From Dokdonella immobilis (GTDB lineage Bacteria; Pseudomonadota; Gammaproteobacteria; Xanthomonadales; Rhodanobacteraceae): a stretch of DNA of 64,000 nt. The notes below the pieces were generated by a model. It worked only from the letters and a program-made list of their open reading frames with translations, was not told the DNA's origin and made no database searches. The stretch is from positions 1-64,000 of the forward strand of contig NZ_FOVF01000012.1 in NCBI RefSeq assembly GCF_900115085.1. The letters run 5' to 3'. Shown piece after piece: positions 1 to 64,000 of the stretch. Numbering within the stretch: position 1 is the stretch's first letter; each line of letters opens with the position of its first letter. Position numbers and translations under genes: made by a program.

Positions 1-2
1 GC

Positions 3-1799
3 TATGTCAACGTGATGCCCGACCTGAAGGTCCGCGACACGGTCACGCGCATGCAACGCGATCCGGACAAGACCGAGATCGACCGTGCGGTCGGCTCCGA
101 AGTGGCGATCCGCGACGGTGCCAAGGCGCTGATCCTGCCGACCATCGCCGAGATCGGCGGGCGCGTACGCATCACCGCCGAGGTGATCGATCCGCAGACC
201 CAGACCACGGTCTACTCCGAGACCGCCGATGGCATCGGCAAGGAATCCATCCTGCCCTCGCTCGACACCATCAACAGCCGCCTGCGCGTGCGACTCGGCG
301 AGGCCCTGGCGACCGTGTCGAAGGAGTCCAGGCCGCTGGAGAAGGTTGCGACGGACAATCTGGATGCCTTGAAGGCCTATTCCCTCGGCAATCACAACTA
401 TGTGAGGGGACAGTTCAAGGAAGCGATGGCCCTCTATCAACAGGCGCTGGCCATCGACACGACGTTTTCCTCGGCCAGTCTCAGGGTCGCCACCATCCAC
501 GCAAGCTCCGGGCGTTCCGACGCCGCCGATGCCGCCCTGCAACAGGCGCTGTCCAGAAGAGAGCGACTATCGCCGCGCGATGTGCTCTATGCCGAGGTCT
601 TGCTGTCTACCCTTCGCGCGCAACCCGACGTGGCGACGAAGTGGTCGGCGCTGGCGGAGACCTATCCGGACTATTTTGCCGGCACTGCGGGCTGCGCATA
701 CTTCAATTGGCGATATGCAAATCATTTCGACAAGAAAACATTGTCGCTGGCAGAAGCCGCGGCGTCGATGAAGAATCCGTCTCGCCAGGCATCGCTGCAT
801 TTGCTCGGAATCCTGCTGGCAGGTGAGGAGCGAGCCGAAGAAGCGCTGCGCACCTTTGCCGAGGCCGAAAGTGAGGGCTTCGTTCGTACCGAATATCACG
901 CCGCCACCCTGGCCTCGCAAAGAAAGTTCGATCAGGCGGCCGCGACACTTGCCCGATCCCCGGACGCCACGGCCTCCGAGAATGCAGTCGTGCGATCTAC
1001 GCGCGGCGCGTTAGAGAGCGCGTTTCTCGTGGACCGTGGATTGCTCGCCGAAGCCATGCGTCATCTCTCCGCCAGCGCGATGGATGTCCCTGCAGGCAAT
1101 GCTTTGTCCGGCTTGTTCGAGGCGATGGAACTGAGCATCGGGGGCGATTTGGGCGACACGAGCGATGCGCAACGGCTGATCCTACTGCGCAAGGCGATGG
1201 CGAGAGCCCTGAGCCTGAAGCAAGTCGCGGCAACGGCCGCTGCAGAGAGTCTTGACGCGCAGATTCTGCTTCTCGCCTACCTGCGAGCGAACCAGGGTGA
1301 TGTCGAGGGGGCGCGGGCCGGATTGGCCGGGCTCGCCGACCAGAACTTTCCCGAGTATTCGGCCAACTACAAGCTGAGGGCCATTGCGAGGGCGGAGATC
1401 GCGCGCGCCAACGGCCAGCCGGATCGGGCCATCGAACAACTGAACAAACTGCTCGACGGATCCGAGTTGTATTTGACGCATGTCGCGCTGCTCAATGCGC
1501 ATTCCGCAGCTGGCCAAGCCCGTATGGCACTTGATGAGGCACGCTGGCTCACCGCCCATCGGGGGCGTGCCTATGCGGAGTACAGTCCAGGAAACCTGCT
1601 CACGACCTTCAACATCAAGCAGGCGAATCTGGCCCTGCTGCGTGCCGCGGAGCTCTCCCGCACCCTCGGAAACCGCAAGGAAGCGGGTGAAATGCTCGGC
1701 GCCTTCCGCAACGCCTGGCCGGACGTGAAGCCGTTCCCCGCGCTGGCCCGCAGGATGACCGAGATTCAGTCGGATTTGGGTCCGGAGGACTCGCCGTAG
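3..1799 (+). CDS. C-terminal part of a TPR regulator, probably the cyclase-type protein of a putative peptide modification system (5' end outside window)
   Basis: The frame is open from the first full codon of the window, so the gene begins upstream and only about 599 residues of its C-terminal part are seen. The first 100 residues look like the TolB/FlgO-like domain found in CadC- and kinase-type regulators (EVAIRDGAKALILPTIAEIG, then VRITAEVIDPQTQTTVYSE). The rest is a long array of TPR-like helices, with one clear repeat at YVRGQFKEAMALYQQALAID. No catalytic domain is visible. Proteins with this tail next to an NHLP-leader peptide and a SagB-like dehydrogenase are annotated, as I recall, as 'putative peptide modification system cyclase', with an N-terminal nucleotide-cyclase domain. 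That domain lies off-window, so the cyclase label is inference from the neighbours. It is convergent with the precursor gene and overlaps it by 34 bases. Confidence 0.7.
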   Translation, partial: YVNVMPDLKVRDTVTRMQRDPDKTEIDRAVGSEVAIRDGAKALILPTIAEIGGRVRITAEVIDPQTQTTVYSETADGIGKESILPSLDTINSRLRVRLGEALATVSKESRPLEKVATDNLDALKAYSLGNHNYVRGQFKEAMALYQQALAIDTTFSSASLRVATIHASSGRSDAADAALQQALSRRERLSPRDVLYAEVLLSTLRAQPDVATKWSALAETYPDYFAGTAGCAYFNWRYANHFDKKTLSLAEAAASMKNPSRQASLHLLGILLAGEERAEEALRTFAEAESEGFVRTEYHAATLASQRKFDQAAATLARSPDATASENAVVRSTRGALESAFLVDRGLLAEAMRHLSASAMDVPAGNALSGLFEAMELSIGGDLGDTSDAQRLILLRKAMARALSLKQVAATAAAESLDAQILLLAYLRANQGDVEGARAGLAGLADQNFPEYSANYKLRAIARAEIARANGQPDRAIEQLNKLLDGSELYLTHVALLNAHSAAGQARMALDEARWLTAHRGRAYAEYSPGNLLTTFNIKQANLALLRAAELSRTLGNRKEAGEMLGAFRNAWPDVKPFPALARRMTEIQSDLGPEDSP

Positions 1800-2071
1800 T
1801 TGACGCGGAGAAGGGGCCAGACCATGCACGCGTGGTCGGTCAGATTCTCTGCGTCCAATTTTGCATGCGCCCTGGCGATCTCGTCCTTAGTGGCCAGTTT
1901 TCCGGGCAAGAGGGCCTGCGCATCCAGCGACGACACGGCGCCATCAGGTACGCCAATCTCCTTCAGTGCGTCGCTGGGACTCGCTTCGAAGCGCGCACGG
2001 TATGCATCGTCGGTCGACAGCTTCTTGAGCAGATTCAGCTCGTGCTCCTTTTGCAGGCGTGTGCTGTTCAT
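1766..2071 (-). CDS. Putative modified-peptide precursor with nitrile-hydratase-like (NHLP) leader
   Basis: A 101-residue protein that appears to be a ribosomal peptide precursor. Residues 8-41 resemble the alpha-subunit nitrile hydratase fold used as leader in NHLP precursors (LLKKLSTDDAYRARFEASP, then SDALKEIGV). After a linker (LATKDEIARAHAKL) comes a tail of about 27 residues with one Cys (C82), Trp85, Tyr92, Thr78 and Ser95/96 as possible modification sites. There is no classical GG cleavage site. The ATG follows a strong AGGGGG ribosome site. An inverted repeat at 2104-2121 (CTGGCC/GGCCAG) lies in the leader transcript. The last ten codons are antisense to the 3' end of the TPR regulator. 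I recall a family 'putative modified peptide' paired with the dehydrogenase next door. No mature product is known to me, and which residues are changed cannot be read from sequence. Confidence 0.75.
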   Translation of the reverse strand: MNSTRLQKEHELNLLKKLSTDDAYRARFEASPSDALKEIGVPDGAVSSLDAQALLPGKLATKDEIARAHAKLDAENLTDHACMVWPLLRVNYGESSGPKSD

Positions 2072-2255
2072 CTATCGTTCCCCCTGAGTGATTTGGCAAA
2101 GGACTGGCCGTTCCTGGCCAGCGAATCAGCGGTCGCGCGGAGCCAGATATAGGACCGGTGCGCGAATCGATGCTGGAGGGGCCGGCCGCGTTGCCCTTGT
2201 GGGCCAACCTCTGCACTGCGTAGGCTAGCAGAACTTTTCCGTTCGGATCGCTTCC
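2072..2255. promoter_or_regulatory. Divergent control region between precursor and dehydrogenase
   Basis: This 184-base spacer must carry both promoters. On the plus strand TTGTGG (2198-2203) and TAGGCT (2221-2226), 17 bases apart, are a fair sigma70-like pair for the dehydrogenase. On the minus strand a TATATC box (around 2146-2151) could serve the precursor, but no good -35 is seen. A 6-bp inverted repeat at 2104-2109/2116-2121 lies between that box and the precursor start. All assignments are by eye. Confidence 0.35.
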
Positions 2256-3449
2256 ATGCAGGTACGCCGTTGCGCGGTGGTTTTTGTTGAACCGAGGGAA
2301 CGACTGGATTTCGATCTGGCGCGGCTGGTCTCCGGCGGAACCGGCGTCGAGACCGTTCTCGAGTGGATCGCGCTGGCGGCCCATCTGGATGACGAATTGC
2401 TGCTTTGTGCCGACGAGATGCAGGCATTGGGGACGATGTCTCCGGAGAAGTGGGTCGATCTGGATTCGATTGCAGACCCAGCGCATCTGCGGGTGCTGCA
2501 AGGCCTTTTGGGCAAGGGCCTGCTGATCAGCGACGCCGGGGCACAGGGCGACGTTCGACGCCGTGACGAAGACGTACGCGCAAGCCATTGGCGTGGCATC
2601 TCGGCCGCGCTGCACCGGCACACGCGCTGGCGGGGGATCGACACACTCGAGGCAGAGCAGCGTTTCGGCCGAGAGAGCGATCGCCCGTTCCTCGATCGCC
2701 TCGGCGCGCCCGAGGCGCCGGTTCGCGAACGCGTCGAGCCTGGCCGGCGTATCGCGCTCGGCAAGGCGGCCGACAGCGGTCTCGAGGCGCTGATCCGGCA
2801 ACGCGTGACATGCCGGAACTGGGACACCACGCGGCCGCTATCGACCGAGGACTTTGCAACTACGCTGTATCGGACGTTCGGCGCTCGCGCAACCAGCGAC
2901 GAACCGGGCATCACGGTGATGAAGCGCGCCGTACCCTCGGCGGGCGGGCTGCATCCGACCGAGGCGTATCTGCTCGTGCAGAACGTCGAAGGCGTGCGGC
3001 CCGGGCTGTACCACTATCACCCGATCGATCACGCCCTCGAGCCGTTGGCCGAAGTGGCCCCCGAAGACAGTGAAGCGCTGGCCCTGCGTCTGGTCGCCGG
3101 GCAGCGTCATTTCATGAAGGCGCATGTCGTGATCGTGCTCGCCAGCCGCTTCCGGCGCACTTTCTGGAAATACCGCAACCACGCCAAGGCCTACCGCGCG
3201 GTGATCCTCGATGCCGGGCATCTGTCGCAGACGCTGTACCTCGCCGCCGCCGAACGCGGCCTCGCCGCGTTCATCACCGCCGCCGTCAACGAGCGCGACA
3301 TCGAGGAGATCTTCGGTCTCGATCCGATGCTCGAGGGCGTGCTCGCCGTAAGCGGATTCGGCTGGCGTGGCGAGTTCGTCGATGAGGTCGAGTTCGATCC
3401 GCTGGGCAGCGTCTGGCCGAATGGCGGCGGGATGAAGAAGGTCGAGTAG
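2256..3449 (+). CDS. SagB-type flavin dehydrogenase, putative peptide maturation dehydrogenase
   Basis: 397 residues. The C-terminal half (about 175-375) is a SagB/nitroreductase-like FMN domain: LIRQRVTCRNWD (179-190), the hallmark PSAGGLHPTEAYLL (227-240), GLYHYHP (250-256), and a KYRNHAKAYR...LDAGHLSQTLYLAA block (305-330) corresponding to the KY-containing region of azoline dehydrogenases. The N-terminal 170 residues are not conserved with classical SagB and may recognise the leader. SagB proteins usually oxidise azolines to azoles, but no YcaO cyclodehydratase is seen here, so the substrate bond is unknown. I recall this branch as 'putative peptide maturation dehydrogenase', found with the NHLP-type precursor and the cyclase/TPR protein. 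The ATG at 2256 has only a weak ribosome site. Confidence 0.85.
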   Translation: MQVRRCAVVFVEPRERLDFDLARLVSGGTGVETVLEWIALAAHLDDELLLCADEMQALGTMSPEKWVDLDSIADPAHLRVLQGLLGKGLLISDAGAQGDVRRRDEDVRASHWRGISAALHRHTRWRGIDTLEAEQRFGRESDRPFLDRLGAPEAPVRERVEPGRRIALGKAADSGLEALIRQRVTCRNWDTTRPLSTEDFATTLYRTFGARATSDEPGITVMKRAVPSAGGLHPTEAYLLVQNVEGVRPGLYHYHPIDHALEPLAEVAPEDSEALALRLVAGQRHFMKAHVVIVLASRFRRTFWKYRNHAKAYRAVILDAGHLSQTLYLAAAERGLAAFITAAVNERDIEEIFGLDPMLEGVLAVSGFGWRGEFVDEVEFDPLGSVWPNGGGMKKVE

Positions 3450-3509
3450 GCGCGAGTCTCGACGAAGGCGATGCGTTGCCGGTTCGGCGTTCGAGTCTCG
3501 CCAGGAAGG

Positions 3510-4091
3510 CTATTCGAGGTCGTTCGGGCAATCGATGTCGCGCTCGAGTCGCGGTGCCAAGACCACTTGTACGTGGTCTCTTCCAGCGCGCAACAACTCG
3601 CGCGCGCCGGTATCGCCGGTCCCTTCGAGCAGCGAGGCGAACCAGCTTCGCGGCAACAGAGCCGGCACGCCCAGGGTGCCGGCGTAGCCGCTGGCCGTTG
3701 CGCAATCAGGCTTCTCCCGCCAGGTGTCGCGTAAGGCCTGGAGGTGCGCCGCGTCGAGATCGGGTTGATCGGTCAGCACCACCAGTGCGCCGCCACAGCG
3801 CGCGTCCAGTTCGCGAAGGCCATGGCGCAGCGAAGCCGACAGACCTGCGTCCGCGTCGGCGCAGGTCACGCAGCGGCAAGCGAGATCGGCGACCGACGCC
3901 GCGACAGGACCGGGCTCAGGACCACAGACGACCACGCAATCGGCCGGTCCGGTTTGCAGCGCCAGGCGCACCGCACGATGAACGAGGGTTTCGCCGTCCA
4001 CGGTCAGGAGTTGCTTGGCCTGGCCAAGGCGCCGCGAGCGCCCCGCCGCGAGCACGATCACCCCGTGCCGCGCGCTTGCCGGTTCAGGCAT
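3510..4091 (-). CDS. mocA: MocA-like molybdopterin nucleotidyltransferase
   Basis: 193 residues with the MobA-like NTP-transferase fold. The N-terminal nucleotide loop VIVLAAGRSRRLGQAKQLL (about 11-29) is diagnostic, followed by LTDQPDLD, the metal-binding loop of the family. MocA adds CMP to molybdopterin to make the cytosine-dinucleotide cofactor of xanthine-dehydrogenase-type enzymes. The ATG at 4091 (MPEPAS) overlaps the xdhC stop by eight bases, so the two genes are translationally coupled. The frame is open further upstream, but that part is shadow of xdhC. No molybdenum hydroxylase is in the window. Confidence 0.85.
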   Translation of the reverse strand: MPEPASARHGVIVLAAGRSRRLGQAKQLLTVDGETLVHRAVRLALQTGPADCVVVCGPEPGPVAASVADLACRCVTCADADAGLSASLRHGLRELDARCGGALVVLTDQPDLDAAHLQALRDTWREKPDCATASGYAGTLGVPALLPRSWFASLLEGTGDTGARELLRAGRDHVQVVLAPRLERDIDCPNDLE

Positions 4092-5154
4092 GCACGTCGT
4101 GGGCGAGGTAATACTGCATCTGCGCGATGATCGCCAGCGCCGCGGCCTCCGGACCGTCGCCGCCCAGACGCAGTCCGACCGGTGCGTAAAGGCGCGGCTC
4201 GAGTTGGGTCGCGATGATGTCGCCGAGACGCCCGAGCAGGGCGTCACGACGCTCGGGTGGTCCGAGCAAACCGACATAGCCGATGCCCGATGCGCCGAGA
4301 TGACGCAGGTGACGCATGTCCAGGTCGAAGTCATGGCCACCGATGACCGCGGCATCGAAATGGCGCTCGGCGAGCAGCGTCGGCAGCATTTCCGGGGCGA
4401 TGGCATGCAAGCGATCGGCTCCCTCGTTGTCGAAATAAGTATCGCGCTCGGTACGCTGATCGACCACTTCGATGTACCAGCCAAGCAGGCGGGCCATGCG
4501 CACCAAGGTGCGGGATTCGGGTCCCGCCCCGAGCAGGGCAATCCGTGGCGGCGGCGCAAAGCTCAGGCTGGCATGACGGACGAACTCGACCGGACCGGCA
4601 CAGGCTTCACCACGGCTGTTGAACACATGAACCTCCGGTCCGGTGCGTGCCTCGCCGAACCCGAGATCGCCGCCTGCGCCCGGGTCAGCGCCGAGGTCCA
4701 GGCGCAAGCGCAGCCAGGAGCTGCCGACGCAGGCGCTGACCAGGGCATCGCGCAAGGGTGATCCTCGTGCGGGCATCGGCAGCAAGGCGATCTGCATCGA
4801 GCCCAGACTGTCGCTGGGCAGGGCCGATGCGTGGCTGCTGTCGTCGAAGGCGTCGATCTCGACCGTGTTCGCACGGCCGCCCTCCAGCACCGCACGCGCT
4901 GCCTCGAGCAGGCGCTGCTCGAGTTTGCCACCACTGAGCGAACCCGACTGCACGCGCTCGGCATCGACGAGACCCATGGCGCCGCGCGGACGTGCCGAGG
5001 TGCCGGAGCTGCTGACCACGAGGGCAAGCACGCAATCGACCGAGCGTGCAGCCAGTGCCTGCGCGGTCTCGGCGATACCCCGCATGCCGCCGCCAACTGG
5101 CAATGGCGCCAGGCGTGCTGCGGGTGGCGCAACGGCGGACAAGTGACTGGGCAT
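4084..5154 (-). CDS. xdhC: XdhC/CoxI family molybdenum-hydroxylase maturation factor
   Basis: About 356 residues. XdhC proteins bind molybdenum cofactor, help sulfurate it and insert it into xanthine-dehydrogenase-like enzymes. An N-terminal XdhC_CoxI domain is seen (SSGTSARPRGAMGL..., then GSLSGGKLEQRLLEAAR), followed by a C-terminal Rossmann domain (IALLGAGPESRTLVRMARLL; later VIGGHDFDLDMRHLRHLGA and GYVGLLGPPERRDALL). The start is uncertain: ATG 5154 (MPSHLSAV) gives the length used here and ATG 5085 (MRGIAET) is also plausible. Neither has a strong ribosome site. The usual CxCG-type element near the N-terminus appears replaced (GSLSGGK), so cofactor handling may differ. It is coupled to mocA downstream. 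Confidence 0.85.
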   Translation of the reverse strand: MPSHLSAVAPPAARLAPLPVGGGMRGIAETAQALAARSVDCVLALVVSSSGTSARPRGAMGLVDAERVQSGSLSGGKLEQRLLEAARAVLEGGRANTVEIDAFDDSSHASALPSDSLGSMQIALLPMPARGSPLRDALVSACVGSSWLRLRLDLGADPGAGGDLGFGEARTGPEVHVFNSRGEACAGPVEFVRHASLSFAPPPRIALLGAGPESRTLVRMARLLGWYIEVVDQRTERDTYFDNEGADRLHAIAPEMLPTLLAERHFDAAVIGGHDFDLDMRHLRHLGASGIGYVGLLGPPERRDALLGRLGDIIATQLEPRLYAPVGLRLGGDGPEAAALAIIAQMQYYLAHDVHA

Positions 5155-5248
5155 GTCCGCACAAGTGTACCCGGGACCGGAGCGGGATGGCAGCGATGTC
5201 AATGCGCGGGGGTCAAGGATCCAACCGGGCGGAGAGCGAACCGGTGAA

Positions 5249-6754
5249 TCAGAGCCGGGCCGGGTCGAATCGTCGGAACTGGATCGCTTCGGACAGATGC
5301 ACCCCCTCGATACGGGTAGATCCGGCGAGGTCGGCAATGCTGCGCGCCACCCGGAGCACGCGATGGTATGCCCGCGCCGACAGGCCAAGGCGCTCGACGG
5401 CACGGTCGAGCAAGGCGTGCTCGTGGTCTCCCAAGGCGCAATCGCGCTCGGTTTCGCGATTGTTGAGCCAGGCATTCGGCTTTCCCGAGCGTGCAAGCTG
5501 GCGCTCGCGTGCCGCGACCACTCGTTCGCGGACCCGGACCGAAGGCTCTCCGGGGGTCGATTCGCGCAGCTCGGCGTGGTTGACCCGGGGTACTTCGAGC
5601 TTGAGGTCGATGCGATCGAGCAACGGTCCCGAAATGCGCGCGCGGTAGCGTGCAATCTGGTCCGGTGTGCAGCGACAGCGCCCGCCCGGATCGCCGGCAT
5701 GGCCGCATGGACACGGGTTCATGGCCGCGACCAACTGGAAGCGGGCGGGGAAATCAGCCTGGCGGGCGGCCCGCGAGATCGTGATGTGCCCCGACTCGAT
5801 CGGTTCGCGCAGCACTTCGAGCACGCGGCGGTCGAACTCGGGCAATTCGTCGAGAAAGAGGACGCCGTGATGGGCCAGCGAGACCTCGCCGGGGCGCGGT
5901 ACCGAACCGCCACCGACCAGGGCGACCGCCGAGGCGGTGTGATGCGGCGCGCGAAAGGCGCGCCGCATCCAGTCGTCGATGCCGGCGCCGAGGCCCGCCA
6001 CCGATCGCACCGCGGCCAGTTCGAGCGCCTCGTGCTCGGCCAGTGGCGGCAGGATGCCGGGCAGCCGGCAGGCCAGCATGGTCTTGCCGGTGCCGGGTGG
6101 ACCGACCAGCAGCAGATTGTGCGCGCCGGCGGCGGCGATCTCGAGGGCGCGACGCGCGTGAGGCTGACCGCGCACCTCGGCGAGATCCGGTTCGTTGCTG
6201 TCGCGTGGCTGCGGCTCGGCGCGCTGGGCGACCGGGAGTTCATCGCGTCCGCACAGGTGCGCGCAGACCTCGAGCAGGGTGTCGGCGCAACGCACGTCGA
6301 CGTCGCTGACGAGCGCTGCTTCGGCCGCATTGTCGCGCGGCACGATCACGCTGCGCCCGGTGCGCGCGGCGCGCAGGACGGCCGGCAGCACGCCATGCAC
6401 GGCGCGCAATTCGCCCGACAGGGCCAGCTCGCCGAGGAATTCGTAGCGTTCCAGCGCATCGCGCGGAATGCTGCCGTTGGCGGCCAGGATGCCGAGCGCG
6501 ATCGGCAGGTCGAAACGGCCACCGTCCTTGGGCAGGTCGGCCGGGGCCAGACCGACCGTAACCTTGCGCTGCGGGTAATCGAGCTGGGAATTGAGGATCG
6601 CCGCGCGCACCCGATCGCGGGCTTCGCGCACGGCGGTTTCGGGCAAGCCGACGATCGAGGTGCTCGGCAGTCCGCCCGAGAGATGCACCTCGCAGATCAC
6701 CAGCGGCGCGCTGACGCCCTCCTGAGCACGACTGTAGACAACGGCGAGGCTCAT
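5249..6754 (-). CDS. comM: YifB/ComM family Mg-chelatase-like AAA+ ATPase
   Basis: 501 residues, full family length. The N-terminal ChlI-like domain (GLPSTSIVGLPETAVREARD; GLAPADLPKDGGRFDLPIAL) is followed by the AAA+ core with Walker A LLVGPPGTGKTMLA, the sensor region APHHTASAVALVGGG, Walker B VLFLDELPEF, and the Cys-rich AMNPCPCGHAGD segment. A C-terminal Mg-chelatase domain (ARAYHRVLRVARSIADL) ends the protein. ComM acts as a hexameric branch-migration helicase that helps integrate transformed DNA, so it supports natural competence together with comF at 17 kb. It lies 62 bases downstream of ubiK on the same strand, a likely operon. Confidence 0.93.
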   Translation of the reverse strand: MSLAVVYSRAQEGVSAPLVICEVHLSGGLPSTSIVGLPETAVREARDRVRAAILNSQLDYPQRKVTVGLAPADLPKDGGRFDLPIALGILAANGSIPRDALERYEFLGELALSGELRAVHGVLPAVLRAARTGRSVIVPRDNAAEAALVSDVDVRCADTLLEVCAHLCGRDELPVAQRAEPQPRDSNEPDLAEVRGQPHARRALEIAAAGAHNLLLVGPPGTGKTMLACRLPGILPPLAEHEALELAAVRSVAGLGAGIDDWMRRAFRAPHHTASAVALVGGGSVPRPGEVSLAHHGVLFLDELPEFDRRVLEVLREPIESGHITISRAARQADFPARFQLVAAMNPCPCGHAGDPGGRCRCTPDQIARYRARISGPLLDRIDLKLEVPRVNHAELRESTPGEPSVRVRERVVAARERQLARSGKPNAWLNNRETERDCALGDHEHALLDRAVERLGLSARAYHRVLRVARSIADLAGSTRIEGVHLSEAIQFRRFDPARL

Positions 6755-6816
6755 CGGCGGCAGGGTCGTCAGGTCAGGTGGACAGGATGCGGCCGCTGAC
6801 CGGGCGGCCGCCGTGA

Positions 6817-7077
6817 TCAGTGTCGCGGTTGCGTGTTCAGCGCGGTTTCCAGCGCTGCCAACTGGCGCTCCAGCGCTTCGAGCTTTTCCCGCGTGCGCAG
6901 CAATACGCAGCGCTGCACGTCGAATTCCTCGCGGGTCACGAGGTCCAGCTTGCCGAGCCCGGCCTGCAGGACACTGCGGAAATTCGCGCCGATATCCTCA
7001 CGGGCCTCCTTGAGACCGGGCGGAAGGAGGGCGGCGAGGCGCTGGGCGAGTTCATCGATGCTGCTGGCGGGAATCAT
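6817..7077 (-). CDS. ubiK: UbiK accessory factor of ubiquinone synthesis (BMFP family)
   Basis: 86 residues, typical size. The N-terminal amphipathic helix (MIPASSIDELAQRLAALLPP) is followed by a coiled coil (REEFDVQRCVLLRTREKLEA, then LERQLAALETAL), as in the YqiC/UbiK family. The protein forms a trimer at the membrane and assists the Ubi synthesis complex under aerobic conditions. FDVQ and the coiled-coil heptads are the strongest signs. It precedes comM on the same strand, a frequent neighbour in gammaproteobacteria. Confidence 0.9.
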   Translation of the reverse strand: MIPASSIDELAQRLAALLPPGLKEAREDIGANFRSVLQAGLGKLDLVTREEFDVQRCVLLRTREKLEALERQLAALETALNTQPRH

Positions 7078-7363
7078 GGCAAACCTCGGTACAAGCGAAG
7101 GGTCAAATGGTACTCGTCGAACGCGCGCTCGGCTGCCCGGTGGGACGATTCGAGGCGTACGTCGCGGCAGTCCCGTGACGGGGGTGCCGGCTGCGCCGAC
7201 GCAAAGCGTCGACGCGGCCGGCTGCAGATCCCTGCGTGCGTCCTTGCCTGCCTCCCTGCGTGCATCCCTGCGCCTGCGTCAGCGGTAGTGCCGACGGGCC
7301 ATCCCTTGAGCCAAAGTCTAGGCAGCCGTTGGCAATCGCGCAGTGGGCGAATTCGGATTTTCC

Positions 7364-7381
7364 TGTAGGAAATTTCCTACA
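7364..7381. promoter_or_regulatory. Perfect 18-bp palindrome upstream of glnK (candidate operator)
   Basis: TGTAGGAAA/TTTCCTACA is a perfect two-fold symmetric site centred between 7372 and 7373, in AT-richer sequence than its surroundings. It sits just upstream of a possible -35 box at 7385-7390, which suits a dimeric activator, or a repressor if the promoter lies elsewhere. It does not match the NtrC consensus (TGCACC-N-GGTGCA) or a sigma54 -24/-12 promoter, the usual control of glnK in gammaproteobacteria. Confidence 0.5.
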
Positions 7382-7384
7382 CGG

Positions 7385-7412
7385 TTCCCGCCACACGGCA
7401 TTCCGCTATAGT
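7385..7412 (+). promoter_or_regulatory. Candidate sigma70 promoter of glnK
   Basis: TTCCCG (7385-7390) and TATAGT (7407-7412) are 16 bases apart and end 35 bases before the glnK ATG. The -10 box is good and the -35 box weak, which would fit a promoter helped by a factor bound at the adjacent palindrome. Confidence 0.4.
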
Positions 7413-7447
7413 CGGCACCGCCGCTACCGCAATGACAGGACACGCCG

Positions 7448-7786
7448 ATGAAAATGGTCATGGCGATCATCAAGCCGTTCAAACTGGATGATGTGCGCGA
7501 GGCACTGGCCGACATCGGCGTGCAGGGCATCACGGTCAGTGAAGTCAAGGGATTCGGCCGCCAGAAGGGCCATACCGAACTCTATCGTGGTGCCGAGTAC
7601 GTCGTCGATTTCCTGCCCAAGATCAAGATCGAGATCGCGGTCGCCGAGGACCAGCTCGAGCGCGTGGTCGAGGCCCTGCGCCAGAGCGCCAACACCGGCA
7701 AGATCGGCGACGGCAAGATCTTCGTCTGGCAGCTCGACCAGGTCATGCGCATTCGCACCGGCGAGCTCGACGACGACGCCCTCTAG
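7448..7786 (+). CDS. glnK: Nitrogen regulatory protein P-II
   Basis: 112 residues, the exact family length. P-II trimers sense ATP/ADP, 2-oxoglutarate and (by uridylylation) glutamine, and control glutamine synthetase adenylylation, NtrB and AmtB. The T-loop is complete (FGRQKGHTELYRGAEY) with Tyr51 as the uridylylation site. The signatures VKGFGRQKGHTELYRG and ANTGKIGDGKIFV are both present. No amtB or glnA follows. It is given the glnK/glnB-type name only because the two paralogues cannot be told apart from one gene. The ATG has AGGA eight bases upstream. The TAG stop lies in the CTAG that abuts a mobile repeat element. Confidence 0.95.
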   Translation: MKMVMAIIKPFKLDDVREALADIGVQGITVSEVKGFGRQKGHTELYRGAEYVVDFLPKIKIEIAVAEDQLERVVEALRQSANTGKIGDGKIFVWQLDQVMRIRTGELDDDAL

Positions 7787-7904
7787 TGTGGTGTCCCGCA
7801 ATCTCCATCAAATAATTCCGGCGTCTTTCACGGCGATACCGCGTTGCTCGTCCTCGCCATGAAATCCATCCGAAATTTCTTCGCGTTATTTGCGGGACAC
7901 CACA
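7787..7904 (-). mobile_element. MITE-like element, copy A (internally deleted)
   Basis: A 118-base element with perfect terminal inverted repeats TGTGGTGTCCCGCAA / TTGCGGGACACCACA. It carries no coding sequence. Its reverse complement matches the 158-base element at 48325-48482 almost base for base, apart from a single 40-base block missing here. The missing block is bounded by CGCCAT repeats in the longer copy, so a slippage deletion is likely. Flanks are CTAG (7783-7786) and CTTG (7905-7908), consistent with a 4-bp CTAG target duplication with one later change. The left CTAG contains the glnK stop codon. Confidence 0.8.
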
Positions 7905-8452
7905 CTTGCGAGGCGCTGAACACGTGGCGCAATCGTCACGACACCTGCCTGCGCGCAGATCACGGCGCACAGGCGCAGACAGACGGGCCGTCTTTCAATA
8001 TGGCGTAACAAAGAGCCGCGCGCAGGCAGGCGTCGCCCAAGCAATGGATTGAACGGAACAAGGGTGGTGTTCAGAGCCTCCCCAGGCGCGAAGTCTCGCC
8101 GCAATGGTCTTTGGCTGGCGTGTCGTGGTGCCTGGAATCGGCGCCCTGTGCTGTTGTTCCCCGATCTTCGCGGTCTTTGTCTTGCGGCCGGCCCAGTGGA
8201 TGGGGGTTTTTGCCAGAACTGTCCTTCGACTTCGCTGCGCTACGCTCAGGACGAACGGGAGTGATGGGCGCTTGCCGTTTCTTCCCCCGCGGGCGGGAGG
8301 TGCCGACTGCGCGCGACGGGATCGAGCGCGAACGCTGACAGCCGGCCCGAAGGGCGAACGCGAGGGTTGCCGGGAATAAACCGGATCAGGACGCTTCCGC
8401 TTCCGCTTAGGTTTAGGCTTCGGCCTGGGCTTCGGCTGGGGCTCTTGCTCTT

Positions 8453-8477
8453 CCTTCTCCCGCATTGCGGGAGAAGG
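8453..8477. repeat. Hairpin repeat of the CTCCCGC..GCGGGAG type
   Basis: CCTTCTCCCGCA and TGCGGGAGAAGG form a perfect 12-bp inverted repeat separated by one base, followed by GTGCCAAAGGCGGATGAGGG. This arrangement is a widely dispersed intergenic repeat in proteobacteria. It may also act as a transcription roadblock. Confidence 0.6.
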
Positions 8478-8759
8478 TGCCAAAGGCGGATGAGGGGCCT
8501 TGGCTGGCGCTTCTACTTGGGCGCACAGGTTGCGCGCTAACCGGGCCCCGTAAGCGGTGGCGGCCGGGCGAAGCAAAGGTCCGCAGGGTGGGCGCGAGGG
8601 ATCGCGCCCCGTTCGCTGCCAGCCACGGAGGTGTTGTCAGCGAACCCCCGTAGCCCGGCTGCGCAATCGCAGGGCAGGATGCACGGAGACCACCGCTTTG
8701 GGGTGGCCTTTCTCTTGGATACTTCCTTGACTCCTGGCTTCCTGCCCTTCGTCCCTCGG

Positions 8760-9168
8760 GCGCGTGTGAAAGCCTTTGCCATGACGGATGCACCGCGTAG
8801 CGATGCACGAACAAGCGAAAAGGCCAAGGCACTGGTTCCCTGCCAGGCTGAAGTCCGGTCCGTCCTGAGCCTGTCGAAGGGCAGGGACGACGGCGTGGAA
8901 GTTCGAAACGTGGAGAAAGAGCATCGCGCCTGAAGGCGCTCCTACAGTGACAACAATATGACTCGCTCGCCGAATGCGAGTGAAAGCTCTGCTCCTATCC
9001 CAAGAATGCGCCGCGCAGCGATGCACGAACAAGCGGAAAGGCCAAGGCACTGGGTCCCTGCCCGGTCGAAGTCCGGCCTGTTCGGAGCCTCTCGCAGGTC
9101 AGGGACGGCGGCGTAGAAGTTCGAGTCGTGCGGAGAGAGCATCGCGCCTGAAGGCGCTCCTACGATGG
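8760..9168. repeat. Imperfect tandem duplication (period about 222) with REP-like palindromes
   Basis: Two units share GCGATGCACGAACAAGCG, AAAGGCCAAGGCACTGG and GAGCATCGCGCCTGAAGG in the same order, at about 8798/9018, 8818/9040 and 8919/9141. Each unit ends with GCGCCTGAAGGCGC followed by TCCTAC, a small palindrome resembling REP-type repeats common in this bacterial order. Units differ by many substitutions, so the duplication is old or the repeat was acquired twice. Confidence 0.65.
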
Positions 9169-9272
9169 AAGCGAGGTGACTCGGGCATTGATGACGAACT
9201 CACTGCTGTGCCGGGGAAAATGCGCCGCAGCAGTGTGCAAATCCGGGCTCCGGACCGAGGCAGTGCAGACCA

Positions 9273-9848
9273 TCAAGGGCCCGGAACCACCTGGCGGGCC
9301 ACGATCCATATCGCCAGGGCCGCAAACAGTGCCGCAGCGCTGTAGCGCGCCGTCCGCAATGGCAGGCGCTGCGCAAAACGCGCACCGAGCCAGACTACCG
9401 GTACGTTGGCCAGCAACATGCCGATCGTGGTACCGGCGACGACCTCCCAGAGTGGCGAATAGCGGGCGGCCAGCACGACCGTGGCGACCTGGGTCTTGTC
9501 GCCCATCTCGGCGAGGAAAAAGGCGATCACCGTGGCGACCAGCACCCCATGTCCGGCCATGCCGCGCACGTCATCGCCATCGACCTTGTCGGGAACCAGC
9601 GTCCACAGCGCGATGGCGAAGAATGACAACGCCACGATCCAGGTCAGCGTCGAGGGCTGCAGCCATGCTGCGATCGCGGCCCCGAACCAGCCGGCCAATG
9701 CGTGATTGAGCAGGGTCGCGACGAAGATGCCGATGCAGATCGGCAGCGGCCGGCGATATTTCGCAGCCAGGATCAGGGACAGCAACTGGGTCTTGTCGCC
9801 GATCTCGGCGATCGCCACGGCCGCGGTCGAAATGAACAGGGTTTGCAT
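9273..9848 (-). CDS. TMEM165/GDT1 (UPF0016) family manganese exporter
   Basis: 191 residues forming two homologous three-helix halves, each opening with the family signature: AIAEIGDKTQLLSLILAA (about 13-30) and FFLAEMGDKTQVATVVLAA (about 110-128). The acidic E-x-G-D-K-T motifs form the cation site. Bacterial members export Mn2+ (MneA in Vibrio) and protect against Mn excess. The yybP-ykoY riboswitch directly upstream supports a manganese role. The ATG at 9848 follows GGAG about nine bases upstream. It is a single gene with no operon partner on either side. Confidence 0.92.
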   Translation of the reverse strand: MQTLFISTAAVAIAEIGDKTQLLSLILAAKYRRPLPICIGIFVATLLNHALAGWFGAAIAAWLQPSTLTWIVALSFFAIALWTLVPDKVDGDDVRGMAGHGVLVATVIAFFLAEMGDKTQVATVVLAARYSPLWEVVAGTTIGMLLANVPVVWLGARFAQRLPLRTARYSAAALFAALAIWIVARQVVPGP

Positions 9849-9859
9849 GGGTACTCCGA

Positions 9860-9918
9860 CGGGCCGGGGCGATCAAGGACGCGATGATCCACACGCGCGG
9901 CCCCGGCCCGGGATCATC
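9860..9918 (-). promoter_or_regulatory. Expression platform with two mutually exclusive hairpins
   Basis: Between aptamer and start codon, CGGGCCGGGGC (9860-9870) is perfectly complementary to 9900-9910, and GATGATCC (9883-9890) to 9911-9918. The two stems interleave, so only one can form at a time. The 11-bp stem ends three to four bases before the GGAG ribosome site and could mask initiation. The other stem would release it. This suggests translational, or mixed, control. Confidence 0.6.
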
Positions 9919-9924
9919 ACGTGC

Positions 9925-10056
9925 GAACCAGCGGTCTTGCCGGAATCCGCGAGGCGCATGACTGCGCGCGGATACGTTCGCGCCATGGCGTGGTCGCCAA
10001 GTGTGTTGACGCGGACCCCGCAGCGTTTCGATGCGGTCGACTACTCCCCGTTGGAG
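9925..10056 (-). promoter_or_regulatory. yybP-ykoY manganese riboswitch aptamer
   Basis: Reading the minus strand, the conserved blocks appear in the right order: AACGGGGAGTAG (about 10053-10042), GTCAACACACTTGGCGACC (about 10013-9995) and CCGGCAAGACCG (about 9942-9931). These are the two Mn-binding internal-loop segments and the closing strand of the yybP-ykoY class, which in Lysobacterales and Bacillus binds Mn2+ and raises expression of Mn exporters. Its position just before the UPF0016 gene is the classical arrangement. Confidence 0.9.
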
Positions 10057-10123
10057 CGGTGAGGATTCTACCAGATCGGCCATGTCGGCCGAAACCGCGC
10101 CCCTGGTCGCCTTTCGGTTCGGT

Positions 10124-11215
10124 TCAGTACCACTCGATCAGGGAAAGGCCGACGCCCGCGTACCAGGCGCGATGGTTGTAGTCGATCAGGCTCTCGCCGT
10201 AGCCGTTGAACACCTGGACATGACCGCGCAGTGGCGGCGCAATCGGGAACGCCCAGTCGAACTGCACGGCGCCATGGCTGCGATCACCACCACGCAGCGA
10301 GTGGCGCAGCAGCAAGGCAAACTGCGAGTCGCCGGCGACGCGGATGATTTCGACGTCGCCGCGCCCCATGTAGTCGCTGATGTCGGGATTGTTGTCGTCA
10401 CCGAACTCGAGCACGCGCCACCACGGCCGCAGCGTGATCGTCCAGTTTTCCTTTTCGAGTCCGATCGAGGCCGTGGCCCTGTTCCAGCTGCGCGACAGTG
10501 GATCGCTGCGCCCGTTCGACTGGTGCACGAGGCCGAAGCCGAGCAGCCGGGCGTTCCAGCCGAGCACGTCGTAGTGGGTCCGGAAGATCAGATTGGCATC
10601 GGGTTCGTAATTGGTTTCACGGAACGGACGCGAGCGCTGGGCATTGAAGATCTGCCAGTGCGAGACCTGGGTATAGCCCATCCAGAAGTCGCCGTTGTCG
10701 CCGAAGATGTCGTCGAGGATCTTGGTCTTCAGGCTGAGCTGGTACTTCAGTTCGCCGCGCGTGATGTCTTCCGGTTCGGTCACGGTGTTTTCGGGTGCGG
10801 GCGAACTCGGCAGCCGGTTCGTGCGCGAGGTGTAGTACGGCATCAGGTAAATCGGGCGATACGGCCGGATGCAGAACGGCGCGGCCTTGCCGGACGCCTC
10901 GTTCGCGGCATCGAGTTCCCAGCGCGAATCGAGCAGCGAACTGGGCGGCCCCTTGTCGCATCGGCTGTTGGGCATCGCGGACGACCGCGCAAAGACATCG
11001 GTCGCCGAAAGCGCTCGCGCCTGTTGCGTATCGGCATCGGATTCGGCAAAGGCACGGTCGTAGCAGGCAAGTCGCGCATCATCGGCCTCGATGCCGGCGC
11101 AGTGGCTTGCGTCCGCAACCGTCCCGGCAGCGTGCGCGGTCGTGCCCGACGCCAGCATCAGGAGAAGCACGAACTGCAGCGCGCGGCTCACGTCACGGTA
11201 TTCCATGAATAGCAA
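10124..11215 (-). CDS. pldA: Outer membrane phospholipase A
   Basis: 363 residues with an N-terminal signal segment (VLLLMLASGTTAHA) and a beta-barrel. The catalytic triad of OMPLA is visible at the exact family spacing: His231 and Ser233 in LVHQSNGRS and Asn245 in SRSWNR (spacing +2 and +14, as in the E. coli enzyme). YTQVSHWQIFN (181-191) is another family block. The enzyme is a calcium-dependent phospholipase A1/A2 that degrades mislocated phospholipid in the outer leaflet. A region of about 80 residues before the barrel contains the common DARLACYDRAF motif. The start may be ATG 11215 or ATG 11206. Confidence 0.92.
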   Translation of the reverse strand: MLFMEYRDVSRALQFVLLLMLASGTTAHAAGTVADASHCAGIEADDARLACYDRAFAESDADTQQARALSATDVFARSSAMPNSRCDKGPPSSLLDSRWELDAANEASGKAAPFCIRPYRPIYLMPYYTSRTNRLPSSPAPENTVTEPEDITRGELKYQLSLKTKILDDIFGDNGDFWMGYTQVSHWQIFNAQRSRPFRETNYEPDANLIFRTHYDVLGWNARLLGFGLVHQSNGRSDPLSRSWNRATASIGLEKENWTITLRPWWRVLEFGDDNNPDISDYMGRGDVEIIRVAGDSQFALLLRHSLRGGDRSHGAVQFDWAFPIAPPLRGHVQVFNGYGESLIDYNHRAWYAGVGLSLIEWY

Positions 11216-11260
11216 AGTGTCCGCATCGTAGCGGAATCGGAGCCCTGCGCGTCTATCCGG

Positions 11261-12142
11261 TCAGCGCCGAACACGTCGCGAACCGCGCAACTGATCGAGC
11301 GGGAAACTGGCGACCGCACCCTGCGCAGAACGACGCGGTTGACCGGCCTGCGGTGCCCAGGCCAGCGCGTAGACCACCTCATACGTGGCCGGCACGCGAC
11401 CTTCGTGGCGGTTCACCTCATAGGCCTCGATGACGCGCTGCAGATGGGCCTTGCCGGTCAGGCCACGCGCGCGTCCGGTGTCGGCGTTGGTCGCACCGAT
11501 CGCGCGCAATTCGCGCATCAGGCCGAGGACATCGGCATAGGTCAGGGTGAAGACATCGCGCTCGAGCACCGGGTCGCGGAATCCGGCCGCGAGCAGGGCA
11601 TCGCCGATCTGGTGGATATCGAGGAATCGGCTCACATGGGGCGTCTGGTCGACTTCGGCAAAGGCCGTGCGCAGCTCGATCAGGGTCTGTGGCCCGAAGG
11701 TGCTGAACAGGACCACGCCGTCGGCGCGCAGCACGCGGCGAAACTCGTCGAACACCGCATCGAGCTGCCCGCACCATTGCAGGCAGAGGCTGGAATACAG
11801 CAGATCGATGCTGTTCTCGGCCAGCGGCAGCGACTCGGCGTCGGCACAGACGCGGGCGAAGGGCCGCAGCCACGAACGATGCCTGCGCGCGGCGCGCAGC
11901 ATCGGCATCGCCAGATCGAGCGCGATCGTCTGCGCTTGCGGAAAACGCTTGCGCAAGGCCGCCGTGCCGCGTGCCGTGCCGCTGCCGACATCGAGCACGC
12001 GCTGCGGGCTCAGCGACAGATCGTCGAGGCGTTCCTGCAGACGCCGCTGGACTTCATCCTGCAGGGCCGCATGGGCTTCGTAGCTTGTTGCCGCGCGACC
12101 GAAGGCACGGCGCACTTGCTGGCCGTCGAACGGTCCGCTCAT
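11261..12142 (-). CDS. bioC: Malonyl-[ACP] O-methyltransferase
   Basis: 293 residues. The SAM-binding motif I is VLDVGSGTARGTAALRKRFP, with downstream DAESLPLAENSIDLLYSSL and LQWC typical of BioC. BioC methylates malonyl-ACP so that it can enter fatty acid synthesis and be elongated to the pimeloyl chain, the first step of biotin synthesis. The ATG at 12142 overlaps the bioH stop as ATGA, so it is translationally coupled. The C-terminal 25 residues are Arg-rich and not conserved. Confidence 0.92.
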   Translation of the reverse strand: MSGPFDGQQVRRAFGRAATSYEAHAALQDEVQRRLQERLDDLSLSPQRVLDVGSGTARGTAALRKRFPQAQTIALDLAMPMLRAARRHRSWLRPFARVCADAESLPLAENSIDLLYSSLCLQWCGQLDAVFDEFRRVLRADGVVLFSTFGPQTLIELRTAFAEVDQTPHVSRFLDIHQIGDALLAAGFRDPVLERDVFTLTYADVLGLMRELRAIGATNADTGRARGLTGKAHLQRVIEAYEVNRHEGRVPATYEVVYALAWAPQAGQPRRSAQGAVASFPLDQLRGSRRVRR

Positions 12143-12915
12143 GCCGGCTGCTGTGCGCTCGCCAGGGCCGCGACGGCTTCGGCGACCTCCGCGGCGTGGC
12201 TGAGGAACGGTGCATGTCCGGCCGACAGTTCGAGGAAGTCGCTGTGCGTGCATTGTGAGGCTGCCCAGCGCAGGGCGCCGGGCGGAACGATGCGATCGCG
12301 GCGCCCGGCAATCCACAGGCTCGGCATCGCCAGCGCGGACAGTTGCGCGCGGAAATCGCATTGATCGAGCAGGTCGAGCCCCTCGTGCAACGCCTGTTCC
12401 GACGGCTCGCCGCGTTCGTAGACATGGGCCTTGAGTTCGCGCAGCTCGTCCTGGGCATGGACCGAGCCCAACGTCTCGAGGGCCAGGAAGCGTTCGATCG
12501 CGGGTCGGAAGGAGGCCACCAGGTTCGATCCGAATTCGCGAAAGATCGCCGCCGGAACCGCATGCGGCCAGTCCGCGGCGCGCACGAAGCGGGGACTCGA
12601 CGCGATCTCCACAAGCGCGCTGACCTGGCCCGGCAGATCGAGTGCCGCGCGCAGCGCAATCAGTCCACCGAGCGACCAGCCGAGCCAGAGCGCAGGCGGC
12701 GTGGCGGCGGCGATGGCTCGGGCCAGGCGCCCTGGATCGAGATCACCGGAGGTGAATTCGTGGCTGTCGCCATGCCCCGGCAGGTCGACCAGATGCAGGC
12801 GGAAACGCCCGGCCAGGCGCTCGCTGAGCGGCGCGAAGATGCCACTGTGCATGGCCCAGCCATGCAGCAGGACGAGATCGGGGCCTCGCCCCATGGTCTT
12901 GATCGAGAGGTTCAC
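12139..12915 (-). CDS. bioH: Pimeloyl-ACP methyl ester carboxylesterase
   Basis: 258 residues of alpha/beta-hydrolase fold. The nucleophile elbow GWSLGG carries the catalytic Ser, LVLLHGWAMHSGIF is the oxyanion-hole strand, and GRRDRIVP and SAGHAPFLSH supply the catalytic Asp and His. BioH removes the methyl group from pimeloyl-ACP ester and so ends chain elongation. A GTG start at 12915 (VNLSIKTMGRGPDLV) fits the family N-terminus better than ATG 12894. It lies four bases after the preceding stop and overlaps bioC by ATGA. Confidence 0.92.
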   Translation of the reverse strand: MNLSIKTMGRGPDLVLLHGWAMHSGIFAPLSERLAGRFRLHLVDLPGHGDSHEFTSGDLDPGRLARAIAAATPPALWLGWSLGGLIALRAALDLPGQVSALVEIASSPRFVRAADWPHAVPAAIFREFGSNLVASFRPAIERFLALETLGSVHAQDELRELKAHVYERGEPSEQALHEGLDLLDQCDFRAQLSALAMPSLWIAGRRDRIVPPGALRWAASQCTHSDFLELSAGHAPFLSHAAEVAEAVAALASAQQPA

Positions 12916-12919
12916 CGGT

Positions 12920-13312
12920 CTATTTTGACGTGTTCTGGAGGACAACGGTGCCGGCTTCCCGCAGCCGGGCGATGCGCGGTTCCAGCTCGCGCCACGAAGT
13001 CTTCGCCGTAGCGGCGAACAGCCCGGCCGGCAGCCGCAGCCAGCGCGGTCGTGCGAGGCGAGCGGCGATACGTGCGCAAAGCCAGTCGTTGTCGAAGCCA
13101 TCCCAGATGCCGGCGCTGGCCCACAGGTTTGCGCGCACGATCGGGTGCACCTCCTCGAACAGGATGTGGCGAAGTTCATCGAGCGGGTACGGCGATGCCG
13201 CCAGGGTGCGCGCCACATGGGCGTAGGCCGGCACCGGATCGGTGTCGAGGTAGAGTTCGGAGAAGCTGATCCAGACGCCGCGACGCATTTCGATATCCGC
13301 AATGTCGCGCAT
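12920..13312 (-). CDS. Uncharacterised protein inside the biotin cluster (DUF7079-like)
   Basis: 130 residues from ATG 13312. A GTG at 13315 would overlap the bioF stop as GTGA. The N-terminal part reads RRGVWISFSELYLDTD, followed by HVARTLAASPYPLDELRHIL, EEVHPIVRANLW and GIWDGFDNDWL, a pattern I associate with a small family of unknown function (DUF7079). There is no signal peptide, membrane segment or catalytic motif. It is sandwiched between bioF and bioH with overlaps on both sides, so it must be co-translated with them. A biotin role is suggested only by position. Confidence 0.7.
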   Translation of the reverse strand: MRDIADIEMRRGVWISFSELYLDTDPVPAYAHVARTLAASPYPLDELRHILFEEVHPIVRANLWASAGIWDGFDNDWLCARIAARLARPRWLRLPAGLFAATAKTSWRELEPRIARLREAGTVVLQNTSK

Positions 13313-14490
13313 CACCCGGGCGTCGCCCAGCTGGCACCGAGCGCCGCCAGTAACGCATCGACATCGGCTTCCTCATGCGCCGCGGAGAGGGTGACGCGCA
13401 GGCGCGCCCCGTTTTCGGCCACGGTGGGTGGCCGGATCGCCGGCACGAAGAATCCGGCCGCCTCCAGCTGTGCGGACAGGCGGGTCGCCTCGTCGCTCTT
13501 GCCGACCAGGACCGGCTGGATCGGTGTTCGAGACTCGGCCAGGGCGATGCCCCGGCGGGTGGCACCCGCGCGAAACTGCGTGATCAGGCGGGCCAGCTTT
13601 TCGCGACGCCAGGCTTCGTCGCGGGCCAGCCTCACGGCGACCCGGGTCGCAGCGGCCAGCGCCGGCGGCATGGCGGTCGTGTAGACATGGGTGCGTGCAA
13701 ACTGGATCAAACCATCGACCAGCGCTTCGGAGCCGGCGACAAAGGCCCCGGCGACGCCCAGGGCCTTGCCCAGGGTCGCCATGTAGACCGGCACGTCGGC
13801 CTGGCCCAGCCCCGCATCGGCGACGCTGCCACTGCCATCGGCGCCGAGCACGCCGAGTCCGTGCGCGTCGTCGACCACCAGGGTGGCCTGCTGCTCGCGA
13901 CAGAGCCTGGCCAGTGCCTGCAAGGGCGCGATGTCGCCATCCATGCTGAAGACCCCGTCGGTGGCGAGCAGTGCTGCCGCAGCAGGGTCCGAGTCGAGTT
14001 GGCGGCGCGCGCTGTCGACATCGGCGTGCACATAGCGACGCAAGCGGGCGCCGGACAGGCGGGCGCCATCGATCAGGCAGACGTGGTTGAGCTTGTCCTG
14101 GATACAGACCGCGCGCGGGTCGAGCAGCGCCTGCATGATGCCGAGATTGGCCATGTAGCCGGTCGAGAACAGCGCGGCACGATCGCGCCCGCACCAGGCC
14201 GCCAGTTCGCGCTCGAGCAGGTCGTGTTCCTCGCGGTGACCGCCGAGGAGATGGGCCGCCGACGCGCCGACACCCCAGCGTCGGGCGGCGCCGACAAGGG
14301 CTTCGACGACCGCCGGATGCTGGGCCAGCCCCAGATAGTCGTTGCTGGCGAAGTTGAGCAGTCGTTTGCCGTCGACGACGACATGCGATCCCTCGACGTC
14401 GGTGATCGTTCGCAAGCGTCGCAGCAGGGCATCACGGGCGCGGTCGCCCGAAGCCCGGGCCAGGCGGCTCAATAGCGGGGGTCGGTTCAC
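13312..14490 (-). CDS. bioF: 8-amino-7-oxononanoate synthase
   Basis: 392 residues, a PLP-dependent alpha-oxoamine synthase that condenses pimeloyl-ACP with alanine. Features seen: FASNDYLGLAQHP near residue 48, FSTGYMANLGIMQALLD, the PLP ring-binding DDAHGLGVLG, and the Schiff-base lysine in MATLGKALGVAGAFVAGS. It is the first gene of a coupled minus-strand set bioF - unknown - bioH - bioC. bioB stands apart at 16 kb, and bioA and bioD are not in the window. Confidence 0.95.
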   Translation of the reverse strand: MNRPPLLSRLARASGDRARDALLRRLRTITDVEGSHVVVDGKRLLNFASNDYLGLAQHPAVVEALVGAARRWGVGASAAHLLGGHREEHDLLERELAAWCGRDRAALFSTGYMANLGIMQALLDPRAVCIQDKLNHVCLIDGARLSGARLRRYVHADVDSARRQLDSDPAAAALLATDGVFSMDGDIAPLQALARLCREQQATLVVDDAHGLGVLGADGSGSVADAGLGQADVPVYMATLGKALGVAGAFVAGSEALVDGLIQFARTHVYTTAMPPALAAATRVAVRLARDEAWRREKLARLITQFRAGATRRGIALAESRTPIQPVLVGKSDEATRLSAQLEAAGFFVPAIRPPTVAENGARLRVTLSAAHEEADVDALLAALGASWATPG

Positions 14491-14597
14491 CGCCGGGAAC
14501 CTGTGATCCTGCCAGCTACCGGCACGAGGGTGAACGCGTTGGCCAGCCCGGCTATCCTTGGGCTCCTCGTTTCGCCCAGCGAGCCCGCCCTGTCGCC

Positions 14598-15875
14598 ATG
14601 CACTACGAAATCGTGATCATCGGAGGTGGCGCCGGCGGCCTCGAGCTGGCCGCGCAGCTCGGTCGCAGGCTCGGCAGAAAAATCGGGCGCGACAAGATCC
14701 TTCTGGTCGACCGCTCGGTCGTCCACATCTGGAAACCGACCCTTCATGAAGTCGCCGCGGGCACGCTCGATGCGCATCAGGAAGGCCTCTCCTACGTGAT
14801 CCTTGCGCGACGCAACCATTTCAGCTTCACGCTCGGCGAGATCGCCGCCCTCGATGCAGAGGGGAAAACGCTCAGCCTTGCCGAAGTCGTCGATGACACT
14901 GGCGAGCAGATCGTACCCGCACGCAGAATCAGTTTCACCTGGGCCGTGCTGGCCATCGGCAGCGGCTCGAACTTCTTCGGTACACCCGGCGCCGAGCATG
15001 CCTTCGTGCTGGAAAGGGCGAGCGACGCGATCCGCTTCCAGCGTCGCCTGCTCGCGGCGTTCACGCGCGCGGCATTCTCCAGCGAGCGCAAGCTCGGAAT
15101 CGCCATTGTCGGTGCCGGTGCAACCGGCGTGGAACTGTCGGCCGAGTTGCTCGAGGCGCACCAGCTCATGTTGCTCGGCCTGTCCCGCGACCAGCACTTC
15201 CGCCTCGACATCAGTCTGATCGAGGCCGGCCCGCGGATCCTCGCTGCGCTGCCGGAGCGGATTTCGGCCAAGGCCCAGGCCGCGCTCGAAGCGCGCGGCG
15301 TCACCGTGCAGGTCTCGGCGCCGGTTTCGCGAATCGCCGAAGACCACCTGGTCGCCGGCGAGCGAACCATCGAAGCCGATCTGATCGTCTGGGCTGCCGG
15401 CATCAAGGCGGCCGAGAGCAACGCCGGCTACGGTTTGGAAATCAATCGCGCCAACCAGTTCGTCGTCAACGCCCGACTCGAGACCTCGGGTGCCGGCGTT
15501 TTCGCCCTCGGTGACTGCGCGGCCTGTGCCTGGGGCGATCGGCTCGTGCCGGCGCGCGCCCAGGCGGCCCACCAGCAGGCCAGCTATCTGGCCGATCTGC
15601 TGATGGCCCGCCTGCGTGGTCGAGACTTCGGTCGCGACTTTGCCTACCGCGACTTCGGCTCGCTGGTCTCGCTCGGCGAGAAGCGCGGTCTCGGCAGCCT
15701 CATGGGGGGCCTCGGTGGACGCAACTTCTTCGTCGATGGCCTGATCGCCAAGGGCATGTACATGGCGCTGCATCTGGATCATCACCGGGCCATCCTGGGC
15801 TTCTGGAACACGCTCGTGCTGGCCCTCGCGCGACTCCTGCAACGCCGCGTTTCAGGTCGCCTGAAGCTGCACTGA
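14598..15875 (+). CDS. ndh: Type II NADH:quinone oxidoreductase
   Basis: 425 residues. The N-terminal FAD-binding motif is IVIIGGGAGGLELAAQLG, and the second, NADH-binding Rossmann motif is IAIVGAGATGVELSAELLE. LFALGDCAA-like text (VFALGDCAACAWGDRLVPAR) binds FAD. The C-terminal segment with FFVDGLIAKGMYMALHLDHH, then a hydrophobic helix, fits the membrane-associating end of NDH-2. The enzyme passes electrons from NADH to ubiquinone without pumping protons. It is divergent from bioF across 107 bases. Confidence 0.9.
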   Translation: MHYEIVIIGGGAGGLELAAQLGRRLGRKIGRDKILLVDRSVVHIWKPTLHEVAAGTLDAHQEGLSYVILARRNHFSFTLGEIAALDAEGKTLSLAEVVDDTGEQIVPARRISFTWAVLAIGSGSNFFGTPGAEHAFVLERASDAIRFQRRLLAAFTRAAFSSERKLGIAIVGAGATGVELSAELLEAHQLMLLGLSRDQHFRLDISLIEAGPRILAALPERISAKAQAALEARGVTVQVSAPVSRIAEDHLVAGERTIEADLIVWAAGIKAAESNAGYGLEINRANQFVVNARLETSGAGVFALGDCAACAWGDRLVPARAQAAHQQASYLADLLMARLRGRDFGRDFAYRDFGSLVSLGEKRGLGSLMGGLGGRNFFVDGLIAKGMYMALHLDHHRAILGFWNTLVLALARLLQRRVSGRLKLH

Positions 15876-15905
15876 CGGCGGTCGCCCTGGTGCAGGGCGA
15901 GGCCG

Positions 15906-16943
15906 TCAGGCAACCGCTGTTTCCGCGGCGGTATCGCAGGCCGGCTCGTGGATCGCTGCGTGCACGGTGCGCGCAGCGTCGGAATCGATGGCGTCGATCT
16001 GCATGGCATGGATGCCGAGCCGCGCGAACAGCTGCTGGTCGGCGACGACGTCAGGATTGCCCGTGGTCAGCAGCTTCTCACCGTAGAAGATCGAGTTCGC
16101 ACCGGCGAAGAAGCACAGGGCCTGCAGTTCGTCGCTCATCTCCGCACGACCGGCCGACAGTCGCACCATCGAGGCCGGCATGACGATGCGCGCCGTGGCG
16201 ATCGTACGCACGAACTCGAAGGGATCAAGCAGTGCGGTGCCGGCCAGCGGCGTGCCTTCGACCTGGACCAGACGATTGATCGGCACCGATTGCGGGTGCT
16301 CGGGCAAGGTCGCCAGCGCGTGCAACAGACCGGCGCGCTGATCGCGCGTTTCGCCCATGCCGACGATGCCGCCGCAACAGGTCTTCATTCCAGCCTTGCG
16401 CACGTGGCCGAGGGTGTCGAGGCGATCCTGGTAGTCGCGGGTGCGGATGACATCGGCATAGAACTCGGGCGCGGTGTCGAGGTTGTGGTTGTAGTAGTCG
16501 AGCCCCGCCGCCTGCAGGGCGGCGGCTTGCTCCCCGGACAGCATGCCCAGCGTGGCACAGGTTTCCATGCCGAGGTCGCGCACCGCGCGAATCATCGCCG
16601 CCACCTTCGGCACGTCGCGATCCTTGGGTGAGCGCCAGGCCGCGCCCATGCAGAAGCGCGTCGCCCCGGCTGCCCGAGCCTGGCGGGCACGCTCGACCAC
16701 GGTTTCCAGCGGCAACAGCTTTTCGGCCTGGACACCGGTCGAATAGCGCGCGGCCTGCGGGCAGTAGGCGCAATCTTCCGGACATCCGCCGGTCTTGATC
16801 GAGAGCAGGGTCGAGACCTGCACCGCGTTGGCGTCGTGATGGGCCCGGTGCACGGCGTGGGCACGGTGGAGCAGGTCCGCGAACGGCAGGTCGAGGATCG
16901 CGAGGACTTCGTCGCGGGTCCAGTCGTGGCGCAGTTCAGGCAT
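15906..16943 (-). CDS. bioB: Biotin synthase
   Basis: 345 residues, a radical-SAM enzyme inserting sulfur into dethiobiotin. The cluster motif [12 protein letters not shown] holds the three Cys of the 4Fe-4S site. Other family blocks are [37 protein letters not shown], and [14 protein letters not shown] with the 2Fe-2S-ligating Arg. The ATG at 16943 has AGGGA upstream. It is divergent from comF and 1.4 kb from bioF, separated by ndh. Confidence 0.96.
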
Positions 16944-17007
16944 CAGGGGGTCCCTAGTTCGGTAGAGTGGTGCAGGAAGTCTGGGTTCGGCATGGGAGGC
17001 TGTCAAC

Positions 17008-17736
17008 TTGGAATGGACACGCTGGGTTGACGGCATGGGTGGGCGAGCGCTGCGCGCGCTGCTGCCGGCGCGCTGCCTGCTGTGCGGCGGCGCAGGCGCG
17101 GCGGGACGCGACCTCTGCGCCGGCTGCCAAGCCGACCTGCCGCGCAACAACACCTGCTGCGCGCGCTGTGCCCTGCCCCTGGCCCATGCCGCGGCCCAGT
17201 GCGGCGAATGCCTGCGCCGCGAACCGGCTTTCTCGCGGGCCTGGGCACCGTTCCGCTATGGCCATCCGCTCGACCTGCTCGAAGCCCGCTTCAAATTCCG
17301 CCGTGACCTGGCCGCCGGCCGGGTGCTGTCTGAACTCTTCGTCGATTCCGCCCAACGCGAGCCGTCGCTGGCCCGTCCGCAGCGCCTGCTCTGCGTGCCC
17401 CTGCACGCCACACGCCTGCGCGAGCGTGGCTTCAACCAGGCCCTCGAACTGGCCAGGCCGCTGGCGAGCGCGCTCGGCATTCCGCTCGATCTGCATCTGC
17501 TGACACGCACGCGCCCGACCGCGGCGCAAACAGGACTCGATGCCCGCGCACGCCGACGCAACCTGCGTGGCGCGTTTGCCGTGGTCGCACCCGGCAACAT
17601 CCCCGATCACGTGGCTATCCTCGACGATGTCATGACGACCGGGTCGACCCTCAATGAGTGCGCCCGCGTGCTGCTTCGGGCCGGGGTCCGGCAGGTCGAT
17701 GTCTGGGCCCTTGCGCGCGCGCCAGCGCGATCGTGA
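17008..17736 (+). CDS. comF: ComF family phosphoribosyltransferase-like protein
   Basis: 242 residues. The N-terminal double zinc-finger segment (CLLCGGAG..., [24 protein letters not shown]) is followed by a type I phosphoribosyltransferase domain with the PRPP loop [16 protein letters not shown]. ComF acts in natural transformation (DNA uptake, interacting with PriA in Gram-positives), and with comM this points to competence. The TTG start at 17008 is preferred because GGGAGG lies eight bases upstream. The later ATG at 17035 has no ribosome site. Confidence 0.9.
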
Positions 17737-17810
17737 TCCTGGTTACCTGTCTCGCAGGAAAGTGTGCTGGAAGGCACGTTTTAGCTGGGTATCTGTTATT
17801 GCGCTTGGCT

Positions 17811-17970
17811 ACCACGATTTCGAAGGCTTCCTTGGTGCAGACATCGACCACCGTCGGGCATTTGCTCAGCCGGCCATTGGATAGAGCTTGAAGACAAAGT
17901 CCATGGACCAGGTGTGGTTGGGCCCGGAGGGGATCAGCTAGGGTATAAGTTCCACCGCAAGCCGATCGCG
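17811..17970 (-). pseudogene. Relic of an IS3-family transposase (OrfB integrase core)
   Basis: On the minus strand two frames carry consecutive pieces of an rve/DDE integrase domain: RLAVELIP-stop-LIPSGPNHTWSMDFVF, then after a frame change NGRLSKCPTVVDVCTKEAFE and IVV. This matches the region around the first and second catalytic Asp (WSMDFVFD...LTVVDDFTKE) of IS3-type OrfB. It contains an internal stop and a frameshift and lacks both ends, so it is dead. The surrounding 17737-18031 stretch holds nothing else recognisable. Confidence 0.75.
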
Positions 17971-18031
17971 CTCGCGGCTCACAAGCACGAAAATGGATCA
18001 CGCATTCGCGGACGGTCAAAAGAGCGCGGCG

Positions 18032-19687
18032 CTAGCGAATCGCCAAAGCCAGCAGCAGGCCGACCCACAACACACAGCCGACCCAGTTGTTGTTGCGGAA
18101 GGCGGCGAAGCAGGCTTCGCGTTCGCGCTTGCGGATGATCCATTGCTGCCAGCCGAACAGCGCCGCGGCGATCGCCAGGCCGGCGAAGTAGGGCCAGACC
18201 AGTTGCGCGCGCATGCCGGCGAGGAGCATGGCGAACAGGAAGGTGGCCATGAGGATGCCGATGATCGGGCGGTCGGCGTCGGCGAACAGGATCGCTGTCG
18301 ACTTGGCGCCGACGCGGATGTCGTCCTCGCGGTCGACCATCGCGTACTCGGTGTCGTAGATCGTCGAGAACAGCACGTTGGCGAGGAAGAGTAGCCAGGC
18401 CATGGCCGGTACGGCACCGGTCACGGCGGCGAAAGCCATCGGAATCGACCAGCCGAACGCGGCGCCGAGGACGACCTGGGCCAGGTGGGTATAGCGCTTG
18501 CAGAACGGATAGATCGCGGCCAGCGCAGCGCCGGCGAACGACAGCTTGATGGTCAGCGCATTGGTGAACAGGACCAGGGCGAAGGCGAAGGCGAGCAGGC
18601 CGAGGAACAACAGGATCGCCTCGCGCCTGGAAACGCGGCCGGCTGCCATCGGCCGGCCGCGCGTGCGCTCGACATGTGCGTCGAGCCAGGCGTGGTCGGC
18701 GTAGTCGTTGATCACGCACCCGGCAGAGCGCATGACGAAAACGCCGAGCGTGAAGATGACCAGCGCGCCGATCGGCGGAAAATCGTTGGCGGCGAACCAG
18801 AGCCCCCACCAGGTCGGCCACAGCAGCAGCAGTGCGCCGACCGGGCGGTCCATGCGCATCAGCACGAGGTATTGGCGAATGCGTTCGCGCCAGGGATCGC
18901 GCAGACGATCGGTCAACCACTCGATGACGCGCATCGAGCGGGTCGAGGCATCGGCCGGATGAGGCTGCGTTGACCTGACGGCTTGGCGGCTCGGCGGCGC
19001 GGCCGCGGCCGCGGTCGCGAGCGCGGCCGGCCCGACTGCCCAGGGTGGCGGTATGGCGCGCTCTTCCTGGGCGCTCTCCGAAGCCGGGTCGTTCGATTCC
19101 GGCACACGGCCCTGGTCCAGGTTGCGTGTCGCTGCAGGGCTCGACTCCCGGGGGACAGGTGGTGCGGTGGTGGGCCTGCCGGTCCGCGGCGGACCCATCG
19201 AGGCCGGATCACGCGTGGATGGCTCGACGGAGGGAGTCGACCGGGCGCGCGCCGGCGCCGCAAGCGCCTGCGATGGCGTTTCGTTGCGCGGCGCCGGCCG
19301 CCGCGCAGAGGGCTTGGCGTTTGCTGGCGACTCGGGAGCCGAAAGCTGCTCGGCGGCCGCAGGCCTGGTTCTGGCCGGAGGCGATGAGTTGGCGCGTGAA
19401 GAGGCCGTTCGCCTGGGAGGCATCGGCAGCGCACCGTGGGGCAGGTCCGGCTTGCCCGACGCGGCCTTCACCGATTCGGGTGCCGCGGGCCGATCGGACT
19501 GAGAGCTTGCTTTCGGCACGACGCGCCGCGTCGGCGGCCGCGGCAATGGCGCCTGCTTGGCGATGCTCTCGTCATCGACGCTCTTGCGGGGTGCCGTCTT
19601 GCGCGGCGACGGCGGCAGCGCGCCAGCGCCGGGCGACCGCGGTCGCCTGCGGGGTGGATCGTTTGGTGGAGGAGGCGTGTCGCTCAT
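18032..19687 (-). CDS. ubiA: 4-hydroxybenzoate polyprenyltransferase with long proline-rich N-terminal extension
   Basis: The C-terminal 300 residues are a complete UbiA: MRMDRPVGALLLLWPTWW, the first Asp-rich motif NDYADHAWLDAHVERT, the second DREDDIRVGAKSTA, and eight or so membrane helices. It prenylates 4-hydroxybenzoate in ubiquinone synthesis. The frame continues 251 residues upstream as a Pro/Ala/Arg/Ser-rich, probably disordered segment (MSDTPPPPNDPPRRRPRSP...) starting at ATG 19687, 45 bases after the rhomboid stop. An internal ATG at 18934 would give a standard-length protein but has no ribosome site and would leave an 800-base gap. I favour the long form, with moderate confidence in the extension. 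Confidence 0.85.
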   Translation of the reverse strand: MSDTPPPPNDPPRRRPRSPGAGALPPSPRKTAPRKSVDDESIAKQAPLPRPPTRRVVPKASSQSDRPAAPESVKAASGKPDLPHGALPMPPRRTASSRANSSPPARTRPAAAEQLSAPESPANAKPSARRPAPRNETPSQALAAPARARSTPSVEPSTRDPASMGPPRTGRPTTAPPVPRESSPAATRNLDQGRVPESNDPASESAQEERAIPPPWAVGPAALATAAAAAPPSRQAVRSTQPHPADASTRSMRVIEWLTDRLRDPWRERIRQYLVLMRMDRPVGALLLLWPTWWGLWFAANDFPPIGALVIFTLGVFVMRSAGCVINDYADHAWLDAHVERTRGRPMAAGRVSRREAILLFLGLLAFAFALVLFTNALTIKLSFAGAALAAIYPFCKRYTHLAQVVLGAAFGWSIPMAFAAVTGAVPAMAWLLFLANVLFSTIYDTEYAMVDREDDIRVGAKSTAILFADADRPIIGILMATFLFAMLLAGMRAQLVWPYFAGLAIAAALFGWQQWIIRKREREACFAAFRNNNWVGCVLWVGLLLALAIR

Positions 19688-19732
19688 GCGCCCAGTGTAG
19701 TGTGCGCCATCGCAATCGACGACCTTCGGCCG

Positions 19733-20416
19733 TTACCGGCGCGCGCGTCGGGCGATTCCCGGGCGCCACATCAGCGCAAAGACGATGCCGAGCAGGAATC
19801 CCGCGATATGGGTCCACCACGCCACCGCGCCAAAGGCCGGGCCCACATAGGTGAACAGGATCTGCAGGACGGCCCAGAAACCGATCAGTAGCGAAGCCGG
19901 CACGCGCACGAATTCGAGGAAGAATCCGAGCGGAAGGACCAGACCGAGGCGGGCGCGCGGATACAGCGCAAGGTAGGCGCCGACCACGCTCGAGACGGCG
20001 CCGCTGGAACCGATGATCGGAGAGTTCGTGGTGGCCAAGGTCAGCGCGCCGATCAGGTTGGCCAGCGCGCCGCCGATGACGAAGAGCACCAGGAAGCGCG
20101 CGGCGCCGAGGGCGCGTTCGGTCGGTACGCCAAAGATGATCAGGAACAGCAGGTTGGTCGTCAGGTGTATCCAGTCGGCATGGATGAAGAGCGCGGTGAC
20201 CAGGCGCGCGAAGCGCAGTTCGGCCAGCTGGATCGCCCACGGCGCCGAGGTATCGAGCAGGGTTGCCGGCACCGTGCCCCAGACCATCAGCAGACGGGTG
20301 CGGCCGCTGGCCGGCTCGGTGGCGATCCACAGGAACATGGCCACGCAGATGCCGACCAGCAGAAGGGTAGCCCAGGTGGGCGGCGGCCGGCGGCGACTCT
20401 CGAGCTGGATGAACAT
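19733..20416 (-). CDS. Rhomboid family intramembrane serine protease
   Basis: 227 residues with about six membrane helices. The catalytic Ser lies in IIGSSGAVSSVVGAYLAL and the catalytic His in WWTHIAGFLLGIVFAL. HADWIHLTTNLLFLIIFG is the family H-x-x-x-N helix. Rhomboids cut single-pass membrane proteins within the bilayer. The substrate is unknown. It lies 16 bases downstream of gspB and just upstream of ubiA, so it is probably in one operon exeA-gspB-rhomboid-ubiA. Confidence 0.92.
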   Translation of the reverse strand: MFIQLESRRRPPPTWATLLLVGICVAMFLWIATEPASGRTRLLMVWGTVPATLLDTSAPWAIQLAELRFARLVTALFIHADWIHLTTNLLFLIIFGVPTERALGAARFLVLFVIGGALANLIGALTLATTNSPIIGSSGAVSSVVGAYLALYPRARLGLVLPLGFFLEFVRVPASLLIGFWAVLQILFTYVGPAFGAVAWWTHIAGFLLGIVFALMWRPGIARRARR

Positions 20417-20432
20417 GCCGGCTTGGGCCGCC

Positions 20433-21374
20433 TCAGCGGCCGCCGCGCGGATACAGGAACCGCTGGCCTTCGCGCTCGAAGACGACCCCGTCGCTGCGGA
20501 TCTCGACGAGCTTCATGCCATCGATCTCGTCGCCCTCGACATGGCGGGCGTCATTGATGATGACGAAGCGGTTTTCCGGGGCGTTGGCGAATACGTGCAT
20601 GGTCAGCTTGATCTCCGGCAACTCCCGACGAACCGCGTAGGGCAGCTCCCAGATCAACTTGATCGAATCGGCCGGTGCCGTTCCGGCAGCCGGCGCCGAC
20701 ACGGCCGGATTGCCAGGTGCAGCGGCGGAGGCCTCCGGCTTCGACGGCGGGCTTGCCGGAGCAGTGAGCCTGGCGGGGTTTGCCCTGGGCTCGCCCTGGG
20801 GCGGCGATGGCGGAACCGCGACGGCCCCCGCATCCGTGGCCGCACGCGTCGATTCGACAGCGGCCGGATCGGCGCTCGCCGGTTGCGGTTCCGATTCCTT
20901 GATCGTGGCCGGCTCTCCCGGTTTGAGCAGTTGCGGATTGGCCACGACCAGCTCGCCGCTTTTCACTTTCTCGCGCAGGTCAGGACGCATTCCGGCGGTG
21001 GCGTCGGGCGCGACCTTGCTGCGCGGCATGCGCTCGGCGGAGCTGCTCTGTGCCGTTTCGGCGGCGGGGTTTGCGCTTGGAGGCAAGCCGTCAAAGGTGA
21101 TCGCGCTGCGCGCTGGCGGGCGGGCCGCTTCCTCCTTGCTGGCCAACGTCAGCGCGGGCGGGCTTGGCGGGACAGCCGCAGCCTCGGTCGGTGGAGTCTC
21201 GCTGGCGCGGCGCATCCACCACAGGCCGAGCAGGGCCACTGCGATCAGCGCAACGAGCACCGGCAGCAGGCTGCGACGACGGCGCACCGCCATGATCGGC
21301 GAGCCGATCGACGGCGACTCGCCAAGCCGGCGCTGGCGTTCGGATTTCTTCAGGGCTTCAAGGATCAGCGACAT
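20433..21374 (-). CDS. gspB: GspB/ExeB-like type II secretion accessory protein
   Basis: 313 residues. The N-terminus MSLILEALKKSERQRRLGES is the conserved cytosolic tag of the family. One membrane helix follows (about 35-51, LLPVLVALIAVALLGLWW), then a long Pro/Ala-rich periplasmic spacer. The folded C-terminal domain is LIWELPYAVRRELPEIKLTM, HVFANAPENRFVIIN and DGVVFEREGQRFLYP. With ExeA it helps place the GspD secretin in the outer membrane by remodelling or binding peptidoglycan. It is 13 bases downstream of the exeA-like gene. The rest of the gsp operon is not here. Confidence 0.88.
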   Translation of the reverse strand: MSLILEALKKSERQRRLGESPSIGSPIMAVRRRRSLLPVLVALIAVALLGLWWMRRASETPPTEAAAVPPSPPALTLASKEEAARPPARSAITFDGLPPSANPAAETAQSSSAERMPRSKVAPDATAGMRPDLREKVKSGELVVANPQLLKPGEPATIKESEPQPASADPAAVESTRAATDAGAVAVPPSPPQGEPRANPARLTAPASPPSKPEASAAAPGNPAVSAPAAGTAPADSIKLIWELPYAVRRELPEIKLTMHVFANAPENRFVIINDARHVEGDEIDGMKLVEIRSDGVVFEREGQRFLYPRGGR

Positions 21375-21387
21375 GGCGTGGTGCGTT

Positions 21388-22980
21388 CTACTCGATGTTG
21401 CGGGTCAGGTGCGGACCGGATTCGTCCAGTGCGGAAAGGGCGAACAGGGTTTCCGGTCCGATGATGCCATCGGCCTGGATCCCGTAGGCGAGCTGCAGTT
21501 TGCGCACGCGCTCCTCCATCTCGGCATCGAAATAGGCCGGACCGCTGTCGGCACCCGCGCCGCCGTCGAGATGACGCAGCCTTTGCTTGGCCCAGGCCAC
21601 GCCCGGCCCCGCGTCACCGCGGCGGATCGAACCGTTGATGCTGGCCGGAACGCGCCAGATGGCCATGAATTCGCCGGTCCAGAAGCGCTCCAGATCCGCC
21701 CGTGGCAGCTTGATGCTCTCGCCAGCCAGGTCAAGCTGAACCTGCTGGCGACCGGCACCCTGGAGCAGCGCATGGGCGGTGTAGTCGTCCTGGCCCAGCA
21801 CGAGGATCAGGGGACGGTCGAAACGCAAGACCTGGTCGAGGCTGCCCCGCCCGCGCAGGCAATACAGCCCGGCGGCGATCATCGGCGGACAGCGTGTCGC
21901 GACGCGGACCGAGGCTTCGGCGGAACCGACTTGCCAGCGCGAAAGCAGCTGGGTGACCGTCGACAGTTCGGTTTCAGGGGCTTTGGACAGGCGCGCCTGC
22001 AGCAGGGCGGCGCCGTCTTCGACCGGCGCCGGTGGCGGCGACCTCATTTGCGGCGTCTGGTCGACAGGGTCCGCTTGCTGGCGCGGGTAAAGCACAGCGA
22101 CCAGGGCCACCAGTAGCAGGGCGGCGATCACCCAGCGCGCGTAGCGGCGCACCCAATAGCGGGCGTGGCCCGGCAGGGTCTCGTCGGCCGAGCGGTCGAC
22201 CAGGCGCTCGCCGATGCTCTGCTGTTCACGCGCATAACCTGCCATCAGCGCGCGATCGGCGATCACGTTGATCAGGCGCGGAATGCCGGTCGAGCGCTGG
22301 TAGAGCGCGCGAAGTCCAAGTCGCGAGAACGGAACGTGCTGGCAACCGGCGACGGCCATGCGATGCCTGACGTAGGCTTCGGTCTCGGCCGCGTCGAGAG
22401 GGGTCAGGTGGTAGCGCGCGGTGATGCGCTGGGCGAGCTGGCGCAGCTCGGGCCGGACCAGCATGTCACGCAGTTCGGGCTGGCCGAGCAGGATGATCTG
22501 CAACAGCTTCTGGGTCGGCGTTTCGAGATTGGTCAGCAGGCGGATCTGCTCGAGCGCGTCGAGCGAGAGGTTCTGCGCCTCGTCGACGATCAGGACCACG
22601 CGCAAACCTTGCGCATAGGCATCGAGCAGATAGGTATTGAGCGTATCGGTGAGTCCCTTGAGGCTGCCGCGCTTGCCAGTGATGTCGAGCTTGAGCTCCT
22701 CGCAGACAGTCTCGATCATCTCGACCGGCGACAGCTTTGGATTGAGCAGCAGGGCGACCTGGGTGTTTTCCGGCAATTGTTCGAGCAGCAGGCGGCTCAG
22801 CGTGGTCTTGCCGGTGCCGACCTCGCCGGTGAGCTGGACGAAGCCACCACTGCCGCCCTTGCCGACCCCGTAGAGCAGGTGCGCGAGCGCATCCCGGTGC
22901 CTTTCGGACAGGAAAACATAGCGCGGGTCCGGCGTTATCGAAAACGGGGCCTCGCGCAGGCCGTAATACTCGAGATACAT
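21388..22980 (-). CDS. exeA: ExeA/GspA-like AAA+ ATPase with peptidoglycan-binding domain
   Basis: 530 residues. The N-terminal AAA domain begins MYLEYYGLREAPFSITPDP and has Walker A LTGEVGTGKTTLSRLLLE, Walker B VVLIVDEAQNLSLDALEQIR and the sensor LLGQPELRDML. A membrane helix (about 285-302, WVIAALLLVALVAVLYP) leads to a periplasmic part with a peptidase-C39-like segment and a C-terminal peptidoglycan-binding domain (MEERVRKLQLAYGIQADGII, then GPETL). It uses ATP to drive secretin assembly through the cell wall, together with GspB. Confidence 0.9.
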   Translation of the reverse strand: MYLEYYGLREAPFSITPDPRYVFLSERHRDALAHLLYGVGKGGSGGFVQLTGEVGTGKTTLSRLLLEQLPENTQVALLLNPKLSPVEMIETVCEELKLDITGKRGSLKGLTDTLNTYLLDAYAQGLRVVLIVDEAQNLSLDALEQIRLLTNLETPTQKLLQIILLGQPELRDMLVRPELRQLAQRITARYHLTPLDAAETEAYVRHRMAVAGCQHVPFSRLGLRALYQRSTGIPRLINVIADRALMAGYAREQQSIGERLVDRSADETLPGHARYWVRRYARWVIAALLLVALVAVLYPRQQADPVDQTPQMRSPPPAPVEDGAALLQARLSKAPETELSTVTQLLSRWQVGSAEASVRVATRCPPMIAAGLYCLRGRGSLDQVLRFDRPLILVLGQDDYTAHALLQGAGRQQVQLDLAGESIKLPRADLERFWTGEFMAIWRVPASINGSIRRGDAGPGVAWAKQRLRHLDGGAGADSGPAYFDAEMEERVRKLQLAYGIQADGIIGPETLFALSALDESGPHLTRNIE

Positions 22981-23125
22981 ATGCCTACTCTAACCGACCC
23001 GGCTGTGCGCACGCCCGCCAGGCGTGTCGGCGCGGGCGCTTTGCAGCGTCCGTCCAGCACGCAAGGCTGGGGTCTGGACTGCAAGGGACCCCGCCTTTCG
23101 GCGACAAGTTCGGCGCGCCGGCCGT

Positions 23126-23884
23126 TCAGGTTGCGGCGCCAATCCGCTTCGGCGCCCGTTTCAGTTGGCGGATCCATTCCTCGTTGAGGCGCCGCGAACC
23201 GGCCGGCATGTGCTTGATATGCCGAAGGGATTCCTCGACCAGCGCATCGGCCGCCGCATCCTCGCCCCAGTCGCGCAGTATCCCGACGTAGCGTGCGCGC
23301 GGCTCGATGCCGGCAAAGTAGCCGATCAGGACATCGAATTCCTCTCGCGCCCGGGTCCGATCGCCGCTGGCGGCGAGGGCGCGGGCGTAGATCAGGTGTC
23401 CTTCCGGGGATTTGTAGTCGGGATGCTGGCCGATCAGCGCCTCGAGCCGCTCGCGCGCCTCGACCGCCCGACCATCGTCGAGCAGGGCACGGGCCAACTT
23501 GACCTGGATGTCGGGATCGTCGCTGTGCACGCCGCGCAATGCTTCGTCATAGGCCGCGATCGCCTCGCTGAAGCGGCCGGTTCCGTGCAGCGCATCGGCC
23601 ACGCGGACGCGGTTGGCGATGGTCGCCGAGTGTTCGAACTCGGCCTGCGCCTCGCGCAACTCGCGACCCGGATCGAGCGACTGGCGAATGTCGCGCACGA
23701 CCCGTCGTCCCCCGCGCGAATCCGAAAGCTGCGGCAAGACCACCGCCAGCGCGTAGATGACGCTGCCAAGCAATGGAAAGATGAACAGAACGAGCAGCCA
23801 GTAGCGCTCCTGACCCGTGCGCAGCGCGTGCACGGCACACAGGATGGCAACGATGATGTGCAGGCCCAGACCGAAAATCGGCAC
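23126..23884 (-). CDS. Membrane-anchored TPR protein of unknown role
   Basis: 252 residues from a GTG start with GGAG eight bases upstream. Two N-terminal hydrophobic segments (FGLGLHIIVAILCAVHAL and YWLLVLFIFPLLGSVIYALA) resemble a phospholipase-D-nuclease-N-like hairpin and are followed by a cytosolic TPR array (RVADALHGTGRFSEAIAAYD, VKLARALLDDGRAVEARERL, LIYARALAASGDRTRAREEF). No enzymatic motif is seen. It lies between an acetyltransferase and exeA on the same strand. Confidence 0.8.
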   Translation of the reverse strand: MPIFGLGLHIIVAILCAVHALRTGQERYWLLVLFIFPLLGSVIYALAVVLPQLSDSRGGRRVVRDIRQSLDPGRELREAQAEFEHSATIANRVRVADALHGTGRFSEAIAAYDEALRGVHSDDPDIQVKLARALLDDGRAVEARERLEALIGQHPDYKSPEGHLIYARALAASGDRTRAREEFDVLIGYFAGIEPRARYVGILRDWGEDAAADALVEESLRHIKHMPAGSRRLNEEWIRQLKRAPKRIGAAT

Positions 23885-23956
23885 GCTTCAGACTCCGAAC
23901 GACGGCAGCGCGGAAGTCTGCGGGGACGCGCCGAAGCTGTCCATGCCCCGGACCCG

Positions 23957-24499
23957 TCAGGCCATCCAGGAGAACAACCGGACTTCGTCTGCTTCCTCGC
24001 CCATCCGCACCATCTGTTCGAAGCGGAATCCGAGCTTCCCGAGCAGGGCGGCGGACGCCACGTTGTGCGGCGCCGTGATCGCCACGACGCGGGGCAAGGA
24101 AAAGAACCCGCGCGCCAGCCGCATCACGGCCTCGGCGGCTTCCAGCGCATAGCCGCGGCCGCGCCAGGCTGGCAGGAATGCGTACCCGATATCGACGGCA
24201 TCGAGGCCGGCGCGCCGGATCAATCCGCAGATGCCGGCCCGATGTCCCCCGTCGAGGGTTTCGACGGCCCACATGCCAAATCCGAACTGCGCATAGCTCG
24301 CCATGGGGCCGGTCTCGAGATAGCGCCGCGCATCCTCTGCGGTTCGGACCCCCCGATCACCGATCTGGCTGAGGAAATCCGCATCGTTGAGCAGTTCGAG
24401 CATGAATTCGGCATCGTCGAGGTTCAGCAGGCGCAGTTGCAGGCGCTCGGTTTGCATCGGCATCGGCGAAACGATGGCCTGGGCGGTCGACAGGTTCAT
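23957..24499 (-). CDS. GNAT family N-acetyltransferase (RimJ/RimL type)
   Basis: About 180 residues. The strand order of a RimJ/L-type acetyltransferase is clear: TERLQLRLLNLDDAEFMLEL, then DIGYAFLPAWRGRGYALEAA as the acetyl-CoA-binding loop (R/Q-x-x-G-x-G/A), and NVASAALLGKLGFRFEQMVR as the C-terminal hallmark. The substrate cannot be predicted. The start is uncertain (ATG 24499 used; 24508 and 24463 are alternatives) and none has a strong ribosome site. Confidence 0.85.
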   Translation of the reverse strand: MNLSTAQAIVSPMPMQTERLQLRLLNLDDAEFMLELLNDADFLSQIGDRGVRTAEDARRYLETGPMASYAQFGFGMWAVETLDGGHRAGICGLIRRAGLDAVDIGYAFLPAWRGRGYALEAAEAVMRLARGFFSLPRVVAITAPHNVASAALLGKLGFRFEQMVRMGEEADEVRLFSWMA

Positions 24500-24795
24500 G
24501 GTCGACATCGTCGATCGAGGCCATGCCATCGTCAAGCGGTGCTGCACGTGCCGGACCCCGGACCGCATGGCCAACCGGGGGGTGGCCGGCTGCCCGCGGG
24601 GACGACACGGGTGGCCGCGGACCGAATCGCCGCAGCCCCGCCGCAGCGGCAGCCGATGGTGGGCAGTGCCAGCTCCTTGTCGGACCGAATTGAACGGGCG
24701 TATGTTGTCGGCCGCAAGGGCTGTGCGATGGCCTGCCGGCCGATGCGGCCAGCGGACAGCGGCCATCGAACCCAGCATCGGGACGAAACGAGCGC

Positions 24796-25482
24796 ATGAT
24801 CCGATCCGGGCCATTCCGTCGCAATGCGCGATGCTTCGCTGGTGCGCTGGCGGCGGCCCTGCTGCTGGCGACGCGCCTGCTCTGTGCGGCTGAGCTGTTC
24901 GTCGAAATCAGCGATCAGGACGGTGGACCGGTCGAGGATGCGGTCGTCAGCCTCACTGCGCTGGACGGTCGCCCCGCCCTGCCCGACCCGCCGCCGTCGA
25001 CGACGAAATCGATCGACCAGCGCAACGAGGTCTTCGTGCCCTTTCTGGAAATATTCCGGCCTGGCGACCGCCTCGTCTTCCAGAACAACGACAGCACGCG
25101 CCACCACGTCTATTCGTTTTCCGAGGTCAAGTCATTCGAGTTCGTCCTCGCCAAGGGGGAATCCTCGACGCCGATCCTGCTCGACCGGCCCGGCGTGATT
25201 GCCATCGGCTGCAATATCCACGACTCGATGATCGCCTATGTCTTCGTTTCCGATGCGCCCTGGGTCGGCCGATCCGATCGGCGCGGGAGCGTGCATTTCG
25301 ACAAGCTGCCCGCGGGCACCTATACGATCGCCTTGTGGCATCCGTGGCAGACTCCGGGCGAGGAAGGCGCGGCGCAGCACATCACGATCGATGCGGCGGT
25401 GACCTCGGTTCGCGCGGCCTTTTCGCTGTCGCTGCTGCCCGACCCGCGCCAGCCGCGCGATCGCGAACGGTCGATCTATTGA
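24796..25482 (+). CDS. Secreted cupredoxin-like protein (methylamine-utilisation type)
   Basis: 228 residues with a signal peptide (ALAAALLLATRLLCAAE). The domain at about 32-150 is a plastocyanin/azurin-like fold with a plausible type 1 copper site: His103/104 in NNDSTRHHVYSF and Cys139, His142 and Met145 in GCNIHDSMIAY. A C-terminal beta domain with GSVHFDKLPAGTYTIALWHP looks like a carboxypeptidase-regulatory-like fold. Such proteins are often annotated 'methylamine utilisation protein' without proof. The next gene, 76 bases on, encodes an outer-membrane barrel, suggesting a periplasmic copper or redox pair. Confidence 0.85.
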   Translation: MIRSGPFRRNARCFAGALAAALLLATRLLCAAELFVEISDQDGGPVEDAVVSLTALDGRPALPDPPPSTTKSIDQRNEVFVPFLEIFRPGDRLVFQNNDSTRHHVYSFSEVKSFEFVLAKGESSTPILLDRPGVIAIGCNIHDSMIAYVFVSDAPWVGRSDRRGSVHFDKLPAGTYTIALWHPWQTPGEEGAAQHITIDAAVTSVRAAFSLSLLPDPRQPRDRERSIY

Positions 25483-25558
25483 GCCGGCCCGGCATGCATT
25501 CCATTCCCGCCCACATCGTCCTCGCGCAGGTCCGCGGACCGCATACGGAGGCTGGCCG

Positions 25559-26770
25559 ATGAGACCTGTGCTGTTCGCCTTGTTGCTTGCCCTGCCGCTG
25601 GCGGCGCGGGCCCAGGATATCCAGTGGCACGGCTTCCTCGACCTGCGGATCGTCGACGCAGCGGCGCAACGCAGCTGGATCGCGGGCGGTACCGGCAAGC
25701 TTCGTTATGGCGGAGGCGGAACCCAGGGGCGCTTCGGCGGCGCTGCCCTGATCGGCACGGCGCAGCTGACGCCGGCGCTGCTCGCCTACGCCGACGTGCA
25801 GTTCCGCAACGACGATGGCGCCTCGCTTGAACTGATCGAGGCGTATCTGCGCTACCGACCGGTTTCGCTGACGCCGTGGCGATGGTCGCTCAAGGCCGGC
25901 GCCTTCTTCCCACCCGTTTCACTCGAGAACGACGCCATCGGCTGGACCAGTCCGTGGACACTGACGCCTTCGGCGATCAACAGCTGGGTCGGCGAAGAAC
26001 TGCGCAGCACCGGCACCGAATTCCTGGTCGAACGCCGCGGCGCGCATTCGAGCATCGAAGCACGCCTTGCCGCGTTCGTCGGCAACGATCCGGCCGGGGA
26101 AATCCTCGCCGCCCGCGGCTGGTCGCTGGGGGACGCCAGCTACGGCTTCGGTGGCCAGGTGCGCGAACCCGACGTGTATGCGCTCGAGGAAGGTGTCGTG
26201 CCGCCCTTGCGCTATCGTCCGTTCGTGGAACTCGATCAGCGCCTGGGCTGGTATGCCGACCTGACCTGGCGCTCGCAACGCCACGGCCGCTACAGCGTCA
26301 TGTACTACGACAATCGCGCCGATCCGACCGAACGCAGCACCTACGACGGCCATACCACGTTCGCCTGGCGGACGAAATTCTGGGGCCTCGGTGCGCAGCG
26401 CCGGCTCGGTCCGATCGAAATCATCGCCCAGGCCATGACCGGCAGCACGCTGTTCACCCCCTCGCCGTCCTACACCGGGGAAACCCGTTTCCATGCCGGC
26501 TACGTGCTGGCGGGCTGGGCGCGCGGCGAGTGGCGACCGGCCCTGCGCCTGGATCTGTTCAGTCTGCGCCAGATTCCGCCGAGCGAGGTGCCGCTCTCGG
26601 AACATGGCAACGCGATCACGGCCGCCCTTTCCTGGCGTCCACGACCCTGGTTGCGCGTGACCGGTGAAGTCGTGCGAATGGAAAGTTGGCGCAGGCAGCG
26701 CATTCTGGAAAATGCCGTCGCCGGGCGGACCGATACCCAAGTCCAGCTCGGCGCGCGGCTGCTGTTCTAG
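25559..26770 (+). CDS. Putative outer-membrane beta-barrel protein
   Basis: 403 residues. A signal peptide (MRPVLFALLLALPLAARAQ) is followed by alternating amphipathic strands rich in Tyr, Trp and Arg, and the protein ends in LGARLLF with a terminal Phe, as in outer membrane barrels. I recognise no named family; it resembles porin-like hypotheticals that accompany cupredoxin-like proteins. It is probably co-transcribed with the upstream gene. The TAG stop lies in a CTAG that marks the left edge of an inserted repeat element. Confidence 0.7.
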   Translation: MRPVLFALLLALPLAARAQDIQWHGFLDLRIVDAAAQRSWIAGGTGKLRYGGGGTQGRFGGAALIGTAQLTPALLAYADVQFRNDDGASLELIEAYLRYRPVSLTPWRWSLKAGAFFPPVSLENDAIGWTSPWTLTPSAINSWVGEELRSTGTEFLVERRGAHSSIEARLAAFVGNDPAGEILAARGWSLGDASYGFGGQVREPDVYALEEGVVPPLRYRPFVELDQRLGWYADLTWRSQRHGRYSVMYYDNRADPTERSTYDGHTTFAWRTKFWGLGAQRRLGPIEIIAQAMTGSTLFTPSPSYTGETRFHAGYVLAGWARGEWRPALRLDLFSLRQIPPSEVPLSEHGNAITAALSWRPRPWLRVTGEVVRMESWRRQRILENAVAGRTDTQVQLGARLLF

Positions 26771-26931
26771 GCGCCTGTCGGACTTGAATCGATCGGGCTG
26801 CAAATCCGTCTGCGCGGTCCATATTTCCGTCGCTTCTTGACCCATAGAACCACTATGGGCCTGCGAATCGTCGAAAATCTGTCCTCACGCAGCCGAATTT
26901 TCGCCTCGAACGCTCAAGTCCGACAGACTCC
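26771..26931. mobile_element. MITE-like element C at the stop codon of the barrel gene
   Basis: A 161-base element with terminal inverted repeats GCGCCTGTCGGACTTGA / TCAAGTCCGACAGACTC (15 of 17 matching; 13 bp perfect at 26775-26787 and 26915-26927). It carries no coding sequence. It is flanked by exact CTAG on both sides (26767-26770, 26932-26935), consistent with a 4-bp target duplication. An internal hairpin CCCATAG-AACCA-CTATGGG lies at 26841-26859. Its sequence is unrelated to the elements at 7787 and 48325. Confidence 0.75.
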
Positions 26932-26975
26932 TAGGGAGGGTCTTTGCTGAAGCCGGCGGAGCTCGCCGCGTCCAC

Positions 26976-29012
26976 TCAGGCAGCCACGCCGTAGCTGCGC
27001 AGCAGGGCGTCAGGACTCGGTTCGCGACCGCGGAACTCGACGAAGGATTCGAGTGCCGGACGGGATCCACCGACGGCGAGGATGGCCTTGCGCCAGGCCT
27101 CGCCGACCTCGCGGTTGAACACGCCTTCCTGCTCGAAACGCTCGAAGGCGTCGGCCGACAGCACTTCGGCCCACAGGTAGCTGTAGTAGCCGGCGCCGTA
27201 GCCGCCGGCGAAGATGTGCGTGAACGCATGCGGGAAGCGATGCCACTCGGGCGGCATCAACACCGAGACCTCTCGACGCACTTCATCGAGCAGTTCCATC
27301 GTGCGTGCGCCGCGAACGGGATCGAATTCGTGGTGCAGGCGGAAATCGAACAGGGCGAACTCGAGCTGGCGTACGAGGAACAGACCCGAGTGGAAATTGC
27401 GCGCCGCCTGCATGCGCTCGAACAGGTCGTCCGGCAGGCGTTCGCCGGTCTGCCAGTGGCGCGCGATCAGGTCGAGGCCTTCGCGTTTCCAGGCAAAGTT
27501 CTCCATGAACTGGCTCGGCAACTCGACCGCGTCCCATTCGACGCCGCTGATCCCGGACACGCCGGCATAGTCGACTTCGGTCAGCATGTGGTGCAGGCCG
27601 TGGCCGAATTCGTGGAACAGGGTGATGACGTCGTCGTGGGTCAGCAGGGATGGCTTGTTCTCGGTCGGCGGCGCGAAATTGCAGGTCAGGAAGGCGACCG
27701 GCAGCTGCAGCGAATCGTCTTCGCGCAGGCGCGAGGTGCAGACATCCATCCAGGCCCCGCCGCGCTTGCCGGTGCGTGCGTACAGATCGATGTAGGCCCC
27801 GGCGAAGACCTTGCCACCGGCATCGACGAGGTCGTAGTAGCGCGCATCGGGATGCCAGACATCGACATCGTCGCGCGCGCGCACGCTGACGCCCAGAACG
27901 CGCTCGATCACGCCGAACAGGCCCTCGAGCACGGCCGGCAGCGGAAAATAGGGTTTCAGCTCTTCCTCGCTCAGGGCGTATTTCTGCTCGCGCAGTTTCT
28001 CGGCGGCGTAGCCGACATCCCAAGGCGCGAGATCGTCGAGGCCGAGTTCATCCGCGGCAAAACGCTTCAGTTCGGCCAGGTCGTTCGCGGCCATCGGCCG
28101 GGCCTTGGCGATGAAATCGCGCAGGAAGCCGATGACCTGGTCGGCAGAGCCGGCCATCTTGGTCGCCAGCGACTCCTCGGCCGTGCTGGCGAAACCGAGC
28201 AGGCGGGCTGATTCGTGGCGCAATGCCATGATCTTCTCGATCCGCGCGCTGTTGTCGAAGCGGCCTTCGTTGGCGTTTTCCGAAGCGCGCGTGCCGTAGG
28301 CGCGATAGACGCGCGCGCGCAGGTCGCGATCGTCGGCATAGGTCAGCACGGCCTGCACGCTCGGTTGCTTGAGGGTGACCAGCCAGCCGTCCAGCTCCTT
28401 TTCGCGGGCATAGGCACGCAACACCGCGCGGCCCGACTCGGGGATGCCGGCCAGGGCCGCTTCTTCGGTCAGGTGCTCGCTCCAGGCATCGGTCGAGTCG
28501 AGCACGGCTTCCTCGAATTCGGTCGAGAGCCGGGCCAGTTCGCCGGAGATTTCGCGAAAGCGCGAACGTGCCGGTTCCTCGAGGGCGACGCCGGCCAGTT
28601 TGAAATCGCGCAGTTCATGCTCGACCAGGGTCCGTGCCGGACGCGGCAGGGTCTCGAATCCGGCCGAATCGCGAACCGCCTTGACCGCCGCATACAGTTC
28701 GCGATTCTGGCCGAGCGCGGTCTGGAAGGCGACGATCTTTTCCTGGGCCGCCGAATAAGCGTGGCGCAGGGCTTCGGAATCCTTGACCCCGTGCAGATGG
28801 CTGACCGGGGCCCAGACCCGCGACAGGCGATCGTCGAGACGCTCGCCGACCTGCATCACCGTCTCGAAGCTGCGCGGGCGGTCCGAGGCGAGCATGGCAT
28901 CGATGCCGGCCTGGTATTCGGCGAGTACGGCCTCGATCGCGGGTTCGACATGGGCTGGCTCGATTGCGCTGAATCGCGGCAATTCGGTGATGGCGAGAAG
29001 CGGGTTGGTCAT
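26976..29012 (-). CDS. prlC: Oligopeptidase A (M3 metallopeptidase)
   Basis: 678 residues, the usual size. The zinc motif is TLFHEFGHGLHHML (HExxH in HEFGH), with the third ligand downstream near SGVEWDAVELPSQFMENF. NFHSGLFLVRQLEFALFD and AGGYGAGYYSYLWAEVLSAD are other M3 blocks. The enzyme degrades short peptides in the cytosol, including cleaved signal peptides. ATG 29012 (MTNPLLAITELP) has AGGAAA upstream. The frame runs open much further upstream, but that part is shadow of the divergent patatin gene. Confidence 0.95.
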   Translation of the reverse strand: MTNPLLAITELPRFSAIEPAHVEPAIEAVLAEYQAGIDAMLASDRPRSFETVMQVGERLDDRLSRVWAPVSHLHGVKDSEALRHAYSAAQEKIVAFQTALGQNRELYAAVKAVRDSAGFETLPRPARTLVEHELRDFKLAGVALEEPARSRFREISGELARLSTEFEEAVLDSTDAWSEHLTEEAALAGIPESGRAVLRAYAREKELDGWLVTLKQPSVQAVLTYADDRDLRARVYRAYGTRASENANEGRFDNSARIEKIMALRHESARLLGFASTAEESLATKMAGSADQVIGFLRDFIAKARPMAANDLAELKRFAADELGLDDLAPWDVGYAAEKLREQKYALSEEELKPYFPLPAVLEGLFGVIERVLGVSVRARDDVDVWHPDARYYDLVDAGGKVFAGAYIDLYARTGKRGGAWMDVCTSRLREDDSLQLPVAFLTCNFAPPTENKPSLLTHDDVITLFHEFGHGLHHMLTEVDYAGVSGISGVEWDAVELPSQFMENFAWKREGLDLIARHWQTGERLPDDLFERMQAARNFHSGLFLVRQLEFALFDFRLHHEFDPVRGARTMELLDEVRREVSVLMPPEWHRFPHAFTHIFAGGYGAGYYSYLWAEVLSADAFERFEQEGVFNREVGEAWRKAILAVGGSRPALESFVEFRGREPSPDALLRSYGVAA

Positions 29013-29051
29013 GATGGTTTTCCTGTTCGGACCGGTGAACTTGGAGCGCGG

Positions 29052-30851
29052 ATGGCGCAAAATCAAGCGCATTCCCGAGCCGGCCCGATTTGCATGGACA
29101 GCGTGGATACCAGCCAGACCCGCGACATCCTGCGCGCCTTGCCGCTGTTCCGCCATCTCGACGACGCCGCCCTGGCCGAACTCGGCGGCGAGCTTCAGTT
29201 TTTCGCCCTGCCCGGCGGCGCCTCGCTGTTCGAGCAGGGTGATACCAGCGATGCGTTCTACGTGCTCAAGAGCGGCAGCCTCGGCGCGTTCCGCGACGAT
29301 GCCGGCGGCCAGCCGCGCCTGGTCGGCGTGGTCGCGGCCGGCGAAACCGTCGGCGAAGTCGGCATGATCGTCGACATGCCGCGCAATGCCAGCGTTCGCG
29401 CGCTGCGCGATTCGGAACTGCTGCGGCTTTCCCGAGAGGCCTTCGACAAGCTCGTCAACCACCACCCGAAATCGATGCTGGCGATGGCGCGCCTCGCCGT
29501 GCGCCGGCTTTCCGCCGGCGAAGGCGAAGGCTCCGGGTCGTCGCTGCGTACCTTTGCCGTGCTGCGCCATGACGCCGGGGTCGACGTGCACGGCTTCGCC
29601 GGGGAACTGGTGCGCATGCTCGGCGCTTTCGGCGAATGCGCGATGATCAGCCGCGAGACCGGCGAAGGGCGCCTGAGCAGCTGGTTCAACGAACTCGAAG
29701 CGCGCACGCGCTACGTCGTCTACGTCGCCGATGCCGATGACCACTGGCAGGCCCTGTGCGTGCGCCAGGCCGATTGCCTGCTGTTGCTGGCCAATGCGAA
29801 CGATGCGCCGGGCGACTGGCCGGCCAGCGCCTGTGCGGATGCCTCGAGTGCGTTGTCTCGACCGCGCCACCTGGTCCTGCTGCATCCGGGCAAGCTGGTC
29901 CACGGCGCGGCGCGACGCTGGCTGGCCAGGACACCCCTGGTACCGCACCATCACGTGCGCGACGCGCACGACATCCGGCGCATCGCACGCCTGCTGACCG
30001 GGCGCTGCCTGAGCCTGGTCCTGTCCGGTGGCGGCGCGCGCGGCTTCACCCAGATCGGCATCGTTCGCGCCCTGCGCGAGGCCGGCCTCGAAATCGACTG
30101 CGTCGGCGGCACCAGCATCGGCGCCATCATCGGTGCCGGCGTCGCCCTGGAGTGGTCAGACCAGGAAATGTTCGACAACTACCGGCACAGCTTCGTCGCC
30201 AGCCGCCCGCTCGGCGACTACACCCTGCCGCTGGTGGCCCTGACTCGGGGCCGCCGGGTGGCCCGGCTGCTGCGCGAACAGTTCGGCGAGAGCGACATCA
30301 CCGACCTGCCCCTGCCCTACTTCTGCTGCTCGTCGAACCTCAGTTCGGGCGATCTCGAGACGCACCGGCACGGGCCCCTGTGGCTCTGGCTGCGCGCTTC
30401 CTGCGCGATTCCGGGCGTGCTGCCGCCGGTCTGCCATCGCGGCCAGGTCTATGTCGATGGCGCCGTCATCAACAACCTGCCGACCGACATCATGCATGCC
30501 CAGCAGCCTGGCGCAATCGCGGCGGTCGATATCGGCGCCGACGACGCCCTGCACACGACGCTCGAGGAGTACAACACGCCACCGATGTGGAAGTTGCTGT
30601 TCGAGTTCGGCCGCGGCCAGCGGCCCGGCATCTTCGACATCCTGATCCGTTCCGGCATGGTCAACGCCGAGCTGGCCAGCGCCGAACGCCGGCACCTGGC
30701 CACCCTGCTGCTGGAGCCTCCGGTCCGCGATATCGGCCTGCTCGACTGGAAGGCCTACGAACGCGCGGTCGAAGCGGGCTACCAGTACGCGCTGCGCGTG
30801 ATCGGCGGGCGCCTCGAACGCCTGCACGAACAGATTCCGCTGCGGGTCTGA
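29052..30851 (+). CDS. NTE-type patatin phospholipase with cyclic-nucleotide-binding domain
   Basis: About 599 residues. The N-terminal cNMP-binding domain (LPLFRHLDDAALAELGGELQ, then LFEQGDTSDAFYVLKSGSLG; GETVGEVGMIVDMPRNASV) precedes a linker and a C-terminal patatin domain with the oxyanion loop LSGGGARGF, nucleophile GGTSIGAI and catalytic Asp in YVDGAVINNLP. It probably hydrolyses lysophospholipids at the membrane. The PRNASVRA part lacks a perfect PRAATVRA cassette, so true cNMP binding is uncertain. ATG 29052 (GGAG five bases before it) is chosen over ATG 29094. Confidence 0.88.
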   Translation: MAQNQAHSRAGPICMDSVDTSQTRDILRALPLFRHLDDAALAELGGELQFFALPGGASLFEQGDTSDAFYVLKSGSLGAFRDDAGGQPRLVGVVAAGETVGEVGMIVDMPRNASVRALRDSELLRLSREAFDKLVNHHPKSMLAMARLAVRRLSAGEGEGSGSSLRTFAVLRHDAGVDVHGFAGELVRMLGAFGECAMISRETGEGRLSSWFNELEARTRYVVYVADADDHWQALCVRQADCLLLLANANDAPGDWPASACADASSALSRPRHLVLLHPGKLVHGAARRWLARTPLVPHHHVRDAHDIRRIARLLTGRCLSLVLSGGGARGFTQIGIVRALREAGLEIDCVGGTSIGAIIGAGVALEWSDQEMFDNYRHSFVASRPLGDYTLPLVALTRGRRVARLLREQFGESDITDLPLPYFCCSSNLSSGDLETHRHGPLWLWLRASCAIPGVLPPVCHRGQVYVDGAVINNLPTDIMHAQQPGAIAAVDIGADDALHTTLEEYNTPPMWKLLFEFGRGQRPGIFDILIRSGMVNAELASAERRHLATLLLEPPVRDIGLLDWKAYERAVEAGYQYALRVIGGRLERLHEQIPLRV

Positions 30852-30890
30852 TAGCGCCGCCGACCAGCGCGAAAGCGACCGGGCCGATGC

Positions 30891-33407
30891 TCAGGTCAAG
30901 GCCAGCAATTTGCTGAAATCGACGCGCTTGATCAGCCGTGCCTCGCCCAGCCGCCTGCCCTGCACGTAATCGACAGCGGCCTCCTGCAGCGCTTGCAGGG
31001 TCGCATCATCCTCGACTTCCCCGGCAATCGACTGCATCTGCATCGAGCGCGCCAGGGTGGCGATCGAGACGACCAGGTCGCGGTCAGCGGCGGCCGTGGT
31101 CATGCGACCGACGACGTTGCGGTCGATGCGCAGGAAATCGCCCGGCCGGCGCAGCGAGTGCAGGAAGGGCAGCAGGCCGGCTTCGGTATCGACGCCGTTG
31201 AGCACGAAACGGCAGCCGATCGCGCGCAGGCGCGTGATGAAATGCAGCGCGGCAGGCAGGTTGGCGAGTTCGGGGCTGTCGCTGATCTCGAAGATCAACC
31301 GTTCTGCCGGAACACCGGTCGAGACGATGGATTTCTCGATCGCGGCCAATGAATCCGGATCGGCGATGGTCGCCGGGGAAAGGCGGGCGATCAGGCCGAC
31401 CGGCGCGTGGCGGGCGCGCTCGTTGGCCAGGTGCATGAGCAAGCCGTTGACCACCCAGAGGTCGATGCGCTGGACCATGCCGACACGCTCGGCCAGCGGA
31501 ATGAAGGCACGCGGCTGGATCAGCTGGCCGTCCTTGCCGACCATGCGCAACTGCACGGCGAACAATGGCTCGAGCTCGCTCTTGTCGAGCTGCCAGCCGA
31601 CGTTTTCGCCCACGGCAGAGGCTCTCGGCAGACCCTCTATCGCGACCAGCGGCTGCACCAGGATGACGAAGCGGGCCTGCTCGAGCGCCAACCGCAAGCG
31701 CTCGCTCGGTGCGCTGACGGGCGCCGGTGAAGGCGCCTCGACCGAAGTATTCGGCGCAGCCTGCTGCGCTTCGACAGCGCGTTCGCGGCCACTATCCGCC
31801 GCCGCCCGCGCGTGCGCCAGGGCTTCGTCCGCGGTGACCGTGCGCGGGCTCAGCAGCTCGGCGCCGATGCGCGCATGGACCTTGTGCTGGACCTCGCCGA
31901 CCGCATACTCGCGCTCGGCCAGGAGCTGGCGGAAGCTGTCGGCCAGCACGTCGATGTTGTCGACCTGCACGGTGCTGAGCAGGAGCAGGAAGCTGTCGCC
32001 CTCGCCGCGCGCGAGGACGTCGCCTTCGCGCAGTCGATGGGCGAGCGCATGCGCCACGGTGCGCAGCAGTTCATCGCCGCGCGGTGGCTCATGGCGGTCG
32101 TCGCGATCGAGTTCGATGTGGATCAGCGCGGAATAGCCGCCGCGATCGCGCAGGCGCGCCAGTTCGGCAATCAGTCGCTGGCGCAGGTGGCGGGCGTTCG
32201 GCAGGCCGGTCAGCGGATCGTGGCTGAGCTCCCAACGCAGGCGTTCCGCAGTGCGTCGCTCGGCGATGTCGCGGAAGATCACGACCGCGCCCTGGCCGCT
32301 TCCGGCCAACGGCAGTACGGTGTACTCGACCGGCACCCCGCTGCCGTCGCGGCGGCGGAACATGTTTTCGATGTGATGCACGGCGACGCCTTCGGAATAG
32401 GCGCGGCTCAATGGCGAACTGCGCGGCGATTCCTGCGGGTGAATGGCAGCCTGGGCGAGCAATCCGATCAGGTCGCTGTCGTCGCCATAGCCGAGCAGGC
32501 GCAGTCCGGTCGGGTTGACGAAGGTGATGCGGCCATCGCCGTCGACACCGAACACGCCATCGCCGACCGAGCCGAGTATCCCGTCCAGTTGTTCGCGCTC
32601 GGCTTCCGCCGATTTGCGCATTTCGATGGTGCGGGCGAGGGTGCGCACGCGGGCAAGGAAGAGTTCGCGCGCTTCGTTCTTGAACATGCACTCGCTGGCG
32701 CCGGCCTGCAGGCAGCGACGGATGATGTCCTCGCGGTAGCTGCCCGTGATCACCGCCAGGATCGGCGGATCCTCGCGCTCGCCAAGACGGCGGCACAGCT
32801 CGTCACCGCTGCCGTCTGGCAGGAAGTAGTCGACGATGACGATGTCGTAGGCGTTCTCCGCCACTTTCTGTTCGGCCTCGCCGATCGAATCGGCGACATC
32901 GACCGCATAGCCGTTTCGTCCCAGCAGGTCGCTGTAGGCCTGGCAAACGCTGCGTGAATCGTCGACGAAAAGGATGCGCACACGGGTGCCGGTTTCGATG
33001 GCCGGGCTCTCGGTGACGACTTCTTCGGGCGCCAGTTCGGCGACGCAGGCCGGAATGCGGCTGAATTGCGACCAGAGCAGGAAACGGCCGCGCATCGTGG
33101 TCGCCGCCCAGGTGCGGATTTCCGCGGTTTCCTCGTGCGCCATCAACAGCGTGGCCGGCGCGTCCGGGGCATGCCGGGCGAATTCGAGCAGGGCCTGGTA
33201 CTCGCGGGTCGCCCGCGCCGGCGCACCGATGATGGCCAAGGCGTAGGGCGGATCCTTGGAGTTGGGTCGGCCGATCCGGCGCAGGTGGTCATGCGCCTCG
33301 AGGTAGTTGCCGATTTCCGCGCGAACAGGCAGCGCGGCGGCGGCGAGCGTCCGTCGCAGCAGGTGGCTGAGGGTGGTCGAACGCTCTACTAGCAGGATTC
33401 CGCTCAA
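30891..33407 (-). CDS. FimX-like response regulator with PAS and degenerate GGDEF and EAL domains
   Basis: 838 residues. In order: a receiver-like N-terminal domain without clear acidic pocket (1-130); a true receiver (about 143-260) with ILFVDDSRS, phospho-acceptor IVDYFLPDG and Lys in CMFKNE; a PAS domain (about 275-400); a GGDEF domain whose signature is GEGDS; and an EAL domain with VILVQPLVAIEG in place of E-A-L, NGVDTEAG for DDFG and AGEVEDD for EGVE. Neither enzyme site looks active. This matches FimX-type c-di-GMP receptors that control type IV pili in Lysobacterales. The start is TTG 33407 (GAGG upstream). The exact FimX orthologue status needs alignment. Confidence 0.8.
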   Translation of the reverse strand: MSGILLVERSTTLSHLLRRTLAAAALPVRAEIGNYLEAHDHLRRIGRPNSKDPPYALAIIGAPARATREYQALLEFARHAPDAPATLLMAHEETAEIRTWAATTMRGRFLLWSQFSRIPACVAELAPEEVVTESPAIETGTRVRILFVDDSRSVCQAYSDLLGRNGYAVDVADSIGEAEQKVAENAYDIVIVDYFLPDGSGDELCRRLGEREDPPILAVITGSYREDIIRRCLQAGASECMFKNEARELFLARVRTLARTIEMRKSAEAEREQLDGILGSVGDGVFGVDGDGRITFVNPTGLRLLGYGDDSDLIGLLAQAAIHPQESPRSSPLSRAYSEGVAVHHIENMFRRRDGSGVPVEYTVLPLAGSGQGAVVIFRDIAERRTAERLRWELSHDPLTGLPNARHLRQRLIAELARLRDRGGYSALIHIELDRDDRHEPPRGDELLRTVAHALAHRLREGDVLARGEGDSFLLLLSTVQVDNIDVLADSFRQLLAEREYAVGEVQHKVHARIGAELLSPRTVTADEALAHARAAADSGRERAVEAQQAAPNTSVEAPSPAPVSAPSERLRLALEQARFVILVQPLVAIEGLPRASAVGENVGWQLDKSELEPLFAVQLRMVGKDGQLIQPRAFIPLAERVGMVQRIDLWVVNGLLMHLANERARHAPVGLIARLSPATIADPDSLAAIEKSIVSTGVPAERLIFEISDSPELANLPAALHFITRLRAIGCRFVLNGVDTEAGLLPFLHSLRRPGDFLRIDRNVVGRMTTAAADRDLVVSIATLARSMQMQSIAGEVEDDATLQALQEAAVDYVQGRRLGEARLIKRVDFSKLLALT

Positions 33408-34826
<1,419 letters not shown>

Positions 34827-34972
34827 GGCCGGGGAACTGCACGGTCGGCCGCGCAACCTGGCCATCAGCCCGACGCCGGTCCACACGGCATGCGACCGTC
34901 CGCGCTACCCGCGATCTGCCATTAGAGCAGGTTTCGTTGACTCGCCCCCGGGGGCAATTTCGGAGCGATAGC

Positions 34973-35860
34973 ATGCAATTGATCGAAGAGGAATCCAGCG
35001 AAATCGCCAGTTCGAATCGCGGACCGGGTCGCTACGCCGTCTTCGGCCAGCCGATTGCGCATTCGCTGTCGCCACGCATCCATGCGGCCTTCGCACGTCA
35101 GCTCTCGATCGCACACGACTACCGCCCGATCGAGGCGTCCACCGAGGAATTCGTCGGCGCGCTGGCGGCCTTTGCCGAGAGCGGCGGCGTCGGCGCCAAC
35201 GTGACGCTGCCGCTCAAGCAGCACGCGGCGCGCCTGTGCCTGTCGATCAGCGAGACCGCGCGCCGCGCGGACAGCGTCAACACCCTGGTCCGCCGCGGTG
35301 AAGGCTGGCATGGCGAGAGCACCGACGGTGCCGGCCTGATCCGCGACATCACCGGTCGCCAGCGTCTCTACGTGCGTGGCCGCCGCACCCTGCTGCTCGG
35401 TGCCGGTGGCGCCGCGCGCGCGGTGGCCTTTGCCCTGCTCGACGCCGGCATCGGCGAACTGACCATCGCCAATCGCACGGCCGAACGTGCCGACGCGCTG
35501 GCCGACGCGATCGGCCAGCCGGAACGCGTGCACACGCGCTACTGGACCGATCTCGGTCAGTGGGGCGGGTTCGACCTCGTCGTCAATGCCACCTCGGCCG
35601 GCCACGCCAATATGTCGCTGGCCCTGCCAACCTCGCTGCTGGCCTCGCGCGCGATCTGCTACGACCTCTCCTACGGCAAGGCCTCGTTCGGCTTCCTGGC
35701 TTGGGCGCGCAGCGCCGGCGCCGGCCACGCCCTCGACGGCCTCGGCATGCTCGTCGAGCAGGCCGCCGAAGCCTTCGAGATCTGGCACGGCAAACGCCCC
35801 GAGACCGACGCGATCTACGCCGAACTGCGCGCCTATCTGCCGGGCGACGCCGAGGATTGA
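34973..35860 (+). CDS. aroE: Shikimate dehydrogenase
   Basis: 295 residues. The shikimate-binding motif YAVFGQPIAHSLSPRIHAAF, the catalytic Lys in GANVTLPLKQHA, and the NADP motif TLLLGAGGAARAVAFALLDA with NRTAERADALA are all present. The enzyme reduces 3-dehydroshikimate with NADPH in aromatic amino acid synthesis. ATG 34973 with GGAG seven bases upstream is used; it gives a short N-terminal extension of about 30 residues (MQLIEEESSEIASSN...) before the domain. The stop overlaps the TTG of the next gene. Confidence 0.95.
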   Translation: MQLIEEESSEIASSNRGPGRYAVFGQPIAHSLSPRIHAAFARQLSIAHDYRPIEASTEEFVGALAAFAESGGVGANVTLPLKQHAARLCLSISETARRADSVNTLVRRGEGWHGESTDGAGLIRDITGRQRLYVRGRRTLLLGAGGAARAVAFALLDAGIGELTIANRTAERADALADAIGQPERVHTRYWTDLGQWGGFDLVVNATSAGHANMSLALPTSLLASRAICYDLSYGKASFGFLAWARSAGAGHALDGLGMLVEQAAEAFEIWHGKRPETDAIYAELRAYLPGDAED

Positions 35861-36129
35861 GCGCTTTCGCCTGCCGACCGGGTTGCGGCGCCTGCTGCAT
35901 CGCCCCATCGATTTCCTCGGCCATCCCGGGCATGCCGTTCGGCAAGCCGGCCGGCGTGCGCTGCATCCAGCTGACCGACGACAACGCCTGCGCCATCTTC
36001 GGTCGGCCCGAGCGACCCGAAGTCTGTCGCCAACTGCGGCCCGAGCCGGCCATGTGCGGAACCCGTGCCGAGCAGGCACTGCACTACCTCTCCAGGCTCG
36101 AATCTTTGACCCGGCCGGCTGCGGTCTGA
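35857..36129 (+). CDS. Small YkgJ-type cysteine-cluster protein
   Basis: 90 residues starting at TTG 35857, which overlaps the aroE TGA as TTGA. The protein has the zinc/iron-chelating cluster pattern: ACRPGCGACC near the N-terminus, GKPAGVRCIQL, NACAIFGRPERPEVC, and PEPAMCG. This matches the YkgJ (CxxCxxCC) family, where the Cys residues probably hold a metal cluster. Function is unknown. Expression depends on re-initiation after aroE. A longer upstream frame exists but is an aroE shadow. Confidence 0.8.
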   Translation: MSAFACRPGCGACCIAPSISSAIPGMPFGKPAGVRCIQLTDDNACAIFGRPERPEVCRQLRPEPAMCGTRAEQALHYLSRLESLTRPAAV

Positions 36130-36132
36130 GAC

Positions 36133-36486
36133 TCAGAGCCCGGCCGGCGGCAGGGTCAGCAGGTACATCGCGACGATGCCCCAGCCGACGTTGATCGTGC
36201 TGAGCAGCGCAAGCAGACCCGAGCCGATCGCACTGGCCTGTTTCCATGAGGGCCCAATGCCCTCGACGCGAGCCATGGCGGACAGGCCGGCGGTGAGCAG
36301 GCCGGCGCCGAACCACCACGGCTGGGTGGCCAGGAAGGATTGCGTCAGAGCGGGCAATGCATTCCTCTCGGCGGTCTCGAAAAGTCGGGAAAAAACGAGC
36401 CATCCAACGGCTCCGAATACCACCGCCGTCAACGGCGAGACAATCTCGAGAGAGCGCAGAGCTGCGACTTTCTCCGGCACCGGCAT
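36133..36486 (-). CDS. Small integral membrane protein of unknown function
   Basis: 117 residues with three hydrophobic helices (about 19-34 AVVFGAVGWLVFSRLF, 55-70 PWWFGAGLLTAGLSAM, 87-112 IGSGLLALLSTINVGWGIVAMYLL). No motif is recognised. It starts three bases after the carbonic-anhydrase stop, so it is coupled to that gene. It converges with the cysteine-cluster gene and their stops are three bases apart. Confidence 0.65.
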   Translation of the reverse strand: MPVPEKVAALRSLEIVSPLTAVVFGAVGWLVFSRLFETAERNALPALTQSFLATQPWWFGAGLLTAGLSAMARVEGIGPSWKQASAIGSGLLALLSTINVGWGIVAMYLLTLPPAGL

Positions 36487-36489
36487 GCC

Positions 36490-37029
36490 TCAGCCCCCGC
36501 TTTCGGCGAGATAGCGGTTCTTCAGGCCGACATAGTTTTTTGCCGAGTAGTGGAGCATTTCGATTTCGACATCGCTCAGGGCGCGCACCCGGCGCGCCGG
36601 GTTGCCGAGCCAGAGTTCGCCAGTGCCGACGAGCTTGCCCGGACTGACCACGGCGCCTGCGCCGATCATGCTGTGCCGCTGCACGCGCACGCCGTCGAGC
36701 ACGGTTGCGTGCATGCCGATCAGGCAGGCGTCCTCGACCGTGCAGGCGTGCAGGATGGCGCCGTGGCCGATGGTCACGTCGGCGCCGATCAGCAGTGGGG
36801 AACCCCCTGGCGTGTAGGGTCCATCGTGGGTCACATGCAGGACCGCCCCGTCCTGGATGTTGCTGCGCGCGCCGACGCGAATGTGATGGACGTCGCCCCG
36901 GGCGACCGCACAGGGCCAGATCGAGACGTCATCGGCCAGTTCGACGTCGCCGATGAGTACCGCATCGGCGTCGACATAGACCGCCGCGCCGAGTCGCGGG
37001 ACGATGCCGTTGTAGGCTCGGATGCTCAT
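36490..37029 (-). CDS. Gamma-class carbonic anhydrase-like hexapeptide protein
   Basis: 179 residues forming a left-handed beta-helix of hexapeptide repeats (ADAVLIGDVELADDVSIWPC; RVGARSNIQDGAVLH). The three zinc-ligand His are in RGDVHHIRVG-type text and in TIGHGAILHACTVEDA. The C-terminal helix carries YSAKNYVGLKNRYL. Family members (YrdA/PaaY/CaiE type) are gamma-carbonic anhydrases or thioesterases, and activity cannot be assigned here. A small membrane protein follows directly. Confidence 0.88.
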   Translation of the reverse strand: MSIRAYNGIVPRLGAAVYVDADAVLIGDVELADDVSIWPCAVARGDVHHIRVGARSNIQDGAVLHVTHDGPYTPGGSPLLIGADVTIGHGAILHACTVEDACLIGMHATVLDGVRVQRHSMIGAGAVVSPGKLVGTGELWLGNPARRVRALSDVEIEMLHYSAKNYVGLKNRYLAESGG

Positions 37030-37160
37030 CGAGGGCGCTCCAGGACGTGATGCCGCAAGTTAGCATGCATGGCATCGGCATCGAGCGGAATCCACCACGC
37101 TGTCGCGTTCCCACTCCGAGGCGGCGGCGAACAGGCACGAAGGGGCGTTAGACTGGGGTC

Positions 37161-38570
37161 ATGAACAGCGAACCCGTGCAGGATCTTTCCGCCCTTCTCG
37201 AACGCCAGCGCGCCGCCTGGCAGGCCTGTGTCCCGGACCCGGCCCAGCGCCTGCGCGATCTCGGCGCGCTGCGCGAGGTGCTGCGTCGCCGCTTCGATGA
37301 ACTCATCGCCGCGATGGGCGCGGATTTCGGCCGCCGTTCGGCGCACGAGAGCCTGCTTACCGACGGCATGACCGTGCTCCACGAGATCGACTTCATGCGC
37401 AAGCGGCTGACGCGCTGGTCGCGTTCGCGCCATCGCCTGGCCGACTGGCTGTTCTGGCCGGCGCGTACCGAGGTGCAGTACCGGCCGCTCGGTGTGGTCG
37501 GCATCATTTCGCCGTGGAACTACCCGGTCAACCTGGCCCTGATCCCGCTGGTTTCGGCGATTGCCGCGGGCAACCACGTCATGCTGAAACCCTCCGAGCA
37601 CACGCCACGCACGTCTGCCCTGCTCGGTGAGCTGCTGGCCGAGGTATTCCCGCAGGATCGCGTCGCGACGGTGCTCGGCGATGCAGCAGTTGCCGCGCGC
37701 TTCGCCAGCCTGCCGTTCGATCATCTGTTCTTCACCGGATCCACCGCGGTCGGACGCAAGGTCATGGCCGCGGCCGCGCAGAATCTGACCCCGGTCACGC
37801 TCGAACTCGGCGGCAAGTCGCCGGCGATCGTCGCGCCGGACTATCCGATCGACACCGCGGCGAACCGGATCGCCGCGGGCAAGCTGCTCAATGCCGGCCA
37901 GACCTGCATCGCCCCGGACTACGTGCTGGTGCCCAATGACCAGCGCACCGCCTTCGTCGCCGCGCTGCGTGAATACGTGGCCAGGCATTATCCCCGGCTC
38001 CGGCAAGGCCCGGATTACACCAGCATCATCCACGATGCGCACTACCAGCGCCTGCACGGGCTGGTCGAGGAGGCGCGCGCGACCGGCGCCTCCATCGAGA
38101 CCTTTCCCGATGCGTCGGCACATGACCCTGAGCGGCGGATCTTCGCACCCACCGTCATCGTTGATCCGGGGCCGGACCTGCGAGTCATGCAGGAGGAGAT
38201 CTTCGGGCCGGTGCTACCGGTACTCGGCTACGAGCGGATCGAGGACGCAATCGCCTTCGTCAATGCGCGGCCGCGGCCGCTGGCCCTGTACCATTTCGAC
38301 CACGATCGCAGGCGCACCCGGCAGGTACTCGCGGCGACCCTGGCCGGCGGCGTCACCGTCAACGACTGCGTGCTGCACATCGCCCAGAGCAATCTGCCGT
38401 TCGGCGGCATCGGTCCCTCGGGCATGGGCCACTATCACGGCCACGCCGGATTCCTGACCTTCTCCAAGCAGATGCCGGTGCTGCACCAGGCACGCTGGTC
38501 GTCGATGGCACTGATGCGCCCGCCCTACGGCAAGCTGGCCGATTTCCTGACCCGCTTCCTGACCCGCTAG
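37161..38570 (+). CDS. Coniferyl-aldehyde-dehydrogenase-like NAD(P)-dependent aldehyde dehydrogenase
   Basis: 469 residues. ALDH hallmarks are IISPWNYPVNLALIPLVSAI, FFTGSTAVGRKVMAAAAQNL, the general base Glu in TLELGGKSPAIV and the catalytic Cys in NAGQTCIAPDYVLV. The C-terminal NLPFGGIGPSGMGHYHGHAG is typical of the CalB/fatty-aldehyde (ALDH3-like) branch. It oxidises an aromatic or medium-chain aldehyde to the acid. The true substrate is unknown. A single-gene unit divergent from the carbonic anhydrase. Confidence 0.9.
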   Translation: MNSEPVQDLSALLERQRAAWQACVPDPAQRLRDLGALREVLRRRFDELIAAMGADFGRRSAHESLLTDGMTVLHEIDFMRKRLTRWSRSRHRLADWLFWPARTEVQYRPLGVVGIISPWNYPVNLALIPLVSAIAAGNHVMLKPSEHTPRTSALLGELLAEVFPQDRVATVLGDAAVAARFASLPFDHLFFTGSTAVGRKVMAAAAQNLTPVTLELGGKSPAIVAPDYPIDTAANRIAAGKLLNAGQTCIAPDYVLVPNDQRTAFVAALREYVARHYPRLRQGPDYTSIIHDAHYQRLHGLVEEARATGASIETFPDASAHDPERRIFAPTVIVDPGPDLRVMQEEIFGPVLPVLGYERIEDAIAFVNARPRPLALYHFDHDRRRTRQVLAATLAGGVTVNDCVLHIAQSNLPFGGIGPSGMGHYHGHAGFLTFSKQMPVLHQARWSSMALMRPPYGKLADFLTRFLTR

Positions 38571-38696
38571 CGCGGCCAGGCGGGGCCAGACTGCCGCGCT
38601 TCAGGCGCCGCCGGCTAGGCTGACTGACCTGTTTCCGGCACCCGTGGCGTCAAGTTTGCATGCCACGAAGCCATTGTCTTCGCCGAAGCCACCCGC

Positions 38697-39413
38697 ATGA
38701 CCGAGGCCATGAAAAAGAAGTCCGAATACATTCCCGCCGTGCGCGGGGCGCCCGAAAGCGAAGCCGACCTGGCCAGCCGGATCAGCCGGCACCTGGTCGA
38801 GTTGATCGGGCACGTGCCGGCAACAGGCGAGCAGCGTGCCGGAAATGCCGACGCACGCGTGCGTGCCCTGACCAATGCGGCGGCCAACAAGGCGGCCCTC
38901 GCCGCCGGCACCCTGGCCCTGCCGCCCGGGCCGCTCGGCTGGCTCACCATCGTGCCTGAGCTGGTGGCGATCTGGCGCATCCAGGCCCAGCTCGTCGCCG
39001 ATCTTTCGGGAGTCTTCGGCGTGCATGGGCGGCTCAGCCGCGAGCAGATGATGTATTGCCTGTTCCGCCACGCGGCGGCCCAGGCCGTGCGCGACCTCGT
39101 GGTCCAGATCGGCGGCCGCCTGATTGCCCAGGATGTGTCGATGCGCGTGATCGAACGCGTGGCCAAGGCGATCGGCCTGCGCGTGACCCGACGCCTGATC
39201 GGCGGCGGTGTATCGCGCTGGTTGCCGGTGATCGGTGCGGTCGGCGTCGGCGCCTACGCCTGGTACGACACGCGCCAGGTCGCGCGCACCGCCATCGCTC
39301 TGTTCGGGGGTGGCCCGACCACGGTCGACACCTTCCTCGCGGCCATGGATGCCGAAGACGCGCTGGCCGCGCGCCAGGCCGAAGCCGACGAACCGGACCG
39401 TCGACGCGCCTGA
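38697..39413 (+). CDS. EcsC-like protein
   Basis: 238 residues. The pattern of a short basic N-terminus, a helix with ANKAALAAGTLALPPGPLGW, LTIVPELVAIWRIQAQLVAD, and a late Gly-rich hydrophobic region (RLIGGGVSRWLPVIGAVGVG, then AYAWYDTRQVAR) fits the EcsC family. Members bind membranes and their biochemical role is unclear; the namesake sits with the EcsAB transporter in Bacillus. No such transporter is nearby. ATG 38697 is used; ATG 38709 (MKKKSEY) is also possible. Confidence 0.78.
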   Translation: MTEAMKKKSEYIPAVRGAPESEADLASRISRHLVELIGHVPATGEQRAGNADARVRALTNAAANKAALAAGTLALPPGPLGWLTIVPELVAIWRIQAQLVADLSGVFGVHGRLSREQMMYCLFRHAAAQAVRDLVVQIGGRLIAQDVSMRVIERVAKAIGLRVTRRLIGGGVSRWLPVIGAVGVGAYAWYDTRQVARTAIALFGGGPTTVDTFLAAMDAEDALAARQAEADEPDRRRA

Positions 39414-39564
39414 GAGCCTGGATCGGGCGACTCGGTCGGCAGGCCGCGGGGCCGTGGCCTTTCCGGGGATTGCAAGCCCGAAAGCACAAAATATTCCGTT
39501 GACTCGATCGGACGAACCCAATAGCTTGTGCCCGGTCGGTGCCCGCCTGCCCGTGATCCATTGA

Positions 39565-39727
39565 CGGTATGGCCGGGTTAAAAGGGAATCCGGTGCAAAT
39601 CGGGAGCTGCCCCGCAGCGGTAAGTGGAAACGAACCCCGTACCAGGCACTGGAACCGAGATTCCGGGAAGCCACGGGAAGTAGGTGGATCGAAGGATCCG
39701 AGTCCGCAAGCCCGAAAACCTGCCGGC
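39565..39727 (+). promoter_or_regulatory. Cobalamin (B12) riboswitch upstream of nrdA
   Basis: All core blocks of the class are present in order: AAAGGGAATCCGGTGCAAAT (39581-39600), GGAGCTGCCCCGCAGCGGTA (the B12 box region, 39603-39622), GGCACTGG (39645-39652), CCGGGAAGCCACGGGAAGTA (39663-39682), and GAGTCCGCAAGCCCGAAAAC (39700-39719) closing with CTGCC. Adenosylcobalamin binding normally switches the downstream gene off. A small stem (CGCTTCC-GCGG-GGAAGCG, 39804-39821) in the 200-base leader that follows may belong to the expression platform. Confidence 0.95.
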
Positions 39728-39929
39728 ACACCGGGTCTGTGGCCCGTTGTTCTCGTCCGCTGAGACGCAGGCAACGGATCGTCGGCTCCCCGGTGCAGGT
39801 GGCCGCTTCCGCGGGGAAGCGCGTTGCAGGACGGCTGCCGAGGCAACCGTTCCGTGGCGTCCTCCGTGATCCGGTACCGAACAGCCCTGCGCGCGGGAGC
39901 AGGCCATCGGTAAGGCACGGGAGAACATC

Positions 39930-42452
39930 ATGCACCCACTCGATTCGCGCGCCGACGACGGCGCCGTGACCGTTTCCACGTCTGACAGTGAAATCACCAT
40001 GAATGCCAGCACCGCTGTCGCCAGCGCGACCGCCTGTCCCTCCGTTTCCGAAGCGTCCGGCGGCGATGCGTTCGCCCTGACCGCCCCGCACAGCCCAACC
40101 CAGATGCGCGTGACCAAACGCAACGGTCGCAGCGAGAGCGTCGACCTGGCCAAGATCGTGCGCGCAGTCACGCGCAGCGCCGAGGATCTGCACGCGGTCG
40201 ATCCGATGCGGGTCGCCCTGAAGACGATCGGCGGCATCTACGACGGCGCCAGCACGCGTGAGCTCGACGAGCTTTCGATCCGCACGGCCGCCGCACTGAC
40301 CGCCGAGGAGCCCGAATACGGTTTCCTCGCCGCGCGCCTGCTCGCGTCCTATATCGACAAGGAGGTCTCGGGCCAGGAGATCCAGTCCTATTCGCAATCG
40401 GTCGCGCGCGGTGCCGAGCTCGGCATCATCAATGAACGCCTGCGCGACTTCGTCGCCCTCAATGCGCGCAAGCTCAATGATGCGATCGACCCGCTGGCGA
40501 CACGACGCTTCGAGTATTTCGGCCTGCGCACGGTCTATGACCGCTACCTGCTGCGCCATCCCGAGCAGCGCAAGGTCATCGAGACGCCACAGTACTTCTT
40601 CATGCGCGTCGCCTGCGCGCTCGGTGGCGGCCATCTCGGCGAAACGCTGGAACTGTACCGCCTGCTTTCCGCGCTCGAATACGTGCCGAGTTCGCCCTCG
40701 CTGTTCAATGCCGGCACCGCCCACGAGCAGCTGTCCTCGTGTTTCCTGCTCGATTCGCCGCTCGACTCGCTCGAGAGCATCTACGACAAGTACGCCGACG
40801 TCGCCAAACTCAGCAAGTACGCCGGCGGCATCGGCCTTTCGTATTCGCGCGTGCGTTCGCGCGGCTCGCTGATCAGGGGAACGAACGGTCATTCGAACGG
40901 ACTCGTGCCGTGGCTGAAGACGCTCGATGCCTCGGTCGCCGCGGTCAACCAGGGCGGCAAGCGCAAGGGCGCCGCCTGCGTCTATCTCGAGACCTGGCAT
41001 GCCGATATCGAGGAGTTCCTCGAGTTGCGCGACAACACCGGCGATGACGCACGACGCACGCACAACCTCAATCTTGCCAACTGGATACCCGACGAGTTCA
41101 TGCGCCGCGTCGAGGCCGATGGCGAGTGGTCCCTGTTCGACCCGAAGCGCGTGCCGCAGCTCGTCGATCTGTGGGGTGCGGACTTCGACACGGCCTATCG
41201 CCAGGCCGAGGCCGACGGCCTCGCCGCGCGCACGATCAAGGCGCGTGAACTTTACGCGCGCATGCTGCGCACGCTGGCGCAAACCGGCAACGGCTGGATG
41301 ACCTTCAAGGATCGCTGCAATGCGACCTCGAACCAGACCGCGCGCCCGGGCAACGTGATCCACCTGTCGAACCTGTGCACCGAGATCCTCGAGGTGACTT
41401 CGGACCAGGAGACTGCGGTCTGCAATCTCGGCTCGATCAATCTTGCCCGGCACGTGCGCGACGGCGCCTTCGACTTCGCCCAGCTCGCCGCCACGGTCGC
41501 GATCGCCCTACGCCAGCTCGACCGCGTCATCGACCTGAACTTCTATCCGATCGACACGGCGGCGGCGGCAAACCGCAAATGGCGGCCGGTCGGTCTCGGC
41601 GTGATGGGGTTGCAGGACGTCTTCTTCCAGCTACGCCTGGCCTTCGACTCGGCCGAGTCACAGGCCCTGTCGGCGCAGATCGCCGAGCACATCTACTTCC
41701 ATGCCCTCGAACAATCCTGTGCGCTCGCCGCCGCACTTGGCGCGCACCCCGGTTTCGCCGAGACCCGCGCCGCCCGCGGCGAGCTGCAGTTCGACCACTG
41801 GCCGAACGCCAGGGCGAGCATCGCGGTCGCCCACTGGGACGCGCTGCGCGCGCGCATCCGCGACAGCGGACTGCGCAACTCGCTGCTGATCGCGATCGCG
41901 CCGACCGCGACGATCGCCTCGATCGCCGGCTGCTACGAGTGCATCGAGCCGCAGGTCTCGAACCTGTTCAAGCGCGAGACGCTGTCCGGCGATTTCCTCG
42001 TCATCAACCGCTACCTCGTCGAGGAGCTAAAGACACTCGGGCTGTGGACCGCCGAGGTTCGCGATGCGATCAAGCAGGCCGAGGGTTCGATCCAGGGCAT
42101 CGCGGCGATTCCCGAGCGTCTGCGCGAAATCTACCGGACCGTCTGGGAATTGCCGCAGAAGGCGCTGATCGACCATGCCGCCGCGCGCGGCGCCTTCATC
42201 GACCAGAGCCAGTCGCTCAACCTGTTCCAGGAAAACCCGAACATCGGCCGGCTGTCGTCGATGTACATGTACGCCTGGAAAGCCGGCATCAAGACCACCT
42301 ACTACCTGCGCTCGCGCCCGGCCACGCGCATCGCCAAGACGACCCTCGGCATCGCCGTTGCCGGGACGCCAGCCGCGCCGTCCGCGCCCGAGGCAACGAG
42401 TGCGGTCGTCTGCTCGCTCGAGAATCCGGAGTATTGCGAGGCCTGTCAGTAG
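39930..42452 (+). CDS. nrdA: Class Ia ribonucleoside-diphosphate reductase, alpha subunit
   Basis: 840 residues. After a non-conserved N-terminal 58 residues comes an ATP-cone (MRVTKRNGRSESVDLAKIVR), the dATP/ATP overall-activity site. Active-site residues are Cys271 (LSSCFLLD), Cys483 and Glu485 (SNLCTEI) and Cys498 (AVCNLGSINL). The C-terminal swinging tail is CSLENPEYCEACQ with a CxxC redox pair. It reduces NDPs to dNDPs with the NrdB tyrosyl radical. ATG 39930 has GGGAGA upstream. Expression should fall when cobalamin is plentiful, because of the riboswitch. A vitamin-B12-dependent class II enzyme elsewhere would then take over. Confidence 0.95.
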   Translation: MHPLDSRADDGAVTVSTSDSEITMNASTAVASATACPSVSEASGGDAFALTAPHSPTQMRVTKRNGRSESVDLAKIVRAVTRSAEDLHAVDPMRVALKTIGGIYDGASTRELDELSIRTAAALTAEEPEYGFLAARLLASYIDKEVSGQEIQSYSQSVARGAELGIINERLRDFVALNARKLNDAIDPLATRRFEYFGLRTVYDRYLLRHPEQRKVIETPQYFFMRVACALGGGHLGETLELYRLLSALEYVPSSPSLFNAGTAHEQLSSCFLLDSPLDSLESIYDKYADVAKLSKYAGGIGLSYSRVRSRGSLIRGTNGHSNGLVPWLKTLDASVAAVNQGGKRKGAACVYLETWHADIEEFLELRDNTGDDARRTHNLNLANWIPDEFMRRVEADGEWSLFDPKRVPQLVDLWGADFDTAYRQAEADGLAARTIKARELYARMLRTLAQTGNGWMTFKDRCNATSNQTARPGNVIHLSNLCTEILEVTSDQETAVCNLGSINLARHVRDGAFDFAQLAATVAIALRQLDRVIDLNFYPIDTAAAANRKWRPVGLGVMGLQDVFFQLRLAFDSAESQALSAQIAEHIYFHALEQSCALAAALGAHPGFAETRAARGELQFDHWPNARASIAVAHWDALRARIRDSGLRNSLLIAIAPTATIASIAGCYECIEPQVSNLFKRETLSGDFLVINRYLVEELKTLGLWTAEVRDAIKQAEGSIQGIAAIPERLREIYRTVWELPQKALIDHAAARGAFIDQSQSLNLFQENPNIGRLSSMYMYAWKAGIKTTYYLRSRPATRIAKTTLGIAVAGTPAAPSAPEATSAVVCSLENPEYCEACQ

Positions 42453-42478
42453 ATCGGGTACCGCAGCCAGGTCGCCGG

Positions 42479-42498
42479 GTCCCTGCCTGCGCAGGGAC
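42479..42498. repeat. Hairpin repeat between nrdA and nrdB
   Basis: GTCCCTGC-CTGC-GCAGGGAC forms a perfect 8-bp stem with a 4-base loop, followed by GACGACGGGCGG. The reverse strand would read the familiar VVPAQAG-type shadow of dispersed intergenic repeats. In this operon spacer it may also lower nrdB relative to nrdA or stabilise the message. Confidence 0.55.
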
Positions 42499-42598
42499 GA
42501 CGGGCGGAAGACCTGGACTCAATCGAACCGGTGGGTGATGCGTTCCGCATCCCCGTCGAGCTACGCAACCCAAAACGCATTCCCGAGGCCAGAACCCC

Positions 42599-43627
42599 AT
42601 GTCCGCGCAACCACCCTTCAAGAAGCAGCACCTGCTCGATCCCGGCTTCGAACTGACCCTGCGTCCGATGCGCTATCCGCAGTTCTACGAGATGTACCGG
42701 GCCGCGATCCGCAATACCTGGACGGTCGAGGAAGTCGATTTCGCGCCCGACGTCAACGATCTGAAATCGAAGATGTCGCCGGCCGAACGCCATCTCGTGC
42801 ATCGGCTGATCGCCTTCTTCGCGACCGGCGACTCGATCGTCTCGAACAACCTCGTGCTCAATCTGTATACGCACATCAACGCGCCCGAAGCACGCATGTA
42901 CCTGTCGCGCCAGCTCTACGAAGAGGCGCTGCACGTGCAGTTCTACCTGACCCTGCTCGACACCTACCTGCCCGATCCGGAAGAGCGCAACAGGGCCTTC
43001 GCGGCGATCGAGAACATTCCCTCGATCCGGCGCAAGGCCGAGTTCTGCTTCCGCTGGATCGACTCGGTCCAGGACCTCAAGCGGCTCGAGACCCGCGCCC
43101 AGCGGCGCCAGTTCCTGCTCAACCTGATCTGCTTCGCCTGCTGTATCGAAGGCCTGTTCTTCTTCGCCGCGTTCGCCTATGTCTACTTCCTGCGTTCACG
43201 CGGCCTGCTGCACGGCCTCGCCTCGGGAACAAACTGGGTATTTCGCGACGAAAGCGGCCACATGGCTTTCGCCTTCGAGGCGATCCGCTGCGTGCGCGAG
43301 GAGGAACCCGGGCTGTTCGATGCCGACATGCAGGGCCAGGTCGTCGAGATGCTCGAAGAGGCCATCCAGTGCGAGATCGCGTTCGCCGAGGACGTACTGG
43401 GCGGCGGCGTTGCCGGGATTTCGCCAAGGGACATGCGCCAGTACCTCGAGTACTGTGCCGACCAGCGCTTCGCCCAGCTCGGCATGCCGCGCCAGTACGG
43501 CGCAAGCAATCCGTTCGACTTCATGCAGCTCCAGGACGTGCAGGAAGTGACCAACTTCTTCGAGCGCCGCGTCTCGGCCTACCAGGTCGGCGTGCAGGGC
43601 GAAGTCGGTTTCGACGAAGCATTCTGA
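42599..43627 (+). CDS. nrdB: Class Ia ribonucleoside-diphosphate reductase, beta subunit
   Basis: 342 residues, a ferritin-like di-iron protein. The full ligand set is visible: Asp in TVEEVDFAPDV, Glu and His in YEEALHVQFY with the radical Tyr four residues after that His, Glu in CCIEGLFFFAAF, and Glu/His in RDESGHMAF. So it is a normal tyrosyl-radical subunit. It lies 146 bases downstream of nrdA on the same strand, under the same cobalamin riboswitch. No ferredoxin (yfaE) gene follows. Confidence 0.95.
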   Translation: MSAQPPFKKQHLLDPGFELTLRPMRYPQFYEMYRAAIRNTWTVEEVDFAPDVNDLKSKMSPAERHLVHRLIAFFATGDSIVSNNLVLNLYTHINAPEARMYLSRQLYEEALHVQFYLTLLDTYLPDPEERNRAFAAIENIPSIRRKAEFCFRWIDSVQDLKRLETRAQRRQFLLNLICFACCIEGLFFFAAFAYVYFLRSRGLLHGLASGTNWVFRDESGHMAFAFEAIRCVREEEPGLFDADMQGQVVEMLEEAIQCEIAFAEDVLGGGVAGISPRDMRQYLEYCADQRFAQLGMPRQYGASNPFDFMQLQDVQEVTNFFERRVSAYQVGVQGEVGFDEAF

Positions 43628-43663
43628 CCATCGTCCGGCGTCCTGCCGCGCTATGCTCGACGC

Positions 43664-44509
43664 ATGCAGATCGAGGCCCTGAGAGAGTTCGTCGACCGCC
43701 ATGAGCGCCTGTTCGTGCTCACCGGCGCCGGCTGCAGCACCGACTCGGGCATCCCCGACTACCGCGACGCCGATGGCGGCTGGAAGCGTTCGCCGCCAGT
43801 GACCCTGCAGGCCTTCCTCGGTGATCGCGAGACCCGTCGCCGCTACTGGGCGCGCAACATGCTGGGCTGGGGCCGATTCGGGTCCGCGTCCCCGAACCTC
43901 GCCCATCACGCCCTGGCGCAGCTGGAAGAACAGGGGCGTCTGCAGGTCCTGCTGACCCAGAACGTCGATCGCCTGCACCAGCGCGCCGGCAGCAGCAACG
44001 TGATCGATCTGCATGGTCGCATGGATCGGGTCCGCTGCCTGGGTTGTGGCGAGTGCATCGCACGTGAGGCCTTGCAACCCGACCTGCTTGCGCGCAATGC
44101 GGCATGGGTCGGACTCGCTGCGCGCCCCGCGCCCGATGGCGATGCCGATCTCGAGGCGATCGACTTCACAGACTTCGAGGAGCCGGCCTGCGCGCATTGC
44201 GGCGGCCTGCTGAAACCCGACGTCGTCTTCTTCGGCGAAAACGTGCCGCGCGAGCGCGTGGAGCGCGCCGTCGATCATCTGCAGCGGGCCGATGCCATGC
44301 TCGTGGTCGGATCCTCATTGATGGTCTATTCGGGATTCCGCTTTGCCCGAATGGCTGCGCAGCTGGGCACGCCGATTGCCGCGGTCAACCTGGGCCGGAC
44401 CCGGGCCGACGACCTGCTTGCGCTCAAGGTCGGCCTGCCGTGTGCCCAGGCATTGGCTATTCTGGCACCGCAAACGGCCCTGGCCGCTGCCGTCACGGCA
44501 CGCGCGTAG
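43664..44509 (+). CDS. Sir2-family NAD-dependent protein deacylase
   Basis: 281 residues. The NAD-binding LTGAGCSTDSGIPDYRD, the catalytic-loop TQNVDRLHQRAGS with HGRMD (catalytic His), and two Cys pairs for structural zinc (CLGCGEC, CAHCGG) are all present. VVFFGENVPRE and VVGSSLMVYSGFRF are later family blocks. It removes acyl groups from lysines using NAD. It lies 36 bases after nrdB and may be co-transcribed with the reductase genes. Confidence 0.92.
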   Translation: MQIEALREFVDRHERLFVLTGAGCSTDSGIPDYRDADGGWKRSPPVTLQAFLGDRETRRRYWARNMLGWGRFGSASPNLAHHALAQLEEQGRLQVLLTQNVDRLHQRAGSSNVIDLHGRMDRVRCLGCGECIAREALQPDLLARNAAWVGLAARPAPDGDADLEAIDFTDFEEPACAHCGGLLKPDVVFFGENVPRERVERAVDHLQRADAMLVVGSSLMVYSGFRFARMAAQLGTPIAAVNLGRTRADDLLALKVGLPCAQALAILAPQTALAAAVTARA

Positions 44510-44751
44510 CCATCGCGGGACGTGCCGCCATCGGCCGCCGATTCGGCAGGGCCGTCCCCCGGCAGGATCCGCCCGGCACGATCCCGGGATCGCTCGCACG
44601 CCGGTGCGACCGACACGTCTTCAACCTGTCGCCACGGCCACGAGCGAACGTTCGCCAAAGAAATTTCCTTCCCGGTCGTAGCCGACGGCTATGATGCCGG
44701 ATTGCCGTCGAACCTCGCGGGCCAGCGCTGCCCGCTCACCGCAACCCACCC

Positions 44752-46395
44752 ATGAGTGCGCACGAACCGATGCAGCCAGGGGAAATCTCGTTCCATCGTC
44801 CGCTTGCGTTCTGGTTCGGCTGCATTCTGCTGACCATCGGCGTCTTGTCGCATGCCCCGATGTTCCTGATGGGTGCGCATACGCACTACCACCTGGCTGG
44901 CATGCCGATGGATACCGGCATGCTGGTGGGCATGGCCCTGATTCCGCTGGGTCTTTGCCTGTCCGGCTACGGCCTGTTGCCACGTATCGGAAACTTGCGC
45001 CTGACGCCGCAACGGACCGTCGGGGAGTGCCACTTCCATCTCGCCGATGGGGTGGCGCTCAATCGCCGCCACTGGACCCTGGTGCTGGTCCTGGTGGTCG
45101 CCCTTGCCGTCGACGTGATGAAACCGGCGACCCTCGGATTCGTCATGCCCGGCATGACCCGGGAGTACGCCATCAGCCGCGAGACCGGAGCCCTGCTTGC
45201 CCTGGTCGCGTTGACCGGAACCACGCTCGGGTCGATTCTTTGGGGCCATCTCGGCGACCTGTTCGGACGACGTTCGGCCATCCTGCTGTCGGCGCTGATG
45301 TTCATCGGCACGGCGATCTGCGGAGCCATGCCGACCTTCGGCTGGAATCTGGCCATGTGTTTCCTGATGGGCGCTTCGGCCGGCGGTCTGCTGCCGATCG
45401 CGTTCACCCTGATGGCCGAAACGGTGCCGGCCGCGCACCGCGGCTGGCTGCTCGTTGCGCTCGGCGGACTCGGCACATCCGCGGGTTACCTGCTCGCGGC
45501 CTCCGCGGCAACATGGCTCGAGCCGTTGTTCAGCTGGCGGGCGCTGTGGCTGCTCGGGCTTCCCACCGGCGCGCTGATCATTCTCCTCAATCGCTGGATC
45601 CCCGAATCGCCACGCTTTCTCTCCAGCGTGGGTCTTCGCGACGCTGCCCAGCAGGTGCTGCTGAGATTCTCGGGCAATGCCCAGGGGGCAATAGAAGCGG
45701 ACGATGCGGACCATCCCGGACCCCCGATCGTCGAGGAGCAGCATCCGATCGCCAGCATGCGGCAGCTGATGCGTGGACGCCATGCCATGCTGACCCTGGG
45801 CCTCGTGGTCTGTGGCATCGCCTGGGGCCTGACCAATTTCGGGTTCCTGCTCTGGCTACCGAGCAATCTCGTCAGCCTGGGCATCGACCCGGCCGGCTCG
45901 AGCGCGCTGCTCGCCCGTTCCGCGGTGATCGCGCTGCCCGGTATCGCGCTCGTGGTCTGGCTGTACCAGCGCTGGAGCAGCGTGCGCTCACTGGTGCTGT
46001 TCATCGCCCTCAGCGTCGCCGCATTGGCGGCCTTCATGCTCATGGCGTTGCTCGAGCGGAGCTCAGCGGAGATGACGACCGCGGCTACGGTCGCGCTGCT
46101 GGTCAGCACGAGCGGCGTCATTGCAATGCTGATTCCGTATGCCGCGGAGATCTACCCGGTTCATCTTCGCGGCAGCGGATCGGGCGTGATCGCTGCCAGC
46201 TCCAAGTTCGGCGGAATCCTCGGCGCCGGTCTCGGCACGCTCGGATTCTTCGAGAACCTCGCCATGTCGGCCGCCCTGATTGCCTTGCCCATGGTCGCTG
46301 CTGCGTTGCTGCTCGCCCGTACCGGCGTGGAGACGCGCGGCCTGCGCCTGGAGGAGATCCAGTCGGCGCTGGGCAAGCCCGCGACCGGCGGCTGA
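44752..46395 (+). CDS. MFS transporter
   Basis: 547 residues with an extended N-terminus containing two extra helices and a His/Met-rich loop (MGAHTHYHLAGMPMDTGML), then about twelve membrane helices. The MFS signature between helices 2 and 3 is GSILWGHLGDLFGRRSAILL. IPESPRFLSSVGLRDAAQQV, in the central loop, is typical of the sugar/aromatic-acid porter branch. The substrate is unknown. The His/Met-rich extracellular loop could bind a metal ion, but that is only a suggestion. Confidence 0.85.
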   Translation: MSAHEPMQPGEISFHRPLAFWFGCILLTIGVLSHAPMFLMGAHTHYHLAGMPMDTGMLVGMALIPLGLCLSGYGLLPRIGNLRLTPQRTVGECHFHLADGVALNRRHWTLVLVLVVALAVDVMKPATLGFVMPGMTREYAISRETGALLALVALTGTTLGSILWGHLGDLFGRRSAILLSALMFIGTAICGAMPTFGWNLAMCFLMGASAGGLLPIAFTLMAETVPAAHRGWLLVALGGLGTSAGYLLAASAATWLEPLFSWRALWLLGLPTGALIILLNRWIPESPRFLSSVGLRDAAQQVLLRFSGNAQGAIEADDADHPGPPIVEEQHPIASMRQLMRGRHAMLTLGLVVCGIAWGLTNFGFLLWLPSNLVSLGIDPAGSSALLARSAVIALPGIALVVWLYQRWSSVRSLVLFIALSVAALAAFMLMALLERSSAEMTTAATVALLVSTSGVIAMLIPYAAEIYPVHLRGSGSGVIAASSKFGGILGAGLGTLGFFENLAMSAALIALPMVAAALLLARTGVETRGLRLEEIQSALGKPATGG

Positions 46396-46670
46396 AGTCG
46401 ATGCCCCGCAGGCAGATGAAGGAGCCGGCCGCGGGGATGCCCGGCAGCATCGATACGGCGCGGGCAACCGTTGGGCCGGCGCATCGGGTAGCCCGCAGCC
46501 GGAAGCCATGCGCCGCCGTGGGTACCGCGCGAGCGGGGCAGATCCGGCGCGGCCGATGGTGGACTTCCGGCCACGGCCCGCTCCTTGGGTACGGATGCGC
46601 CATGGAACGCAAAGGTGCATGATCGGCGTGGGGATCAGCTGCTGCAGCGGCGGCATATCGTCGGTGGGCC

Positions 46671-48269
46671 ATGCGGAAGAAGTTGACCACAACGATCGTG
46701 CTGGCCGTCGGCATTTTCGGCATCGCGTTGCCCGTACTGGCGGCGTTGTATCTCGCCCATCGCCAGAGCATGGATGCCGAGATCCGCCTGGCCAATACCA
46801 TGGCCGGCGAAATCCTGCGCCGGGCCGACGCCGCGGGCGATCAGGCGATTGCGGCCTACACGGAACTGTCCACGCCGGAAGACGGCGATCCCTGTTCGGA
46901 TGCGCGCCTGAAGCGCATGCGCGATGTCGATCTGAACCTGAGCTATGTCGAGGTCGTCGGTTACGTCGACAAGGACCGCCTCGTTTGCTCGTCCCTGGGC
47001 CGGCATGGCGAAGGCATTCCGCTGGGGCCTGTCGAGTTCGTCAGCTCACGCGGCGCCAGCGTACGGACATCGGTCGACCTCGGGCTGGGGACCGGCGAAG
47101 ACGGGCGGTTCCTGATCCTGCAAAAGGGCTCGCTGGCTGCGGCTTTGCATCCGGAGATGCTGATCGACACCTTTCAGGATCGCAAGGACATCGCGGTCGG
47201 CATATTCGGCCGCACCGGCAGGATGCGCCTCAGCAGCCGCGGCGAGTTCGAAACGAAGTGGATGTCCCGACTCGGCGGTGCCACCAGCGCGAATTTCTTC
47301 GACGGACGCCATCTGGTGACGCTGCTTCGATCCAGCCACTACGACACGGTGGCCTATGTCGCGGTACCGGCGGACTATCTGAGGTCCCGGCTCTACGGAT
47401 TCTTCAGCGTGCTCGTGCCGATCGCCCTCGTGCTAGGCGCCCTGCTCTCGTTCGGCATCGTGCGCCTGGCCCGCCAGCGTGCTTCGTTGCCGGCGGAATT
47501 GAAGGCTGCGCTGCGTCGCGGAGAATTCGAAATGTACTATCAGCCCATCGTCGAGCTGGCGACCCGCCGCATCGTCGGCTTCGAGGCGCTGATGCGATGG
47601 CCGCGCCGCGACGGGCCGCGCCTGCGTCCCGACCTGTTCATTCCCGCAGCCGAGGACTGTGGCTTGATCACCCAGTTCACCGATTACATGCTCAAGCGGA
47701 TCGCGGTCGATGCGCCCCGACTGATCGAGCGCCGGCCGCATTGCTATGTCAGCGTCAATCTCGGTTCATCGGATCTGCATTCCGAGGCAATCCTCGACCA
47801 GTTGCGCAAGCTGCTGGCGACACGGGGCATCCGTCCGCAGTGCATCGTCGTCGAGGCGACCGAGCACTCCTTTCTCGATCCGCTGCTGGCCCGGCCGATC
47901 GTCGCCGAGATCCGTGCCCTCGGCATCCGCGTGGCCATCGACGATTTCGGCACGGGATTCTCCAGCCTTTCGCACCTGACCACCCTGCAGACCGATTTCC
48001 TTAAGATCGACAAGGTGTTCGTCGAGACCGTCGGCACCGACTCGGCCACCAGCCAGGTCGCCCCGCACATCATCCGCATAGCCGAGACACTCGGGTTGAA
48101 GGTGATCGGCGAGGGTGTCGAGAACGAGGCGCAGGCGGCGTTCCTGCGCGCGCATGGAGTGGAATTTGCCCAGGGCTGGCTGTTCTACCAAGCCATGCCG
48201 ATAGACGAGATTCTGAAGCTGGCCGAGCGCCCGCTCGACCTCGCCGGCGCGACCCCGGCGCCGGCCTGA
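46671..48269 (+). CDS. EAL-domain c-di-GMP phosphodiesterase with CSS-type periplasmic sensor
   Basis: 532 residues. Two membrane helices (about 7-29 and 242-262) frame a periplasmic CSS domain with paired cysteines (GDPCSDARL and LVCSSLGRH), whose disulfide state is known to gate activity in this family. The cytosolic EAL domain has all catalytic elements: FEALMRW, VVEATEHS, AIDDFGTGFSS, DFLKIDK and IGEGVENEAQ. It should hydrolyse c-di-GMP in response to periplasmic redox or DsbA/B status. It is convergent with the GGDEF gene, with a MITE between them. Confidence 0.92.
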   Translation: MRKKLTTTIVLAVGIFGIALPVLAALYLAHRQSMDAEIRLANTMAGEILRRADAAGDQAIAAYTELSTPEDGDPCSDARLKRMRDVDLNLSYVEVVGYVDKDRLVCSSLGRHGEGIPLGPVEFVSSRGASVRTSVDLGLGTGEDGRFLILQKGSLAAALHPEMLIDTFQDRKDIAVGIFGRTGRMRLSSRGEFETKWMSRLGGATSANFFDGRHLVTLLRSSHYDTVAYVAVPADYLRSRLYGFFSVLVPIALVLGALLSFGIVRLARQRASLPAELKAALRRGEFEMYYQPIVELATRRIVGFEALMRWPRRDGPRLRPDLFIPAAEDCGLITQFTDYMLKRIAVDAPRLIERRPHCYVSVNLGSSDLHSEAILDQLRKLLATRGIRPQCIVVEATEHSFLDPLLARPIVAEIRALGIRVAIDDFGTGFSSLSHLTTLQTDFLKIDKVFVETVGTDSATSQVAPHIIRIAETLGLKVIGEGVENEAQAAFLRAHGVEFAQGWLFYQAMPIDEILKLAERPLDLAGATPAPA

Positions 48270-48324
48270 GCGAACCTGTCCGGCGTTTCGGGCGGACCGG
48301 CACGCCGGGGCGCGGCTCCGCTGG

Positions 48325-48482
48325 TGTGGTGTCCCGCAAATAACGCGAAGAAATTCCGGATGGATTTCATGGCGAGACAAGGCGCGAGGAGGAGTCATGG
48401 TGGGCACTATGGCGACGACGAGCAACGCAGTATCGCCGGGAAAGACGCCGGAATTATTTGATGGTATTTGTGGGACACCACA
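48325..48482 (+). mobile_element. MITE-like element, copy B (longer form)
   Basis: A 158-base element with terminal inverted repeats TGTGGTGTCCCGCAAATA / TATTTGTGGGACACCACA (one mismatch). Its reverse complement equals copy A at 7787-7904 plus a 40-base internal block. Flanks are CTGG (48321-48324) and CTAG (48483-48486), a 4-bp target repeat with one change. The right CTAG supplies the TAG stop of the minus-strand GGDEF gene. No transposase is encoded, so an autonomous IS with the same ends would be needed to move it. Confidence 0.8.
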
Positions 48483-51400
48483 CTAGGTTGCACGAGTCGG
48501 CTGCATGGCCGATGCGGAGTTCGCCCGGCGCACGCAATTGCGGCCTTCATGCTTGGCCTGGTACAGGGCGCGATCCGCATCCCGCAGCAGATCGGCGGCG
48601 TGTTCGCCCGGCGCGGGGATGCGGCTCAGCACGCCCGCACTGATGGTGACGGTCTGGGTGCGGTTGCCGAGCGTGCGCGGCGGCAGCGCCTCGACCAGTG
48701 CGCGCATGCGTTCGGCGCAGCCGGCCACGATGTCGATATCGGCGTCGATCAGCAGGCAAGCGAATTCCTCGCCGCCAAAACGGGCCACCAGGTCCTGCTC
48801 GCGCGTTGCGCTCTGCAGGGCCTGGGCGATTGCGCGCAAGGCGACATCGCCGGCCAGGTGCCCGTACTGGTCGTTGTACTGCTTGAAGTGATCGACATCG
48901 ATGACCATCAGACCGACCGGCAGGCCGCGCACCACCGAGCGTTCAATCGCCGCGTCGAGGGCTTCCATCAGGCGCCGGCGATTGGCTACTCCGGTCAGCG
49001 GATCCTGATAGGAGAGCTCGGTCAGGCGCGCGTTGGCGGCGCGGATTTCCAGGGTCCGTTCGGCGACTTCGCGTTTCAGCCGCCGTTGCCGCGCCCGCAG
49101 ACCGCGGTTGTAGAGCAGCACCAGCCCTGCGACGAGCGCCGCCAGCAACAGCACGAAGGCCATGCGCACCAGGGGTTGTTCCCACCAGCGGGCGTCCACG
49201 GAGAATTTCAGCACGCGCGGGCTGCTTGGCGTGCCCGCGAAATCGCGGGCTTCCACGCGCAGCTCATAATCGCCCGGCGCCAGTCCGCTGAAGCGGCGCG
49301 CGTGGTCGTGGCTCCAGGCACCGGGACCGTCGTCGATGCCAAGGAGTTCGCTGCGGTAGGTGGATTCCTGTTCGCGCAATCCGGACAGCACCGTGAATTC
49401 GATCTGCACCTCGCGCGTGCCGGCGGGCAGCTTCCATTCGTCGCGGTCTTGTGGATCCGTCGAAACGCCGTCTGCAATCCAGTCGGTGAAATGCAGCGGC
49501 TTCGGCTGCGTGTCGCGCGAACCGGTGTGGATGCCCGGGTCGAACACGCCAAGTCCGCCGAGGGTGCCGACCCAATAGCGGTCCTGGTCGTCGATGGCCT
49601 GCGCATTGGTGTTGCATTCGTCGTGCACGAGGCCGTCGCGACGCCGGAATACGCGCTCTGCGTAGCTGCCATCGGACTGGCGGGTCAGTTGCTGGACGCC
49701 GTTGTTGGTGCAAACGTAGATTCGCCCCTGGCGGTCCGGAACGACGCTGTAGACGGTCGGATCGGGTGGCGCCGGCACCTGCGTGTCGGTCAGGCGACGC
49801 GGATGCTCCGGGTCGGTGACATCAAGCCGGACCACGCCGCTGCGATTGCTGCTGGCCCAGAGTATCGTCCGTGAACCGTCGACGATGGGCGTGACGCTGC
49901 GGAAGCCGTCGGCGTCCATGACCGTGTCGGCCGGCAGGAGCCGCCAGTGTTCGCCGTCGAATCGTGCCAGTCCGCGGTTGCTCGCGGCCCAGAGCCAGGA
50001 GCGACCGCTGGCGTCGACCTGTTCGGCGAGGCCGACGACCGTCCAGTCCGGATCGACGCCCTCGGCGATGAATCGTGTCCAGCGGCCGTTGCGCAAACGG
50101 AAGATGCCGCTGTGCAGGGTCGCGAACCACAGTTCGTTGCGACCGTCGATTCGACGCCCGATGGCGTGACTGGCGGCCTCGTCGGGGCCGAGCGTCCATG
50201 GCACCGACATTGGTTCGAACCGCAGGGCATCATGCACGCGCAGCAACTGGCCACCGACCAGGCTCAGCAGACGCCAGCGCCTTCCATCGGGACCGGGCAG
50301 ATTCCAGATCTGGCGCACGCCCTCCGCGGGCAAGTACCCGTTGGCCGCGGTGAAGTAGCGCCATTCGCCCGCCCGCAACAATCCAAGACCCTGTTTCGCC
50401 GTGCCGACCCAGAGTTGCCGCTGGCCGCCGGCATCGGTCTCCGGCAGCACCGCGAACACGCCGTTCTCGCGTGCGCCCATCAAGGTCACGGTCTGCCACT
50501 GACTGGGGGTCAGGGCGGCCCGCGCGATGCCGCCCTCGGTGGCCAGCCAGAGCAGGTCCGTGCCGTCGGCATTGCGTTGCACCTTGATACCGCGCACCGC
50601 ATCGGAAGGCAGACCGTGGCGGCGATCGAAGACCGCGATCTTGTCATCGATGATGCGCAACAGGCCCGCCCGCGAGGCAATCCAGATCGTCTGCTTTCCG
50701 GCCGCCGAGGTCGTCGCGCGCAGCGTATACAAGGCTTCGGTCGGCAGTTCGCCGCTGGCCGCGCGCCAGATGCGGACACCGTCCTTGCGTATCCGGGCCA
50801 GACCATCGCCGTAGCTGGTGATCCAGAGCTCCTCTTCGCCGCCATGCTGCGTGCGCAACATGTCGGTACCATGCCAACCTCGGAACTCCGGTCTTTCGAA
50901 TCGTTGCCACGCAGCCGGCGCGCGCGGGTCAGCGCGCTTGCGGTACCAGAGTCCGTCCAGTGTCGTCAGCATCCATTGGCGCGGCTCTCCGAACAGGGTA
51001 TCGGTTTCCTCGATGCGCGCAGCCGGCCCCTTCTGCACTGAGTCGTTGCCCGGATCGCTGCGCCACTCGCCAGCCTCGAAATGCCAGAAGCCGGTATCGA
51101 GGCTGACCCACAGATCGTCGCTCCCATCCGCATGACGGATATCGGAAAATCGCTGGTGGAACTTGCTGGTGGCCGGATACAGCGACCACTGGCTGCCGTC
51201 AAGGCGGGCCAGTCCTTCTCGCTCGAAGATCGCCCAGAGCCCGCCCTTGCCGTCAGCCTGCATGTCGCGCACGAGACTGTGCGCGTCGGCGAACGGCCAC
51301 GGCGTCCAGCGGTATCCGTCGAAGCGCGCCAACGAGGAAGCCGAACCGGCCCAGACGAAGCCCCTGGCATCAACGCCGACAGTGCTCCAGATTTCTTCGG

Positions 51401-51542
51401 ACAAGCCCTCGCGCGGCCCGTAGACAGTGAATCTCGGCGCGCCTTCGTCAGCCAGATCGAGCGAGGCGGTCGCATCGGCGGGCATCGGGGCGAGCAGACA
51501 GGCGAGCATGCCGAGCAGGGCGGTAGGGACTCGAAGGCGCAT
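48483..51542 (-). CDS. Diguanylate cyclase with two-component-regulator propeller and Y_Y_Y sensor
   Basis: 1019 residues from ATG 51542. Signal peptide (LLGMLACLLAPMPADA), then a periplasmic array of propeller repeats (GFVWAGSASSLARFDG; LWITSYGDGLARI; LWVGTAKQGLGLL), a Y_Y_Y domain (LREQESTYRSELLGIDD), one membrane helix (MAFVLLLAALVAGLVLLY), a coiled coil and a GGDEF domain with active GGEEF and an RxxD inhibition site (REQD) just before it. It should make c-di-GMP on binding an extracellular ligand, perhaps a glycan. The frame is open upstream of the chosen start, but that part has no domain. Confidence 0.9.
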   Translation of the reverse strand: MRLRVPTALLGMLACLLAPMPADATASLDLADEGAPRFTVYGPREGLSEEIWSTVGVDARGFVWAGSASSLARFDGYRWTPWPFADAHSLVRDMQADGKGGLWAIFEREGLARLDGSQWSLYPATSKFHQRFSDIRHADGSDDLWVSLDTGFWHFEAGEWRSDPGNDSVQKGPAARIEETDTLFGEPRQWMLTTLDGLWYRKRADPRAPAAWQRFERPEFRGWHGTDMLRTQHGGEEELWITSYGDGLARIRKDGVRIWRAASGELPTEALYTLRATTSAAGKQTIWIASRAGLLRIIDDKIAVFDRRHGLPSDAVRGIKVQRNADGTDLLWLATEGGIARAALTPSQWQTVTLMGARENGVFAVLPETDAGGQRQLWVGTAKQGLGLLRAGEWRYFTAANGYLPAEGVRQIWNLPGPDGRRWRLLSLVGGQLLRVHDALRFEPMSVPWTLGPDEAASHAIGRRIDGRNELWFATLHSGIFRLRNGRWTRFIAEGVDPDWTVVGLAEQVDASGRSWLWAASNRGLARFDGEHWRLLPADTVMDADGFRSVTPIVDGSRTILWASSNRSGVVRLDVTDPEHPRRLTDTQVPAPPDPTVYSVVPDRQGRIYVCTNNGVQQLTRQSDGSYAERVFRRRDGLVHDECNTNAQAIDDQDRYWVGTLGGLGVFDPGIHTGSRDTQPKPLHFTDWIADGVSTDPQDRDEWKLPAGTREVQIEFTVLSGLREQESTYRSELLGIDDGPGAWSHDHARRFSGLAPGDYELRVEARDFAGTPSSPRVLKFSVDARWWEQPLVRMAFVLLLAALVAGLVLLYNRGLRARQRRLKREVAERTLEIRAANARLTELSYQDPLTGVANRRRLMEALDAAIERSVVRGLPVGLMVIDVDHFKQYNDQYGHLAGDVALRAIAQALQSATREQDLVARFGGEEFACLLIDADIDIVAGCAERMRALVEALPPRTLGNRTQTVTISAGVLSRIPAPGEHAADLLRDADRALYQAKHEGRNCVRRANSASAMQPTRAT

Positions 51543-51948
51543 TCCTGGTCGTTTTTCCGGTTTCGGGGTGGTCAGGTCAGCCGGCAACACGGTCGTTTGC
51601 CGAATCGGCGCCGATCTGTCCGGCACGCGGCGCGCATGCACGATGCATGCCGCATTGTCGTCGGCTCGCGGCCCCGTGATCGCGTCGCGCACGGCGGAAC
51701 TCGCATCGGCGATGCGCTCGGAAACTCGAATCGGGTACCGAGGCAGGGACGTGTGTCGACGAACTGGGCAGGCGGTCACGGCGGGGCTGGCCTGGGAGCA
51801 GGACACTGCCCCGGTGACCCGCCAACGACGGCAGCGGCCGGCCCGCGACTGGCCGCTTGCGGCCACGTTTCGAGGCATTCGGACGGCCAGGAGGCGCTCC
51901 GAAATCCCGGTCGCAAGCGGGCGACCGTGCACCGCCGGAGTCAAGACC
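51543..51948. other. Divergent intergenic region
   Basis: 406 bases between the GGDEF gene and the HzsA-like gene. It is open in several frames, yet I see no conserved protein, repeat or clear promoter pair. It must contain both promoters. Confidence 0.35.
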
Positions 51949-54870
51949 ATGCCATTCCGTATCCTGCTGGCCGCCCTCGCCCTGCTTGCCGCCAGCGAGC
52001 TGCCGGCCCGGATGCCGCGCGACTACGACATCGTCTACGTCCGCCAGGTGCGCTTCGGCGACAACCAGAACACGATGTGGCCCGAAGTGTTTCATCCGGC
52101 GCGGCTCGATCCGGGTGCCGACCTGATGCTCCTGCATCCGGACGGCAGCGAGGAGGTGCTCGTTGCCGGCGGCAACGGCGGCGTCACCGATCCGTTCGTC
52201 TCCTTCGATGCGCAATGGGTCTACTACGCGCGCTTTCCCGACCTGCGCCCGCAGTCGCTCAACCACCAACGCGGCGATCTGCCGTACCAGGGTGCGGATA
52301 TCTACCGCATCCGGCTGGCCACGCGCCAGATCGAACGCCTGACCCATGGCGAGTTCACGCCAAACACGGGCGCAGGCAACTGGGACGAAGGCAATCCGCT
52401 CGATCCGCCGGCGCAGTTCGATCGGCTCGGCTACGGCATCCTCAACCTTGCGCCGTGTCCGCTGCCCGGTGGCCGCATCGCCTTCGTCAGCAATCGCAAC
52501 GGCTTCGAACCGCCCAAGGGTTACACCAATCCAACCCTGCAGCTGTTCGTCATGGATGGCGACGGGCAGAACGTCACCCAGATCGCGCCAATGAACATCT
52601 CCAGCGCGCTGCACCCGACCATTCTTCGCGACGGTCGGCTGCTGTTCTCCTCGCACGAGGACCAGGGCCTGCGTGACACGCGCATGTGGGGCGTCTGGGC
52701 GATCTGGCCCGACGGCCGGCGCTGGGAACCGGTCCTCAGTGCCTTCCGCGAGGGCCAGGCCTTTCATTTCATGACCCAGCTGTCCGGCGGCGATCTCGTC
52801 ATCGAGGACTACTACAACCTCAACAACAACGGTTTTGGCCAGCTCTATCGCACGCCGGCGCGGCCGCCGGCCGGACAACCGCATTTCTTCAGCGCCTTCG
52901 CGGCGGACAATCCGCCGATCGAGCGTACCGTCGGCGCCGGCTTTTCCTATCCGTACACGATCCCGTTCACGCCGCGCGGCGGCCTCCATGCGCTGGCGCC
53001 GTTCACGCACGGCGACGACGAAGCGGCGCCGATCGGCAGCAACGGCCAGCGCGTCGGCAAGTTCACGCATCCCTCGGCGGCGCCGGACGGCGACCTCCTC
53101 GTGGTCTGGACGCCGGGACCGGCGAACGATCTCAATCGCCCGACGCCGGCGCCCTACTACGATGCCGGCCTGTATGCGATCGCCGGCGGCAACGTGGTTC
53201 ATTCGCCGCAGGAACTCGTGCTGATCAGGAACGACCCGGCCTGGAACGAGGCCTGGCCTCGGGCCGTGGTGCCCTACAGCCGCATCCATGGCGTCGACGA
53301 ACCCGACGAACTGGGCTGGCTGCCGAACGATGGCGGCACGCATGCGCAGTTGCCGGCCGGCACGCCATACGGCCTGGTCGGCAGCTCGAGCCTGTACAAG
53401 CGCGAGAGCTTTCCGGGCCAGGTGACGTCCTGGTCGGATACCTTCGACGGCCTCGACGCCTTCAATACCGGCGAAAACGGCCAGTCGAGCAACTGGTCGA
53501 CCCAGGGCAGCGATGCCGGCAGGTACAGCGACAGCGACATCTGGGCGGTGCGCATCGTCGGCATGGAACCGAACTCGCACCGCAGTTACGGACCCAACAG
53601 CGGGCGCAGGTTCACCAGCCACGCCGAAGAGCGCCTGCGCGTTTTCGGCGAGATCCCGGTGCGCAAGTTCGGCAGCGGTGGCGCGCCCATACTCGACCTC
53701 GAGGGCAATCCCGATACGAGCTTCCTGGCCAAGATCGTCGCCGACACGCCGTTTACGTTCCAGATGCTCGACCGCAACGGCATGGTCCTGAGCATGGCCC
53801 AGACCTGGCACCAGGTGCGCCCCGGCGAGATGCGTGCCGATTGCGGGGGCTGCCACGCGCACAGCCAGCAGGCCCTCGCATTCGGCAGCACCGCCGCGGC
53901 GCAATCGAACTATGCGGTCATGGACCTGTCGACGAGCACGCCACTGCTGACCTTCGATGCCGCAGGCCAACCCGATCTGCGCATCGAGAACACGCGCCAG
54001 GTCAGTGTCGAGTTCCTGCACGATATCCGGCCATTGCTGCAGCAGCGTTGCATCGGCTGCCATCAGGGCGCGAATCCCGCGGGCAATCTGGATCTGGCCG
54101 ACACGAGTGTCGTCGGCGGCCTGCCCGGCGACTACCGGCGCCTGGCCGCGGATTCCCAGGCCGAATACGGCTACGCGCCGGTGATCGCGAATCGAAGCTG
54201 GCGACAGACCAACGCCAGCCGCTACCTGCGCATGTTCCAGAGCCGACGCAGCCTGCTGGTCTGGAAGCTGTTCGACGCCCGCCTGGACGGTTGGAGCAAC
54301 GCCGACCATCCGACCGAGAGCGTGCCGGGCAATGCCGCCACCCTGCCGGCGGGAGCCGATCCGAACGAGGCCGACCTCGACTACAGCGGCACGATGATGC
54401 CGCCACCGGGCAGTCCGGTCGCACCGTTGACGGCCGACGAAAAGCTCCTGTTCGTGCGCTGGATCGATCTCGGCGCGCCGATCGATACCGGCGATCCGGA
54501 CTACGGCTGGTTCCTCGATGACCTCAAGCCCACGGTTGCCCTGAGCCAGCCGCGCCCGCGCGCCAATCCGGCAGCGCTCGCGCAGATCCGCTTCGGCCTC
54601 GCCGACGCAGACAGCGGAATCGCGCTGTCGAGCCTGCGCGTCAACGCCGACTTCACGGTCAATGGGCGCCCGGCCGGTGCCGAGCTGGCCGATCTTGCCG
54701 CTGCCGTCGACGAAGGCATCTGGGCGATTGCACTGGTGCCGCCACTGCAGAGTGGATGGAACCGGCATGTGCACATCAGCGTGCGCGACAACCAGGGCAA
54801 CATCACGCGGGTGGATCGGGCCTTCTTCATCGGCGCCGACGACACGATCTTCCGCGACGGCTACGATTGA
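51949..54870 (+). CDS. Secreted HzsA-like di-haem protein
   Basis: 973 residues from ATG 51949 (GGAG nine bases upstream). Signal peptide MPFRILLAALALLAASELPA, then beta-propeller-like repeats (DIYRIRLATRQIERLTHGE; LQLFVMDGDGQNVTQIAP) like the middle domain of hydrazine synthase alpha. Two c-type haem sites follow: CGGCH (632-636) and CIGCH (701-705). The C-terminal part ends DDTIFRDGYD, a tail discussed in the findings. The family is widespread outside anammox bacteria and the reaction is unknown; hydrazine synthesis is not implied. A periplasmic or surface redox role is likely. Confidence 0.8.
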   Translation: MPFRILLAALALLAASELPARMPRDYDIVYVRQVRFGDNQNTMWPEVFHPARLDPGADLMLLHPDGSEEVLVAGGNGGVTDPFVSFDAQWVYYARFPDLRPQSLNHQRGDLPYQGADIYRIRLATRQIERLTHGEFTPNTGAGNWDEGNPLDPPAQFDRLGYGILNLAPCPLPGGRIAFVSNRNGFEPPKGYTNPTLQLFVMDGDGQNVTQIAPMNISSALHPTILRDGRLLFSSHEDQGLRDTRMWGVWAIWPDGRRWEPVLSAFREGQAFHFMTQLSGGDLVIEDYYNLNNNGFGQLYRTPARPPAGQPHFFSAFAADNPPIERTVGAGFSYPYTIPFTPRGGLHALAPFTHGDDEAAPIGSNGQRVGKFTHPSAAPDGDLLVVWTPGPANDLNRPTPAPYYDAGLYAIAGGNVVHSPQELVLIRNDPAWNEAWPRAVVPYSRIHGVDEPDELGWLPNDGGTHAQLPAGTPYGLVGSSSLYKRESFPGQVTSWSDTFDGLDAFNTGENGQSSNWSTQGSDAGRYSDSDIWAVRIVGMEPNSHRSYGPNSGRRFTSHAEERLRVFGEIPVRKFGSGGAPILDLEGNPDTSFLAKIVADTPFTFQMLDRNGMVLSMAQTWHQVRPGEMRADCGGCHAHSQQALAFGSTAAAQSNYAVMDLSTSTPLLTFDAAGQPDLRIENTRQVSVEFLHDIRPLLQQRCIGCHQGANPAGNLDLADTSVVGGLPGDYRRLAADSQAEYGYAPVIANRSWRQTNASRYLRMFQSRRSLLVWKLFDARLDGWSNADHPTESVPGNAATLPAGADPNEADLDYSGTMMPPPGSPVAPLTADEKLLFVRWIDLGAPIDTGDPDYGWFLDDLKPTVALSQPRPRANPAALAQIRFGLADADSGIALSSLRVNADFTVNGRPAGAELADLAAAVDEGIWAIALVPPLQSGWNRHVHISVRDNQGNITRVDRAFFIGADDTIFRDGYD

Positions 54871-54934
54871 GCGCGAACGCGCTTGCCGATCGGCGCGTGC
54901 CGCTGCCCAACGTCGCATCGAGGATTGGTCGTTC

Positions 54935-55330
54935 GTGGAAATCGACAAGTTGGCCTGGATCCATATCCGCGAGCGCAAATTGCTCGGCGCACGATCGCGC
55001 GGCAATCCGGTCTGCTATCTGCCCGGCGGCAAGCGCGAGCCCGGCGAAAGCGATGCCGAGGCGCTCGTACGTGAGATTCGCGAGGAGCTCTCGATCGCAC
55101 TCGATCCGACCACGCTCGTTGCGGCCGGAGAGTTCCGCGCCCAGGCAGATGGGAAGCCGTCCGGCGTAATGGTCAAGCTGACCTGCTACGAGGCTGCGTT
55201 CGAAGGCGTAATCGCGCCGGCGGCGGAGATCGAGGAAGTGCTCTGGCTCGAATACGCCGATCGCGAGCGCTGCTCGGCAGCCGGGCGCCTCGTGCTCGAC
55301 CACCTGTATGCCCGCGATCGCCTCGACTAG
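54935..55330 (+). CDS. Nudix hydrolase
   Basis: 131 residues from GTG 54935 (AGGA ten bases upstream). The Nudix box GGKREPGESDAEALVREIRE followed by ELSIAL matches G-x5-E-x7-REUxEExGU. The N-terminal strand is VEIDKLAWIHIRERKLLGAR. The substrate (nucleotide or other diphosphate) is unknown. It lies 64 bases after the HzsA-like gene and may be in the same transcript. Confidence 0.88.
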   Translation: MEIDKLAWIHIRERKLLGARSRGNPVCYLPGGKREPGESDAEALVREIREELSIALDPTTLVAAGEFRAQADGKPSGVMVKLTCYEAAFEGVIAPAAEIEEVLWLEYADRERCSAAGRLVLDHLYARDRLD

Positions 55331-55366
55331 TCGAGGCGCACGCCGAAACCCGGCCAGCAGCGCAGC

Positions 55367-56257
55367 CTATTCGGCGATGTAGCGCCATGGCTGGTCCGGC
55401 GCGGCCCGGCGCCAGACCGTGAAGAACGGGATCGCCGGGCGCTCGCTGCCATCCTCGGCGCGTTCGTTGAAACGGATATGACCGATGCTGAGGCCGAGAT
55501 CGCCGCTGGCCGCGACGACCACGCGATCGGCTGACCAGTTCAGCGTGCTGCCGCCGGCCGGCTGTCCTTCGCTGACCAGCCTCGCGATTGCTTCGGCGCC
55601 GAAGACGAAGCCGGCATTCGCGGCCCCGCCGAGATTCATCGAATCGGCGTTGCCGAATTTGGCGAAGGCCGGCCCGAGCCCGATCGTCTGCGCGTCATCG
55701 GAGAAGGCCTTCTCGGCGAGGTCGAGCGCGGGCGCGGGCGCCTCCGGCGCGAACGCGCCGGGCAGCAGCGGCGCCTGCTCGGCGAGATCAACCTTGCCGT
55801 CCGCGCGCCGGGCGCGCTTCCAGGCGATCGCGTGCCAGCCCTCGGTGTCGCGTCGCCAGTAGGCGAGGTACTTGTAGGGCTGGGTCGAGCCATCGGCCAG
55901 GCGCTGGGTCATGAATCCATAGGTGAAACCCTGGCTGCCATCGGCCGAGATGCCGGCGCGAACCGGCGCCCAGTCGATGCGGGCCGAATCGAGCGCCGGA
56001 TTGGCCCGCAATGCAGCGATGACTTCGGTCTTGCCGCGCGCGAAGCCCTTCCCCGGCACCGGCACGCTCACCTCCTCGGCGAAGGCGGCGGTCAATCCAG
56101 CCAGCCCATCGGTCTTCGCACTGGCCGAACCGAGGGCCTTGTCGGCAGCAAGCAGTTCGTCGGCGCGTTGCCTCGCCAGCGCGGTCGTTTGCGCCGGAGC
56201 GGGCGTGGCGCCGGCGAGCATCCATACCGCCAGCGCGGCCACTGCGATCACATGCAT
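55367..56257 (-). CDS. Secreted protein with two NTF2/SnoaL-like (DUF4440-type) domains
   Basis: 296 residues from ATG 56257, with AGGA eight bases upstream. A signal peptide (AVAALAVWMLAGATPAPAQ) is followed by two similar cone-fold units: about 25-165 (ELLAADKALGSASA..., then WHAIAWKRAR) and about 180-296 (LAEKAFSDDAQTIGLGPAFA, then PFFTVWRRAAPDQPWRYIAE). Such domains bind small molecules or act as scaffolds. No catalytic residues can be assigned. Confidence 0.75.
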   Translation of the reverse strand: MHVIAVAALAVWMLAGATPAPAQTTALARQRADELLAADKALGSASAKTDGLAGLTAAFAEEVSVPVPGKGFARGKTEVIAALRANPALDSARIDWAPVRAGISADGSQGFTYGFMTQRLADGSTQPYKYLAYWRRDTEGWHAIAWKRARRADGKVDLAEQAPLLPGAFAPEAPAPALDLAEKAFSDDAQTIGLGPAFAKFGNADSMNLGGAANAGFVFGAEAIARLVSEGQPAGGSTLNWSADRVVVAASGDLGLSIGHIRFNERAEDGSERPAIPFFTVWRRAAPDQPWRYIAE

Positions 56258-56337
56258 TGCTCGTTCCTCGGTTCTGGGGACGGGACATGTTCCACCCGCG
56301 CCCGCCACTCGACGAGTGCCCCAAGTCACAGCGCTTC

Positions 56338-56530
56338 CTATTCGAAGCCGTCGGCGAAGATCGTGTCGTCGAACGCGAGTTCGAAGGCGCCGAGATCGAC
56401 CGGGCCGTGAACATCCCTCACGGCGAGCCGGGCGGCGCGACCCGCTCGGCGCGAACTCCTCGAATTTCCGAACAGCACGGTTGTCGATGGCTGGATGGTG
56501 ACGCGCCCGGCGCCGCTGTTCTGGAACGCG
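56338..56530 (-). pseudogene. C-terminal relic of a secreted protein ending DDTIFADGFE
   Basis: On the minus strand a short frame reads RVTIQPSTTVLFGNS, then VRDVHGPVDLGAFELAF and finally DDTIFADGFE before TAG at 56338. The D-x-G-A-F-E text followed by an IFADGFE tail is what I expect at the end of large secreted proteins in this group (parallel-beta-helix or choice-of-anchor type). No start codon, signal peptide or repeat domain remains upstream, so this looks like the stump of a deleted gene. The rest of 56258-56641 holds nothing else. Confidence 0.55.
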
Positions 56531-56641
56531 ATTCCGCTCCGGTACTCGAAGCCACGTCGGCGCGCTTCGGTCCGGTGACCCTTGGCTGGGCCAGTGGCGC
56601 AATCAGCCAGGCGGGCGGGTGCGGCGCTGCCGCCGAATCGC

Positions 56642-57970
56642 TCAGGGACGCAGGCGCCAGTGGCGCAGCCCCGCATAGACGAGAACGAGGATGGCCAGGG
56701 CGACACCGATCGCGGTCCATTCGGCGCGACTCAGGGTGCCGATGATGGCGATCATGGCGAGCGTCGACAGGGCCGGGATCAGGGCTCCGCCGGGCAGCAC
56801 AAACGGGGCTCCGCCGCTGCGCAGGTCGCGCTTCTGGGCGAACCACGTGGCCAGGCTGACGCCGAGATAGATCAGGCAATTGGCGCCGCCCGAGACCAGG
56901 GCCAGCGCTTCGAAGTTGCCGAGCATGGCGAGGCCGAAGCCGACCACGCCATGGGTGACGATGGCGAGCAAGGGCACGCGATAGGTCGCGGTCACGCGAC
57001 CATAGGCCGAAGGCAGGTAGCCGTCGCGACCGAGGGCATACAGAAGCCGCGAGGACGCCAGCAGGTTGCCCATCATGAAGCCACCCATCGAAACCCCGGC
57101 GGTAACGAGAAGCAGGACCAGACCCGGTGTCCACAACGTGCCTGCGGCCTCGGCCAGCGGCACCTTGCTGGTGCCCAGTGCCGGTCCGAGGATGCCCTGG
57201 GTGACGATCTGGATACCCATGTACAGCAGCACGACGACGAGGATCGCCGCCATCGTCGCGCGCGGCACGCTGTGCGAGGCGTCGCGCAGTTCGCCGGACG
57301 GAATCAGCGCGGTTTCCATGCCGGAGTAGGCGAACATGACCAGTACCATCGAGGCGCCGAGGGTCGGCCACGAGGGAATCGCCAGCCAGCTGATCTGGCT
57401 CCAGTCGACGAAGAACAGGCCGACGGCGGCGAGCAGGAACAGCGGAGTCAGCTTGAGCGTCGCCAGCACGGTTATGGCGCGCGCACCGAGCCTGACGCCG
57501 AAGGCGTTCAAGGCGATCAGGATCGCGTACAGCACGATCATGAAGGCCGCGCGCGCCGCCGGTACGTCGAACTGCGGCCAGGCGCGCGCGACCTGCAGGA
57601 ACAGCGCGGAAGCGACGGCGCCGCTCGACGCCGCATTGCAGATCCACATCAGCGCGCCGGCGACGAAACCCGGAAACGGGCCGAAAGCCGCGGCGACATA
57701 GGTATAGGGTCCGCCGGTGGTGGCGGCACGACTGCCGATCGCGGCAAAGCACAGCGCAATCGGCACGATCGCCATGGCGCCAGCAAGGAATGCGATCGGC
57801 GCCGACGAGCCCATGCGCGTGAACAGCAGGGCCGGCAGCAGGAAGATGCCCGAGCCGACGATGATGTTGATGATCGCCGCAGCCAGCGAGACGCCGCCGA
57901 CGGCACGGACCAGGGCCGCCTCGCCTTCGAGCGTCGCCGCGGCGGGCGGGGGATTCGCGGTCAATGACAT
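56642..57970 (-). CDS. APC-superfamily amino acid permease
   Basis: 442 residues with about twelve membrane helices. The helix 1 break IINIIVGSGIFLLPALLF is the APC substrate-binding signature, GGPYTYVAAAFGPFPGFVAG is helix 3, and MVLVMFAYSGMETALIPSGE is helix 6. It is closest in style to the AAT/APA permeases. The substrate is unknown. ATG 57970 (MSLTANPPP) is the family-like start. Divergent from the Na/Ca-exchanger-like gene. Confidence 0.88.
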   Translation of the reverse strand: MSLTANPPPAAATLEGEAALVRAVGGVSLAAAIINIIVGSGIFLLPALLFTRMGSSAPIAFLAGAMAIVPIALCFAAIGSRAATTGGPYTYVAAAFGPFPGFVAGALMWICNAASSGAVASALFLQVARAWPQFDVPAARAAFMIVLYAILIALNAFGVRLGARAITVLATLKLTPLFLLAAVGLFFVDWSQISWLAIPSWPTLGASMVLVMFAYSGMETALIPSGELRDASHSVPRATMAAILVVVLLYMGIQIVTQGILGPALGTSKVPLAEAAGTLWTPGLVLLLVTAGVSMGGFMMGNLLASSRLLYALGRDGYLPSAYGRVTATYRVPLLAIVTHGVVGFGLAMLGNFEALALVSGGANCLIYLGVSLATWFAQKRDLRSGGAPFVLPGGALIPALSTLAMIAIIGTLSRAEWTAIGVALAILVLVYAGLRHWRLRP

Positions 57971-58121
57971 GCGGGCCAATCCGGACGGGAGGCGAGGGGC
58001 GCAAGCGTGCCACAGTTCGGGCGCGCGGGGCTGTACAGCCGCGCCATCCCGCCACACACTCGGGCAGGACACAACGCGCAATCGCCGCGCTCGCAACGGC
58101 GACGTCAGGGAGGAGGCAGGC

Positions 58122-59300
58122 ATGTCGAAAGGCGCAAACGGCCACTGGGTCTGGCAGACGACCGGGCTCGCAGGCAGCGCCCTGATCGTGGCCGAGATGC
58201 TGATCGGACGTTCGACGACGCCAGGCTGGCTGTCGACCGGCCTGCTCGGGCTCGGTGGATTGCTGGTCGTGTTCGCCGCCTGCGAGCTGATGATCCTGGC
58301 CGTCGACGGTATCGGCCTGCGCCTGCACATGAACCGCTACGTCGCCGGCACCATGGCCGGACTGGCCAGCAACATTCCCGAACTGGTCATGCTCGGTTTC
58401 GTGCTTGCGGCGACGCCTCGGGTCGGATTCCTGGTCACCGTCGTCACCGTGCACGTCAGTGCGGCGGCCTTCGGCATCTACAGTGCGCTGCTGCCGCGCG
58501 ACGCGCGCGGCAATGCGGCGATGCCGAAGCCGCTGGTCCTGCTCAGCACCGATCTGTATGCCTGCGCCGGCGGTGCCTTTTTCGCGACCGGCGCGATCAT
58601 GCTGCTGATGTATGTCTTCGACGCCGGCGTGCACCACGGCAATGCCCTCAATGCGACCGACCTCTACGTGCTCGGTGCCGCCCTGCTCAGCGTCCAGGTG
58701 GTCGCGATCGCGCGCCTGGTGAAGCGCTTCAGCGGTGAGCACGAGGTATCCGCAGGGCCGACCACGGCCCAACCTGCGGCAAAGGAAGGCGACGCGCCGA
58801 CGTTCACGGCGATCGTCGCGTTCGGCCTGCTCGGCATCGTCGCCAGCGTATTCGGCGGGCATGCCGTCGGCCAGTTCGCCGATGTCCTCGTCAGCGCCCT
58901 CGATCGGGCCGGCTATCCGAAGATGGTCGGCGCGCTCGTGCTCAGCGTATTCGCCTCGGCCGGTGCCTTGGTGGTGATGGCCTCCGCGCATGCCAAGGGC
59001 ATGATCGACGTGGCCCTGGCCAATGCGTCGGGCCAGGTCACCCAGGTGCCGTTCGTGGTCCTTCCTTTCGCCCTGATCCTGCTTGCCGCGTTCGGCCAGG
59101 CCGGTGTCATCCCGCTGACATCCAGCGGTGGTGTATTGCCGATCGACCTCGACACGGTCAGCGTGCTGCTGCTCGGCTTCCCGTCGATGCTGATCCTCTG
59201 GAAGGCGATCCAGGACGATGGCACGGTCAACTGGCTTGAAACGACGACGATGATCGTCATCTTCAGCCTGACCATCTATTTTCTCGCCGCGCACGGCTGA
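58122..59300 (+). CDS. Sodium/calcium-exchanger-like membrane protein
   Basis: 392 residues with about eleven helices in two inverted halves. The first repeat contains AGLASNIPELVMLGFVLAAT and the second VALANASGQVTQVPFVVLPF, related to the alpha-repeats of CaCA exchangers, though the exact G-N/P-S/E residues differ from classical ChaA/YrbG. It may exchange Ca2+ or another cation. ATG 58122 has a strong GGGAGGAGG ribosome site. Confidence 0.7.
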   Translation: MSKGANGHWVWQTTGLAGSALIVAEMLIGRSTTPGWLSTGLLGLGGLLVVFAACELMILAVDGIGLRLHMNRYVAGTMAGLASNIPELVMLGFVLAATPRVGFLVTVVTVHVSAAAFGIYSALLPRDARGNAAMPKPLVLLSTDLYACAGGAFFATGAIMLLMYVFDAGVHHGNALNATDLYVLGAALLSVQVVAIARLVKRFSGEHEVSAGPTTAQPAAKEGDAPTFTAIVAFGLLGIVASVFGGHAVGQFADVLVSALDRAGYPKMVGALVLSVFASAGALVVMASAHAKGMIDVALANASGQVTQVPFVVLPFALILLAAFGQAGVIPLTSSGGVLPIDLDTVSVLLLGFPSMLILWKAIQDDGTVNWLETTTMIVIFSLTIYFLAAHG

Positions 59301-59398
59301 GCGACTGCGGCTGCCGGCGAAGTTCCTGGCAGTGCATTTCCGCGCCGGGGTCCACCCGATGTCGGGCGGCGGCATGCCACCAATGACGGAGCCAGACC

Positions 59399-60388
59399 AT
59401 GAAGATGCGAAAGATCGGCCGCGATGGCCCGGCAGTGTCCGCGATCGGGCTCGGCTGCATGGGCATGAGCGAATTCTATGGGCCGCGCGAGGATGCCGAA
59501 TCGATCGCGACGATCCGGCACGCGCTCGACCGCGGCATCAACCTGCTCGATACCGCCGACATGTACGGGCCCTACATCAACGAAGCGTTGGTCGGTCGCG
59601 CGATCCAGGGGCGCCGCGATGAAGTCCTGCTGGCCACCAAGTTCGGCTTCGTGCGCGATCCGGCCGATCCCGACAAGCGCGTCATCGATGGCTCGCCGGC
59701 GCACGTGCGCGAAGCCTGCGAGGGCAGCCTGCGCCGGCTCGGCGTGGACACGATCGACCTCTACTATCTGCATCGTATCGATGCCCGCGTCCCCATCGAG
59801 GACACCGTCGGCGCGATGGCCGATCTCGTGGCCGCCGGCAAGGTACGTTGGCTCGGCCTGTCCGAAGTCGGCGCGGCGACCCTGCAGCGCGCACATGCCG
59901 TACACCCGATCAGCGCCCTGCAAAGCGAGTATTCGCTGTGGACGCGCGATCCCGAGGGCGCGGTCCTCGACACCTGCCGCGAACTCGGCGTCACCCTGGT
60001 CGCCTACAGTCCGCTCGGTCGCGGCTTCCTGAGCGGAGAAATCCGTTCCTTCGAGGATTTCGCCGAGGACGACTACCGGCGCCGGCAGCCGCGCTTCCAG
60101 GGCGAAAACTTCGCCCGCAACCTGGCCCTCGTCGACGCCGTGCGCGCCGTGGCCGAAGCGAAAGGGGTGACCCCGGCGCAACTGGCCCTGGCCTGGGTAC
60201 TGGCCCAGGGCGAGGACATCGTACCGATTCCGGGGACCAAGCGGAGACGCTATCTCGATCAGAATATTTCGGCTGTCGAGATCGTCCTGAATGCAGCAGA
60301 CCTCGCCGCGATCGACGCGGCGTTCCCGGCCGCCGCGGTCGCCGGAACGCGCTACCCGGCTGGCATGATGGCCTTGCTCGACCGCTGA
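59399..60388 (+). CDS. Aldo/keto reductase
   Basis: 329 residues, a TIM-barrel NADPH oxidoreductase. The catalytic tetrad is visible: Asp and Tyr in [13 protein letters not shown], Lys in LLATKFGF and His in LYYLHRID. The NADPH-binding [15 protein letters not shown] lies near the C-terminus. It belongs to the AKR12/13-type group with YhdN-like members. Its substrate is unknown. GGAG precedes the ATG by several bases. Confidence 0.93.
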
Positions 60389-60404
60389 CGGACGGGGAAT
60401 CCAC

Positions 60405-60426
60405 GCCCCGGGGTGACTTCCGGGGC
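60405..60426 (+). terminator. Candidate terminator after the aldo/keto reductase gene
   Basis: GCCCCGG-GGTGACTT-CCGGGGC forms a 7-bp GC stem with an 8-base loop 17 bases after the stop codon, followed by TTGTG rather than a long U-run. It separates this gene from the efflux operon. Confidence 0.4.
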
Positions 60427-60491
60427 TTGTGCACAATGTGATCGACCGACAGAGTGTCGAATTCCGCCGCCCCCGTTCGTCTCCATGGGGC

Positions 60492-60521
60492 TTGCGTGAT
60501 TCGCCGCCAAACACCTATTAT
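60492..60521 (+). promoter_or_regulatory. Candidate promoter of the RND efflux operon
   Basis: TTGCGT (60492-60497) and TATTAT (60516-60521) are 18 bases apart in an unusually AT-rich patch (60510-60546), 38 bases before the first start codon. The patch just downstream (TTGAACCGATAAG) could hold an operator, but I see no clean symmetry. No regulator gene is adjacent in the window. Confidence 0.5.
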
Positions 60522-60559
60522 TGAACCGATAAGTTTTGTATTTTCGGACTCCCCTGCCC

Positions 60560-62101
60560 ATGAATGTGCAACCTTTCCGCGAGCCGGATGGTCGATCGCG
60601 CCCCCGCGGCGCGCCTGTCCGGCCAAGCCTCGTGGCCTGCTCCGTCGGCCTTGCCCTCGTCCTCGCCGGGTGTGCGGCCGGACCCGATTTCCGTGCGCCG
60701 ACACTGGCGGACGAGGCCGGCTATCGCGCCACGGCCTTGCCGGCGTCGACCGCCTCGACGGACGGCCCGACCGGTGATGCGCAGCGCTTCCTCGAAGGCG
60801 AACAGGTTCCCGCGCTATGGTGGACCGGCTTCGGCAGCGAGGAACTGAACCGGCGTGTCACCGAGGCCCTGGCGAACAGTCCGACCGTGGCGTCGGCCCA
60901 GGCTGCCTTGCGCAAGGCGCAGGAAGAAGCCGGGGTCGCCCGCGGCCAGCTGTTTCCGTCGCTGGACGCCGCGCTCGGCGCGAACCGGCAGAAGAGCCCG
61001 GTGGCGACCGGCGGCGGCTTCTCGACCTCGCCCTACACGGTCTACAACGCCTCGGTCGATATCGGCTACACGCTCGATCTGTTCGGTGGCATTCGCCGCG
61101 GCGTCGAGGCGCAGCGGGCGCTCGCCGACTACCAGCAGTTCCAGCTCGAAGGCACCTACCTGAGCCTCGCTTCGAACGTGGTCACGACCAGCATTCTCGA
61201 AGCCTCGCTGCGCGAGCAGATTCGCGCCACCGAGGAAATCGTCGAGGCCTATCGCCAGCAGTACGATCTGGTCGACAAGCAGTTTGCAACCGGGGCCAAA
61301 TCACAAGGCGACGTGCTCCTCGCGCAGAGCCAGGTGGCGACCGCACGCGCCGGCCTGCCGGCCCTGCGCAAGGCGCTCGAGCGCAGCCGCACCCAGCTTG
61401 CCGTCTATCTCGGCCGCTTTCCGTCACAGGCCGAACTGGAAGCACTCGATCTCGATGCGCTGACCCTGCCGGGCGAGGTTCCGGTCAGCCTGCCTTCGGT
61501 GCTGGTGCGCCAGCGGCCGGACATCCGCGCGGCCGAAGCACGCTTGCACGAGGCGACCGCGCGCGTCGGCGTCGCCACCGCGAACCTGTTCCCGAACATC
61601 GGCCTGTCCGCCTCGTTCGGCTCGCAGGCGCTTGATCGCGGCGACCTGTTCGGCAGTTCCGCCGAAGCCTGGAGCCTCGGTTTGAACCTGCTGCAGCCGA
61701 TCTTCCGTGGCGGCAGCCTGCGCGCGCAGAAACGCGCGGCCCAAGCCGGGCTCGACCAGGCCGCGGCGGACTACCGCACGACCGTGCTGACCGCGTTCCA
61801 GAACGTCGCCGACAGTCTGCGCGCGCTCGAGCTCGATGCCGAAAGCCTGGCCTCGCAGAGCGCCGCGCAGGAGGCGACGTCGAACAGCCTCGCCCTGACC
61901 CGCCGCCAATACGAGGACGGCTCGGTGGCCTACCTGCAGGTGCTCGACGCGACCCGGCTCTATCAGCAAACACGGCTTGCCGTGATCGACGCGAGGGCCA
62001 CGCGCCTGGCCGACACGGCGGCCCTGTACGCCGCCCTCGGCGGCGGCTTCGCCGACGCCGGCGATGCTCCTGCGCCAGCCGAGGCCCAGACTGCGCGCTA
62101 G
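60560..62101 (+). CDS. Outer-membrane lipoprotein channel of an RND efflux system (NodT/OprM family)
   Basis: 513 residues from ATG 60560. The lipobox is LALVLAGC, followed by AAGPDFRAP, the family start of the mature protein. The two OEP repeats are seen, each with long alpha-helical and short beta parts (LANSPTVASAQAALRKAQEE; YKxL-like VDIGYTLDLFGGIRRGVEAQ; LVRQRPDIRAAEARLHEATA; ATANLFPNIGLSASFG). It forms the trimeric exit duct. It is the first gene of a three-gene operon. Confidence 0.92.
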   Translation: MNVQPFREPDGRSRPRGAPVRPSLVACSVGLALVLAGCAAGPDFRAPTLADEAGYRATALPASTASTDGPTGDAQRFLEGEQVPALWWTGFGSEELNRRVTEALANSPTVASAQAALRKAQEEAGVARGQLFPSLDAALGANRQKSPVATGGGFSTSPYTVYNASVDIGYTLDLFGGIRRGVEAQRALADYQQFQLEGTYLSLASNVVTTSILEASLREQIRATEEIVEAYRQQYDLVDKQFATGAKSQGDVLLAQSQVATARAGLPALRKALERSRTQLAVYLGRFPSQAELEALDLDALTLPGEVPVSLPSVLVRQRPDIRAAEARLHEATARVGVATANLFPNIGLSASFGSQALDRGDLFGSSAEAWSLGLNLLQPIFRGGSLRAQKRAAQAGLDQAAADYRTTVLTAFQNVADSLRALELDAESLASQSAAQEATSNSLALTRRQYEDGSVAYLQVLDATRLYQQTRLAVIDARATRLADTAALYAALGGGFADAGDAPAPAEAQTAR

Positions 62102-62191
62102 TCGCCGGACGGCGCAGAATCCATCCACAGCCGGTCGATGGCAACACGCGGACCGGTTCCGATCCAGACCTAAAGAAGAAGAGGATTGCGC

Positions 62192-63358
62192 ATGAAATCG
62201 CGCAGCGAACGCAAACCGAGCACCACCAAGCGCATGATCATCATGGGCATCTTCGTCGGCGGCTTCCTGGCCCTGTTGATCGCCTGGAACCTGTTCGGCC
62301 AGTACATGGCCAGCCAGGCCGCCCTGCAGGCGCATGTGCCGCCGCAGACGGTGACCTCGATGAAGGTCGGCAAGGATTTCTGGCAACCCGAGCGGACCAG
62401 TGTCGGCTCCTTGCGCGCCGCCCGCGGTGCCGACCTGGCCTTTGACGTCAGCGGCCTGGTCAGCGCCGTGCGCGTGAAGTCCGGCGAGGAGGTCAAGCAG
62501 GGCCAGTTGCTGGTCGAACTGAATGCCGATGATCTGATCGCCCAGCGCCGTCAGCTCGAAGCCAATGCAGTACTGCTCAAGACCAATCTCGAGCGCTCCC
62601 GCCAGCAGCTTGCCTACAAGGGCATCAGCCAGGCCGACTTCGATAGTGCCGAAGCCAGCTACAAGGCCGCCCAGGCCGGCGTCGCCCAGCAGCAGGCGCT
62701 GATCGACAAGCGCCAGTTGCGCGCGCCGTTCGACGGACGCATCGGCATCGTCAGCCTCAATCCCGGCAGCTACGTGAATTCAGGCGATGTCGTCATGACC
62801 CTGCAGCAGGTCGATCCGGTCTTCGTCGATCTCAACGTGCCGCAGGACAGCCTGGCTGAAATAAAGGTTGGCCAGACCGCGATCCTGTCCCTGGACGCCT
62901 TTGCCGAGCATCCGTTCATCGGCGAAGTAACCGCGATCAGTCCAAAGCTCGACACGGCGACGCGCAACGTGCAGGTCGAAGCCAGCGTGCCGAACCCGGA
63001 CAAGATGCTGAAGCCCGGCATGTTCGCCAACGTCGCGATCCAGGTTGGCCAGCAGCAGGAGTTCCTGACCCTGCCGCAGACCGCGATCACCTTCAACCCG
63101 TATGGCGAGACGGTGTTCCTGGTCAAACCCTCGGACAAGAAGGACGCCCAGGGCAAGCCCGAGAAGCCGACCGCACAGTCGGTGTTCGTCACCACCGGCC
63201 TCAAGCGTGGCGACCAGATCGCCGTGCTGAGTGGCATCCAGGAGGGCGACGAAGTGGTCACCAGCGGTCAGCTCAAGATCAAGAACGGTACGCCGCTGAT
63301 CATCGACAACAGCAAGCAGCCGCCGAATGACCCGGCCCCGACGCCCCAGGAACAGTAG
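62192..63358 (+). CDS. Periplasmic adaptor (membrane fusion) protein of the RND system
   Basis: 388 residues from ATG 62192 (AGGA seven bases upstream). One N-terminal membrane helix (IIMGIFVGGFLALLIAWNLF) is followed by the lipoyl half-motif (DVSGLVSAVRVKSGEEVKQG), a helical hairpin, the second lipoyl half (RAPFDGRIGIVSLNPGSYVN), a beta-barrel and a membrane-proximal domain. A poorly conserved Lys/Pro/Gln-rich tail ends the protein. It bridges pump and outer-membrane channel. Confidence 0.93.
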   Translation: MKSRSERKPSTTKRMIIMGIFVGGFLALLIAWNLFGQYMASQAALQAHVPPQTVTSMKVGKDFWQPERTSVGSLRAARGADLAFDVSGLVSAVRVKSGEEVKQGQLLVELNADDLIAQRRQLEANAVLLKTNLERSRQQLAYKGISQADFDSAEASYKAAQAGVAQQQALIDKRQLRAPFDGRIGIVSLNPGSYVNSGDVVMTLQQVDPVFVDLNVPQDSLAEIKVGQTAILSLDAFAEHPFIGEVTAISPKLDTATRNVQVEASVPNPDKMLKPGMFANVAIQVGQQQEFLTLPQTAITFNPYGETVFLVKPSDKKDAQGKPEKPTAQSVFVTTGLKRGDQIAVLSGIQEGDEVVTSGQLKIKNGTPLIIDNSKQPPNDPAPTPQEQ

Positions 63359-63451
63359 CGATGTCGTGAACCTGGCGACGGCCAGCGGCGCCCAGTCGGC
63401 GCCGCCCGACCGACCCGGTCGCTCCATCCAAATCCAGCGAAGCGGAACCTC

Positions 63452-64000
63452 ATGAAATTCACCGACTCCTTCATCAACAAGCCGGTCTGGGCGATCGTCG
63501 TCAGCCTGGTCATCCTCGTCCTAGGCCTGCGTTCGGTCATCGACATGACCGTACGCCAGTTTCCGAAGACCGAGAATGCGGTGGTCACGGTCAGCACGGC
63601 CTATTACGGCGCCGACGCGCAGACCGTGGCCGGCTTCATCACCCAGCCGCTCGAATCGGCGATCGCGCAGGCCCAGGGCATCGACTACCTGTCGTCCTCG
63701 AGCGTGACCGGCGTGTCGACGATCACCGCCACCCTCAAGCTCAATTACGACTCCAATCGCGCCCTGACCGAGATCCAGACCCAGATCAGCTCGGTGACCA
63801 ACCAGTTGCCGCCGCAGGCGCAGCAACCGGTCGTCTCGGTGCAGGTCGGCGAGACCACAGCCTCGATGTACCTCGGCTTCTACAGCGACACGCTGCCGAC
63901 CAACAACATCACCGACTACATGATCCGCGTGATCAAGCCGCAGCTCGATGCCATCGATGGCGTGCAGGAAGCGCAGGTCATCGGTGGTCGCCGCTTTGCC
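63452..64000 (+). CDS. RND multidrug efflux pump, N-terminal part (runs off window)
   Basis: 183 residues are visible and the frame is still open at the window edge. The protein begins MKFTDSFINKPVWAIVVSLV with the first membrane helix, then RQFPKTENAVVTVSTAYYGA, ESAIAQAQGIDYLSSSS and QISSVTNQLPPQAQQPVV, all typical of HAE-1 type inner-membrane proton-driven pumps (AcrB/MexF/MdtB group). It lies 93 bases after the adaptor gene, completing a tripartite operon. Substrates cannot be predicted. Confidence 0.93.
   Translation, partial: MKFTDSFINKPVWAIVVSLVILVLGLRSVIDMTVRQFPKTENAVVTVSTAYYGADAQTVAGFITQPLESAIAQAQGIDYLSSSSVTGVSTITATLKLNYDSNRALTEIQTQISSVTNQLPPQAQQPVVSVQVGETTASMYLGFYSDTLPTNNITDYMIRVIKPQLDAIDGVQEAQVIGGRRFA

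What the first reader, a model, noticed from the sequence alone, without database searches (positions are those of the whole stretch)
3..3449. Compact NHLP-leader peptide / SagB dehydrogenase / TPR-cyclase locus with no ring-forming enzyme in sight
A 101-residue NHLP-leader precursor, a SagB-type FMN dehydrogenase and a TPR protein (probably the cyclase-type regulator) sit together. SagB enzymes normally act after a YcaO cyclodehydratase, but none is in the window, nor any LanM, radical-SAM or ABC exporter. Either the partner lies upstream of the window or the dehydrogenase oxidises an unmodified residue (for example a C-terminal or side-chain bond near Cys82/Trp85). I recall families named only 'putative modified peptide', '...cyclase' and '...dehydrogenase', with no known product.
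Basis: partly seen in the sequence, partly recalled or inferred. Interest (0 to 1): 0.85.

Follow-up and report, generated by a model that had tools for sequence, protein, structure and literature searches.

The report
Peptide-and-receptor cassette of a cGMP pathway
A small peptide gene, a probable maturing enzyme and the sensor half of a membrane protein that makes cyclic GMP occur together and vary together, which suggests a bacterial peptide-signalling system feeding a known cyclic GMP pathway whose trigger has not been identified.

Summary
Precursor, dehydrogenase and TPR protein match TIGR04509, TIGR04511 and TIGR04510. YcaO is absent from all 43 dehydrogenase-bearing genomes searched, the window's included. 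The window starts at a contig end that cuts the 'TPR protein'; whole relatives are class III nucleotidyl cyclase, one membrane helix, outward TPR. This is the family of Xanthomonas XC_0250, a proven guanylyl cyclase; a homologue of its cGMP-responsive partner XC_0249 lies just upstream in 47 of 58 loci. In Xanthomonas, between precursor classes, partner and cyclase domain stay 90-94% identical while sensor half, precursor and dehydrogenase fall to 31-52%, as one DNA block between conserved flanks: the pattern of polymorphic peptide-pheromone systems. Best reading: the dehydrogenase, whose N-terminal domain resembles leader-binding domains of RiPP enzymes, matures a signal peptide sensed by the receptor cyclase, giving cGMP, then cyclic di-GMP. 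Shown: membership, linkage, co-occurrence, cassette polymorphism. Inferred: chemistry, secretion, ligand binding. Main difficulty: no signal peptide, no generally conserved exporter. My searches of open-licence papers found none connecting these parts.

The parts
3..1799 (+). C-terminal part of a receptor-type class III nucleotidyl cyclase (TIGR04510): extracytoplasmic linker domain and TPR repeats; cyclase domain and membrane helix are cut off by the contig end
   Evidence: TIGR04510 positions 278-813 of 814; full-length relatives have a weak N-terminal Guanylate_cyc match, a TM helix and TPRs; window = start of contig C37
1766..2071 (-). 101-aa NHLP-related precursor peptide (TIGR04509); conserved leader (about residues 1-43), variable tail
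   Evidence: 60.8 bits, cut-off 34; DNA aligns to the closest relative L063 from base 1944 onward (leader part and dehydrogenase) but not over the tail; dN/dS median 0.13 in ten pairs of Xanthomonas relatives (for the window against L087 dS was saturated)
2072..2255 (.). divergent intergenic region between precursor and dehydrogenase
   Evidence: coordinates; no CRP-like palindrome better than shuffles
2256..3449 (+). SagB/McbC-type FMN dehydrogenase (TIGR04511) with an N-terminal domain of about 100 residues that folds like RiPP leader-binding domains

Best explanation
The locus is the signal-and-sensor part of a polymorphic peptide-signalling system. The NHLP-type leader presents the precursor to the N-terminal domain of the SagB-like FMN dehydrogenase, which oxidises the variable C-terminal tail without a ring-forming enzyme (a C-alpha/C-beta desaturation is my guess). 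The tail, released and brought outside the inner membrane by an unknown route, is sensed by the outward-facing TPR half of its neighbour, a transmembrane class III guanylyl cyclase. The cyclase makes cGMP, which drives the cNMP-binding-GGDEF protein to make cyclic di-GMP. Shown here: family membership, gene linkage, co-occurrence, kept cyclase and effector residues, membrane topology by sequence, and joint variation of sensor half, precursor and dehydrogenase against a constant cyclase domain and effector. Shown in print for Xanthomonas campestris: GTP to cGMP by XC_0250 and cGMP stimulation of XC_0249. Inferred: that the dehydrogenase modifies this precursor, the chemistry, the export, and that the peptide is the ligand.
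Confidence: 0.55

Rival explanations
1. The peptide is an antibacterial RiPP; the TPR-cyclase is its feedback sensor or immunity switch, and cassette variety reflects competition rather than communication.
For: Pseudomonas sp. Os17 cluster OS3 pairs an NHLP-like small protein (Os1348) with a SagB-type dehydrogenase, without sagC or sagD homologues, and loss of Os1348 lowers antibiotic activity (PMC7726476, passages); the Duganella precursor of this family scores 34.7 bits (cut-off 40) on the Os1348 model. Polymorphic cassettes also fit bacteriocins.
Against: No peptidase or immunity gene among the 21 of 24 largest flank clusters that were scanned, and exporter genes only in a minority; no PADLOC match. 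Linkage and co-occurrence with a signalling cyclase are close.
Confidence: 0.17
2. The precursor never leaves the cell: it is a small regulatory protein, and the dehydrogenase is an FMN redox sensor or partner that adjusts cyclase activity.
For: No signal peptide, no general exporter; tails without a conserved reactive residue.
Against: The variable half of the cyclase is the outward half, not the cytoplasmic half where such a protein would act; the dehydrogenase keeps the Lys-Tyr stretch and has a domain folded like leader-binding domains.
Confidence: 0.15
3. The precursor matures to a redox cofactor or electron carrier, as in PQQ or mycofactocin systems (recalled), and the cyclase reports its supply.
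For: Peptide precursor plus flavin dehydrogenase; isocitrate lyase and malate synthase genes nearby in 26 and 21 of 60 loci.
Against: A cofactor should have a conserved core; no column after residue 72 of the window precursor reaches 60% in 109 precursors, and the cassette is highly variable.
Confidence: 0.06
4. Ordinary thiazole/oxazole pathway whose YcaO lies elsewhere or was missed.
For: TIGR04511 and TIGR03605 similarity and fold similarity to BmdC, ThcOx and McbC.
Against: YcaO in 0 of 43 dehydrogenase-bearing genomes, four of them of one contig; the same search finds it in 1 of 20 genomes without the dehydrogenase and in 5 of 14 control genomes.
Confidence: 0.02

Closest known systems
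Xanthomonas campestris XC_0250 / XC_0249 cGMP pathway (An et al. 2013, PMC3770947)
   Same: Same cyclase family (in four relatives the same length and six residues at the published positions) and the same kind of adjacent cNMP-binding-GGDEF effector
   Different: The paper's main text has no occurrence of peptide, dehydrogenase or nitroreductase as words and calls the TPR domain uncharacterised; here that domain varies together with a precursor and a dehydrogenase
ComQXPA of Bacillus (PMC4408185, passages)
   Same: Modifying enzyme, peptide precursor and receptor adjacent and highly polymorphic (passages; that the receptor's sensor half is the variable part and the output is constant is recalled)
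   Different: Output is a guanylyl cyclase and cyclic di-GMP, not histidine kinase and response regulator; enzyme is a SagB-type dehydrogenase, not an isoprenyl transferase; no extracellular activity shown
Os1348-Os1351 cluster OS3 of Pseudomonas sp. Os17 (PMC7726476, passages)
   Same: NHLP-like small protein with SagB-type dehydrogenase and no sagC/sagD homologue found by its authors
   Different: Also has an acetyltransferase, a putative peptidase and nearby efflux genes; the window precursor is below the Os1348 model's cut-off (22.7 versus 40 bits)
TIGR04509 / TIGR04510 / TIGR04511 (NCBIfam)
   Same: Family models for exactly these three proteins, named as a putative peptide modification system
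   Different: The names give no pathway; the 'cyclase' is a nucleotide cyclase, not a peptide cyclase
SagB/McbC azoline dehydrogenases
   Same: Fold and the Lys-Tyr stretch (its catalytic role is recalled)
   Different: No YcaO partner in the 43 genomes searched

Membership tests
TIGR04509 NHLP-related RiPP precursor | score over curated cut-off | tested here: met
   60.8 versus 34 bits; a profile of 11 relatives hits only nitrile hydratase chains in the PDB, 7 of 7, weakly (E 0.19-1.5)
TIGR04511 dehydrogenase | score over curated cut-off | tested here: met
   479 versus 240 bits
TIGR04510 cyclase | score over curated cut-off | tested here: inconclusive
   377 versus 400 bits with the N-terminal 277 positions missing at the contig end; two intact relatives score 836 and 1206 bits
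XC_0250-type guanylyl cyclase | published essential residues kept in the family | tested here: met
   D41 105/105, D71 106/106, A150 106/106, A161 101/106; L157 69/106 and L73 45/106 vary; not testable in the window gene, whose cyclase domain is missing
XC_0250-type guanylyl cyclase | makes cGMP | not testable with these tools
   shown only for XC_0250 (PMC3770947)
XC_0249-type effector | adjacent gene with cNMP and GGDEF domains | tested here: met
   47 of 58 loci; not adjacent in the window's genome, where a homologue lies at C46
SagB/YcaO azole RiPP (TOMM/LAP) | YcaO cyclodehydratase | tested here: not met
   0 of 43 genomes, 0 in own genome
RiPP enzyme with leader-binding (RRE-like) domain | winged-helix domain of that fold | tested here: inconclusive
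NHLP RiPP with C39 peptidase exporter | Peptidase_C39 domain in the genome | tested here: not met
   absent from own genome and from 9 of 9 genomes of its genus given; present somewhere in 17 of 43 dehydrogenase-bearing genomes
ComQXPA-type peptide quorum sensing | histidine kinase receptor and response regulator | tested here: not met
   receptor is a nucleotidyl cyclase; a propeller hybrid kinase stands beside precursor and dehydrogenase only in Duganella L073
ComQXPA-type peptide quorum sensing | polymorphism of peptide, enzyme and sensor half against a constant output | tested here: met
   27 Xanthomonas loci, 46 pairs; between species, not yet within a species
ComQXPA-type peptide quorum sensing | secreted peptide with group-specific activity | not testable with these tools
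   needs bench work
Known anti-phage defence system | PADLOC model match | tested here: not met
   0 of 4 proteins

The most novel reading that the evidence does not exclude
A ribosomal, dehydrogenase-modified peptide is a polymorphic pheromone whose receptor is a transmembrane guanylyl cyclase: a bacterial counterpart of animal peptide-receptor guanylyl cyclases, with signalling groups defined by exchange of a sensor-peptide-enzyme cassette, and the unknown input of the Xanthomonas cGMP / cyclic di-GMP pathway.
Probability: 0.45. Interest if true: 0.92.

Novelty: new variant of a known kind. Interest (0 to 1): 0.8.

Why it matters
The Xanthomonas cGMP pathway was described in 2013 with a TPR domain of uncharacterised function, and a 2019 review repeats this. 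The neighbourhood names a concrete candidate input, a ribosomal peptide, and a candidate modifying enzyme, and predicts signalling groups that can be read from sequence. It would also give a SagB-like dehydrogenase a role without a ring-forming enzyme, and three 'putative' families a function. If the peptide-signal reading is wrong, the variable cassette still needs an explanation.
Full report
1. What is in the sequence. The window is G000:C37:1-64000, the start of a contig. Precursor 1766-2071 (-), dehydrogenase 2256-3449 (+) and the open-ended TPR protein 3-1799 (+) match TIGR04509 (60.8 bits), TIGR04511 (479 bits) and TIGR04510 (377 bits over positions 278-813 of 814).

2. The truncated gene. 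In L063 the order is cyclase, precursor, cyclase, precursor, dehydrogenase. Its full-length cyclases have a weak Guanylate_cyc match (E 0.0032 and 0.0011, under the curated cut-off) and TPRs. A hydrophobic segment follows the cyclase domain; at least one is found in 105 of 109 family members (more than one in 12), with more K/R before than after it in 103 of 105, which puts the cyclase inside and the TPR half outside. In L087 (same contig as L063) the front halves of the two cyclases are 97.9% identical over 1213 nt while the TPR halves share 27% of residues. Contig C12 of the window's genome is colinear with the left flank of L063 (85.6% over 2536 nt, 92.4% over 1374) and ends inside the first cyclase. 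So the window's genome very probably has the two-copy locus, and the assembly broke in the repeated front half; this is inference from synteny, and only one precursor was found in the assembly.

3. No ring-former. YcaO: 0 in G000; 0 of 43 genomes with the dehydrogenase and 1 of 20 without (the 43 are part of the 53 genomes over the TIGR04511 cut-off). Peptidase_C39: 17 of 43 with and 19 of 20 without the dehydrogenase, 0 of 9 in the window's genus.

4. Conserved company. TIGR04511 over its cut-off is in 53 of 197 genomes of the family, TIGR04510 at E 1e-60 in 58, TIGR04509 at E 1e-5 in 56. All 53 are among the 58. Of the other five, G037, G110 and G132 have dehydrogenase fragments, G079's locus reaches a contig end, and G128 has the cyclase without precursor or dehydrogenase match. 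Reading down the list, each TIGR04509 match lies on a contig with a TIGR04510 match, except in G141, where the end of a cyclase lies beside it (L108). The commonest flanking gene is a cNMP-binding-GGDEF protein (41 of 60 loci by clustering; Pfam); by profile it is upstream within 465 nt in 47 of 58 loci that hold a cyclase. Of the 11 without, five are cut by contig ends and six are of the window's genus. All 10 genomes of that genus searched have a homologue (two beside the cyclase; eight not, at 62-64% identity, one of these with a stop inside), in G000 at C46:21682-22635. There it lies beside genes that look like aceA and aceB; isocitrate lyase and malate synthase precede the module in 26 and 21 of 60 loci. 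The window's module thus looks as if it had moved away from its effector. Other flank clusters include an ABC ATPase (10 of 60), ABC-2 membrane protein (6) and MacB-like permease (6), in one or two genus groups.

5. Link to a proven pathway. PMC3770947 (outline, abstract, passages, first of four parts of the text, Discussion) shows that XC_0250 of X. campestris makes cGMP from GTP, that XC_0249 binds cGMP and then makes more cyclic di-GMP, that mutants form less biofilm and are less virulent, and that the TPR domain is of uncharacterised function. Its main text has 0 occurrences of words beginning with peptide, dehydrogenase, nitroreductase or XC_0251 (figures and supplement not seen). Ten of 44 Xanthomonas cyclases show all six published residues at the published numbers from some start codon, four of them with exactly 886 residues; one of these four loci, L183, was run through NCBIfam and gives TIGR04510 1206, TIGR04511 580 and TIGR04509 113 bits. 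Over 109 family members D41, D71 and A150 do not vary, A161 little, L73 and L157 do. In the effectors E146, F73 and L91 do not vary; N145 is Asn in 46 of 47 Xanthomonas proteins and Ser in 41 of 44 others, so cGMP preference outside Xanthomonas is less certain. All 17 loci fetched from one Xanthomonas genus group (18 of 20 genomes had the dehydrogenase) and 25 of 29 from the other (30 of 35 genomes) have effector, cyclase, precursor and dehydrogenase together. The four exceptions: a dehydrogenase split by about 13 kb (G228), cyclase, precursor and dehydrogenase in pieces (G244), a remnant at a contig end (G246) and a locus with only a 54-residue dehydrogenase match (G250).

6. The cassette. 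Twenty-seven Xanthomonas loci fall into six precursor classes, drawn at 60% precursor identity. Between classes the effector stays at 90.0% and the cyclase domain at 94.1% (medians), while linker, TPR, precursor and dehydrogenase drop to 52.1, 31.1, 33.0 and 45.6%. In four between-class comparisons printed along the protein the drop is at about residues 200-240, the membrane segment. At DNA level, 46 pairs between five classes (11 loci) align left of it and again 93-338 nt after the dehydrogenase; in 39 pairs no piece over 150 nt aligns in between, in 7 there are pieces of 192-1152 nt at 66-74%. In L201 against L196 the flanks are 92.9 and 95.4% identical with nothing alignable between. Within classes dN/dS medians are 0.09 (effector), 0.06 (cyclase), 0.08 (TPR), 0.13 (precursor), 0.10 (dehydrogenase); dS in TPR exceeds the cyclase in 10 of 10 pairs, dehydrogenase exceeds effector in 9 of 10 (values above 1 are near saturation). 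Fast protein change alone would not raise dS; old alleles exchanged by recombination would.

7. Pairing of precursor and sensor half. Over 98 members the distance correlation is 0.78 for TPR-precursor, partial 0.53 given cyclase, linker and dehydrogenase; cyclase-precursor keeps 0.25, dehydrogenase-precursor 0.11, linker-precursor -0.07, and dehydrogenase-TPR 0.43 given cyclase and linker. Permutation does not remove shared ancestry. In two-copy loci, TPR follows the precursor lineages in 9 of 9 within-genus locus pairs; of all 28 pairs 21 do, against 15 of 28 for the linker and 7 of 21 for the cyclase domain. Linkage alone could produce this.

9. Known and new. The families are named, the cGMP relay is known, and an NHLP-like protein with a SagB enzyme and no cyclodehydratase has a precedent in Pseudomonas sp. 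Os17. I found no text that joins the peptide and dehydrogenase to the cGMP pathway or reports the cassette: searches of open-licence papers; other literature was not searchable. In Duganella (L073) precursor and dehydrogenase sit beside a propeller-type hybrid histidine kinase, and no cyclase of this family was found in the fetched 21 kb, a single case that would fit an exchange of the sensor.

10. Verdict. The better question is what the peptide tells the receptor cyclase. Confidence 0.55 in the peptide-signal reading.

Noticed in passing
G000:C12:1-386 (L043) and window 1-382: Contig C12 ends in the start of a cyclase of the same family and is colinear with the left flank of L063: the window's genome probably has a second cyclase-precursor pair lost in an assembly gap.
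   Followed up: partly
L212 (G000:C46:15000-28000), 6677-11001: cNMP-binding-GGDEF gene beside genes that look like aceA and aceB, away from the window.
   Followed up: yes
L073:7439-16197: Duganella: TIGR04509 precursor and dehydrogenase beside a Reg_prop hybrid histidine kinase and an NHL-repeat protein, without the cyclase.
   Followed up: partly
L207, L209, L210, L211: Xanthomonas genomes in which the cassette is interrupted or in pieces, in L209 with the cNMP-GGDEF gene still whole; described only.
   Followed up: no
window:4084-5157: XdhC/CoxI-type protein on the minus strand; the frame next to it at about 3510-4100 looks like a nucleotidyltransferase by eye.
   Followed up: no
window:8084-9164: Short stretches shared with the matching part of L063, some in several places; looks like dispersed intergenic repeats.
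   Followed up: no
L046, L083, L100, L104: Two or three precursors per cyclase in some loci, often with similar tails.
   Followed up: no
L078, L090, L077: ABC ATPase, ABC-2 membrane protein and MacB-like permease genes within a few kb of the module in a minority of loci: possible exporters.
   Followed up: no
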